Source: Symploca sp. SIO2E9 (GTDB lineage: Bacteria; Cyanobacteriota; Cyanobacteriia; Cyanobacteriales; Coleofasciculaceae). From it: a stretch of 39,385 bases of DNA. The stretch is taken from positions 1 through 39,385 of the forward strand of contig JAAHGS010000051.1 of the NCBI GenBank assembly GCA_010692645.1. The letters are read 5' to 3'. The notes below the pieces were generated by a model. That model was not told where the DNA came from. It ran no database searches and worked only from the letters and a program-made list of their open reading frames with translations. Position numbers and translations under genes: made by a program. Below, piece by piece: positions 1-39,385 of this stretch; within the stretch, counting starts at the first letter, position 1, and each line of letters opens with the position of its first letter.

Positions 1-126
1 TACTCCCTACTCCCTACTCCCTACTCCCTACTCCCTACTCCCTACTCCCTACTCCCTACTCCCTACTCCCTACTCCCTACTCCCTACTCCCTACTCCCTA
101 CTCCCTACTCCCTACTCCCTACTCCC
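1..126. repeat. Heptanucleotide tandem repeat (TACTCCC)n
   Basis: Eighteen uninterrupted, identical copies of TACTCCC run from the window edge to base 126; the array may continue outside. It stops 7 bases before the ATG of the tail gene, so no normal Shine-Dalgarno sequence is present there. The same heptamer, inverted, recurs at 37387-37420. Short tandemly repeated repetitive sequences of 7 bp are well known in filamentous cyanobacteria. Confidence 0.97.
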
Positions 127-133
127 TTGACTT

Positions 134-787
134 ATGTCCAACTACTTAAGTAGCTATCTAGAATATCTGCCAGCTAACTTTCGGGAAGAACCTTTTGTTG
201 GTCGCTTCCTACTGGCTTTTGAGCGGGTAATGAGCGGCTTCTTACCGCGTGATCCTGACGATCCAAATTCTAATCAGCTGGCTCTGGAAGAGTATATTGA
301 CCGTATCCATACTTATTTCAATATCTACAATCATCCTGACTTACCAGTAGAGTCAGAGGTAGCACCAGCTGAGTTTTTGCCTTGGCTGGCAGGTTGGGTA
401 GCTTTAAGTTTGCGAGAGGATTGGAGTGAGGAGACCAAACGTCGGTTTATCAGTAATATTGTCCCTTTATACCGCAAACGGGGGACTAAGGCGGGAGTAA
501 AGGAAATATTAGAACTTTATACCCAAGAAGAAGTTAAAATCTACGAATTTGACCAACCAGCTCATTATTTCCAAGTCACAATGACCTTGAGTGAGCAAGA
601 TCCAAAGCTGCTGCGACGCAAGGAAGATATTGCTAAAGCAATTCTCAATCAGGAAAAACCGGCTCACACTTTTTATGCTTTGCGGGTGTTAGTACCCAGC
701 ATGCAAATTATCAATGAGCCAACTGGTGGTGAAAGAGGCATTATCGTTGGGAGGACCACACTACTTGGAACTACATCGATATCTTAA
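134..787 (+). CDS. Phage tail protein I-like baseplate component (gpI/Tail_P2_I family)
   Basis: This 217-residue protein resembles the P2 gpI-like tail proteins that cap the baseplate gene order of contractile tails and extracellular contractile injection systems. The recognisable part runs from about residue 60 to 165: a [18 protein letters not shown] block, then [20 protein letters not shown] and a following ILELYT segment, which match the conserved core of this family. The next gene is a fibre-like protein and no capsid, terminase or lysis genes are seen, which fits a phage-tail-derived device better than a prophage, though the upstream genes lie outside the window. There is no Shine-Dalgarno sequence because a heptamer array reaches almost to the ATG. 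Its TAA stop is flush with a repeat element. Confidence 0.8.
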
Positions 788-895
788 TTAAGGGAGTGGG
801 GAGATGCATTTTCTTACTTCTGCCTCCTGCCTCCTGCCTTCTGCCTTTCCTGGGGAGATGGGGAGAAGAATTTTGACGTTGTGTTTTTAAGTCAA
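785..895. repeat. Minisatellite-type intergenic element, copy 1
   Basis: The stretch begins at the stop codon of the tail gene with TAATTAAGGGAG, close to the end sequence of other elements in this window (for example TAATTAGGGACT at 33170). It carries a short CTGCCTC-type repeat and a GGGGAGAT repeat at 852-866. This is followed by GACGTTGTGTTTTTAAGT, which matches the block TACGTCGTGTTTCTAAGT at 33304-33321 and, inverted, a block near 17958. The match of these blocks is seen directly; that they belong to one element family is inference. Confidence 0.6.
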
Positions 896-958
896 ACTCA
901 ATTTTTAACCCTTCCCCGCACTCTCAAGCATAGCTAAACAATAACCAGGAGCATCAAA

Positions 959-3235
959 ATGACAGATTATACCCAGTATCCCTACATTGAGAAGCGAGTA
1001 CGCTACTTCGATGGTCAGTTTTTAAAAGACCAAGATTTCATTGATGAACAGAAGTATTATATTGACCGACAGCGCCGCCTTAATAAATTCCTCCGGGTTT
1101 CGGGAGTTTGTGATGGTCTGACCCTTGAGACTGCTACTGATCATGTTACTGTCAAACCTGGTACTGCTCTTGACAGTCAAGGTCGGCAGATTGTCTTGAG
1201 TATAAATTCTACAATAAGTCTCAGCAGTCACAGAAATGACGAAGTTTACCTAATTATTTCCTATCAAAAGGAAGAATCAGATCAGGCAACTGACGGAGGT
1301 TTGGGTAGCGGTGGTTCCAGGCGCTGGCATGAAAAGCCCAATATCCAAGTTGCTACGCCAGCTAATTTGCCTGAGGATTCAATTGTTCTGGCAAAGCTGA
1401 CAATTGATGGCAATGGTACTGTGACTCCTAATCTCAGTGAACGCAAGTATTCTGGAGTGCGTTTGCCTAGTGGTAATTCGGATAGCGGTGCAATTACTGG
1501 ACCGACACTGCGTTCTGGTGGTAATAGTGCCAGTAGTTTGGCTGTAATTGATGGTGATTTGAAGGTTACTGGTGATACCACGCTAAATGGAAATTTAAGC
1601 CTTAACAGCAACCTCAGCGTTTCAGGAAACATCCAGGGTGGAACTGATGACCGATTAAATATATACACTAACACTGGCGTAAACAACAGTCCTGCTTGGA
1701 TTGAGCTGTGGGGTAATGACTCCAGTCGAAGTGGGGAACTAGCGCTGACAGGAACCTATATCGATTTTCGTTATAATTCTACAACCTCCAGTAGCGGCTC
1801 AGTCGGTATGAGACTGACTTCAGATGGTAATGTTGGCATCGGCACAACAGATCCAGGTTCATCGAAATTAAAAGTACAAGGGAATTTGACTGTTACAGGT
1901 GATACCAACCTCAGTAGTTTGAGCATCGGCAACAGCATTACCTTCATCGGTTCTGCAACCCTCAGTTTTGGTTCTCAAAACAGGCAGATGATTAATTTAT
2001 ATGACCAAGATTATGCCATCGGTATTCAGCATGCTACACAGTATTTTCGCTCCAATAAAAACTTTGCCTGGTACAAAAGTGGTTCTCATAACGATGGAGA
2101 ACTCAATGCTGGTACTGGTGGTACAGTCCAGATGGTGATTAAAAATGGTAATGTCGGCATAGGGACATCAGATCCAGGTTCATCGAAATTAAAAGTACAA
2201 GGGAATTTAACTGTTACAGGTGATACCAACCTCAGTAGTTTGAGCATCAGCAACGGCAGTACCTTCACCGGTTCTTCAACCCTCAGTTTTGGTTCCCAAG
2301 TTAGGCAAATGATTAATTTGTGGAACCAGACTTATGGCATCGGTATTCAGAGTAATACACAGTATTTTCGTACCGATAATAACTTTGCCTGGTACAAAGG
2401 TGGCTCTCATAACGATGGAGAACTCAGTGCTGGTACTGGTGGTACAGTCCAGATGGTGATTAAAAATGGTAATGTTGGCATCGGGACAACAGATCCAGGT
2501 TCATCGAAATTAAAAGTACAAGGTACTTTAACTGTTACAGGTAATGCAACTCTCAATGGAATGCTGAACCTCACTCGCAACAATGTCACACAAAAGAGCG
2601 CCCAAATAGGTCAAGTATCGATATGGAGAGGAGGACACTACGATTTTCAGCATGTTGCTTTGGATGCTAATACCTGGGAAGAAGCTAGCGGTAGCAAAGA
2701 ATCATTCCACTTCGGTAAACGGTTCTTTAGCATTAACGCAGGTCAACTTTGGTTCACAAATCTTTCTACAAGCGGTAGCGGTTCCTGGCTACGCATCAGT
2801 AGTGGCGGTAGAGTGTACAGGGATAGCTCATCTATTAAGTACAAGCAAAACATTGATAGCTTTGAGATGACTAATGAGGAAATTGTTGATTACTTGGCTC
2901 CTCGGTTAGTAAGTTTCATGCATAAGGACGCAGTCAAAGATGGTTTACAAGATCTTTGTATTGGTGTTATTGCTGAAGAATTCTTCCGTTCTGGTACTGC
3001 CAAGCAGTTCGTGCAACATGACTTGTCGATTATAGATCCCCATACAAAGCAAAAGGTTGATGACCCCCATGCACAGCGGACTGAGGAAAATGTCGAAAAT
3101 GTAGACTTAGCAGCATTCACGCACGTTAACCGATACCTCATCGGCAAGCTATGGACTCAATCCCTTGACCTGCAACAGAAATTTACTCAACTTCAAACCC
3201 GTCTTGAATCTCTGGAAGAGCAAAAATCAATATAG
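959..3235 (+). CDS. Tail-fibre-like protein with repeated modules and C-terminal S74-type chaperone domain
   Basis: This 758-residue protein starts with a conserved-looking N-terminal region (about 1-130: EKRVRYFDGQFLKDQDF, then GVCDGLTLE), probably the attachment domain to the baseplate. The middle is rich in Gly, Ser, Thr and Asn and looks like beta-structured fibre. It contains two full 107-residue modules (about 298-404 and 405-511), each ending in GNVGIGT.DPGSSKLKVQG; a third partial copy follows. The C-terminal 130 residues resemble the Peptidase_S74 intramolecular chaperone, with DSSSIKYKQNI at about 625 as the expected self-cleavage region, and end in a coiled coil. Likely role: receptor-binding or surface fibre of the contractile apparatus. 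Target unknown. AGGAG lies 9 bases before the ATG. Confidence 0.8.
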   Translation: MTDYTQYPYIEKRVRYFDGQFLKDQDFIDEQKYYIDRQRRLNKFLRVSGVCDGLTLETATDHVTVKPGTALDSQGRQIVLSINSTISLSSHRNDEVYLIISYQKEESDQATDGGLGSGGSRRWHEKPNIQVATPANLPEDSIVLAKLTIDGNGTVTPNLSERKYSGVRLPSGNSDSGAITGPTLRSGGNSASSLAVIDGDLKVTGDTTLNGNLSLNSNLSVSGNIQGGTDDRLNIYTNTGVNNSPAWIELWGNDSSRSGELALTGTYIDFRYNSTTSSSGSVGMRLTSDGNVGIGTTDPGSSKLKVQGNLTVTGDTNLSSLSIGNSITFIGSATLSFGSQNRQMINLYDQDYAIGIQHATQYFRSNKNFAWYKSGSHNDGELNAGTGGTVQMVIKNGNVGIGTSDPGSSKLKVQGNLTVTGDTNLSSLSISNGSTFTGSSTLSFGSQVRQMINLWNQTYGIGIQSNTQYFRTDNNFAWYKGGSHNDGELSAGTGGTVQMVIKNGNVGIGTTDPGSSKLKVQGTLTVTGNATLNGMLNLTRNNVTQKSAQIGQVSIWRGGHYDFQHVALDANTWEEASGSKESFHFGKRFFSINAGQLWFTNLSTSGSGSWLRISSGGRVYRDSSSIKYKQNIDSFEMTNEEIVDYLAPRLVSFMHKDAVKDGLQDLCIGVIAEEFFRSGTAKQFVQHDLSIIDPHTKQKVDDPHAQRTEENVENVDLAAFTHVNRYLIGKLWTQSLDLQQKFTQLQTRLESLEEQKSI
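1850..2491 (+). repeat. Tandem 321-bp intragenic modules in the fibre gene
   Basis: The landmark GATCCAGGTTCATCG occurs at 1850, 2171 and 2492, exactly 321 bp apart, giving two full in-frame 107-codon modules and a third start. Junction segments are almost identical while the interior codons differ more (for example YDQDYAIGIQ against WNQTYGIGIQ). That pattern suggests duplication followed by divergence, with possible recombination through the conserved junctions. Confidence 0.93.
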
Positions 3236-3326
3236 AATCTTTATTTTTTGGTAGTGTAGCGATAGCGAAAGATTTGGTTTCTGTTAAATACTTTTTTCTT
3301 GCATCTTACTAAATGTCCAATCACCT

Positions 3327-3557
3327 ATGAAAGAAAAACTCCAACAACGACTCCAATCTCTGAAAGCCGAATATGAAGTTGGTCAAAAAATGCTAGTAGA
3401 ACTAGAAGCAAAACAAACTAACTTGCGAGAAACTTTACTCCGCATCAGTGGCGCAATTCAGATAATCGAAGAAACATTAGGCGAAGCAACTGAGACAGTG
3501 GAAAACAACACTCATCCACCGGAGGAAGTTAGTGCTGAAGTATTAAAATCAGAGTAG
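3327..3557 (+). CDS. Small coiled-coil protein, hypothetical
   Basis: This 76-residue protein has no family I recognise. Residues 1-55 are a heptad-rich amphipathic helix with many Lys, Glu, Gln and Leu (KEKLQQRLQSLKAEYEV then VELEAKQTNLRETLLRI), typical of a coiled coil; the last 20 residues are acidic and probably disordered. It lies 91 bases after the fibre gene on the same strand and may be the last gene of the tail cluster, for instance as an assembly or anchoring helper, but that is only position-based inference. Codon use is ordinary and the ATG is the only sensible start. Confidence 0.65.
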   Translation: MKEKLQQRLQSLKAEYEVGQKMLVELEAKQTNLRETLLRISGAIQIIEETLGEATETVENNTHPPEEVSAEVLKSE

Positions 3558-3678
3558 GAAGTGGGGAATAGGCAATCGAGCATTCATATCGATCGCCTAA
3601 ATATTTGCTACAAATGTTTTTTAAGTAATAAATAATGAGTAAGAAAATTTCTGCTCTTCACTTATTACCTATTACTTA

Positions 3679-3788
3679 TAGCAGTCGCCACAGCTGTTAG
3701 GACACTTTCTTTTTCCCTGTTCCCTGTTCCCTGTTCCCTGTTCCCTTTGAATCAAAATACGATGTCCTAACCGACATGTCGGTTGCTA
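3679..3788. mobile_element. MITE-like element with 25-bp imperfect terminal inverted repeats and 9-bp direct flanks
   Basis: The left arm 3679-3703 (TAGCAGTC...GTTAGGAC) and the right arm 3764-3788 (GTCCTAAC...GTTGCTA) match as inverted repeats at about 18 of 25 positions, perfectly over the inner 8 bases. The core holds four copies of TTCCCTG. The 9-mer TATTACTTA flanks the element on both sides (3670-3678 and 3789-3797), as a target duplication would. No transposase is encoded. Caution: TTACTTA-type repeats are common here, so the flanks could be chance. Confidence 0.65.
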
Positions 3789-3837
3789 TATTACTTACCC
3801 TGTTCTAATCAACAAGTCCATGTTCTTTTAAAGGGGT

Positions 3838-3865
3838 GTAGGGGCGCACAGACGTGCGCCCCTAC
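3838..3865. repeat. Perfect 12-bp palindrome (REP-like hairpin)
   Basis: GTAGGGGCGCAC and GTGCGCCCCTAC form a perfect 12-bp stem around the tetraloop AGAC. There is no T-run after it on either strand, so it does not look like an intrinsic terminator. It resembles the short GC-rich dispersed palindromes of cyanobacterial genomes. Confidence 0.85.
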
Positions 3866-3913
3866 AGGGAGTAGGTAAAATAACGGAGTTTTTGCTAATC
3901 ATTTAGGATTGCT

Positions 3914-3946
3914 ATAGTAAAATTAACAGATAATAGTAAAATTAAC
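3914..3946 (+). repeat. Two direct repeats upstream of the nuclease-fold gene
   Basis: ATAGTAAAATTAAC occurs at 3914-3927 and 3933-3946, exactly 19 bases apart, ending 28 bases before the ATG at 3975. The spacing near two helical turns and the position would suit an operator, but no known regulator consensus is recognised, and a simple slippage duplication is equally possible. Confidence 0.6.
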
Positions 3947-3974
3947 GATATCACCATAATCGGATCCATAAACT

Positions 3975-4613
3975 ATGGTACAAACTGTCCAAACTAAAGA
4001 TATAGACCTGCGCTATTTAATAGATAACTTTGGGATTCAATTAGTAAGCGATGATTATTTTTTCCCAGAGTGGCAGGAGGGTTTACCAGAAATCAATGAT
4101 TTTGAAAAACAACTTTTAGACCGAGTTAAAACTGGCTTTATTAACCTCCTCGAATATCCTCCTCTACTTGAAGATGTAGTCAGGATGGCGGTACTGGATC
4201 CAATTTTATTTGTCGGTGGATTCTTTTTGCACCCATTTTATATTAAATCAGAACAATCAGTAGAATTAGTGACAGAAGATCAAGGAATTATGATCAAAGG
4301 TAAAATTGACACCTTAGTATTAAAAGACCGCTTTTGGGTAATGGTAATCGAGTCGAAAAGGGCTTCCTACTCTACTGAAGCTGGACTAGCCCAACTGCTA
4401 GCTTATATGCTAGCAAACCCTCATCGAGAACAACCAAGTTACGGTATGATTACCACTGGGGGAACCTTTGTTTTTGTCAAATTGCTCAGGAAAGAAAGAC
4501 CTCAGTATGCTCTCTCTAAAGGATTTCGTACTCGTGACCCTGGAAAAAATCAGCTCTATGATGTATTGCGTATATTTAAGCATTTAAGTCAATTAGTAAT
4601 TGAGGGGTTGTGA
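3975..4613 (+). CDS. Restriction-endonuclease-like protein (type I R-subunit N-terminal-like fold)
   Basis: This 212-residue protein resembles stand-alone cyanobacterial proteins related to the nuclease part of type I restriction R subunits. A PD-(D/E)XK-like core can be seen: GKIDTLVL at about 110-117 supplies the Asp, and WVMVIESKRA at about 122-131 supplies the E-x-K, followed by an AGLAQLLAYML helix. No helicase, methylase or specificity subunit is nearby, so it is not a full restriction system; function is unknown. It sits between a MITE-like element and a convergent Uma2 gene, an accessory-type neighbourhood. Confidence 0.7.
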   Translation: MVQTVQTKDIDLRYLIDNFGIQLVSDDYFFPEWQEGLPEINDFEKQLLDRVKTGFINLLEYPPLLEDVVRMAVLDPILFVGGFFLHPFYIKSEQSVELVTEDQGIMIKGKIDTLVLKDRFWVMVIESKRASYSTEAGLAQLLAYMLANPHREQPSYGMITTGGTFVFVKLLRKERPQYALSKGFRTRDPGKNQLYDVLRIFKHLSQLVIEGL

Positions 4614-4623
4614 TTAGGTCAAT

Positions 4624-4668
4624 TTACTTATTACTTATTACTTATTACTTATTACTTATTACTTATTA
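4624..4668. repeat. Heptamer tandem repeat (TTACTTA)n
   Basis: About six copies of a 7-bp unit (CTTATTA in another phase) fill the space between two convergent genes. The stop codon and the last codons of the Uma2 gene lie inside the array, so its C-terminal residues may vary with repeat number. Confidence 0.93.
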
Positions 4669-5315
4669 TTAATTGCTAATCCCTGTTGTAAAACTTCTAT
4701 GACTCTTGCCAAGTTTCCCTCTAATAGAGCTTCTGTGGCTAACCATAATCCGGGGAACACTTCCGAGGAAATTATGCCCTCTTGATTTGGTTCAAGTTGT
4801 ATATATTCGCCTTTAATTAATCTAAACCAATCGAATTGCCCCTCATAAACTCGCCACACTAAATATTCCTGTACTTGATGACGTCGATAGACATCAAGTT
4901 TTTGGTGTAAATCATAAGAAGCACTACTAGCAGCAATTTCTACAATCAACTCTGGCGCACCTTCGAGATAATCATCTTTACTAATACTTGATTGTCCCCC
5001 TACTTCAATTCTCAACAGGGCATCCGGTTGCGGTTCATTGTCAACGTCGAGGCGTACTGTCGCATTATTTCCCAACCCTACCCCCGGTGTTGCAGCTTTA
5101 TACAACCCTAGCCAAGTCATAATGTAAGCATGGGGTTCTCCATGACTTTTGTATCTTATCGGTGATGCCACGTAGACAACTCCTGCAATTAGTTCCGCTT
5201 TTTTGAGCTGAGGCATAGCATGGTAGCGGCGCTCAAATTCTTTTTGAGTTAGTCTGTCTCCGCTTTCGAGGGGGGGAATTGGTAAAGGGGGAGAAATAGT
5301 ACTTGGAAAGGTCAT
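4659..5315 (-). CDS. Uma2-family putative endonuclease (DUF820)
   Basis: This 218-residue protein has the features of the Uma2/DUF820 family, which is greatly expanded in cyanobacteria and has a PD-(D/E)XK nuclease fold. Visible landmarks are the N-terminal LTQKEFERRYHAMPQLKKAELI segment, PDALLRIE at about 96 (Asp), and PELIVEIAASSASYDLHQKLDVYRR (Glu and Lys of the active site) at about 121-145, followed by VQEYLVWRV. The biological role of the family is not settled. Its C-terminus is encoded inside a heptamer repeat. Convergent with the preceding nuclease-fold gene. Confidence 0.88.
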   Translation of the reverse strand: MTFPSTISPPLPIPPLESGDRLTQKEFERRYHAMPQLKKAELIAGVVYVASPIRYKSHGEPHAYIMTWLGLYKAATPGVGLGNNATVRLDVDNEPQPDALLRIEVGGQSSISKDDYLEGAPELIVEIAASSASYDLHQKLDVYRRHQVQEYLVWRVYEGQFDWFRLIKGEYIQLEPNQEGIISSEVFPGLWLATEALLEGNLARVIEVLQQGLAINNK

Positions 5316-5351
5316 TTATATTTAAAGTTAGATTATTTTTAGCATTCCTTT

Positions 5352-6719
5352 TTATATTTGATATAGTTGAAATTTTGCACCATTATCAATACAGCAAAAA
5401 GTTTCAATTAATCCCTCAATCCCATTAACAGGTAAAATCTTAGTCCCCAGTTGACAGGCCACCTCCTCAACCTTTAAATCATCTAAAAACAAGGTATCGC
5501 CATGTTTAAGCATGAGAGATGGTAACACAATCGCATCTCCTAAATCTTGTCCTTGCAATCCTTTAAGCAAATCCTCCCCAGTCAATAAACCAGTTACAGT
5601 TATTTCCTGCCCCCAATAATCGCTGCGCACAGCCGCCAACCTCACTTCTAGCCCTGCAACTGCATTCAACTGTTCTACAAGCGGCACAAAAACCTTTTCC
5701 ACAGCATTACCAACTACCCAGGTAAAACTGCGGGGCGTCTCCAGATGGCTTGGCAACAGACGAGTGGCTACCTCTTGAAATTGTTTAATGAATTGGCGAA
5801 TCGAACCAACACCATTGCCAATTTGAGGATAATCCTCATAATGAGATTCCGCAGGCAATTCCTGTCTAGCAATCAAAAACCACTCATCAGCTAACCAGGT
5901 GAAATTAGAACCTAATTGCTGTCGAAATTTCTCCTGAAGTGTCTCAACTTGCCCAATCACTTCTGTTGCCTTCTGGCAACTTACAGGACTTAACTCATCT
6001 TCTGTGGGGCGAAATCGCGTTAATCCCACTGGTACTACTGCTACAGAGGCAACTGCTGGCACTTCACCTTGGTGGAATTGTGACAAATCTATTAAAGTAC
6101 GTTGCAAATGAATACCATCATTAATACCAGGACAAACCACAACCTGGGCATGAATTTGTAGTCGTCGCTCCTGAAACCACTGCAACTGCTCTAAAATTTG
6201 CCCAGCACGATGATTTTTGAGTAGCCGTTGGCGTATTTCTGGTTCAGTGGCATGGACAGAAACATAAAGAGGGGATAATCGCATTTGTTCGATTCTAGCC
6301 CACTCTTTTTGAGTAAGATTAGTCAGAGTTAAGTAAGAACCATAGAGGAAACTGAGGCGGTAGTCGTCATCTTTAAGGTAAAGACTCTGACGCTTACCCG
6401 GTGGCTGTTGGTCAATAAAACAAAAAGGACAGTTGTTATTGCACTGAATCAAGCCATCAAACAAAGCTGTCTCGAATTCCAACCCTAGGTCATGATCGCA
6501 CTCTTTCTCAATTTCTACCAAGTGAGTTTTACCAGCTGCATCGAGGACCTCTATTTCTAGGATTTCATCAGCACAGAGGAATTGATAATCAATTAGATCA
6601 CGAGGATGCATACTGTTGATGGCAACAATTGCATCCCCTGCTTCAAAACCTACTTCAGCAGCAATTGAGTCAGGGATAACCTTGGTAATCAGAGCAGGAC
6701 GAATAGAAGTTTCACTCAT
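5352..6719 (-). CDS. PDZ plus DUF512 FeS protein, radical-SAM-like (TIGR03279-type)
   Basis: This protein of about 455 residues belongs to a family reported as cyanobacterial putative FeS oxidoreductases. An N-terminal PDZ-like domain (about 1-65, IPDSIAAEVGFEAGDAIVAI) is followed by LIQCNNNCPFCFID, a CX3CX2C pattern that fits the cluster-binding loop of radical SAM enzymes, then a TIM-barrel-like region and a DUF512 C-terminal half. Substrate and reaction are unknown. I place the start at the ATG at 6719; an ATG nine codons earlier (6746) is possible but adds MCSSRFNCS, which does not look conserved. No partner gene is adjacent. Confidence 0.85.
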   Translation of the reverse strand: MSETSIRPALITKVIPDSIAAEVGFEAGDAIVAINSMHPRDLIDYQFLCADEILEIEVLDAAGKTHLVEIEKECDHDLGLEFETALFDGLIQCNNNCPFCFIDQQPPGKRQSLYLKDDDYRLSFLYGSYLTLTNLTQKEWARIEQMRLSPLYVSVHATEPEIRQRLLKNHRAGQILEQLQWFQERRLQIHAQVVVCPGINDGIHLQRTLIDLSQFHQGEVPAVASVAVVPVGLTRFRPTEDELSPVSCQKATEVIGQVETLQEKFRQQLGSNFTWLADEWFLIARQELPAESHYEDYPQIGNGVGSIRQFIKQFQEVATRLLPSHLETPRSFTWVVGNAVEKVFVPLVEQLNAVAGLEVRLAAVRSDYWGQEITVTGLLTGEDLLKGLQGQDLGDAIVLPSLMLKHGDTLFLDDLKVEEVACQLGTKILPVNGIEGLIETFCCIDNGAKFQLYQI

Positions 6720-6791
6720 GGAGCAATTGAACCTGGACGAGCACATTCAGAGTCCATGTTCTCAACTATTTATTTTAAAGGCACAATAGCT

Positions 6792-7066
6792 TATTAAGGG
6801 GGTGAACGAAATTTTGCGTGGGATTTGAATTCTCCGCATCTCCGCATCTCCGCGTCTCCCCATCCCCCCATCTCCCCATCTCCCCATCTCCCCATCTCCC
6901 CATCTCCGCATCCCCGCATCCCCGCGTCTCCGCATCTCCGCATCTCCGCATCTCCGCATCTCCGCATCTCCGCATCTCCGCGTCTCCGCATCTCCGCGTC
7001 TCCGCATCTCCGCATCTCCGCGTCTCCCCGAGCCATCCCCGCGTCTTTAATTGGAAGTCCCTAATT
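6792..7066. repeat. 8-bp minisatellite inside a bounded intergenic element, copy 2
   Basis: From about 6831 to 7028 the unit C(A/G)TCTCC(G/C) repeats with period 8, first in a G-rich phase, then as CATCTCCC and again as CATCTCCG. The left side carries a 40-bp block (6798-6837) that occurs as a perfect inverted copy at 25512-25551. The right side carries TCTCCCCGAGCCATCCCC (7023-7040) and then CGCGTCTTTAATT and an end that reads AATTAGGGACTTCC inward from 7066. The stop codon of uppP lies in that end. Long reading frames through the array (repeated RRxGDAEM) are artefacts of the repeat. Confidence 0.88.
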
Positions 7067-8035
7067 GGTTGGCAGCCACTCAAGAGCGATCGCACCCAAT
7101 ATTGCTATTCCAAATAATAACCGATACCATACGAATATCCAGACACCCCGCTTTTTGAGGAAAGCGATCATACCAGCGATCGCTACATAGGAAAATATAG
7201 CTGAGGAAATTACTGCCATAATCAGCGGCAATACACCTACATCCCCGAGCCCATCTTTGAGCAAACCGACTAACTCTACTAATCCAGCTAAGGTAATGGC
7301 AGGAATACCTAGCAAAAAGGAGAAACGAGCTGCTGTTGCCCTCTCCAAATCCATAAATAAACCGGCAGTTAAGGTTGAACCAGAACGAGAAACACCAGGC
7401 ACTAGAGCTAAAGCTTGAGCCAAGCCCATAATAACGCCATCCTGAAGATCTAAACCATCAAAGTCCCGTTTGCGCTTGCCCACCTTTTCGGCAACGCCCA
7501 TTAATAAACCCATGATAATCGAGACACAAGCGATCGCAGTGGTACTGCGTATCGGTGAATTATCGAAATCTGGGATAAATACCTTAATTAATAAGCCAAA
7601 GAAGACAATTGGCAGAGTTCCCAAAGCGATTCCTAGTGCCATGCGGAACTCTTGGGACTGGTAATCTGATTGCCCAATTGCTCTTAAGGCTCCAGTGGTA
7701 ACCTTAGTCAAATCTCCCCAAAAGTACCACAGCACCGCTGCGATCGAGCCTAGCTGAATTATAGCAGTAAAGGCAACCCCAGGATCACCCCAACCTAAAG
7801 CTACTGGCACCACCTTTAAATGAGCAGTACTGCTAATGGGCAGAAACTCTGTGAATCCCTGCACCAAACCAAGAATCACAGCCTGAAAAACATTCATCTG
7901 AGAAGTCGAGGTAGTGGCAGCTGAGGAGATTTCTGGTGAGAGGTTATTACCTAAAACTTTCAAGGGGAAGGCGAGGAAGGCGCTGATAGCACCAGCGACA
8001 AAGAGCTTGAACAACCGACGTTGTAATAGAACCAT
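7061..8035 (-). CDS. uppP: Undecaprenyl-diphosphatase UppP/BacA
   Basis: UppP removes a phosphate from undecaprenyl diphosphate to recycle the lipid carrier for peptidoglycan and other cell-wall polymers; high levels give bacitracin resistance. The 324-residue protein shows both family signatures: VQGFTEFLPISSTAHLK at about 58-74, with the catalytic-site Glu and Ser, and PGVSRSGSTLTAG at about 214-226. About eight hydrophobic membrane segments follow. The first 47 residues form an extra hydrophobic leader before MNVFQAVILG; similar leaders are known in cyanobacterial homologues, but a start at that Met is possible. The stop codon overlaps the end of a repeat element. Confidence 0.95.
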   Translation of the reverse strand: MVLLQRRLFKLFVAGAISAFLAFPLKVLGNNLSPEISSAATTSTSQMNVFQAVILGLVQGFTEFLPISSTAHLKVVPVALGWGDPGVAFTAIIQLGSIAAVLWYFWGDLTKVTTGALRAIGQSDYQSQEFRMALGIALGTLPIVFFGLLIKVFIPDFDNSPIRSTTAIACVSIIMGLLMGVAEKVGKRKRDFDGLDLQDGVIMGLAQALALVPGVSRSGSTLTAGLFMDLERATAARFSFLLGIPAITLAGLVELVGLLKDGLGDVGVLPLIMAVISSAIFSYVAIAGMIAFLKKRGVWIFVWYRLLFGIAILGAIALEWLPTN

Positions 8036-8385
8036 GCCGTCTCCATAATTACTTAAATTTAGTCGTCAGTGTACCGAGAGAATAAATAGAAAAATAAACT
8101 TTAATAACAGTCTCCGGTTAAGTATTACTGGCTAGAGGCTTGATCGGCAAGTCATGCCAGCTTACAAAAACAGACGTGATTTGCTGAACGCAACTTGTTA
8201 TTACAAAGTTAAAGAATATATTAAGTAGTTTACGGAGCCTAACTAGCCCAATCCGGAATTCAAGCTGGCATCAAGATGGAGATCAAAAGCAGATTGAGAT
8301 AAGATCCTCTATATCCCCCTGGGGGGGATACAGGGATATGATACATTAAGAGAATTAAACATAAGTAAAGAATATTAACAATATT
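8036..8385. other. Intergenic region between divergent uppP and DUF3120 gene
   Basis: No gene is seen. Two small features stand out. ATGCCAGCTT at 8154-8163 and AAGCTGGCAT at 8262-8271 are a perfect 10-bp inverted pair about 100 bases apart. TATCCCCC/GGGGGATA at about 8313-8331 forms a short GC-rich palindrome in the leader of the DUF3120 gene. The promoters of both divergent genes must lie here, but no convincing -35/-10 pair was found. Confidence 0.5.
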
Positions 8386-9117
8386 TTGTTGAACAATACC
8401 TGGTTATCTCCTGGTTCTACATCCGGGTTATCGAACCAATTAAAAAAATTTTGGCTCTATGAGCGAGGGCGGAACATTGGCAATCGCCAAACCTGGTCAG
8501 TATTTGGGGCTTCCTCTTTTCTAGTTTCAGTGCCAGTATTTGTGCAAGCGCCGCTAGTAAGAGAGTTGCCGTTTTTGAGCTTAGCAATGACTTTAGGTTG
8601 GGTATGGCTAGGAATAAAACTATTCAAGAGAAAAGAAACCAAAATCTGGGGCGACTTATTGTTAGGGTTTAGCTGGAGTTGGCTGGCAGGCTCCATTTAT
8701 TGGGGCTGGCTGCGCTGGGAACCCCTAATTCACTTACCAATTGAGGCAATTGGTTTGCCCTTTGCCCTGTGGGCTTGTTGGCGAGGTTGGGGAATGGTGG
8801 GCAACCTGTTTTATCTAGGTTCACTATTAGGTACAGCCCTAACCGATGTATATTTTTACTTAACAGCTTTGATACCTTATTGGCGTCAGGTCATGCAGGT
8901 TGATCCGCAATTGGCTGGGTCGATTTTGCAAAGCGCTCTGATTCATGTGCAAACTCCTTGGGGAATAAGTTGGGCAGGGGTGCTAGTTAGCACTTTGATG
9001 TTCGTTGGTATTTGGTCATTAGCTAGAGGAGGATTGCATTGGTGGGCATTTAGTGGAGCAGTGTTGAGTACAATCTTGGTAGATGGTCTGTTTTGGCTGG
9101 TTGCTTCTGTTGTCTGA
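8386..9117 (+). CDS. DUF3120 family membrane protein
   Basis: This 243-residue protein is of the DUF3120 type, conserved in cyanobacteria and of unknown function. It is very rich in Trp and Leu and has about six hydrophobic segments (about 44-58, 63-75, 87-105, 117-150, 190-212, 217-240), with typical blocks PVFVQAPLVRELPFLSL and LTDVYFYLTALIPYWRQVM. The reading frame has no early ATG; it uses TTG at 8386 or the adjacent TTG at 8389, so the start is uncertain. Right after its stop comes a decayed TnpB element. Confidence 0.82.
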   Translation: MLNNTWLSPGSTSGLSNQLKKFWLYERGRNIGNRQTWSVFGASSFLVSVPVFVQAPLVRELPFLSLAMTLGWVWLGIKLFKRKETKIWGDLLLGFSWSWLAGSIYWGWLRWEPLIHLPIEAIGLPFALWACWRGWGMVGNLFYLGSLLGTALTDVYFYLTALIPYWRQVMQVDPQLAGSILQSALIHVQTPWGISWAGVLVSTLMFVGIWSLARGGLHWWAFSGAVLSTILVDGLFWLVASVV

Positions 9118-9506
9118 AGATGGTGACCGAACAACTCTTCAGGGTCTAGGGTTTCCTAAGTTCAAGAAGTACAGTCATTGTGTCGAATATAAAACCAGCG
9201 CCTGGAAGCTTTCTAATACTAGAAAGGCTCCAGATTGTGGTTTGATAGAGGATAGAGACCTCAGTGCTGGTATCAATATCTTGAGATTAGGACTGAGTAC
9301 CTTAGGGTGCGCACCGAGGTGCGTTAATTATCGGTTGACGAAGTTAGACTCGGTGGGAACTTACGCTTGGAGAGATTTGCCCTCTTGAGCGGTTGGTTGA
9401 GGTGTTACCCATCCGGGGGTTCCCTCCGGCAGATCACACTCACCTCAAAGGCTACCGTCTAATGGCGAGTTGTAGAACCAAGAAACCCCTTCAGGCAATG
9501 GAAGGG
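9118..9506 (+). pseudogene. Internally deleted TnpB remnant with its downstream hairpin
   Basis: Two separate pieces of an IS200/IS605-type TnpB are fused in one frame. GFPKFKKYSHCVEYKTSAWK (about 9145-9210) resembles the N-terminal third, and CGLIEDRDLSAGINILRLG (about 9236-9292) is the C-terminal CxxDRDxNAAxNILRLG motif carrying the last RuvC Asp. The RuvC-I, RuvC-II and most of the zinc-finger region between them are missing, so no nuclease can be made. The sequence after the stop keeps the look of the element's right end and closes with the hairpin CCCTTC (9487-9492)/GAAGGG (9501-9506). Only the 3' end, where guide RNA is made in active relatives, is well kept. Confidence 0.8.
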
Positions 9507-10532
9507 AGTCTCAAAGACCTTGTGAACCCTTTTTTTGTTTCTGTAGCTGTGGTGACTTTGCGATCCACTCCCTATTTGCTCCTTAAAACTGAAACTGGTA
9601 ATCGTCGTTTGCCGCTAGTGGACAGCAATTGCTGGACATTTGGTCGTAGTGATGACAATAGTTTTGTACTCCCAGATCGATGGATTTCCCGAAATCATGC
9701 AATGTTGCAGTTTACTGAGAATTCAGAGTTTTATTTAATCGATTTAGGGAGCCGCAATGGAACATTTGTTAATGGTAGGCGAGTAAGTATTCCGGTAACT
9801 TTACGTAATGGTGATCGTCTGACTTTTGGACAGACTGATCTAGAGTTTCATTGCCCATTGAGTAAAAATGACACCGATCCATCTCTGATGAGGGATGGTG
9901 AACCTTTAACTTCAGCTTTACACGTGCGCCGCCTAATTTCGGTGATGGTTGTCGATATTCGCGACTACACAGTACTCACCCGCAAATTAGACGAAACCAT
10001 TCTCTCGGCAGTAATTGGCAGTTGGTTTCGGGAGTCGGGCAATATTATTCGCAAGTCTGATAGTTGGGTAGATAAATACATCGGCGACGCCGTGATGGCA
10101 ATTTGGTTTCACGGTTCTCAAGGAGTTACGAAAAAAGAAACACAGAAAATTTGTCAGGCAGTAAGTGCCCTGCACAAAATGACTTCAGCTCTTTATGATA
10201 AGTATCCTTTGCCCTTCCGGTTACGCATTGGGACAGGAATCAATACAGGTTATGCTATGGTTGGCAATACTGGCAGTGGCGATCGCCCAGACTACACAGC
10301 CATTGGCGATACAGTCAATGCCGCTTTTCGCTTAGAATCTGCCACCAAACAAATTGGTTTAGACATTGCTCTGGGTCAAGATACTTATAACTACATTTGC
10401 GAGTTAGGAACCTCTGAGATTAACTTTAAGGAGTACAAAGTCAATCTTAAAGGTTATGATACCCCTACCGTGACCTATGCTGGCACCTACGCTGATTTAG
10501 ATAGTTTTTTGCGAGTTAACTCTCTAGACTAA
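9498..10532 (+). CDS. FHA domain adenylate cyclase (class III)
   Basis: This soluble protein makes cyclic nucleotide, most probably cAMP. An N-terminal FHA phosphothreonine-binding domain is plain: [31 protein letters not shown]. The class III cyclase domain has both metal Asp residues ([19 protein letters not shown]), the substrate Lys in DKYIGD, Thr in DYTAIGD (a Lys-Thr pair as in cyanobacterial CyaB1-type adenylate cyclases), and the N-x3-R pair in [12 protein letters not shown]. The start is doubtful. TTG 9393 and ATG 9462 lie in transposon debris, and ATG 9498 lies in its end hairpin; the ancestral start may be a GTG near 9522 or 9549. The 3' end overlaps convergent lipB by 17 bp. Confidence 0.9.
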
Positions 10533-11166
10533 TTAACTGTACCTCAAAAACTTCTCTGAAAGCTTTGGCAATTGCCCAACGAGCCTGCTCTACAGTAAAA
10601 TCAGGAATAAATTGAGCAAGACTACCAACAGGTCGATTAGCGATACCACAAGGTACAATGCGCTCAAAGCCTGTCAAATCAGGACAAACATTCAGAGAAA
10701 AGCCGTGCATCGTAATCCAGCGCTTGACTTTAATGCCAATTGCTGCAACTTTTCTTCCCTCTAGCCAGACACCAGTCATACCGGCAAGGCGTTTGCCCTG
10801 GAGTCCGTAGAAATCTAAAAGCTTAATCAATACCTCTTCAAGCTGTCGCAGATACCAGTGCAAATCCTGTCGGTAATAGCGTAGATTTAGAATTGGATAG
10901 CCCACCAATTGACCAGGACAGTGATAAGTTACTTCACCTCCGCGTTCAACTCGGTGCAGTTCGACATTAGCTTGAGCAGGGTCAAACTTAAGGAAATCAA
11001 GACTTGCTCCTTGACCAAGAGTATAAACTGGGGGATGTTCCAACAATAAGAGAACATCATCAAGACTAGGATCTTGAAGGCGAGAATTGACAAGCTCTTG
11101 CTGCTGTTTCCAAGCTACCGAATATGGTACTAGTCCCTGATTGTCTAGTAAGCATCGACGCCCCAT
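10516..11166 (-). CDS. lipB: Octanoyltransferase LipB
   Basis: LipB moves octanoyl groups from acyl carrier protein to lipoyl domains, the first step of protein lipoylation in the cytoplasm. The 216-residue sequence has all landmarks: [55 protein letters not shown] with the catalytic Lys, and IVPCGI with the catalytic Cys. The length fits the family. The ATG at 11166 is well placed. The gene converges with the FHA-cyclase gene; their coding ends overlap by 17 bp. Confidence 0.96.
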
Positions 11167-11525
11167 TGCTTAAAGTGTGACGTATTTTTGTTACTCTACA
11201 CTTAGTATTGTAACCTTTCCCATCACTCAATCAAGGATTATAAGGGAACCTCAAGAATTAAAGACGCGGGGACACGGTGACACGGGGACGCGGGGACTTT
11301 CTTGGATGGGGATTTGACCTCAACCAATTTTATGCACCGCAAGTGACGGTGGGGTATTTAACCCAAATTAATTTCGATAAATTATCCAACCATATCCCCC
11401 TGTTCCCCATGAGAACACATGGTTTGATTCGCAACGATTGGAATTAGTTTAAAAAATGCAAAGGAATCTGAAGAGAAGTCAAAAGCTTATGTCGTGCATA
11501 ATACTAAAGTGCTACGGTGAAGGTG
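11167..11525. other. Intergenic region upstream of lrtA with repeat debris, element copy 3
   Basis: No gene is seen. ATAAGGGAACCTCAAG starts at 11240 and continues into AATTAAAGACGCGGGG. The first half matches the inverted right end at 33341-33355, and the second half matches the inverted end at 7037-7053. A short GGGGACACGG/GGGGACGCGG repeat follows to about 11297. A weak -10-like CATAAT at 11497-11502 could start the lrtA transcript about 90 bases before the ATG; no matching -35 is evident. Confidence 0.55.
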
Positions 11526-11570
11526 GTCTCTAAGAGCAGCCCTTCGGTGTCAGGTCGCTCTTGACGAGAC
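11526..11570 (+). promoter_or_regulatory. Stable hairpin in the lrtA leader
   Basis: GTCTC (11526-11530) pairs with GAGAC (11566-11570), and inside it AAGAGC (11532-11537) pairs with GCTCTT (11557-11562). The hairpin ends 27 bases before the lrtA ATG. In Synechococcus PCC 7002 the lrtA 5' untranslated region is known to affect transcript stability in light and dark; that this hairpin does so here is inference. Confidence 0.5.
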
Positions 11571-11597
11571 GGACTTTACATGATGGAGTAATCAAGT

Positions 11598-12254
11598 ATG
11601 AAGCTTGTAATCCAGGGTAAAAACATCGAAATCACCGATGCAATTCGTGATTATGTCAATCAGAAAATTGAGAAGGCCGTCAATCACTTCCAGAACATTA
11701 CAACTGAGGTAGACGTCAATCTATCGGTGGCTCGCAATCCCCGGATAAATTCTAAGCAAACTGCAGAAGTGACCATTTATGCAAACGGGACAGTAATTCG
11801 CGCTCAAGAAAGTAACGACGACTTGTACGCTAGTGTTGATTTGGTTGCTGACAAGATTCAGCGCCAACTGCGAAAATACAAAGAGAAGCTACAAAATAAG
11901 AAAACCCAATCTCAGCGCAAGACAGGCATTGTTGTCCATGACACACCAGTAGTAGAAAATCTCATTGGTGATCGTTCTCCTGAGCTACCAAGCGAAGTTT
12001 TGCGTATGAAGTACTTCGCCATGCCACCAATGACGATTGAGGAAGCCTTAGAACAACTACAGTTGGTAGATCACGACTTTTTCATGTTCCGCAACCTTAG
12101 CACCAACGAAATTAACGTGATTTACGAACGCAACCATGGTGGTTATGGGGTAATTCAGCCTCGCAATGGCAATGGTCACACCAATCATAAGAACGGTAAA
12201 GTTTCTCATGGTGCAGACTCGATTGCAGAAAGACCAAAAAACTCACTAATCTAG
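11598..12254 (+). CDS. hpf: Long-form ribosome hibernation factor LrtA/HPF
   Basis: The product binds the 30S subunit and dimerises ribosomes when growth slows; in cyanobacteria it was first described as light-repressed protein LrtA. The 218 residues split into an N-terminal HPF/YfiA domain (about 1-105, [20 protein letters not shown] start and a basic [17 protein letters not shown] helix), a linker, and the C-terminal dimerisation domain (about 135-195, [41 protein letters not shown]). GGAG lies 9-12 bases before the ATG. A structured leader precedes it and a long palindrome follows it. Confidence 0.95.
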
Positions 12255-12327
12255 TTTCCGGCTTTTGAAGCCTAGTTCTTGACATCTAGAGAGGAATTGT
12301 CGTGCCAGAAACTTGAGGTAATAAGTA

Positions 12328-12381
12328 ACAAGTAATAAGTAATAAGTAAGTACTAAATTCAACTTATTACTTATTACTTGT
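12328..12381. repeat. Perfect 20-bp inverted repeat after lrtA
   Basis: ACAAGTAATAAGTAATAAGT at 12328-12347 and its exact reverse complement at 12362-12381 enclose a 14-base loop. The arms are made of the same TTACTTA heptamer found at 4624-4668. It could end transcription by forming a long AU-rich stem, but there is no T-run, so a two-array repeat insertion is the simpler reading. Confidence 0.9.
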
Positions 12382-12438
12382 CATCTTCTTAAGAAAGAAG
12401 CCCTTGTTCTTTTAAGATGATCGAATGCAGGTGAGAGA

Positions 12439-12987
12439 GTGCCAACCAAGCCAATCAAGCTTCATATCGGAGGAAAAGAGCCTCATCCTGATTGGAAAAT
12501 TCTAGATGTTGAGCCTCGTCCAGAGGTTGACTATGTATCTAATGCCTCTGATTTGAGTCAATTTGAAAGTAATTCTATTGAAGTCATTTATGCAAGTCAT
12601 GTCCTAGAACACTTTTACTATAGTCTGGATAATCAACTCATTAACACACTCCAAGAATGGCATCGCGTACTTGTACCAGGAGGAAAACTTCTAGTTAGTG
12701 TACCAGATCTAAAAACCTTATGCTGGCTTTATCTCAATCCGAATCTAATGCCTTTGGAACGTCATCACCTGATGAGAATTATATTTGGTGGTCAGACAAA
12801 TATCTACGATGTTCACAAAGTTGGCTTTGATTTTGATATTTTAGCACTTTACCTAGAAGAAGCCGGTTTTCAGGAATATGAGCAATTCTCAGAGTTTAAT
12901 CTATTTAATGATTGTAGTAGCCTACGTATTCTAGACACTTTAATTAGCCTAAATATTATTGCAAAAAAGACAATAGAAAGTATTTAG
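12439..12987 (+). CDS. Class I SAM-dependent methyltransferase (type 11)
   Basis: This 182-residue protein has the short methyltransferase layout found with glycan or natural-product genes: motif I region KLHIGGKEPHPDWKILDVEP at about 7-26 (the usual Gly-Cys-Gly is Gly-Gly-Lys), VDYVSNASDLSQFESNSIEVIYASHVLEHF at about 30-59, and EWHRVLVPGGKLLVSVPDL at about 74-92. The acceptor is unknown. The frame starts at GTG 12439. No pathway genes are adjacent. It converges with the caspase-fold gene 10 bases downstream. Confidence 0.82.
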   Translation: MPTKPIKLHIGGKEPHPDWKILDVEPRPEVDYVSNASDLSQFESNSIEVIYASHVLEHFYYSLDNQLINTLQEWHRVLVPGGKLLVSVPDLKTLCWLYLNPNLMPLERHHLMRIIFGGQTNIYDVHKVGFDFDILALYLEEAGFQEYEQFSEFNLFNDCSSLRILDTLISLNIIAKKTIESI

Positions 12988-12996
12988 AATTACCCA

Positions 12997-14949
12997 CTAT
13001 AAACCACTGACTTTCCTAATACGTATTCCTTTTTTCGATAGACAAGAATTCATTTCCCCTGTACTTGTTAAAATCACATTTGGATGTACCCAGCCTAATT
13101 TGTAGCTAGGGAGTCTCACCTGTATCCAGCCTCCTGGCGTCTGCTTGCCAGTAACAGGCAATTCTCTTTTAAAAGATGTAATTGTATTACCCTCTAAAGA
13201 AGTAGGTCGAGAGCGGATATTTCCATTAACAGAAATCCAGCAACCCTTTTTTTCTGGTGATTTTTCAGCCTGAGAAGATGCATCGACTTTAGGACTAGTA
13301 CCTTCGTTAGTGTTAGTGGGTGTCGGTGTCGGAGATGGAAGTGGTGAAGCTTCCGGAATCGCTATTGGTTCAGAATTTGTCGGTTTTGGTATCTGAGATG
13401 GTTTCTCTAAAAACGCATTAACAGTCCCTTGCTTGCCATTTGTCTGCTGTGCAGATATAACGGCTGAAGGCTCAGATGATGCTTTCTCTATGGACTCTTG
13501 TGAAGATTCTACTGAGCCACGGTTCGAGAAACCAAACGCCCAAGCCAAAACTGCCAAGCCTCCAGCAACGGCAATTCCTAGCATTGTTTTTTTGGAAAAA
13601 GTATAAGTAGGGTTAGTTGGTAAACTACTCAAGCTAGATGAGACCTCAAGTGCAGGAGTAGAATTAATCTGCACCGCATTTAGAGTCTGTGCCTTTTCTA
13701 GTGGCGCTGCACTCAGATTCAAAACTTCCTCTTGGTGCGGCTCTCCCTGCTCTGATTGTGCTAGTTCATCATCTGAAGAAGAAACAGAAGCGGGAAGTGA
13801 ATTAGCAATTAATTGAGATAAAGAAGAGAACTTTTGCTGAATTTTGGAATTAGAATTGTCTTCCTTTGGATAGCCACTCTCTAGCTGCCGAGTAACTTGC
13901 CCTCTAATCTTTTCTATATCCTCATCTGTTATTCCCAGAAACTGTTGCAGATACCTTAAATCTTCGTAGTTTTTACTACTTAGAGGATAGTTAATGCGGA
14001 GTTCTTTTATAAATTCCCGCTCATAAAGCTGCAATTTTTCCTGGTACTCTCGATAAGGTCTGAGAACTTCAGCTTCAATTGCCGCACAATCTTCAGGGCT
14101 TAGCTGCTCATTCTTAGCCAAGGACATCAAGCTAATGCGAGCGGTTGCTGAAATTTCTCCAAGACTTACCCAAAGTTCCACCTCTTGGCGGTAGATGCGC
14201 CGGGAATCTGCAATTGTTGCTTTAGACAGCAGAATCTGATTTTCTTCCCCAGGAGTATAAAACTTTGGCTTCAGGGCTGGAGCTGCTTGCTTAAGTTTAC
14301 GGCAAGCGTATTGATGCAGTTCCTCAGCTGAAATCCAACCATCAAGATTTTTATCTGCGCTTCCAGTTTCAATTGCCTCGACCAAGTAACTAGTGTAAGC
14401 TGACAACTCAGATTTTATATTCTTTAGGGAATGAGGCACAGCAGTGACACAAGAGAAAATTGTTCGTTCTTTACCGCCTAATTGGGTTTTAATATATAAA
14501 TTTTGATCTTGTTGTACTGTTACTGTTTGCTCTAAGGTACTCTTCAAGCAGCAGTCCAGGATCACCAACTGCTGCTGGCAGTGACTGTTGCTCATGATCT
14601 CACTAACCAAGCTAGCTGCAACAGTCGTTATGGGAATTATTTTTGCTGTTGGGCTTTGACGAGTGATACTAGTTGCTAAACTCAGGTTACCCTTATTATC
14701 TAGAAAACTATAACCGGAGAAGAACAGTACTACTAAGTCATCTTGAGTGCGTTCTGAACATAAAGCTTCAATTGCTTTGCGCATCAAAGGAGGGTTAGGA
14801 TTTACCAGGGTCTTGACTTCGTCAAAACCACCCATCTCTGCATGCTCCAAAACTCGCTGCATCGACTTGACATTTTTCAGTGCCATCGGCAGCGCTTGAA
14901 GACCAGGACCGTACTCACTGACCCCAATCAGTAGTGCTACCTTTACCAT
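12997..14949 (-). CDS. Caspase-fold protein with catalytic His replaced by Tyr, EF-hand loop, one TM segment and SH3 domain
   Basis: This protein of 650 residues starts with a C14-type caspase domain (about 1-225). The motif normally FFSGHG reads FFSGYS, so the catalytic His is Tyr80; the Cys motif reads VILDCCLKS, keeping Cys134 but losing the usual following H-S-G. A perfect calcium-binding EF-hand loop, DKNLDGWISAEE, lies at 199-210. A helical region (about 230-360), a Ser/Glu-rich linker, a membrane segment (MLGIAVAGGLAVLAWAFGF, around 460-480), a Pro/Thr-rich linker and a C-terminal SH3b domain (about 580-640, GNIRSRPT and GWIQVR) follow. Inactive orthocaspase relatives with Tyr at this place are known in cyanobacteria. 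ATG 14949 has GGAGG 7-11 bases upstream. Confidence 0.87.
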   Translation of the reverse strand: MVKVALLIGVSEYGPGLQALPMALKNVKSMQRVLEHAEMGGFDEVKTLVNPNPPLMRKAIEALCSERTQDDLVVLFFSGYSFLDNKGNLSLATSITRQSPTAKIIPITTVAASLVSEIMSNSHCQQQLVILDCCLKSTLEQTVTVQQDQNLYIKTQLGGKERTIFSCVTAVPHSLKNIKSELSAYTSYLVEAIETGSADKNLDGWISAEELHQYACRKLKQAAPALKPKFYTPGEENQILLSKATIADSRRIYRQEVELWVSLGEISATARISLMSLAKNEQLSPEDCAAIEAEVLRPYREYQEKLQLYEREFIKELRINYPLSSKNYEDLRYLQQFLGITDEDIEKIRGQVTRQLESGYPKEDNSNSKIQQKFSSLSQLIANSLPASVSSSDDELAQSEQGEPHQEEVLNLSAAPLEKAQTLNAVQINSTPALEVSSSLSSLPTNPTYTFSKKTMLGIAVAGGLAVLAWAFGFSNRGSVESSQESIEKASSEPSAVISAQQTNGKQGTVNAFLEKPSQIPKPTNSEPIAIPEASPLPSPTPTPTNTNEGTSPKVDASSQAEKSPEKKGCWISVNGNIRSRPTSLEGNTITSFKRELPVTGKQTPGGWIQVRLPSYKLGWVHPNVILTSTGEMNSCLSKKGIRIRKVSGL

Positions 14950-14997
14950 TATCAACCTCCCAAAGTTACTGTGACCATAACCTGACCAAATTACAAA

Positions 14998-15192
14998 CTA
15001 GAACCGGCAGTTATAAGTTAAACTTATCAACTGTAAAGGTACATATTTGCCCTTGCTAAACTTACCTCTTGTCATTGCAATAATCCGGACAAAGAATTCA
15101 ATATCATCAAACCATTTCAGTGAAGATTGGATAAAGTTTGCACAGTTTTCTTCTGAAAAGGAATACTGGCTATAAAATTGCTTGAAATGCAC
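14998..15192 (-). CDS. Small open reading frame, doubtful gene
   Basis: A 64-codon frame lies 48 bases upstream of the caspase-fold gene on the same strand. The product is rich in Phe and Ser and matches nothing I recognise; no clear ribosome-binding site is present. It might be a leader peptide or simply chance. The rest of the 14950-15253 interval shows nothing else. Confidence 0.2.
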   Translation of the reverse strand: MHFKQFYSQYSFSEENCANFIQSSLKWFDDIEFFVRIIAMTRGKFSKGKYVPLQLISLTYNCRF

Positions 15193-15253
15193 CTAATACC
15201 TTGAGGAATCAACTATTTTTATTTATTCAAATAAATTTCTAATCAATAAAAAC

Positions 15254-15283
15254 AGCTTAAGATGTAATTAAGTAAAAGTTAAG
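15254..15283 (-). promoter_or_regulatory. Pho box of three 11-bp-spaced repeats upstream of pstS
   Basis: Read on the minus strand, three 8-mers follow each other with 3-base gaps: CTTAACTT (15276-15283), CTTAATTA (15265-15272) and CTTAAGCT (15254-15261). The SphR/PhoB box reported for Synechocystis is three repeats of (C/T)TTAA(C/T)(C/T)(T/A) separated by 3 bases; the first two copies here fit fully and the third has one mismatch. It lies just before pstS, as expected for a phosphate-starvation operon. A -10-like TAAGAT is at 15300-15305. Confidence 0.78.
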
Positions 15284-15306
15284 AAGGGTTTTGGGGAAGT
15301 AAGATT

Positions 15307-16191
15307 TTGCTTGTTATCCTCTCTACTTTTAGTTGGACTTTGGTTTCCTTACGTCGAACTCAAATATCGATAAGTTTAGTAGCTTGCCTCTGGTTGCAAT
15401 CGTGTACTAAACCCCCAGAAGCAAGAGATACCACAACCGATTCCTTACAGGGGAAGCTAGTTTTAACAGGTTCTAGTACTGTGGCACCGCTGGTTTCAGA
15501 AATAGGCAAGCGCTTTGAATCAGAGCATCCCAAGGTAAAGGTTGATGTTCAGACAGGAGGCTCATCTCGCGGCATGACTGATGCTCGTCAAGGAAGCGCT
15601 GATATTGGCATGGTTTCTAGAAATCTCAAAGATAATGAACAGGATCTCCAAGCTTTTACTATCGCTAAAGATGGTATTGGTATTATCCTCCATAAAGATA
15701 ATCCAGTGCAGTCCCTGGCAAATCAACAGGTAGTCGCTATCTATACAGGCAAGATTGATAACTGGAAGCAAGTGGGAGGCAAAAATGCGCCCATTACTGT
15801 GGTTAACAAAGCGGAGGGGCGTTCCACCCTCGAACTTTTTCTCAAGTACTTCCAAATTAAAAATAGTGAAATTAAGGCTCAGGTAGTGATTGGCGACAAC
15901 CAGCAGGGAATCAAGACGGTAGCGGGCAACCCCAATGCTATTAGCTATGTCTCGATTGGCACAGCAGAATACTTGATTACACAAGGAGCTCCCATCCAGC
16001 TGCTGCCAGTCAGTGGGGTGGTAGCGACAACAGAGAATGTTCAGAATGGTACTTTCCCATTATCCCGTCCCCTTAATTTGGTAACTAAAACCAAGCCCCA
16101 AGGCTTAGATAAGGAATTTATTGATTTCGCAAGCTCTCCACAGGTGCAAGATATTGTTAAAGAGCAAAACTTTGTCCCACTCCAGAACTGA
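15307..16191 (+). CDS. pstS: Phosphate ABC transporter substrate-binding lipoprotein PstS
   Basis: PstS captures phosphate outside the inner membrane and hands it to PstCA. The N-terminus is a lipoprotein signal: basic LRRTQ, hydrophobic ISISLVACLWL, then LQSC with the lipidated Cys. The PBP core shows LTGSSTVAPLVSEIGKRF, VDVQTGGSSRGMTDARQGSADIGMVSRNL, both phosphate-loop motifs, and typical NKAEGRSTLELF. Two TTG starts are possible: 15307 (GGGGAAG upstream) or 15340, which would give a compact 22-residue signal peptide and leave room for a -10 at 15300. It leads the pstSCAB operon behind a Pho box. Confidence 0.93.
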   Translation: MLVILSTFSWTLVSLRRTQISISLVACLWLQSCTKPPEARDTTTDSLQGKLVLTGSSTVAPLVSEIGKRFESEHPKVKVDVQTGGSSRGMTDARQGSADIGMVSRNLKDNEQDLQAFTIAKDGIGIILHKDNPVQSLANQQVVAIYTGKIDNWKQVGGKNAPITVVNKAEGRSTLELFLKYFQIKNSEIKAQVVIGDNQQGIKTVAGNPNAISYVSIGTAEYLITQGAPIQLLPVSGVVATTENVQNGTFPLSRPLNLVTKTKPQGLDKEFIDFASSPQVQDIVKEQNFVPLQN

Positions 16192-17026
16192 TTACATCCT
16201 GATTTGGACTCTGCGGGGCTTTGCCTTGGTGGCAGGTGTTATTGCTGTGGTGATTATCCTGTTCTTGGTGGTGGAAGCACTGCCCATAATCTCTCAGGTG
16301 GGATTGCTGCGCTTTTTTAGCGATTCTTCGTGGAATCCAGCCGAGGAGCTTTACAACTTCACCCCTATGCTTTGGGGTACTCTACTAGTGACAGCTGGTT
16401 CTGTGCTAATTGCTGCACCACTAGGGATTATGTCTGCTGTCTTTTGTCAGTATTATGCTCCTGCTCCAATTGCTGGAGTATATCGGCGGCTGATTGAGTT
16501 ACTGGCAGGGATTCCGTCAGTTGTCTACGGCTTCTGGGGTTTGGTGGTGCTAGTGCCTCTGATTAGACAGCTACGGGCACCAGGAACCAGTCTCTTGGCC
16601 GGAATTGTCATCCTCTCGCTGATGATTTTACCAACTATTGCCCTGACGGCAGATGCTAGTTTTGCCAAGGTTCCGACCAATTATCTGCAAGGGGCGGTAG
16701 CGCTGGGACTCTCCCGTTGGGCAATGGTTTGGGGCATTGTCTTTCCCGCTGCCAAATCGGGGCTATTTACTGGCTTAATTTTAGGAACTGGACGCGGCAT
16801 TGGCGAAACGATGGCAGTTCTAATGGTTTGCGGTAATGTGGTACAGACACCTAAAAGCCTATTTGATTCGATGCGAACCCTCACCGCCAATATTGCCTTG
16901 GAAATGGCTTATGCCACCGGAAATCATCGCTCGGCACTTTTCATTACTGGCTTAGGGCTGATGCTCATGATTGTGGTACTCGTAGCAGCGGCAGAAGTAA
17001 TCAGCAAAGGAAAAATTTATCAGTGA
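16172..17026 (+). CDS. pstC: Phosphate ABC transporter permease PstC
   Basis: PstC is one of the two inner-membrane permease subunits for phosphate uptake. Six hydrophobic segments are visible. The cytoplasmic coupling loop reads ALGLSRWAMVWGIVFPAAKSGLFTGLILGTGRGIGETMAV, which is diagnostic for PstC/PstA. The frame is open from 16121; I choose TTG 16172 (MSHSRTDYILIWTL), which overlaps pstS by 20 bp, since the segment before it duplicates pstS sequence. The stop overlaps the pstA start by 4 bp (GTGA), so translation is coupled. Confidence 0.92.
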   Translation: MSHSRTDYILIWTLRGFALVAGVIAVVIILFLVVEALPIISQVGLLRFFSDSSWNPAEELYNFTPMLWGTLLVTAGSVLIAAPLGIMSAVFCQYYAPAPIAGVYRRLIELLAGIPSVVYGFWGLVVLVPLIRQLRAPGTSLLAGIVILSLMILPTIALTADASFAKVPTNYLQGAVALGLSRWAMVWGIVFPAAKSGLFTGLILGTGRGIGETMAVLMVCGNVVQTPKSLFDSMRTLTANIALEMAYATGNHRSALFITGLGLMLMIVVLVAAAEVISKGKIYQ

Positions 17027-17907
17027 GAACCAACAACTCAGCATTGAGTACTCACCATAGAGCATTATCAAACTCCTTACTACCTACTATCGTGATCTGG
17101 GCGATCGCTGTTTCGATAAGTGCTCTGTTCCTCTGGATTTTGAGCGATATTGTTTGGCACGGTATAGGACAAATTTCCTGGGAGTTTCTCACAAGTGAAC
17201 CTAAAAATGCAGGGCGCGAGGGAGGTATTGCTCCAATTCTCGTCTCTACTATCCTGATTTTGAGTACCTGCATGGCAGTTTCGGTTCCTATTGGGGTAGG
17301 CACTGCCGCGCTCCTAGCTGAGTTCACAGTTATACAGAGCCTGTTTGGGCTTCTCGTACGTCGCAGCCTAGATGTGCTGGCGGGAGTACCGTCAATTGTC
17401 TTTGGGTTGTTTGGCAATGCCTTTTTCTGCAAAACACTGGGGTTGGGCTTTTCAATTTTGTCTGGTGGCTTGACCCTTGCTTGTATGGTATTGCCAATCC
17501 TGATTCGCGCCACTGAGGAGGGATTTCGCGCTGTTCCTAACGATTATCGGCTGGGAGCCGCAGCTCTCGGCTACTCCCGCACCACCACCTTCTGGCAATT
17601 GCTCTTGCCAGCAGCAGCGCCAGGGCTATTAGTAGGATTAGTCTTAGGTATAGGGCGGGCAATTGCGGAAACCGCAGCTCTGATTTTTACCAGTGGCTAT
17701 GTGGATCGAATGCCAGAATCTTGGCTCGATTCAGGGCGCAGCCTCTCAATCCACATTTTTGATTTATCGATGAATGTAGCAGGGGGAGATGACAAAGCCT
17801 ACGCCTCGGCTTTGGTACTGTTAGTTTTGCTGTTGGTAATCAATGGCACGGTAACTTGGATTGCCCAGTATTGGTTAAATCAGAGGTTCAAATCCTTTCC
17901 ACCCTAA
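17023..17907 (+). CDS. pstA: Phosphate ABC transporter permease PstA
   Basis: The second permease subunit of the phosphate transporter, 294 residues with six membrane segments. The family loop is clear: AALGYSRTTTFWQLLLPAAAPGLLVGLVLGIGRAIAETAAL at about 186-226. The GTG start overlaps the pstC stop in GTGA. The usual next gene, pstB, is separated by 204 bases holding a repeat element, so pstB may depend on read-through or on its own promoter. Confidence 0.94.
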   Translation: MRTNNSALSTHHRALSNSLLPTIVIWAIAVSISALFLWILSDIVWHGIGQISWEFLTSEPKNAGREGGIAPILVSTILILSTCMAVSVPIGVGTAALLAEFTVIQSLFGLLVRRSLDVLAGVPSIVFGLFGNAFFCKTLGLGFSILSGGLTLACMVLPILIRATEEGFRAVPNDYRLGAAALGYSRTTTFWQLLLPAAAPGLLVGLVLGIGRAIAETAALIFTSGYVDRMPESWLDSGRSLSIHIFDLSMNVAGGDDKAYASALVLLVLLLVINGTVTWIAQYWLNQRFKSFPP

Positions 17908-17910
17908 AAA

Positions 17911-18035
17911 TTTCCCTTGAAACTAACTTAGAAATAAATTATCCAATTAACGCCAGGAACACAACGTAAAGACTCTTCTCCCCATCTCCCACTGCTCGAT
18001 TGGATATTTTTTTATTTGGAAGTTCTTTGGAAGTT
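17911..18035. repeat. Repeat element inserted between pstA and pstB, element copy 4
   Basis: AGAAATAAATTATCCAATT (17930-17948) is the exact reverse complement of 33323-33341. It continues with a block like the inverted ACGTCGTGTTTCT block of 33305 (here GGAACACAACGTAAAG) and a short CCCCATCTCCC core (17980-17990). On the right, ATTGGATATTTTTTTATTTG (17999-18018) mirrors the left arm, followed by GAAGTTC, so the unit has imperfect inverted ends. Continuous similarity to the 33171-33356 copy is seen by eye over about 60 bases. Confidence 0.7.
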
Positions 18036-18111
18036 TCTAATCGGTATTCTCGGTGCGAAGGTATAAGAGTGAAAAAAAATCCTACTTGATCAATTAACAA
18101 TTTGTACTTCG

Positions 18112-18936
18112 ATGAGTATCTTTGAACCCCTAGGGTCAATTCCTGAACCATCTCCAAATTACGAATTACCTCAGCCTCTGATTCAGACTCAGCTCTTGAG
18201 TCTGCACTATGGGAAAACAACTGCTTTTAAAGATATAACTTTGTCAATTTATGCTCAAACGATTACGGCATTGGTTGGTCCTTCTGGTTGCGGTAAAACC
18301 AGTTTCTTGAGCTGCCTCAACCGTATGACTGATTTGATACCCCGCTGCCGAGTGTCGGGCAACATTCGCCTAGGTTCGCTCAATATACTAGATCCTAAAA
18401 TTGATACAATTACCCTACGCCGTCGAGTCGGCATGATTTTCCAAAAACCCAACCCTTTTCCCTTTTCAATTTGGAAAAATTTGGCACTACCATTGCGAGA
18501 GCATGGCATTAAAGACCGCGAACAAATTGATCATATTATCGAAACTACCCTGCAAGATGTAGGACTGTGGAACGAAGTTAAAAACCGTCTTAATACCTCT
18601 GCATTAGCTCTGTCTGGAGGTCAAAAGCAACGCTTGTGTATTGCTCGGGCTTTGGCTTTGAAACCAGAAATTCTTCTGTTAGATGAACCCTGTAGTGCTC
18701 TCGATCCCATTTCGAGTGCTGTAGTTGAGGATCTCATCGCCAGCTTGCGAGGACGTTACACAATTTTAATTGTTACCCATAATCTCGCCCAAGCTCGCAG
18801 AATAGCTGATTATACTGCCCTATTCTGGGTTCAGGATGGGGTAGGGCAATTAATCGAGTACGGTTCAGTCAAGCAGATTTTTGAAGCACCCCAGGAGGCT
18901 TTAACTGCTGCCTATGTTAATGGTATTAGGGGGTAA
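18112..18936 (+). CDS. pstB: Phosphate ABC transporter ATP-binding protein PstB
   Basis: PstB powers phosphate import. The 274 residues contain Walker A GPSGCGKTS (about 58-66), the Q-loop MIFQKPNPFPFSI that is characteristic of PstB, signature LSGGQKQRL, Walker B ILLLDEPCSALDP and the switch His in IVTHN. An N-terminal extension of about 30 residues precedes the ABC core. It is the last gene of the pst operon, 204 bases after pstA. No phoU is present in the window. Confidence 0.95.
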   Translation: MSIFEPLGSIPEPSPNYELPQPLIQTQLLSLHYGKTTAFKDITLSIYAQTITALVGPSGCGKTSFLSCLNRMTDLIPRCRVSGNIRLGSLNILDPKIDTITLRRRVGMIFQKPNPFPFSIWKNLALPLREHGIKDREQIDHIIETTLQDVGLWNEVKNRLNTSALALSGGQKQRLCIARALALKPEILLLDEPCSALDPISSAVVEDLIASLRGRYTILIVTHNLAQARRIADYTALFWVQDGVGQLIEYGSVKQIFEAPQEALTAAYVNGIRG

Positions 18937-18940
18937 ACTA

Positions 18941-19020
18941 CCCACACTTACCCGATAGGGTAAGTGTGGGCTTTCAGCAGCCCTGAGCCGTCTGTACTGA
19001 GATTACAGTGCAGACGGCTC
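18941..19020 (-). ncRNA. Candidate guide (omega) RNA scaffold region at the tnpB 3' end
   Basis: Two strong stems lie side by side in the 3' end of tnpB. One is 13 bp perfect, CCCACACTTACCC (18941-18953) with GGGTAAGTGTGGG (18958-18970), spanning the stop codon. The other is 15 bp, GAGCCGTCTGTACTG (18985-18999) with CAGTGCAGACGGCTC (19006-19020) and one T-G wobble. In characterised TnpB systems the omega RNA overlaps this part of the gene. Its exact ends and guide are not visible here. Confidence 0.5.
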
Positions 19021-20150
19021 GAACCTCCGGGATGGTTTACAATCATCCCCAATGCAGCTATGTTTTGCGAACCGTTATAATCTGCATCACCCGACCAACA
19101 GCAATCAGGGTTTAGGCAATAAAACTTTTTCCCTTTCCTGTCGCCTAAATGTTTACACTTATGACATGTCTTAGAAGTGTAGGCAGGTGGGACAAGGATT
19201 AACTTTACTCCTTTCAAAAGGGATTTGTACTCAAGAAATTGCCTCAACTGGTAGAACGCCCAACTATTCCCTAAACGCTTATCTTTCTTGCTTCTAGGTT
19301 GCTTGTTGGTTCTGTCTCTTATACCAGTTAAGTCTTCAATTGCTATTGCTCTAGAGCTAGTCGCTGCATTATCAACTAGCTCTTTACTGATGTTGTGGTT
19401 TACCCACGACTGAAACCTTTTCTCTCGCCCTCTTAACCGTTTCTGTAGCTGTCTGCATCTTCTGCGACTGCTACGTGTGCCTTTGCTGGCTTTTTGAGAA
19501 AGGATTGCTCTCATTCGCCAGTGATGGTTGCGAATATTTGTTGTCTGTTTGCCTGACCAAGATTGCCCGTCACTTGTAGAAGCGATGTCTGTTCTCCCAA
19601 GGTCTACTCCCAGCACTCCATTACCAGGTGTAGCGGCGTGAATGGGTTTTTCTACTTGGATGTTAATGTAGTAAGTTCCATCTCTGCGCTTGACTAATGT
19701 CGCAGAAGTTGGTTTAGTTCCCTTTAACAAGTGACGCTGATAGTTACCTATCAACAAGTCAAACTTTCGACGATGCTCTAACAGCTTTAGACTAACTCGC
19801 CAATTCTTCTCATCAAACGAGAATATCCTAGCGTCATAACTAGCGCTTGTTGGGGCGAACTCCGTTATTTTCTTTCCTTTTTGTGCTGCGGTCTTTCTGT
19901 TGGCACACACCCGCCTAATGGCTTGTATTGCTAAGTTGGCTGACAACCCAAACTTGGCTCTTACATCGGCGTACACCAACGATTGCATCGCCGTTTTGTT
20001 CGTTAACTTCTTGGGGGTTGTTTTGTTTACCCAGTCGCAAGCGCAGGCGAAAACTAACAAGGTTTGGTCGATCTCTTTTGAGAGAATTTCGTCAGTCTTC
20101 AACTTGCAGCTTACTGTTATAGTCTGGGTTTCTGGTATCAACAACCTCAA
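18948..20150 (-). CDS. tnpB: RNA-guided endonuclease TnpB, apparently intact
   Basis: TnpB proteins are RuvC nucleases guided by an RNA made from the element's own 3' end. The 400-residue frame keeps the full set: RuvC-I GVDLGRTDIA (Asp183), RuvC-II AIAIEDLTGIRD (Glu272), a zinc finger with CHKC (329/332) and CLNPDC (345/350), and RuvC-III GDADYNGSQNIA (Asp357). The last codons KAHTYPIG and stop lie inside a 13-bp-stem hairpin. The start used is TTG 20150. The frame shows no frameshift, in contrast to the decayed copy at 9118, which belongs to a different subgroup. Confidence 0.9.
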   Translation of the reverse strand: MRLLIPETQTITVSCKLKTDEILSKEIDQTLLVFACACDWVNKTTPKKLTNKTAMQSLVYADVRAKFGLSANLAIQAIRRVCANRKTAAQKGKKITEFAPTSASYDARIFSFDEKNWRVSLKLLEHRRKFDLLIGNYQRHLLKGTKPTSATLVKRRDGTYYINIQVEKPIHAATPGNGVLGVDLGRTDIASTSDGQSWSGKQTTNIRNHHWRMRAILSQKASKGTRSSRRRCRQLQKRLRGREKRFQSWVNHNISKELVDNAATSSRAIAIEDLTGIRDRTNKQPRSKKDKRLGNSWAFYQLRQFLEYKSLLKGVKLILVPPAYTSKTCHKCKHLGDRKGKKFYCLNPDCCWSGDADYNGSQNIAALGMIVNHPGGSSRLHCNLSTDGSGLLKAHTYPIG

Positions 20151-20327
20151 CAGGTGACTGTATGATTATAACTCAGATAGGTTCTGACTGGCAATTCCTC
20201 CACACGCTGAATCAAAGATTACAGCGTGGGACTCCTTGCCAGGAAAGTTGAAGAAGGTAGGGGCAGGAGCCAAAAGACAATATTAAGACGAGGATTCAAA
20301 CCATACTTAATTAGCTATGCCAATTAA

Positions 20328-20519
20328 ATTAGGTCCTCTGAAACTAATTCACAGACTTCAATCACTACTAGTGCTGATGCCATAGATGAAGCGATCGCAA
20401 AAGGAATTGACTTAGATGGTTCTCCTATCCCTGAGGCTAAACTTTCATTATATCAGAAAGTTAAGAAATGTTTCAGTTATCGCTCTGATAAAACTTGGTG
20501 GGAAGATAATAATCGATGA
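20328..20519 (+). pseudogene. Fragment of an unrecognised gene next to the tnpB element
   Basis: A frame of 63 codons without any ATG start encodes ADAIDEAIAKGIDLDGSPIP, then a YQKVKKC stretch and WWEDNNR at the end, which reads like real protein. Its upstream part is missing, perhaps lost when the tnpB element arrived. I do not recognise the family. The 20243-20327 segment between it and the element shows nothing. Confidence 0.4.
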
Positions 20520-20725
20520 GGAGTCTCAGTCGTTCAAGGATATCTCTTCTTTCTAAACTCTGAACTTATGAATTTGGCTACTACAATCAGGAGTTTGTAA
20601 CCTGGCTCCAGGACAACCTCATACCTGCAGCCAAGGATCCGGTTCTTAAACAGGTTACCCAGCCATTATATGAGGGCTATCTTAGGAAGACTGCCAGGGC
20701 TTTCTACAAGACTCATGAAGTTTTA

Positions 20726-20992
20726 ATGAGCCAGTCAAGTCGTCTTGAAGCAGAACAAGATGCGTACTTAAAACATATAGAGAATCGTACTCTTCCCGAA
20801 TTCTATTTACAAGAACAGTTTAGGGATTTGGCAGATGGTTTGGGGGCACAAGGGTACGATTGGTATGCAGCCAATTCGGCAGCAGGCTTTTGGCTGAGAC
20901 GGAAGATAGATGGTACTGAAGGAGAGTTTTTCCTATTGCTAGAAAAGTTAATCAAGACCTATGATTCTGACTGGGGAAGTACTAATGATTAA
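20726..20992 (+). CDS. Hypothetical protein, probably the 3' part of a broken gene
   Basis: The ATG at 20726 gives 88 residues (…LPEFYLQEQFRDLADGLG…ANSAAGFWLRRKIDGTEGEFF…), an ordinary-looking soluble protein with no family I recognise. The same frame is open and protein-like back to 20564 (EFGYYNQEFVTWLQDNLIPA then a helical stretch) but has no start codon there, so the gene probably lost its 5' end. It converges with the GGDEF-EAL gene, overlapping it by 11 bp. Confidence 0.5.
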   Translation: MSQSSRLEAEQDAYLKHIENRTLPEFYLQEQFRDLADGLGAQGYDWYAANSAAGFWLRRKIDGTEGEFFLLLEKLIKTYDSDWGSTND

Positions 20993-23318
20993 CTCCATCC
21001 ATCAACAACTTTCTAGCCGCATCACTATCCACGGGCTTGGAAAACAAGTATCCTTGCCCATATTCGCATTGCAATGCTAGTAGGGAATTTGCCTGCTCTA
21101 AAACCTCAATGCCTTCAGCAACAACTTCTATATCAAGAGTTTGAGCAAGGTTCACAATCGCTTGAATAATTTCTGCGTTTTTGCCCGGTGCCCCAATCCT
21201 GCTGACGAAAGAGCGGTCAATTTTGAGTGTGTTTATGGGAAAATTATCCAGCCTAGACAAGGAAGAATAACCAGTACCGAAATCATCAATACACAAATTA
21301 ATCTTTCTTTGTTTGAGCTGTAGGAGCCAACTCCTAACTAAGTCTGGATTTTCCATAACCTCACTTTCTGTAATCTCTAGCTTCAGGCTACTTGCTGAAA
21401 GTTCTGTTTCCTGAAGGATAGCGTCAATTTGTTGGATCACATCTGGTTGAGTAAATTGTTGGCAAGAAAGATTGACGTTAATCGTCAAAGGTTGAATATC
21501 TTGAAACTCCTCCTGCCAGAGTTTCATCTGATGACAGGCTTGTCGCAAGGTCCACCAGTCCATTGGGGAAATCAGTCCAGTCTCTTCGGCTGTCGGTATA
21601 AACTCGGTTGGATATACTAAACCACGCTGTGGGTGCTGCCAACGCAATAAGGCTTCAAAACCGATAATTCTGCCAGTAGCAAGGGATACTATTGGTTGAT
21701 AATATACCCTAAACTCTTGCCGTTCAATTGCTCGCCGCAAATCTGTCTCCAGCTGCAATCTATCTACAGCATGGCTGTACATAGTACTATCAAAGATTAC
21801 GTAGCAAGACTGAGCTTCTGCCTTAGCGCGATACATGGCAATGCTAGCATTTCGCATTAAGTCTTCTGGTTGGACAACTAAATCGCTTCCCACTGCTTCC
21901 GTTCTTTGCGCCAAGGCTAAGGGAAGGGCTCCACTCATGTGAATGTAGCTGGCTGTACTTAGAGCAATACCAATGCTTACACTCATGAAAACTTCAGATT
22001 TGTCTAAGCAGAAGGGTGAACTGAGAGTGTTATCGATCGCATCAGCAATGCTAGTGGCTTCGGTGAGCTCCTCAATGCCTTCAAGGAGTATAGCAAACTC
22101 GTCTCCTCCCAGACGCGCTAAGGTATCAGTAGGGCGCAAACAAGTCTCAATCCGATCAGCAAAAGATTGCAGGAGTTGATCTCCTACTTTATTTCCCAAG
22201 CTATCGTTGACCAGCTGGAAGCGATTGAGGTCTAGAAACAGTACAGCTAGCAGATATCGATGATCAAATGAGTGGCTTCTTCTATACTGTTTAGCAACTC
22301 TAAAAGCCCGCCTCAAGCGGTCCATGAATAAAGCCCGATTAGCTAGCCCTGTCAGCTGATCATAAAAGGCATTATAAATTAGTTGTGCCTCCGCCTGTTT
22401 GCGCTCGGTGATATCCCTGCCTATAGACTGGAACTCAACAATAGTGTCACCTTGTTTGTTCGTAATCACTCTATCAGTCCATTGCTGCCAGCGAATCTCC
22501 CCATTCGGCATCAAGATCTGATATTCTCTAGTTATAACTGGCTGACTCAAGCTCAGTTTGGCAAGGTGGCTTTGGATCTTGTCCCTGTACTGCTCAGGAA
22601 TCATCGGGAAAAAACTGTATCCGATTAATTCCTTCTGGGTTTTACTGAAATAACAGCAGTAGGCGTCATTAACAAAAGTCAGGGTACCATCAGCAACAAA
22701 TCTACAGATTGGTTCAGTTTGCTCTTGAACAACACGGCAATATCTTTCTTGGCTCTTGTGCAGCTGTTCCTCCAACTGCCTAGGTTCAGTAATGTCAATT
22801 CCTGTCCAACAGAAGCAATCAATTTTACCGTTGGTTCTAAACTTCGGATGAATGCGCCACTCTACTAACAGTTTTCTACCATCCTTGGTCAGCACCCTAC
22901 TTTCTTGCTCAATTGGTTGGTTTAATTTTTCTAGAGGAACAGGATTTTGTGCCTCTAGAAACATCTGTACTAGCGACTCACGTTCATCTTCAGGGATGAA
23001 AGTTGATAGATAATCAATTCCCAAAACCTGATCTAGAGTATAGCCTAGTACTTTGAGGAACCATTGATTCATCATTACTGTCTTGCCGTCAGAATCAATG
23101 ACCACAAAAAAGGCAGCGCTAGTTTCAATTAAAGTTGTATTTATATCTCTTTCCTGGTACAGTTGTTTAGACGGTATTTTGAGGCTTTCAGGTGATTCCA
23201 GTTGGTTTTCTATAGCTGCTACTTGCTTGAAGCTTCGATTTTTTTTGGAAGAAAATCGAGAAATTATGAGAGTAAACAGGAGAGGAATTAAGCAAGTTAA
23301 TACTGATATTAAAATCAT
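20982..23318 (-). CDS. Membrane-anchored PAS-PAS-GGDEF-EAL protein (c-di-GMP turnover)
   Basis: The protein makes and/or degrades the second messenger c-di-GMP. From the ATG at 23318 it has one N-terminal membrane segment (MILISVLTCLIPLLFTLII), two PAS domains (roughly 70-185 and 195-315, each ending in a PAC-like W-x-G-x-DITE or GRDITERK), a GGDEF domain with an intact RLGGDEFA site, and an EAL domain with GFEALLRW, DDFGTGYSSL and KIDRSFV. The GGDEF domain contains an insertion of about 30 residues rich in Ala and Leu. The frame is open to a TTG at 23429, but those 37 extra residues have no ribosome-binding site and look non-coding. Confidence 0.92.
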   Translation of the reverse strand: MILISVLTCLIPLLFTLIISRFSSKKNRSFKQVAAIENQLESPESLKIPSKQLYQERDINTTLIETSAAFFVVIDSDGKTVMMNQWFLKVLGYTLDQVLGIDYLSTFIPEDERESLVQMFLEAQNPVPLEKLNQPIEQESRVLTKDGRKLLVEWRIHPKFRTNGKIDCFCWTGIDITEPRQLEEQLHKSQERYCRVVQEQTEPICRFVADGTLTFVNDAYCCYFSKTQKELIGYSFFPMIPEQYRDKIQSHLAKLSLSQPVITREYQILMPNGEIRWQQWTDRVITNKQGDTIVEFQSIGRDITERKQAEAQLIYNAFYDQLTGLANRALFMDRLRRAFRVAKQYRRSHSFDHRYLLAVLFLDLNRFQLVNDSLGNKVGDQLLQSFADRIETCLRPTDTLARLGGDEFAILLEGIEELTEATSIADAIDNTLSSPFCLDKSEVFMSVSIGIALSTASYIHMSGALPLALAQRTEAVGSDLVVQPEDLMRNASIAMYRAKAEAQSCYVIFDSTMYSHAVDRLQLETDLRRAIERQEFRVYYQPIVSLATGRIIGFEALLRWQHPQRGLVYPTEFIPTAEETGLISPMDWWTLRQACHQMKLWQEEFQDIQPLTINVNLSCQQFTQPDVIQQIDAILQETELSASSLKLEITESEVMENPDLVRSWLLQLKQRKINLCIDDFGTGYSSLSRLDNFPINTLKIDRSFVSRIGAPGKNAEIIQAIVNLAQTLDIEVVAEGIEVLEQANSLLALQCEYGQGYLFSKPVDSDAARKLLMDGVNH

Positions 23319-23593
23319 TGACTCAAAACTGACATGCGAATTAATCCGACCAAGCCTAGGCAAAAGACTAATGCCGATTGAGCATAGATACCGATTCCAA
23401 TCGCTGAAGTTACCAACACTCCCTACCAAAGGTGAACAAAATTTGGTGTAGGTTTTCTAGCTAAGTATCCAAGAAATTACCCTTAAGTAAGGCTTTTAGC
23501 TTTTTTGAGAGCTATTCCCCACAGCTTTTTTAGCTCACCCCCCTACAAACAACTTTGGGTCATACAGATCACTAATCTTGCTATAATCAGATT

Positions 23594-23781
23594 TAGCTTT
23601 GCTAAAGTTTATTATGTTGGATTACTCAGGATTTGGTATGAGGGGTTAGGCAATCTGCTTCACAGAAGCCTTAACCTGCAAAGACAAAAGCCTCCTAGAA
23701 ATAAAAGTTTGCGCTTGGTAGATGCATCGCTGTAGATTCAGGAGCCATCACCGACGAGTCCCTTGGGATGGTGCGTTTTTT
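23594..23781 (+). ncRNA. Candidate structured non-coding RNA with intrinsic terminator
   Basis: A perfect TATAAT lies at 23582-23587 and a T6 run at 23776-23781 follows a hairpin (CACC 23749-23752/GGTG 23770-23773 with inner TCC/GGA). Between them, GGTTAGGC pairs with GCCTTAACC (one bulge), GCAAA with TTTGC, and CTCCT with AGGAG. The interval has no convincing gene; the 76-codon frame 23505-23735 looks random. About 190 nt with a promoter-like start and a terminator fits an sRNA, for example of 6S size, but no family motif is recognised. Confidence 0.4.
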
Positions 23782-23942
23782 CATTTGCCAGTAATGAAAA
23801 ATGCATTCTGGGCAGACTACTATACAATACACAAATCTCGAATCTCAATCAAGACTGTTGATTGAATTGAGTAGCTCTGGCAATTTTCAGCTAAATCTAC
23901 TGTACCCTGGTTAAAGACAAAACCTAGCTTGGTCAGTTGTAA

Positions 23943-23966
23943 CAAAAAAGGGCAGCCGAAGCCGCC
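23943..23966 (-). terminator. Intrinsic terminator of rtcB
   Basis: On the minus strand, GGCGGC, a TTCG tetraloop and GCTGCC (one G-T pair) form a 6-bp stem followed at once by CTTTTTT. It lies 40 bases after the rtcB stop codon and is oriented to end that transcript. Confidence 0.85.
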
Positions 23967-24005
23967 TGTTTGAATCTTAAAGCCAAATACCAGATTAACC
24001 GTTAA

Positions 24006-25187
24006 TCAACCCTTAACGCAGACAACCTGCTTTAAGGTTGCCACGACTTCCACCAGATCCGATTGATTATTCATAACCTGATCAATTGACTTGTAAGCGC
24101 CTGGGATTTCATCCAAAACTCCTTTGTCTTTACGGCACTCAACCCCCTTGGTTTGTTCAACTAAATCATCAATCGTGAACTGCTTCTTCGCCTTGTTGCG
24201 AGACATCAAACGACCAGCACCGTGAGAACAGCTACAATAACTTTCATGATTTCCCTTACCCTTAACGATAAAAGACTTTGCCCCCATCGAACCAGGGATG
24301 ATACCGTAATCTTCCTCGCGAGCTCGCACTGCCCCCTTGCGTGTGACATAAACCTGTTCCCCGAAATGCACTTCCTTCTCGGCGTAGTTATGGTGGCAGT
24401 TAACCTCTAGGATAGGCTTAGTTGGCTTGCCGCCAGCGAGATGCTTCTCAACAATTCGCTTAAAACGTGCCATCATCACCTCACGATTATAGCGGGCATA
24501 GTTTTGCGCCCATTGTAAATCTCGCCAGTAGGCTTCAAACTCTGGTGTCCCCACTACAAAGTAAGCCAAATCTAAATCCGGTAGTCGAGTATCAGCAAGT
24601 TTTGCCAATTCCTTAGCCGTGCTAATGTGACACTGAGCCAGCATATTGCCGATATGGCGCGAACCTGAATGTAGCATCAGCCAAACTTGGTTCTTGCTAT
24701 CTAGACACAATTCAACAAAATGATTGCCTCCACCAAGGGAACCCAACTGTTTCATGGCTTTGCCATCTAGGCGCTGCACTCCTGGATGTAATTGCTTGAA
24801 ATCACGCCAACCTTGCCAGTTGACTACACCTTTGTCGATTTCTTTATTTTCGTTGAAACCGACTGGAATAGCCGCTTCAATCTCCAGGCGAATCTTCTTG
24901 AGTTTCCCTTCCAACTGTTCACAGACAAAAGGCATTTTGACAGCAGCCATCCCGCAACCAATATCTACTCCGATAGCACTGGGAATGATTGCTTCTTTAG
25001 TGGCAACAACAGAACCAACTAAAGAACCTTTACCTAAATGAACATCTGGCATTAATGCTACATGCTTAAACACAAACGGCAGTGAAGCAACATTTTTTGC
25101 CATTTGTATTTCCTGAGAGCCAAGTTCATGATTTGCCCAGGATAAAACAGGCTTTGGGGTTGAAATTTGTAGCTTTTCGTATGTCAT
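24006..25187 (-). CDS. rtcB: RNA-splicing ligase RtcB
   Basis: RtcB joins RNA 2',3'-cyclic phosphate ends to 5'-OH ends using GTP and manganese, in RNA repair. All key motifs are present: MPDVHLGKGSLVGSVVAT, IGVDIGCGMAA with the metal-binding Asp/Cys, GSLGGGNHFVEL, MLHSGSRHIG, VNCHHNYAEKE, GSMGAKSFIVKGKG, and CSCSHGAGRLMSR with the His that carries GMP. I use the ATG at 25187 (MTYEKLQISTPKPVLSW), giving 393 residues; the open frame extends to 25292 but that part is minisatellite sequence. No RtcA or archease gene is adjacent. Confidence 0.95.
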   Translation of the reverse strand: MTYEKLQISTPKPVLSWANHELGSQEIQMAKNVASLPFVFKHVALMPDVHLGKGSLVGSVVATKEAIIPSAIGVDIGCGMAAVKMPFVCEQLEGKLKKIRLEIEAAIPVGFNENKEIDKGVVNWQGWRDFKQLHPGVQRLDGKAMKQLGSLGGGNHFVELCLDSKNQVWLMLHSGSRHIGNMLAQCHISTAKELAKLADTRLPDLDLAYFVVGTPEFEAYWRDLQWAQNYARYNREVMMARFKRIVEKHLAGGKPTKPILEVNCHHNYAEKEVHFGEQVYVTRKGAVRAREEDYGIIPGSMGAKSFIVKGKGNHESYCSCSHGAGRLMSRNKAKKQFTIDDLVEQTKGVECRKDKGVLDEIPGAYKSIDQVMNNQSDLVEVVATLKQVVCVKG

Positions 25188-25206
25188 ACCAAGGGTGCCT
25201 CTAAAG

Positions 25207-25263
25207 GGGATGGGGTGATGGGGGGATGGCTCGGGGAGACGGGGAGATGGGGAGATGGGGAAG
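25207..25263. repeat. Minisatellite upstream of rtcB, element copy 5
   Basis: GGGGATGG and GGGGAGAT units repeat with period close to 8. The motif GGGGATGGCTCGGGGAGA (25222-25239) is the exact reverse complement of 7023-7040 and 27203-27220. The array begins 20 bases upstream of the rtcB ATG and may carry its leader. From 25264 to about 25490 I see no gene or further feature. Confidence 0.85.
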
Positions 25264-25490
25264 AAATAGTGTATACAAAAATTTCCCCACACTACCTAAA
25301 CTTCCCTACCCTTCTTCCTCCTGACTCGGAGACTCTGAGTCTTTCTGCAAATGGTCGAAAGTGTAATTTAGATGCACAACAGCTTAGCGCCAAGATTACT
25401 TCTTTTATACTACAAAAATACTACAAAGGCAAGCTTGATTCAGTGTCTCAACAGGGTGAACGAAAAAAAGAGTGGGGCAAGGAGTAAGCA

Positions 25491-25551
25491 GACGCTCCAG
25501 ACGCTCCAGACGCGGAGAATTCAAATCCCACGCAAAATTTCGTTCACCCCC
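25491..25551. repeat. 9-bp repeat and 40-bp dispersed block at a gene-truncation point
   Basis: AGACGCTCC occurs twice in tandem (25491-25508), followed by AGACGCGGAG. Bases 25512-25551 are the exact reverse complement of 6798-6837, 40 of 40 bases. The coding-like sequence of the methyltransferase remnant starts immediately after this block. Confidence 0.95.
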
Positions 25552-26010
25552 AAGCAGGCTAGTTTAGATCTTGAGTGGGTTCATGGTAATGCTGAAGAGA
25601 CAAGCTTTCCAGAAGCCTCTTTTGATTTGGTGACGGCGTCATTATTATTTCATGAGACACCGCCAATAGCAGCGAAGTCGATTTTGCGCGAATGCTATCG
25701 GCTGCTGATTCCAGGAGGGGAAGTCTTAATTCTCGACGGTAATCAGAAAACTCTGCGCCAAGTGGATTGGTTAAGTGATATTTTTGAGGAGCCTTATATC
25801 AAAAATTATGCCGTCGGTAGCGTGGATGCCTGGATGGGAGCAGCAGGATTTGAAGCAGTGCAAACTGAAGACTGGTGGTGGGTTCATCAGATAACCAAGG
25901 GAATTAAACCAATCGCTGCTAGAGACTCAGCAGCATTAGTATATCAGACCTCAGCAAGTGCTAGATTTGAAAACTTGGGTGCTGAAGGTACTCCTGTCCC
26001 AGTATTTTAG
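25552..26010 (+). pseudogene. N-terminally truncated SAM methyltransferase
   Basis: The frame encodes the second half of a class I methyltransferase: DLEWVHGNAEETSFPEASFDLVTASLLFHE, ILRECYRLLIPGGEVLILDG (post-motif region) and a C-terminal DAWMGAAGFEAVQTEDWWW. The SAM-binding motif I with its Gly-rich loop and the whole first half are missing and replaced by repeat sequence (25491-25551). The frame runs on upstream to 25372 but only through repeat-derived codons. It therefore cannot be an active enzyme. Confidence 0.8.
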
Positions 26011-26075
26011 GTGAAACCGAGATAAACTAAGGAGCATTTAGAGGGGAGTGATTTGGGAAATTTTAGCAAACCAGC

Positions 26076-26801
26076 ATGACTTTAAAGGCAGTTCTATTCG
26101 ATTTTAATGGTGTAATTATTAAAGATGAAGCAATTCACCAGCAGTTAATTGAAGAAATCATTATTGCAGAAAACCTACGTCCCTGCCAAGATGAGTACCG
26201 CGAAGTTTGTTTGGGTAGGAGTGATCATGCCTGCTTACAGGAATTACTCCAGCGCCGTGGCAGGTTTGTCAAGGAAAGCTACTTAAGTGGACTTATTGCC
26301 CGCAAAACCAAAGCTTACCAGCAGCAGCTAGAGACAATGGAAGAGTTGCCCATTTATCCAGGCTTGGAGGACTTAATTGCTAAAATCCGCCTCGCCCAGT
26401 TGCCCATGGGTATAGTTAGTGGAGCACTTAAACATGAGATAGAAATGGTACTTAATCGCGCTAAACTAGCACAATATTTTACAATAATTGTTAGCGGCGA
26501 TGATTTGAACACCAGCAAGCCAGAACCAGATGGCTATCTTCTAGCAGTGAAAAGGCTCAATCAGCAGTATCCTCAACTCCAAGTGCAAACATCTGAATGT
26601 TTGGCAATTGAAGATACTTTTGCCGGGATTGAAGCAGCTAACAGGGCTGGTATGCAAGTAGTGGGTGTAGCACATACCTATCCTTTCCATATGCTACATC
26701 GTCGAGCTAATTGGAGTATAGATTATCTCTATGAGCTAGAACTAGAGCGAGTGCAGCAAGTCTATGCTTGCCAAGTACCTCAGAAAGCAGGTAATAAGTA
26801 A
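26076..26801 (+). CDS. HAD-superfamily hydrolase, beta-phosphoglucomutase-like, with Asn in motif I
   Basis: This 241-residue protein has the fold of CbbY/phosphoglucomutase-like HAD enzymes: motif I LFDFNGVI at about 7-14 (nucleophile Asp9), motif II IVSGAL, motif III Lys in TSKPEPDGYL, motif IV CLAIEDTFAGIEAANRAGM. The second acidic residue of motif I, the general acid/base Asp of most phosphatases (DxD), is Asn11. Substrate unknown. Its 3' end runs into GTAATAA repeats. Start ATG 26076 is the only sensible one. Confidence 0.88.
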   Translation: MTLKAVLFDFNGVIIKDEAIHQQLIEEIIIAENLRPCQDEYREVCLGRSDHACLQELLQRRGRFVKESYLSGLIARKTKAYQQQLETMEELPIYPGLEDLIAKIRLAQLPMGIVSGALKHEIEMVLNRAKLAQYFTIIVSGDDLNTSKPEPDGYLLAVKRLNQQYPQLQVQTSECLAIEDTFAGIEAANRAGMQVVGVAHTYPFHMLHRRANWSIDYLYELELERVQQVYACQVPQKAGNK

Positions 26802-26905
26802 TAAGTAATAAGGCTGAGATTTGGGAGAAGGAAAGGATAGGCGGGTGGCTGGAATTATGGTAGAGATATTGATCGCTGCGAGTGCTAGAATGGTTGGTGG
26901 TTTCA

Positions 26906-26978
26906 GGGGAATTAGCTCAGTTGGTAGAGCGCTGCGATCGCACCGCAGAGGCCAGCGGTTCAAATCCGCTATTCTCCA
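26906..26978 (+). tRNA. tRNA-Ala (anticodon CGC)
   Basis: A full cloverleaf of 73 nt: acceptor GGGGAAT/ATTCTCC, D arm GCTC/GAGC, anticodon arm CTGCG/CGCAG with loop ATCGCAC (anticodon CGC), variable AGGCC, T arm AGCGG/CCGCT with TTCAAAT. The third acceptor pair is G3-U70, the alanine identity element, and the discriminator base is A. CCA is not encoded. A -10-like TAGAAT lies at 26886-26891. The HIP1 octamer GCGATCGC (26934-26941) covers the anticodon. Confidence 0.97.
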
Positions 26979-27120
26979 CTTACTGTAAATCCTCATCCTC
27001 AAACAATATGCTCTCTAAAGCTTGCTTGATATGCCATTCCACGTAATAAGCCAACATACATAAGAAGACATGGGCTTTGACTCGATCTTATCAGACTCAT
27101 TACCATCTGCTGCTCTTAAA

Positions 27121-27245
27121 AATAAGGGTACATCCCCATCTCCCCCTCTCCCTCTCTCCCCCTCTCCCCATCCCCCCATCTCCCCATCTCCCTCTCTCCC
27201 CATCTCCCCGAGCCATCCCCCCCTCTCCCTCTCTCCTCTCTAGTT
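27121..27245. repeat. Minisatellite-type intergenic element, copy 6
   Basis: It opens with AATAAGGGTAC, like the ends of the other elements, and continues as CATCTCCC/CTCTCCC units with period 7-8. It holds the conserved motif TCTCCCCGAGCCATCCCC at 27203-27220. It fills the space between the tRNA gene and the sigma-factor gene; the 26979-27120 part shows no feature. Confidence 0.85.
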
Positions 27246-27312
27246 GAACCTTTTATAGCTAAGCTGAGTCTAAAGTATCAGCCAAACAAACTGGTGAGGG
27301 AGAACCAAACAG

Positions 27313-27927
27313 GTGTCAGTCACATCAGCCCAGGCATCAAAAAATGACCAGGCTTCTGCTCAAGTACCAAAAACCGACGAAGAGTTGGTGTTAGAGTGCC
27401 AGCACGGAAATCAGCAAAGTTTCCGCCAACTGTACCGAATCTATCAGCAAAGAGTGAGGTCAACTCTCTATCAACTTTGTGGTACTGAGTCTCTAGATGA
27501 TTTGGTGCAGGAAGTTTTCCTGAAAACTTGGAAAGGCTTGCCCAAACTGCGTAAGCCATCCCAATTTTCCACTTGGCTTTACCGTATCTGCTGGAATGTG
27601 GCATCGGATCATCGGCGGTACTTTGCCCAACAGCGTGCAGTGAACTCTAAACTCAAGATTGGTACACAAACTCTAGCTCCCCAAGCATCAAAATATTCTC
27701 AAGCTCCTGACTTAATGCAGCTCCACTATCAAGACTTGATACAGCGTGGCTTGCAACAGCTAAGTTTCGAGCATCGTGCTGTACTCGTGCTGCATGATTT
27801 AGAGGATCTACCACAAAAGGAAGTAGCGCAGATTTTGGGCATAGCAGTAGGAACAGTTAAGTCTCGCATTTTCCACGCTCGAGCATCCCTGCGGCAATAT
27901 ATCCAGCAACAAGGAGCAATGCTATGA
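27313..27927 (+). CDS. ECF-type RNA polymerase sigma factor
   Basis: This 204-residue alternative sigma factor has region 2 (about 35-100: FRQLYRIYQQRVRSTLYQL, LDDLVQEVFLKTWKGL, FSTWLYRICWNVASDHRR) and region 4 (about 140-195: LSFEHRAVLVLHDLEDLPQKEVAQILGIAVGTVKSRIFHARASLRQYI) and no region 1 or 3, as in ECF sigma factors. The GTG start at 27313 is used. The stop overlaps the ATG of the next gene by 4 bp (ATGA). That gene is a one-TM protein and is followed by a CpxP-like gene, so the sigma factor probably responds to envelope stress or metals. Confidence 0.92.
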   Translation: MSVTSAQASKNDQASAQVPKTDEELVLECQHGNQQSFRQLYRIYQQRVRSTLYQLCGTESLDDLVQEVFLKTWKGLPKLRKPSQFSTWLYRICWNVASDHRRYFAQQRAVNSKLKIGTQTLAPQASKYSQAPDLMQLHYQDLIQRGLQQLSFEHRAVLVLHDLEDLPQKEVAQILGIAVGTVKSRIFHARASLRQYIQQQGAML

Positions 27928-28277
27928 CTACTCAGTTACCACCTGACGACAGAGACTGGAAAGAGTTTCTACAAAAACACCGTCCTCAACCTCCGGAAGC
28001 AGCCCCTGAGTCAGAGGATAAACTGATGAGTGCAATCGAGCTGCAACAACAGCCAGTTATTAATATTAATAAGCGATTATGGGCTCTATCACCAGCGATC
28101 GCTGCAAGTTTATTGATGGTTTGGGGTAGTTATCGCACTATATCTACTTTACCAGATGCCCATCTTGAAGCCTTCCTGGAAAACAATTGGAACAATCTTG
28201 TTGGAGAAGTACCAGTCAAATCCCCAAATAACAATCCAGAAGCAGATTGGATGGTTTTGGCAAATAGCGCACAGTAG
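27924..28277 (+). CDS. Putative membrane anti-sigma factor
   Basis: The 117-residue product has a charged N-terminal cytoplasmic part (DDRDWKEFLQKHRPQPP, about 1-50), one hydrophobic segment (LWALSPAIAASLLMVWGSY, about 52-70) and a C-terminal part of about 45 residues that would lie outside. I see no zinc-binding HxxxCxxC motif. The 4-bp overlap with the ECF sigma gene and the topology point to an anti-sigma factor; sequence alone does not prove it. Confidence 0.75.
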   Translation: MTTQLPPDDRDWKEFLQKHRPQPPEAAPESEDKLMSAIELQQQPVININKRLWALSPAIAASLLMVWGSYRTISTLPDAHLEAFLENNWNNLVGEVPVKSPNNNPEADWMVLANSAQ

Positions 28278-28374
28278 GATGTGGGAACGACTCAATCCAC
28301 AAGTAAATTTAACCTATTCAAATCTTAAGTACAGGCGTTTTCGTTAATTACAAACATTTAAAGAGGCAATTCCG

Positions 28375-28872
28375 ATGTTGCTAAGTCGTATTTCGGTTGT
28401 GTCAGTTCTATTGCTTTCTCTAGGAGGTGTGGTTGCTCTAGGGGATCATAACCCTCTCCTCTCCCAAAGTTTGGTACAAAACCCAGGAAGTTCACAACCA
28501 AGGCTGCGTGCGCAACCCAAACTGATGGAGGAACTAAATTTCACCGAGGAGCAAAAGCAAGAACTACAGGCTATTCACTATCGGCACAAAGATGACATTT
28601 CCAAGCACGAGCAGGCACTGAGCAAAGTAAAACAGGAATTACGCCAACTGTTGGCAAGTCCCTCCTCTACAGACGAGAGTCTACGTGCCAAACATCAGGA
28701 AATTCAACAGCTACAGCAACAATTGGGAGACTTGCGTTTTGAAAGTATGTTGGCAATGCGAGCAATCATGAGTATAGAGCAACGTAGTCGCTTTTCTGAA
28801 CTAATGCAACAGCGACGCCAAAGTTCTCGTGAGCCTTTGCCTAACAGAAGTAGCATCGAAGAGCCGCGCTAA
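28375..28872 (+). CDS. CpxP/Spy-like periplasmic protein
   Basis: This 165-residue protein has a signal peptide (MLLSRISVVSVLLLSLGGVV) and a long helical mature part with LMEELNFTEEQKQELQAI, an LTxxQ-like motif, and RAIMSIEQRSRFSELMQ near the end, as in the Spy/CpxP/CnrX superfamily of periplasmic chaperones and stress or metal sensors. AGAGG precedes its ATG. It lies 97 bases after the anti-sigma gene in the same direction, so it may be the sensor or feedback part of a sigma, anti-sigma, sensor trio, comparable in layout to CnrYXH. Confidence 0.82.
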   Translation: MLLSRISVVSVLLLSLGGVVALGDHNPLLSQSLVQNPGSSQPRLRAQPKLMEELNFTEEQKQELQAIHYRHKDDISKHEQALSKVKQELRQLLASPSSTDESLRAKHQEIQQLQQQLGDLRFESMLAMRAIMSIEQRSRFSELMQQRRQSSREPLPNRSSIEEPR

Positions 28873-28885
28873 GGGGATAGTATTA

Positions 28886-29524
28886 GTGGCTGACTACATT
28901 TATCTCCACGGCTTTGCTTCTAGTCCCCAGTCTGCAAAGGCTCAAAAGCTGCACTCCTACTTGCAAACATACCAAATCGAACTTATAATACCAGACTTGA
29001 ACCAAGGAGATTTTTCTCATCTGACTCTAACTAGACAGTTACAACAAGTTGAAGCCCAATTTCCACCAGCACCGACACCAGTTGTTCTCATTGGTTCTAG
29101 TTTTGGTGGCTTGACTGCCGCCTTCTTGGCACAGCGACACTCGCAAGTGCAACAACTAGTCCTGCTAGCGCCAGCCTTTGGATTTAGCCAACACTGGTTG
29201 ACCGAATTTAGTGCAGCACAACTGCAAGAGTGGCAAACTTCAGGATATTTAAGTGTATACCATTACGGTGAAAAGAGAACAATACCACTACATTACCAGT
29301 TTATTCAAGATTTCCTTCAGTATCAAGAGAAACACTTACAACGACCACTACCAACTCTAATTTTACATGGCAAGCAAGACCAAACTATACCGATAACGGC
29401 TAGCCTTAATTATGCCAGTGAGCGTCCTTGGGTTCAATTAGTAGAATTGGATAGCGACCATAGCTTAAGTGATGTCATGCCTGAAATTTGGGACGCAACT
29501 AGGGCATTCTGCAACCTTTTTTGA
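28886..29524 (+). CDS. YqiA-like alpha/beta-hydrolase
   Basis: A protein of 212 residues of the YqiA/YcfP esterase type. It starts with ADYIYLHGFASSPQSAKAQKL (oxyanion HG motif), then has the nucleophile elbow VLIGSSFGGLTAAFLA, the acid region LILHGKQDQTIP and the catalytic His in DSDHSLSD. The GTG at 28886 with AAGGGG 10 bases upstream is the best start; the longer frame from 28829 would run through the end of the preceding gene. Substrate unknown. Confidence 0.87.
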   Translation: MADYIYLHGFASSPQSAKAQKLHSYLQTYQIELIIPDLNQGDFSHLTLTRQLQQVEAQFPPAPTPVVLIGSSFGGLTAAFLAQRHSQVQQLVLLAPAFGFSQHWLTEFSAAQLQEWQTSGYLSVYHYGEKRTIPLHYQFIQDFLQYQEKHLQRPLPTLILHGKQDQTIPITASLNYASERPWVQLVELDSDHSLSDVMPEIWDATRAFCNLF

Positions 29525-29589
29525 TATCGGTCTATTGTATCTAGTAGACTGTCAACGTTGATAAGGAGGGATGCGAATCTTGTTGAAAT

Positions 29590-30642
29590 ATGGAGTATAA
29601 AAAACTTGGTGATAGCGACCTATTGGTATCGGCAATCTGTATGGGAACTATGACCTATGGTCAGCAGAATACTATAGAGGAAGCCCATCAACAGCTAGAC
29701 TATGCCTTTTCCCAAGGAGTCAACTTCATCGACACGGCTGAAATGTATCCGGTGCCAGGAAGAGCTCAAACTCAAGGTAAAGCTGAGGAATATATAGGTA
29801 AGTGGCTCCTTAAGCAGCAGCGAGACAAAGTAATTATTGCCAGCAAGATTGCAGGTCCCAACCATAAGGTGAAATATCCTCAAATTGACTGGATTCGGGA
29901 AGGTAAAAACCGGATCAACCGACCAAATATTAAGCAAGCGTTGGAAGATAGTCTCCGACGCCTAGGTACAGACTACATTGATCTCTACCAAATCCATTGG
30001 CCGGATCGCTATGTGCCTCTATTTGGGGCTCCAGACTATGATCCAAGCCAGGAGAGGGATACTATACCCATTGTCGAACAACTCGAAGTATTTGCAGAGT
30101 TAATTAAAGCCGGTAAAATTCGTTACCTGGGTTTAAGTAATGAGACACCTTGGGGAGTGTGCGAGTTTTGCAATCTGGCAAAATATCTGGGATTACCCAA
30201 GGTAGTATCGATTCAGAATGCCTTCAATTTAATTAACCGCATGTTTCATCTTCACCTGGCAGAAGCTTGCCGATTCAACCAGGTGGGTTTACTAGCTTAT
30301 AGCCCTTTGGCTTTTGGTTTGTTGACAGGTAAATATCTCCAGGGCATGCCGGAGAAGTCTCGACTCACTTTATTCCCAGGATTTGGTCGGCGTTATCAAA
30401 AACCACATGTATTAGAGGCGGTTCAGGCTTATGTTGAGATTGCCCACAAATACGGCTTGACTCCAGCTCAGCTAGCCTTGGCATTTGTTAGAGCGCGTTG
30501 GTTTGTAACTAGTGCCATTATCAGTGTAACAACCATCGCCCAGCTCAAGGAGAATCTTAGCAGTATCAAGGTGGAACTTGATCAGCAGATCTTGGCAGAA
30601 ATTGATGCCGTTCACTCCCAGTATCCCAATCCTACTCCTTGA
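29590..30642 (+). CDS. Aldo/keto reductase (Tas-like)
   Basis: A 350-residue NADPH-dependent oxidoreductase of the AKR superfamily. The catalytic tetrad is visible: Asp and Tyr in NFIDTAEMYP, Lys in VIIASKIAG, His in YQIHWP. The cofactor region follows in GLSNETPWGV and LLAYSPLAFGLLTGKY. Length and the VPGRAQTQGKAEEYIGKWL stretch fit the E. coli Tas-type subfamily. Physiological substrate unknown. It has its own short upstream region with a small GTCTA/TAGAC hairpin. Confidence 0.92.
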   Translation: MEYKKLGDSDLLVSAICMGTMTYGQQNTIEEAHQQLDYAFSQGVNFIDTAEMYPVPGRAQTQGKAEEYIGKWLLKQQRDKVIIASKIAGPNHKVKYPQIDWIREGKNRINRPNIKQALEDSLRRLGTDYIDLYQIHWPDRYVPLFGAPDYDPSQERDTIPIVEQLEVFAELIKAGKIRYLGLSNETPWGVCEFCNLAKYLGLPKVVSIQNAFNLINRMFHLHLAEACRFNQVGLLAYSPLAFGLLTGKYLQGMPEKSRLTLFPGFGRRYQKPHVLEAVQAYVEIAHKYGLTPAQLALAFVRARWFVTSAIISVTTIAQLKENLSSIKVELDQQILAEIDAVHSQYPNPTP

Positions 30643-30709
30643 GAGGAGCGTATGCCTTAGCCTGCATCATTATCTTTGGTTCGATGCAGGTAGTTGAGAC
30701 AGTGACTCT

Positions 30710-31678
30710 CTAGAGCTTATGAACACCATTCTTTACTAATTCCTTCGGCAATCTCCGAGGCACATCGTAGATCAAAAAATCATAAGCTAATTTCGTCTTG
30801 GGAAAAATTGCCCGCGCCTCACGAAGCAAGTCATCGAGTACAATCCCATTGCCAGGAGCATAGCGCGGGCTGAAATGAGTCATGATTAACTTCTTAACGC
30901 CAGCACTCAAAGCTACTTGCGCCGCCATCGTTGAGGTAGAATGTAAGCGCTCAAAAGCTAAATCAGCATCTTGATGGGCAAAAGTTGCTTCATGAATCAA
31001 AACATCTGCACCTTGGGCTAATTCCACTGCCTGCTCACAGTAGAGAGTATCAGTGCAGTAAACGACTTTGCGACCTACTTCTGGCTTCCCACATAACTCG
31101 GTTCCCTGAATTATACGTCCGTCTGGCAGTGTTACCGTTTCGCCGCGCTTGAGCTTGCCATAGATTGGACCTGAGGGAATACCTAAGGCGGTAGCTTTTT
31201 TCACATCAAAGCGCCCTGCTCGGTCTTTTTCTGCCACCCGATAGCCAAAAGCTGGGACACGATGCTTAAGAGGAGTACAACTGACGGTGAACTCTTGATC
31301 TTCATATATCACTCCTGGTTGTACAGTGTGAACTTTGAGAGGGAAAGCAAAATGGGTGCGAGAGTACTTTTGACCAGCGCGGAGGTATTCATCTAAACCA
31401 GCAGGACCATAAATATCAATCCGTTCAGTACTGCCAGCCAAACCACAACTTGCCAAAAGCCCCATCAAGCCGAAAATGTGATCTCCGTGCATGTGAGTGA
31501 CGAAAATACGGCTGATCTGACTGGTTTTAAGTTCACTGCGCAGTAGTTGATGCTGAGTACCTTCACCACAGTCAAATAGCCAAACCTCTGCCCTTTGAGG
31601 TAAACGAAGGGCAACACTAGACACATTGCGTGATCTCGTTGGGACTCCAGAACTTGTTCCTAGAAAAGTAATTTGCAC
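30710..31678 (-). CDS. rnz: Ribonuclease Z
   Basis: RNase Z cuts the 3' trailer from precursor tRNAs. This fits the CCA-less tRNA gene in this window. The metallo-beta-lactamase fold has [13 protein letters not shown] (HxHxDH), [15 protein letters not shown] and the [10 protein letters not shown] motif. I use the GTG at 31678, which gives [18 protein letters not shown], the usual cyanobacterial N-terminus; the frame extends five codons further to TTG 31693. About 322 residues. Confidence 0.95.
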
Positions 31679-32029
31679 GTTGCTGAGTGTCAACCTTCTT
31701 AACTCGCTAGACCTGTTTAAAGTTTTACGACAGAGCTACAAACACCGCACGCATTCGTAGGTGTCATGAGCAAAATAACCTAGGCTCATTAACCTTAGTC
31801 TGGTCAAGTTAGAGCTTTTTACAAGCTCCCGTTATATGCATGCAGACTAATGCCCGGAGGGCTATTAACCTGTAGGATTTAACGGCGAGTTCTTGACAAA
31901 ATGGTGTGTTGATATGATTTACTCTAACATAAATTCTACTGCGACTAAAGTCGCTAACTTGTCTTCATCCCTCGGTTGAAAAAGGGGGGCAACTTCAGCT
32001 GCACGAGTACCTGTGAGGAAATTTTCACA
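31679..32029. other. Intergenic region between divergent rnz and spoIID-like gene
   Basis: No gene is seen. A TTGACA hexamer lies at 31893-31898 with GATTTA 17 bases later (31916-31921), a plausible promoter for the downstream gene. The frame from TTG 31976 into the next gene is probably leader, since a better start lies at 32030. Confidence 0.4.
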
Positions 32030-33172
32030 ATGTCATCTAGAGATTTACCAGTGTTGTGGCTCATTTCCCTGCTGAAACAGGGGCATAATTGGTGGCTCTG
32101 TTGCTTATTGTGGCTTGTACTGATAGATCCAGCCCAAGCAGTAATGGAATTGCGAGTGGCAATTGAAGAGAGTGTCAGCGGATTGCAAGTTGGTAGTTCT
32201 ACTAAAGCTCTAGTTCGCAATGGCGCGGGACAGAAAGTTGGGGAACTAGAGGCAATGAGGGGTTTATCTGCGAACCCAAATGGTACAGGCGTTTCTCTTG
32301 CTCAGTGGCGCTCTGGTCAACTGTGGATTGAACCAACTGACGAGGGTTTTGTTTGGATTGGCGATCGCTGGTATCGAGGACGCACTCAATTGCTTTCCAC
32401 CAGTCAAGGGCTAACAGCTGTCAACCATGTTAACTTAGAACATTACCTCTACAGTGTCATTGGAGCAGAAATGAGTCCCAGTTGGCCTCTAGAAGCCCTG
32501 AAAGCACAAGCTGTAGCTGCTCGCTCCTATGCACTTCACAAAACCGATACTTCCCGCACTCGCCTCTATGATCTTGATGATACCGTCGCTTTCCAAGTTT
32601 ACAAAGGTATCGGCACTGAGGCTAACACCACCCATCAGGCAGTAAATGCTACAACTGGACAGGTAATGACCTATAACGGCAAGATTATTCTTGCTGTCTT
32701 TCATTCTGCTTCTGGGGGACATACTGAAAATGTCGAAGATATTTGGTCAAACCCCCTACCTTACTTACGAGGTGTCCCTGATTATGACATGGGAACACCA
32801 GTCTATAAGTGGACAAAAAACTTCTCCCGCAGTGAGATTAGCAGTAAAATTTCCGGTGTTGGCAATGTAGTCTCAATGACAGCAGAGCGTACTACTCCTA
32901 GAGGGCGGGTAATTACTATGAAGGTAGAAGGTGATCTTGGTAGACGTAGTATCAGCGGCAATGATTTGCGCAAAGCACTAGGTCTTAGAAGTAGATTGTT
33001 TACCGTTAACCCAACTGCTGAGGGTTTCCAAGTCAATGGTCGCGGCTTTGGTCACGGACTTGGTTTGAGTCAGTGGGGAGCTTATAATCTAGCAGCCAGG
33101 GGATTAAGTTACCATCAGATTTTAGTTTACTATTACCAGGGTGCAACCCTTGCCCAGCTTCAGTCGCAGTAA
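32030..33172 (+). CDS. SpoIID/LytB domain protein
   Basis: A secreted protein of 380 residues related to SpoIID, the lytic transglycosylase that trims peptidoglycan, and to LytB amidase enhancers. After a signal peptide (WWLCCLLWLVLIDPAQA) comes a beta-rich segment with VNLEHYLYSVIGAEMSPSWPLEALKAQAVAARSYAL, the hallmark motif, then FHSASGGHTENVEDIW and the closing GRGFGHGLGLSQWGAYNLAARG. GAGGA lies 11-15 bases before ATG 32030. The stop TAA is also the first bases of a repeat element. Confidence 0.9.
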   Translation: MSSRDLPVLWLISLLKQGHNWWLCCLLWLVLIDPAQAVMELRVAIEESVSGLQVGSSTKALVRNGAGQKVGELEAMRGLSANPNGTGVSLAQWRSGQLWIEPTDEGFVWIGDRWYRGRTQLLSTSQGLTAVNHVNLEHYLYSVIGAEMSPSWPLEALKAQAVAARSYALHKTDTSRTRLYDLDDTVAFQVYKGIGTEANTTHQAVNATTGQVMTYNGKIILAVFHSASGGHTENVEDIWSNPLPYLRGVPDYDMGTPVYKWTKNFSRSEISSKISGVGNVVSMTAERTTPRGRVITMKVEGDLGRRSISGNDLRKALGLRSRLFTVNPTAEGFQVNGRGFGHGLGLSQWGAYNLAARGLSYHQILVYYYQGATLAQLQSQ

Positions 33173-33356
33173 TTAGGGACTCACAAATAAAAAAGGAGAG
33201 GGGGAGAGGGGGAGAGGGGGGGATGGAGAGATGGGGAGATGGGGAGATGGGGAGAGGGGGAGATGGGGAGATGGGGAGACGGGGAGACGGGGAGATGAAT
33301 ATTTACGTCGTGTTTCTAAGTGAATTGGATAATTTATTTCTTGAAGTTCCCTTATT
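33171..33356. repeat. Minisatellite-cored element with terminal inverted repeats, copy 7 (best preserved)
   Basis: The left end AATTAGGGACTCACAAATAA (33171-33190) pairs imperfectly with the inverted right end (33333-33356), which reads AATAAGGGAACTTCAAG... from the outside. Between them are GGGGAGAG/GGGGAGAT/GGGGAGAC units of about 8 bp (33196-33297) and the block TTTACGTCGTGTTTCTAAG. The element sits exactly between two convergent genes, and both their stop codons lie in its ends. It encodes no protein. Confidence 0.8.
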
Positions 33357-35001
33357 TTTTAATAAAAATTCCTGTATTGTTGACCTCTAAGGGCAGAAAT
33401 ACTGTCATTACTCTACCTGCTTGCGGTCGCTGGCGCACAATTAGTTTACCTCCCAAAGCTTGAAACAAATTTTTTGTCACATTGAGATTCAAACTGAGAC
33501 TGCCAGTTTCCGGTTGGAACATTAACAACTGACCAATCGACTTCAATGTTGAACAAGTTGGCTTTTCTGACTTAGCTTCAGCAGCAAACTGAGATTGGAA
33601 TTGTAACTTCAACTGATTTCCTGCTGGTATAACTTGCACTTGGATCTGATTGCCTGCTGGTAGAGAGCGGGTGAAGTTTTCCATTAAGCCTGTCAGCACC
33701 TGAGTTAACAGATTCGGATTACTGACAACTGCAGGTAGTTGTTGCGGTAAGACAACATCTAGAGTTAAGTTACACCTCTGCGCTTGCTTTTGCCAGTGAG
33801 GAATGTTTTGCTCAATAACCTGAGCTAATGACATGGAGGTGAGGTTAACTGCCACTTTCTTGGCTGTAGTTGTCTCCAATTCTACTGCTCGAAAGATCAG
33901 CTCCATGCGGTTAATTTGTTCTGTACACTCATGGTCGATGATTTCCAGACGCCGGAGTACTTCAGGAGGCAAATCACGGCGCTTGAGTAGCAGTTTGGTT
34001 AGGGTACAAATTGTGGTTAGAGGCGTTCTGATTTCGTGGGTTAGTGCTTGCAGCAATTCAAGATCCGGCGTTGGTTCACGAGCATTAGAAATTTTACTAA
34101 CCTCTGGCTCCTTATTTTTCTGCAATGGCTCCCAATGGCGATCATTTAAGGTATCAACCTGAGGATGAGCTTTTTCTGGCTGAGGAGTTGAATCTGTAGA
34201 ATTAACTGCTATGGTCTGAATAGATTCTGTTCGAGGCAATTCTGGGATATTTTTCAGTAGCAGGCGACTGAAGCGCGTAACCAGGCGGTAATCAGGAGAT
34301 TTAGGAGCAAAATCTCTAACTAAAGTTTCTAGCTTGCTGAGCTGATGTGGGCTAGTTAGTAAAATTCTAGGCTTTAGTGAGATCCAAGCCTTGTCAATGA
34401 CTTCTGGATCAAAGGAAAACTGAAAGGCTGGAGAACCTTCAAGATCAAATCCAGCCACCATTACCAAGCTAAAGCTCTTGCTAAATATTAGGCAAAATTG
34501 CTCGGTAGCCAAGGTATCGATTGGTAACAATGGTAGTTTATAGGTGGTATTTATAACCTGTTGATGCTGCTCATTATTAGCTGGGGCTAACTGCAAGGGC
34601 ATCCAAGACAGAGTGCTAAAGATTTCAGCACTAAAAATTCCTGTCTGGAAACTAGAAATCAAATCTGGGTTACTCAACACTGGTACAGGGCCAGCCAATA
34701 CTAATCCTTGTGGGTATGGTAACTCCTGATTATCTACCTCGACAGATTTGCCTGTCTCAGAAACAGAGTCCCCTCTCCGGCTAATTTCTTGTAAGAGTAA
34801 CTCTTCGACAGTCATAATGGCACTAGACCACTGCCGTTGAACTTTGGCATGCTTTCTTTCGAGGTAATCGTTAAAATCTGGCTGAGTATTTTCTTTAGCA
34901 GTTGTCTGTCTAACCTGAGGTACAACCTGGCTAGCTCCCTCTAATTGTTCACTCCGAGCTAAAACTTCACTTAAGCTTAGTAACGACCACTTTTGCACCA
35001 C
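33352..35001 (-). CDS. Sensor histidine kinase with degenerate ATP-binding domain
   Basis: A soluble protein of 549 residues. The first 250 residues form a sensor-like region I do not recognise, including a hydrophobic FCLIFSKSFSLVMVAGFDLEG strand. A charged linker leads to a HisKA domain with the phospho-acceptor His322 in LLQALTHEIRTPLTTICTL. The C-terminal HATPase-like part is weak: the N-box reads LLTQVLTGLMENFTRS, the DxGxG G1 box is not found, and the second glycine box reads GSLSLNLNVTKNLFQALGG. It may bind ATP poorly or act as a scaffold. No response regulator is next to it. Confidence 0.83.
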   Translation of the reverse strand: MVQKWSLLSLSEVLARSEQLEGASQVVPQVRQTTAKENTQPDFNDYLERKHAKVQRQWSSAIMTVEELLLQEISRRGDSVSETGKSVEVDNQELPYPQGLVLAGPVPVLSNPDLISSFQTGIFSAEIFSTLSWMPLQLAPANNEQHQQVINTTYKLPLLPIDTLATEQFCLIFSKSFSLVMVAGFDLEGSPAFQFSFDPEVIDKAWISLKPRILLTSPHQLSKLETLVRDFAPKSPDYRLVTRFSRLLLKNIPELPRTESIQTIAVNSTDSTPQPEKAHPQVDTLNDRHWEPLQKNKEPEVSKISNAREPTPDLELLQALTHEIRTPLTTICTLTKLLLKRRDLPPEVLRRLEIIDHECTEQINRMELIFRAVELETTTAKKVAVNLTSMSLAQVIEQNIPHWQKQAQRCNLTLDVVLPQQLPAVVSNPNLLTQVLTGLMENFTRSLPAGNQIQVQVIPAGNQLKLQFQSQFAAEAKSEKPTCSTLKSIGQLLMFQPETGSLSLNLNVTKNLFQALGGKLIVRQRPQAGRVMTVFLPLEVNNTGIFIKK

Positions 35002-35194
35002 AGTCTATCTCCTCCCGCAGTAGCTTTAGTCCCTGAAAATATTTGCTCTTCTGATATTAGGGTAGTGGTGTTATTCTTTGCCTTAGGGTCGTAGAACCGA
35101 ACTTATTGGTCGCAATTGCCGCTATCTTACTCAAAGTCATTCTAGAGCTAGATTTATCAATAATTTTTGTAAATCCTGAACTATAATCGAAAAT

Positions 35195-35983
35195 TCATTT
35201 ACCCAAATAAGCTTCGAGGACTTTTGGGTTATTTTGGATTTCGACTGGGGTACCATGAGCCAGATTACGACCTTCAGCTAAAACCCAAACGCGATCGCAC
35301 AAGGACATAATTACATCCATATTATGTTCAATGATCAGGAATGAAATTCCCTGGCGTCTCCAAGTGATAATATACTGGCAGATTTGATTAATTAGGGTGG
35401 GATTGACACCAGCAGCTGGTTCATCTAGCAAAACTAGCTTCGGCTCAGTCATGAGCGCCCTAGCAATTTCTAAAAGCTTGCGCTGCCCTCCAGACAAGGC
35501 TCCAGCATAGTCGTCTGCCTTATTGGCTAAACCCACTGAATCTAAAATATCCATTGCTTTTCTAGAAAGACTTCGTTCTTCTTGGATAACTTTGCTCGAA
35601 TTAAACCAAATTCGCCAAAAGTTTTCACCAGTCTGTTTTTGCGCGGCAAGTAGCATATTTTCGAGTACTGACATTTTTGAGAGTACGCGTGCCACTTGAA
35701 AGGTACGTACCATACCTTGCTGAGCAATTTGATGGGATTGTAAGTTTTGTACTGGTTTGCCATCAAAAATCACTCGACCAGAGTCCGGTTCGATAAAGTT
35801 AGATAAAAGATTAAATAGTGTAGTTTTGCCTGCCCCATTGGGACCAATTAAACCAGTGATGCTGCCAGGTTCTACTGAGAGTTCGGCATTATTTACAGCT
35901 GTGATTCCTCCAAAACTTTTGCGGAGTCCAGTTGCTGCTAATAAAGGCATTGCTGGAAGTTTCGATTGTTTATTCTCTCTCAT
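35195..35983 (-). CDS. livG: Branched-chain/neutral amino-acid ABC transporter ATP-binding protein (LivG type)
   Basis: The ATPase of a HAAT-family importer, 262 residues: Walker A IGPNGAGKTTLFN, Q-loop RTFQVARV, signature LSGGQRKLLEIA, Walker B LVLLDEPAAGVNP and His switch LIIEHNMDVIM. The LivG-type MSVLENMLLAAQ and C-terminal HGTPVEIQNNPKVLEAYLGK are present. In Nostoc and Synechocystis, NatA of the neutral amino-acid permease is of this type. The ATG 35983 or the in-frame ATG for MPLLAATGL can start it. A second ATPase (LivF type) and the binding protein are not in the window. Confidence 0.9.
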   Translation of the reverse strand: MRENKQSKLPAMPLLAATGLRKSFGGITAVNNAELSVEPGSITGLIGPNGAGKTTLFNLLSNFIEPDSGRVIFDGKPVQNLQSHQIAQQGMVRTFQVARVLSKMSVLENMLLAAQKQTGENFWRIWFNSSKVIQEERSLSRKAMDILDSVGLANKADDYAGALSGGQRKLLEIARALMTEPKLVLLDEPAAGVNPTLINQICQYIITWRRQGISFLIIEHNMDVIMSLCDRVWVLAEGRNLAHGTPVEIQNNPKVLEAYLGK

Positions 35984-36137
35984 TAGATTTGAGATGGTAA
36001 TTTGGGACTCAGGAGTTCAGGAATTATTAGGAGTTACAGGAGTGCCTCGCTGCCTCAAGAGCAGCGCTGCGGCAAGCTATGCTAACGCTAACAAAATCAA
36101 GAAGGCTTCAGCTAAATCCTTTTCAATCTCCCTGCTC
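35984..36137. other. Spacer between livG and livM, possibly inserted
   Basis: These two genes are usually tightly packed, but here 154 bases separate them. The spacer includes the palindromic GCAGCGCTGC at about 36061 and GCTATGCTAACGCTAAC soon after. It looks like inserted repeat sequence, but no second copy is in the window. Confidence 0.3.
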
Positions 36138-37262
36138 TCATCGACCAAGGGTAAGTTCCTCTTTTCTTCCCAAGATACCTTGAGGTCGCCAAATCATCAG
36201 CACCATTAGAATTAGACCAATGCTCATAACCCGAAACGCTCCTAAACTGGCATCATTGATGATCTGTGTAGGCAAGACAAAGCGAGTGATTGTGTTGTAT
36301 GCCCAGAAAATAACTGCTCCGAGGATGGTACCAGCGTTGTTACCAGCACCACCCAAAACTACGATTGTCCAAGAATTGAAGGTAATGATTGGCTCGAAGT
36401 TACTGGGGTAAACTGTGGTTAGATTCCAAGCATAGAAGGCACCAGCAATTCCTGCGATCGCACCTCCTAACATCAAAGCTTGCAGTTTGTACCAAAAGAC
36501 GTTTTTACCTAAAGCCTTTGCTACTTGCTCGTCTTCTCGGATGGCTTTGAGTACTCTACCCCAAGGCGATCGCACTAACCGTTCCAGACTCCAGTATAAT
36601 AGTGACAGCGTGATCAGTGACAGCAACATCAACCCAGCTTTATAGCTATAATTGTAGAGTGCTGTGGCACCAGAAGCGTAGATTGCTAAGATTAATACTC
36701 CAGCCATCGCCGCTAAGCTCAACAAAACTATTTCTTCGCGCCCTTGGCGATGTTGGGATTGTGTCTGTAGTTGGGGCAACTGCTGGCGAAACCATCGCCA
36801 TATTTGCCACCAAGCCCAGATAGAAATTACTGTCAGTAGCCCAATCATTGCTAATTTGCTTCCCAGATTGGGGTTAAAATCTTCTAGAGGTAGCCGATAA
36901 CTTTGGACACCAAAAGCCCCTTTGGTGAGCCCCTCTTCGTTGAGCGCCACTAGTCTGATCAATTCTGAAACGCCAATCGTGACAATTGCTAGGTAATCTT
37001 CTCGCAGTCGCAGGGTTGATAAACCGATTAATATTCCCAAAACTGTTGCTAAGACTGCCCCCATTAAGACTGCCAAGATCAGAGGTACTCCTTGGAGACT
37101 CAATAATACTGTAGTATAGGCTCCAACGGTCATGAAGGCAACGTGTCCAAAGTTAATCAGACCAGTAAAACCCCACTGTAAATTTAATCCTAGACTAAAT
37201 ATTGCAAATATTGCTGTTTGTATGGTCAGAAAGACCAGATAATTAGACCATTCACCGAGCAT
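36138..37262 (-). CDS. livM: Branched-chain/neutral amino-acid ABC transporter permease (LivM type)
   Basis: A 374-residue inner-membrane permease with about eight hydrophobic segments. Family motifs are clear: GLNLQWGFTGLINFGHVAFMTVGAYTTVLL at about 25-54, LRLREDYLAIVTIGVSELIRLV at about 84-105, SPWGRVLKAIREDEQVAKALG (the coupling loop) at about 232-252 and WTIVVLGGAGNNAGTILGA at about 297-315. A basic cytoplasmic insertion (about 158-175, rich in Gln and Arg) separates two membrane blocks. It is upstream of livG on the same strand and probably forms one transcript with it. Confidence 0.9.
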   Translation of the reverse strand: MLGEWSNYLVFLTIQTAIFAIFSLGLNLQWGFTGLINFGHVAFMTVGAYTTVLLSLQGVPLILAVLMGAVLATVLGILIGLSTLRLREDYLAIVTIGVSELIRLVALNEEGLTKGAFGVQSYRLPLEDFNPNLGSKLAMIGLLTVISIWAWWQIWRWFRQQLPQLQTQSQHRQGREEIVLLSLAAMAGVLILAIYASGATALYNYSYKAGLMLLSLITLSLLYWSLERLVRSPWGRVLKAIREDEQVAKALGKNVFWYKLQALMLGGAIAGIAGAFYAWNLTTVYPSNFEPIITFNSWTIVVLGGAGNNAGTILGAVIFWAYNTITRFVLPTQIINDASLGAFRVMSIGLILMVLMIWRPQGILGRKEELTLGR

Positions 37263-37386
37263 TTTTTTCTGGGTAAGCTTTTATCTGTCATAATGAAGAT
37301 TATCTTAACTGAGGAAGTTTTTAATAATCATACTGTAAGTGATATAGCCCTTCTCAAATTGGTGAGATACAAATTTCTTGGTTTTA

Positions 37387-37420
37387 GGGAGCAGGGAGTA
37401 GGGAGCAGGGAGTAGGGAAC
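37387..37420. repeat. Short heptamer array GGGAGCA/GGGAGTA
   Basis: Alternating GGGAGCA and GGGAGTA units (four full, one partial) lie in the 323-base gap upstream of pgi. GGGAGTA is the reverse complement of the TACTCCC unit at the window start. The rest of the gap, 37421-37585, must hold the pgi promoter, but no convincing pair of hexamers is seen. Confidence 0.9.
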
Positions 37421-37585
37421 AGAACTAGGTGTATCTCAGTTATTCAAGAAACGCTAGAACTCATCCTCAGATGCCAGTCTAGAGGCTCAGCCTGTTCAAA
37501 TTGTGTCTGTCAATCAATTAACTAAAAGTAGTTAAGTATTTAGCTAAACTTGTCATTGGTTAATGTAGAAAATTGAGAGTTACAT

Positions 37586-39181
37586 ATGGACTCTGCTGCA
37601 CTCTGGCAACGCTACCAAGACTGGCTTTATTACCACGAAGGTTTGCAACTTTACCTCGATGTCAGTCGCATGCGGTTTGATCATGCCTTCATCGAGAAGA
37701 TGGAACCACTTTTGGCAAAGGCATTTAAGGATATGGATGCCTTGGAAGGAGGCGCGATTGCCAACCCTGATGAGAACCGTATGGTTGGTCATTATTGGCT
37801 GAGGAACCCTCAGTTAGCACCAACAGCGGAACTTCAAACCGAAATCGCTAAAACCTTAAAAGATATTGAAACTTTTGCTCAAAAAGTCCACGCCGGTGAG
37901 ATTCATCCTCCTGGTGCTTCTAAATTTACTGATATCATTTCTGTCGGTATTGGTGGTTCTGCCCTTGGTCCTCAATTTGTTGCCCAAGCCCTAGCCCCAG
38001 TTTTCCCACCACTGCAAATTCATTTCATTGATAATACTGACCCCACTGGCATTGATACTATCTTAACTAAGATCGGAGACCGACTCTCTAGCACTCTGGT
38101 ATTAGTAATCTCTAAGTCTGGGGGAACACCGGAAACTCGCAATGGCATGATTGAGGTGAAAACAGCCTATGAGTCTAAGGGTATAGATTTTGCCCCCCAT
38201 GCTGTGGCAATTACTGGCAAAGGCAGCAATCTCGATAACATTGCTCAAACTCAAGGCTGGCTAGGAACTTTCCCCATGTACGATTGGGTAGGAGGAAGAA
38301 CCTCAGAAATGTCAGCTGTGGGGCTGCTGCCAGCGGCGCTACAAGGTATCGACATTCGTCAGATGCTTGCAGGTGCCAAAGAGATGGATGATGCCACCAG
38401 CCAGCACCAACTTCGAGAAAACCCAGCGGCTTTATTAGCCGTTTCCTGGTACTTCGCTGGCAATGGTAAGGGTGAAAAAGATATGGTGGTCTTGCCTTAC
38501 AAAGACAGCCTGTTACTATTTTCACGTTACCTGCAACAGTTGGTGATGGAATCACTGGGTAAGGAGAAAGATTTAGATGGCAATACAGTTTATCAAGGTA
38601 TTGCTGTTTACGGTAACAAAGGTTCAACTGATCAACATGCCTATGTTCAACAATTGCGAGAAGGTGTCCCCAATTTCTTTGCGACTTTAATTGAAGTTTT
38701 AGAAGACAGAAATGGTGACTCTCCAGAGGTAGAAGCGGGAGTGACTTCAGGAGATTATCTATCAGGTTTATTACAGGGTACCCGTAAGGCTCTTTATGAG
38801 AATCAGCGGGATTCAATTAGTGTGACTATTACTCAAGTTAATCCGAGGATTGTGGGAGCGCTGATTGCTCTCTATGAACGTGCGGTGGGACTTTATGGTT
38901 TCTTGGTTAAGATTAATGCTTATCACCAACCAGGTGTGGAAGCTGGCAAGAAAGCGGCAGCGGCAGTTTTGGATTTACAAGGGCGGGTAATGCAGGTGCT
39001 CAAGGAAACAGGTGTTCCTCTGTCGTTATCTGATTTGGCGGATAAAGCTGGTGCCCCTGAGGAAGTGGAAGCAATTTATAAGATTGTGCGCCATCTCCAA
39101 GCTAACCACCGGGGTGTGGTTGTGCAGGGGGATTTAGGAAAACCTAGTAGTTTGAAGGTGGCTAAGGGTTTGAAACTGTAA
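37586..39181 (+). CDS. pgi: Glucose-6-phosphate isomerase
   Basis: Pgi interconverts glucose-6-phosphate and fructose-6-phosphate, linking glycolysis, the oxidative pentose phosphate path and glycogen synthesis. The 531 residues show the sugar-binding SIS motifs [19 protein letters not shown] and [16 protein letters not shown], the signature [13 protein letters not shown], the conserved [12 protein letters not shown] and [16 protein letters not shown], and a C-terminal helix with [13 protein letters not shown]. The length is normal for cyanobacteria. The ATG at 37586 is the natural start. Confidence 0.97.
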
Positions 39182-39210
39182 CTTAATTGTTGGACAAAGC
39201 TACCCATTGC

Positions 39211-39238
39211 TTGACTTTTTGTACAGATGTGGTATCTT
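39211..39238 (+). promoter_or_regulatory. Putative promoter of a gene beyond the window
   Basis: TTGACT (39211-39216), a 16-base spacer and TATCTT (39233-39238) look like a sigma-70-type promoter in the + direction. From there to the window end no start codon with a long frame is seen, so a long leader or an RNA gene begins here. Confidence 0.55.
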
Positions 39239-39385
39239 GGTAAGAAGCAAAACCAAGCTTAAAAACTTACGGCTTGAGAACCGGAACAAAACCAGTCAAA
39301 CAGCTGAGCCCTTACAGGTAACTGAGGATTAGGTGTCAGTTTGAAATTGGCAAGAACGGATAGGTAGCGAAGTACTCAAATTAAA

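Follow-up and report, generated by a model that had tools for sequence, protein, structure and literature searches.

The window, a stretch of 39,385 nucleotides from Symploca sp. SIO2E9 that was analysed as a whole, is contig 331 of a 7.75-Mb draft genome of 383 contigs. Four of its gene labels are backed by Pfam: the tail gene (Tail_P2_I), uppP (BacA), the SpoIID-like gene (SpoIID) and a histidine kinase gene (HisKA). Between the last two lies an element of 176 bp (33176-33351, minus strand), delimited by end searches and by comparison with a congeneric genome (G001), with TTA on either side. The TAA stop of the SpoIID-like gene (33170-33172) abuts the low-coordinate TTA of this target-site duplication (33173-33175, no strand, read from the sequence), and the other TTA (33352-33354, minus strand) is the TAA stop of the histidine kinase gene (33352-35001, minus strand, stop 33352-33354). 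The minus-strand end of the element, GGGAACTTCAAGAAATAAATTATCC, has the typical form of its family and the plus-strand end, GGGACTCACAAATAAAAAA, has diverged; the core is an 8-bp minisatellite (33195-33297, plus strand) of 12.9 copies of the unit GGAGATGG, as called by Tandem Repeats Finder. An earlier, sequence-only reading of the window had noted one end at 33171 and an inverted one at 33356, and these are the two ends of the single element 33176-33351. The repeat at 33171-33356 is a real MITE, and its family (family A) is a small parasitic DNA element of filamentous cyanobacteria. The pair of ends marks a true element because the longer end sequences show it, despite the chance-level frequency of the 10-letter end motif, which was rejected as evidence since it has 16 matches in the window at up to one mismatch against 12.5 expected by chance.

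The same reading had proposed six occurrences of a common end in the window, four of them at stop codons. The sites at 33171, 33356 and 7066 fit the family well or fairly, that at 786 is a degenerate copy, that at 11240 is a relative, and 27121 (TAAGGGTACATCCCC) was rejected as a family copy because the inner end sequence is missing there. Relative to the element border, the stops of the histidine kinase gene and uppP do coincide with an end, that of the SpoIID-like gene abuts the duplication, and that of the tail gene (785-787) ends 4 bases before the border (GGG at 792). At 7066 there is a good family-A end, GGGACTTCCAATTAAAG on the minus strand. It belongs to a composite unit of 264 bp (6798-7061, minus strand, delimited by Tandem Repeats Finder and sequence) with TAA on both sides (6795-6797 and 7062-7064), which has a family-A-like end at 7061, an 8-bp array at 6831-7027 and, at its opposite end at 6798, the end of a second family (family B, GGGGGTGAACGAAA); the TAG stop of uppP (7061-7063) spans the border and consists of TA from the flank and the first G of the element. 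The degenerate copy near 786 (792-905, minus strand, far border approximate) has a GGGAG border after TAA (789-791) and a recognisable inner sequence, GAATTTTGACGTTGTGTTTTTAAGT, and lacks an intact second end. The relative near 11240 is a dispersed element of its own kind, related to the family (GGGAACCTCAAGAATTAAAGACGCGGGG..; 11244-11390, plus strand, far end approximate) with a short 8-bp core. Its stretch 11252-11389 occurs at 22 other places in the congener among the matches listed, and the element is unmatched at the congeneric site, where 76 bp lie between the aligned blocks compared with 257 here. A further degenerate copy that the reading had missed (about 17913-18037, plus strand, borders approximate) has the right end GGATATTTTTTTATTTGGAAGTTC and no real array; it is not matched in G001, where the flanking blocks adjoin at only 78% identity, so that the counterpart may be a paralogue.

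Several other repeats share the window with family A. Inverted ends GGGTGAACGAAA/TTTCGTTCACCC around an 8- or 9-bp core (CAGACGCTC) define a second MITE-like family at 25454-25551, seen also at 6798-6840, at L350:10740-10850 and in loci L025 and L030, inside or adjoining family-A copies. At about 3700-3790 a 7-bp core of TTCCCTG/CCCTGCT is bounded by AGGACAC../..TGTCCTAAC ends; this element recurs, nested within a family-A copy, in locus L020 at about 1500-1700. Across several copies and families the 8-bp arrays share a recurrent interruption, GAGCCAT (CTCCCCGAGCCATCCCC), in the window for example at about 7029-7036, 25226-25233 and 27208-27216.

The ends of family A recur throughout the genome of Symploca sp. 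SIO2E9. The right end (26 letters, up to 3 mismatches) has 71 matches compared with none for the reversed pattern, and the left end (20 letters) has 125 compared with 17 for its reversed control. The common genomic form, read by eye, is GGGAACTCCAAGAAATAAATTATCCAATTTACTTGGAAATATGACC..AAGAATCTTCTCCCC-array-CTCCTCGATGGGATATTTTTTTATTTGGAAGTCCC, in which the left and right ends are each about 25 bp long and imperfectly inverted, and are thus terminal inverted repeats of the kind that characterises MITEs. The 32 complete copies in this genome measure 100-234 bp, too short for a transposase gene. More widely, the right end is present in 13 of 57 genomes (the own genome and 56 relatives; none for the reversed control), and a scan of named genomes placed the left end in at least 91 stretches under about 15 genus names among the matches listed, Nostoc being the commonest. 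A 66-base end query had no match in phages.

Mobility is evident from target duplications and from empty sites. An exact 3-bp duplication lies outside GGG..CCC in 26 of the 32 complete own copies (13 TTA, 11 TAA, 1 CAA and 1 TTG), compared with a mean of 12.3 and a maximum of 20 in 2000 shuffles of the flank pairs. In complete copies from other cyanobacterial genomes, whose left flank, and not the right, is biased to WA because the pattern for the named genomes demanded W-A before GGGAAC, the duplication is exact in 51 of 58 (shuffled flank pairs: mean 24.4, maximum 35). The congeneric genome G001, which is 85-92% identical over long syntenic blocks, lacks the window element: a few bases join the conserved flanks, and since this join has 7-8 extra bases, the locus there is an empty site that also carries a small indel. 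We also followed the 16 own borders that overlap a stop codon (15 elements, #9 and #10 being opposite borders of a single element between convergent gene ends) into G001, where 14 lack the ends of the element and 2 are filled. The family thus combines multiple copies (71 right ends) with insertion polymorphism (14 of 16 borders lacking the element in the congener), as is typical of MITEs, and the empty sites that the sequence-only reading had hoped to find in a relative do exist. Site #8 is not cleanly empty, because the congener (locus L343) carries a bare 8-bp GGGGAGAT array there, without family-A ends and adjoining the same gene end. A far end was found for 12 of the 16 borders, and the duplication is exact in all but one of them (#5); at #8, #12 and #16 the far end was not found and that of #11 looks spurious, leaving these four without a verified duplication.

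A probable source of the transposase emerged from plasmids of Nostocales, which the family ends match. Eleven of the 16 matching plasmid records were examined (all except H22, H23 and H26-H28), and 8 of these 11 loci carry a homologue of the ISAzo13 transposase on 1.56-1.67 kb bounded by two such ends. The 3-bp flanks are exact at 5 of the 8 (four TTA, one TAA) and read AAA/TAA, TTA/ATT and TAA/TTG at the other 3. The remaining 3 plasmid loci comprise one with a transposase fragment and one end, and two with one end and no homologue. One of the insertion sequence (IS) loci is annotated as 'ISAzo13 family transposase' and three as 'transposase', and the rest have no gene listed. The IS transposase matches Pfam DDE_Tnp_ISAZ013 at 1.5e-66, and fragments of 257 and 263 aa score 197.4 and 199.8 bits with the NCBIfam model transpos_ISAzo13, just below its 200-bit cut-off. 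The own MITE ends are similar, and not identical, to the IS ends (19-22 of 27 positions), and the MITE end of a further genome (G003) agrees with them at up to 24 of 27. ISAzo13-family insertion sequences (NF033519 / PF07592) thus resemble the MITE in their terminal GGGACTTCC..AATAAA..TAT and in their TWA 3-bp flanks (5 of 8 exact), and differ in being about 1.56-1.67 kb long with a transposase gene, which the MITE copies do not show; this comparison covers the ends only. Ends and duplication are accordingly common to the MITE and to an autonomous ISAzo13 element, as in an ISAzo13-derived MITE. Since 8 of the 11 plasmid loci have ISAzo13-family transposons enclosed by similar ends, ISAzo13 is the likely source of the transposase for the window's MITE family, as judged from sequence comparison.

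An autonomous partner was sought in the own genome as well. A protein search, which found relatives in 4 of 20 genomes, gave no ISAzo13 transposase in the own draft, and the PF07592 profile had no match in that draft and matched none of 14 controls. No autonomous copy was found among the family loci collected (148 left ends, 101 of them paired), the longest pair spanning 485 bp. As the draft consists of 383 contigs, it may harbour an unassembled ISAzo13 copy. With no such transposase found in this draft, the copies may be silent, or may be driven by an element that is lost, unassembled or different. In another genome, G002, an autonomous body was likewise not found, and contigs stop within longer elements whose ends are related. 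Nine G002 contigs (C81, C123, C169, C201, C282, C426, C431, C435 and C444) break about 125 bp inside such elements, which have the ends GGGACTTCCAAAAAATAAAACATCCC and a common GAATGATAATCATTGTCA block. The longer elements in G002 are probably an unassembled full-length insertion sequence.

The cores of the family vary with the lineage and differ in length at a shared site. Tandem Repeats Finder with a low score threshold (24) called an array of 6-10 bp units in 24 of the 32 complete own copies, 22 of them with 8-bp units, and none was detectable in the other 8. In other genomes 31 of 58 copies hold a 6-10-bp array, 23 of these with 7-bp units (CCCTGCT type), and 27 are without one; 9 of the 58 carry a palindromic GGTGGGC..GCCCACC core instead. 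Array-less own copies retain a short CTTCTC/CTTCTCCCC stretch, which is a plausible seed of the arrays. At the shared site #7 the number of ATTGGGGG units is higher in the own genome than in G001; the core also differs between the two genomes at shared site #3, too irregularly for a count of units, so that the argument for change of the core in place depends on a single clear site. Together with the sharp ends, the duplications, the empty sites and the autonomous relative, this length difference bears out the earlier suggestion that the repeat is mobile, non-autonomous and variable in its core.

An opposite order of events, in which the minisatellites predate the ends, and the latter are fortuitous or captured flanking sequences that decorate the borders of immobile arrays, would account for the bare array of the congener at site #8, and for the fact that most arrays lie outside recognisable copies. 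A 400-kb sample of the own genome, not chosen for copies, contains 24 8-bp arrays, of which 2 have a recognisable family-A end within 250 bp, in each case on a single side; for random stretches the figure is about 0.4% (the sample contains 7 ends, 3 with reversed references). Family A hence does not account for most arrays. For family A, however, this order is largely contradicted by the empty sites, and copies with sharp ends and 3-bp duplications, including array-less copies with the same ends, make it highly improbable. Arrays are often flanked by dispersed repeats: for arrays with a score of at least 40 in a 440-kb sample that includes the window, flanks match at least 2 other places in 52 of 114 cases for 7-bp units and 22 of 56 for 8-bp units, compared with 84 of 800 intergenic control segments. 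The flank sequences point to two or more additional families that carry G-rich arrays, one of the GGGTGAACGAAA..TTTCGTTCACC type and one of the TAAGC..GCTTA type. As a tentative extension, which we hold to be rather less probable than its opposite, the abundant short tandem repeats of these cyanobacteria (STRRs) might largely have been born as the cores of several MITE families, with a C/T-rich seed scattered by the elements and expanded by lineage into 7-, 8- or 9-bp arrays, similar G-rich arrays being common to unrelated families. If true, this would explain where the long-known STRRs come from and how they spread.

Two further array types were noted in passing. A 7-bp GGCAGAA-type array recurs inside 8-bp arrays (L004, L009, L013, L126 and L144) with similar borders, running from ..AAAGGCAG.. 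or ..GAAGGCAG.. to ..GGCAGAAAATTCATCTCC. A dispersed family with an 8-bp G-rich core and flanks like TAAGCTGTTACGCCTTTAAAT and AATTTAGATGCAAAACGGCTTA is found at L357:7352, L358:18285, L358:13974 and L359:9696. A separate lead comes from the 131 own borders described below, where, downstream of genes, the sense strand is more often the G-rich one.

The coincidence with stop codons, which the sequence-only reading had wished to see set against expectation, was assessed for 131 unique borders from 101 own loci, a subset of the hits in the genome, with mechanical ORFs of at least 100 aa; a threshold of 150 aa gave the same picture of stop overlap. A stop codon is overlapped at 16 of the 131 borders, compared with 1.48% of 12,811 intergenic or stop-preserving TWA sites (8.3-fold), and in other species, whose loci include some from the congener, at 10 of 162 compared with 1.55% (4.0-fold). 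At 11-50 nt downstream of gene ends there is still a 3.5-fold excess in the own genome and a 3.7-fold excess in other species. The excess at stops belongs to a broader bias towards gene 3' ends, and the suspected preference for these ends is thereby upheld. In 12 of the 16 own overlaps the stop is formed by the three letters adjoining the element, and in 4 it is a TAG made of TA from the flank and the element's first G.

These junction-made stops, at 4 of 131 borders and additionally at uppP in the window, which lies outside the 131, are what one would expect if the repeat supplied stop codons or truncated genes, as the sequence-only reading had considered. At the junction cases #4 and #9, however, the congener without the element has a stop at the same position, and so do 10 of the 14 element-less G001 sites overall (TGA in one); at #5, #10, #11 and #15 the end differs or is not alignable to the end. 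Wherever the site is readable, the element lands on an existing stop and leaves a stop in place, and the supply of stops by the repeat can be given hardly any credence. A more serious contender is that the element actively targets stops or gene 3' ends or is selected there, for instance as a terminator or an RNA stabiliser. Within -1 to 50 nt of gene ends in the own genome, stop overlaps make up 16 of 39 borders compared with 22% expected (p=0.006), and genes enter the right end, which gives a G-rich transcript, at 26 of 59 borders compared with 13 of 72 for the left end (p=0.002). In other species, by contrast, there is neither an extra at the stop (10 of 44 compared with 24%, p=0.63) nor an orientation bias (19 of 63 into the right end, 25 of 99 into the left, p=0.59). 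The one element that was folded as RNA, that of the window, folds no better than its shuffles (z -0.68), and selection against promoter hits would yield the same bias to 3' ends. We regard targeting of, or selection at, stops as unlikely compared with harmless landing at TWA: a TWA target includes the stop codon TAA, which, on top of the general 3'-end bias, explains the overlap.

We thus favour, with considerable confidence, a MITE family (own copies of 100-234 bp) that is moved in trans by a DDE transposase of the ISAzo13 family, has TWA as its target, is harmless at stops and has a core that expands after insertion. The transposase would recognise ends of the type GGGA(A)CTYCCAA..AAATAAA..TATCC and insert the element at TWA (TTA/TAA), those 3 bp being duplicated. 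Insertion on TAA or TAG would keep an in-frame stop, either as the duplicated TAA or as TTA with the first G of the element (TAG); such insertions would leave the protein unchanged and would therefore persist. Once inserted, the core would expand from a short C/T-rich stretch (..CTTCTCCCC..) through slippage or tandem duplication, in this genome mostly in 8-bp units and in Nostoc in 7-bp units. Movement by an ISAzo13 transposase, slippage-driven growth and the C/T-rich seed are the inferred parts of this model. Short tandem repeats of cyanobacteria are used for strain fingerprinting, and the model would link this class of repeats to a mobile element for which a candidate enzyme family can be named. 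It also explains harmless repeats on stop codons, the TWA target being itself a stop codon. As insertions of one species are missing in a congener and cores differ in length, the growth of minisatellites could be traced from a known start.

A search of the open-access literature, made mostly on titles and the beginnings of abstracts, gave no description of an ISAzo13-linked MITE family in cyanobacteria. Nezha is reportedly a MITE of Anabaena and Nostoc, said to have been described by Zhou in 2008. Its proposed mover is a resident ISNpu3-like IS (PMC3049150), and the window family resembles it, at the level of description, as a cyanobacterial MITE with a proposed IS helper; the two may or may not be the same family. 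G-rich heptamer repeats are on record for Xanthomonas and Nostoc PCC 7120, as are STRR heptamers (PMC4692102); related literature includes a review of MITEs (PMC10969869) and work on tagged REPs (PMC3733652). Unlike the heptamers as presented there, the repeat here is the core of a MITE, and the flanks of arrays are often dispersed repeats. BOX elements differ from the window family in their ends and architecture, and in their host, Streptococcus pneumoniae rather than cyanobacteria. As described, 36 of 58 gene overlaps of BOX cover the extreme 3' end of the gene and encode its stop, with no strong evidence of truncation (PMC3049150). Closest in kind is BrickBuilt of Porphyromonas gingivalis, and the earlier reading's remark that it knew of no such described family holds, within the literature searched, for an ISAzo13-linked cyanobacterial one and fails for MITEs with a minisatellite core (PMC4596501). 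BrickBuilt is non-autonomous and intergenic, its ends are inverted, the copy number of its tandem-repeat core varies, and the presence of one copy differs between strains; it has a 23-bp unit, 19 copies in ATCC 33277, no uniform target duplication and ends closest to ISPg elements of the IS5 family (PMC4596501). Non-autonomy, inverted ends and a tandem-repeat core are common to both, whereas the window family has mostly 7-8-bp units, ISAzo13-like ends, a 3-bp duplication of TWA type and changeable cores, and is found under about 15 cyanobacterial genus names among the matches listed. It is set apart from BrickBuilt, as the latter is described, by units of 8 or 7 bp in most arrays where BrickBuilt has 23 bp, and by ends that resemble ISAzo13 elements where those of BrickBuilt resemble ISPg/IS5. 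The kind of element is therefore known from at least one bacterial precedent, BrickBuilt, and what is new here is the likely link to ISAzo13, the explanation of stop-codon insertions by a TWA target and the lineage-specific cores.
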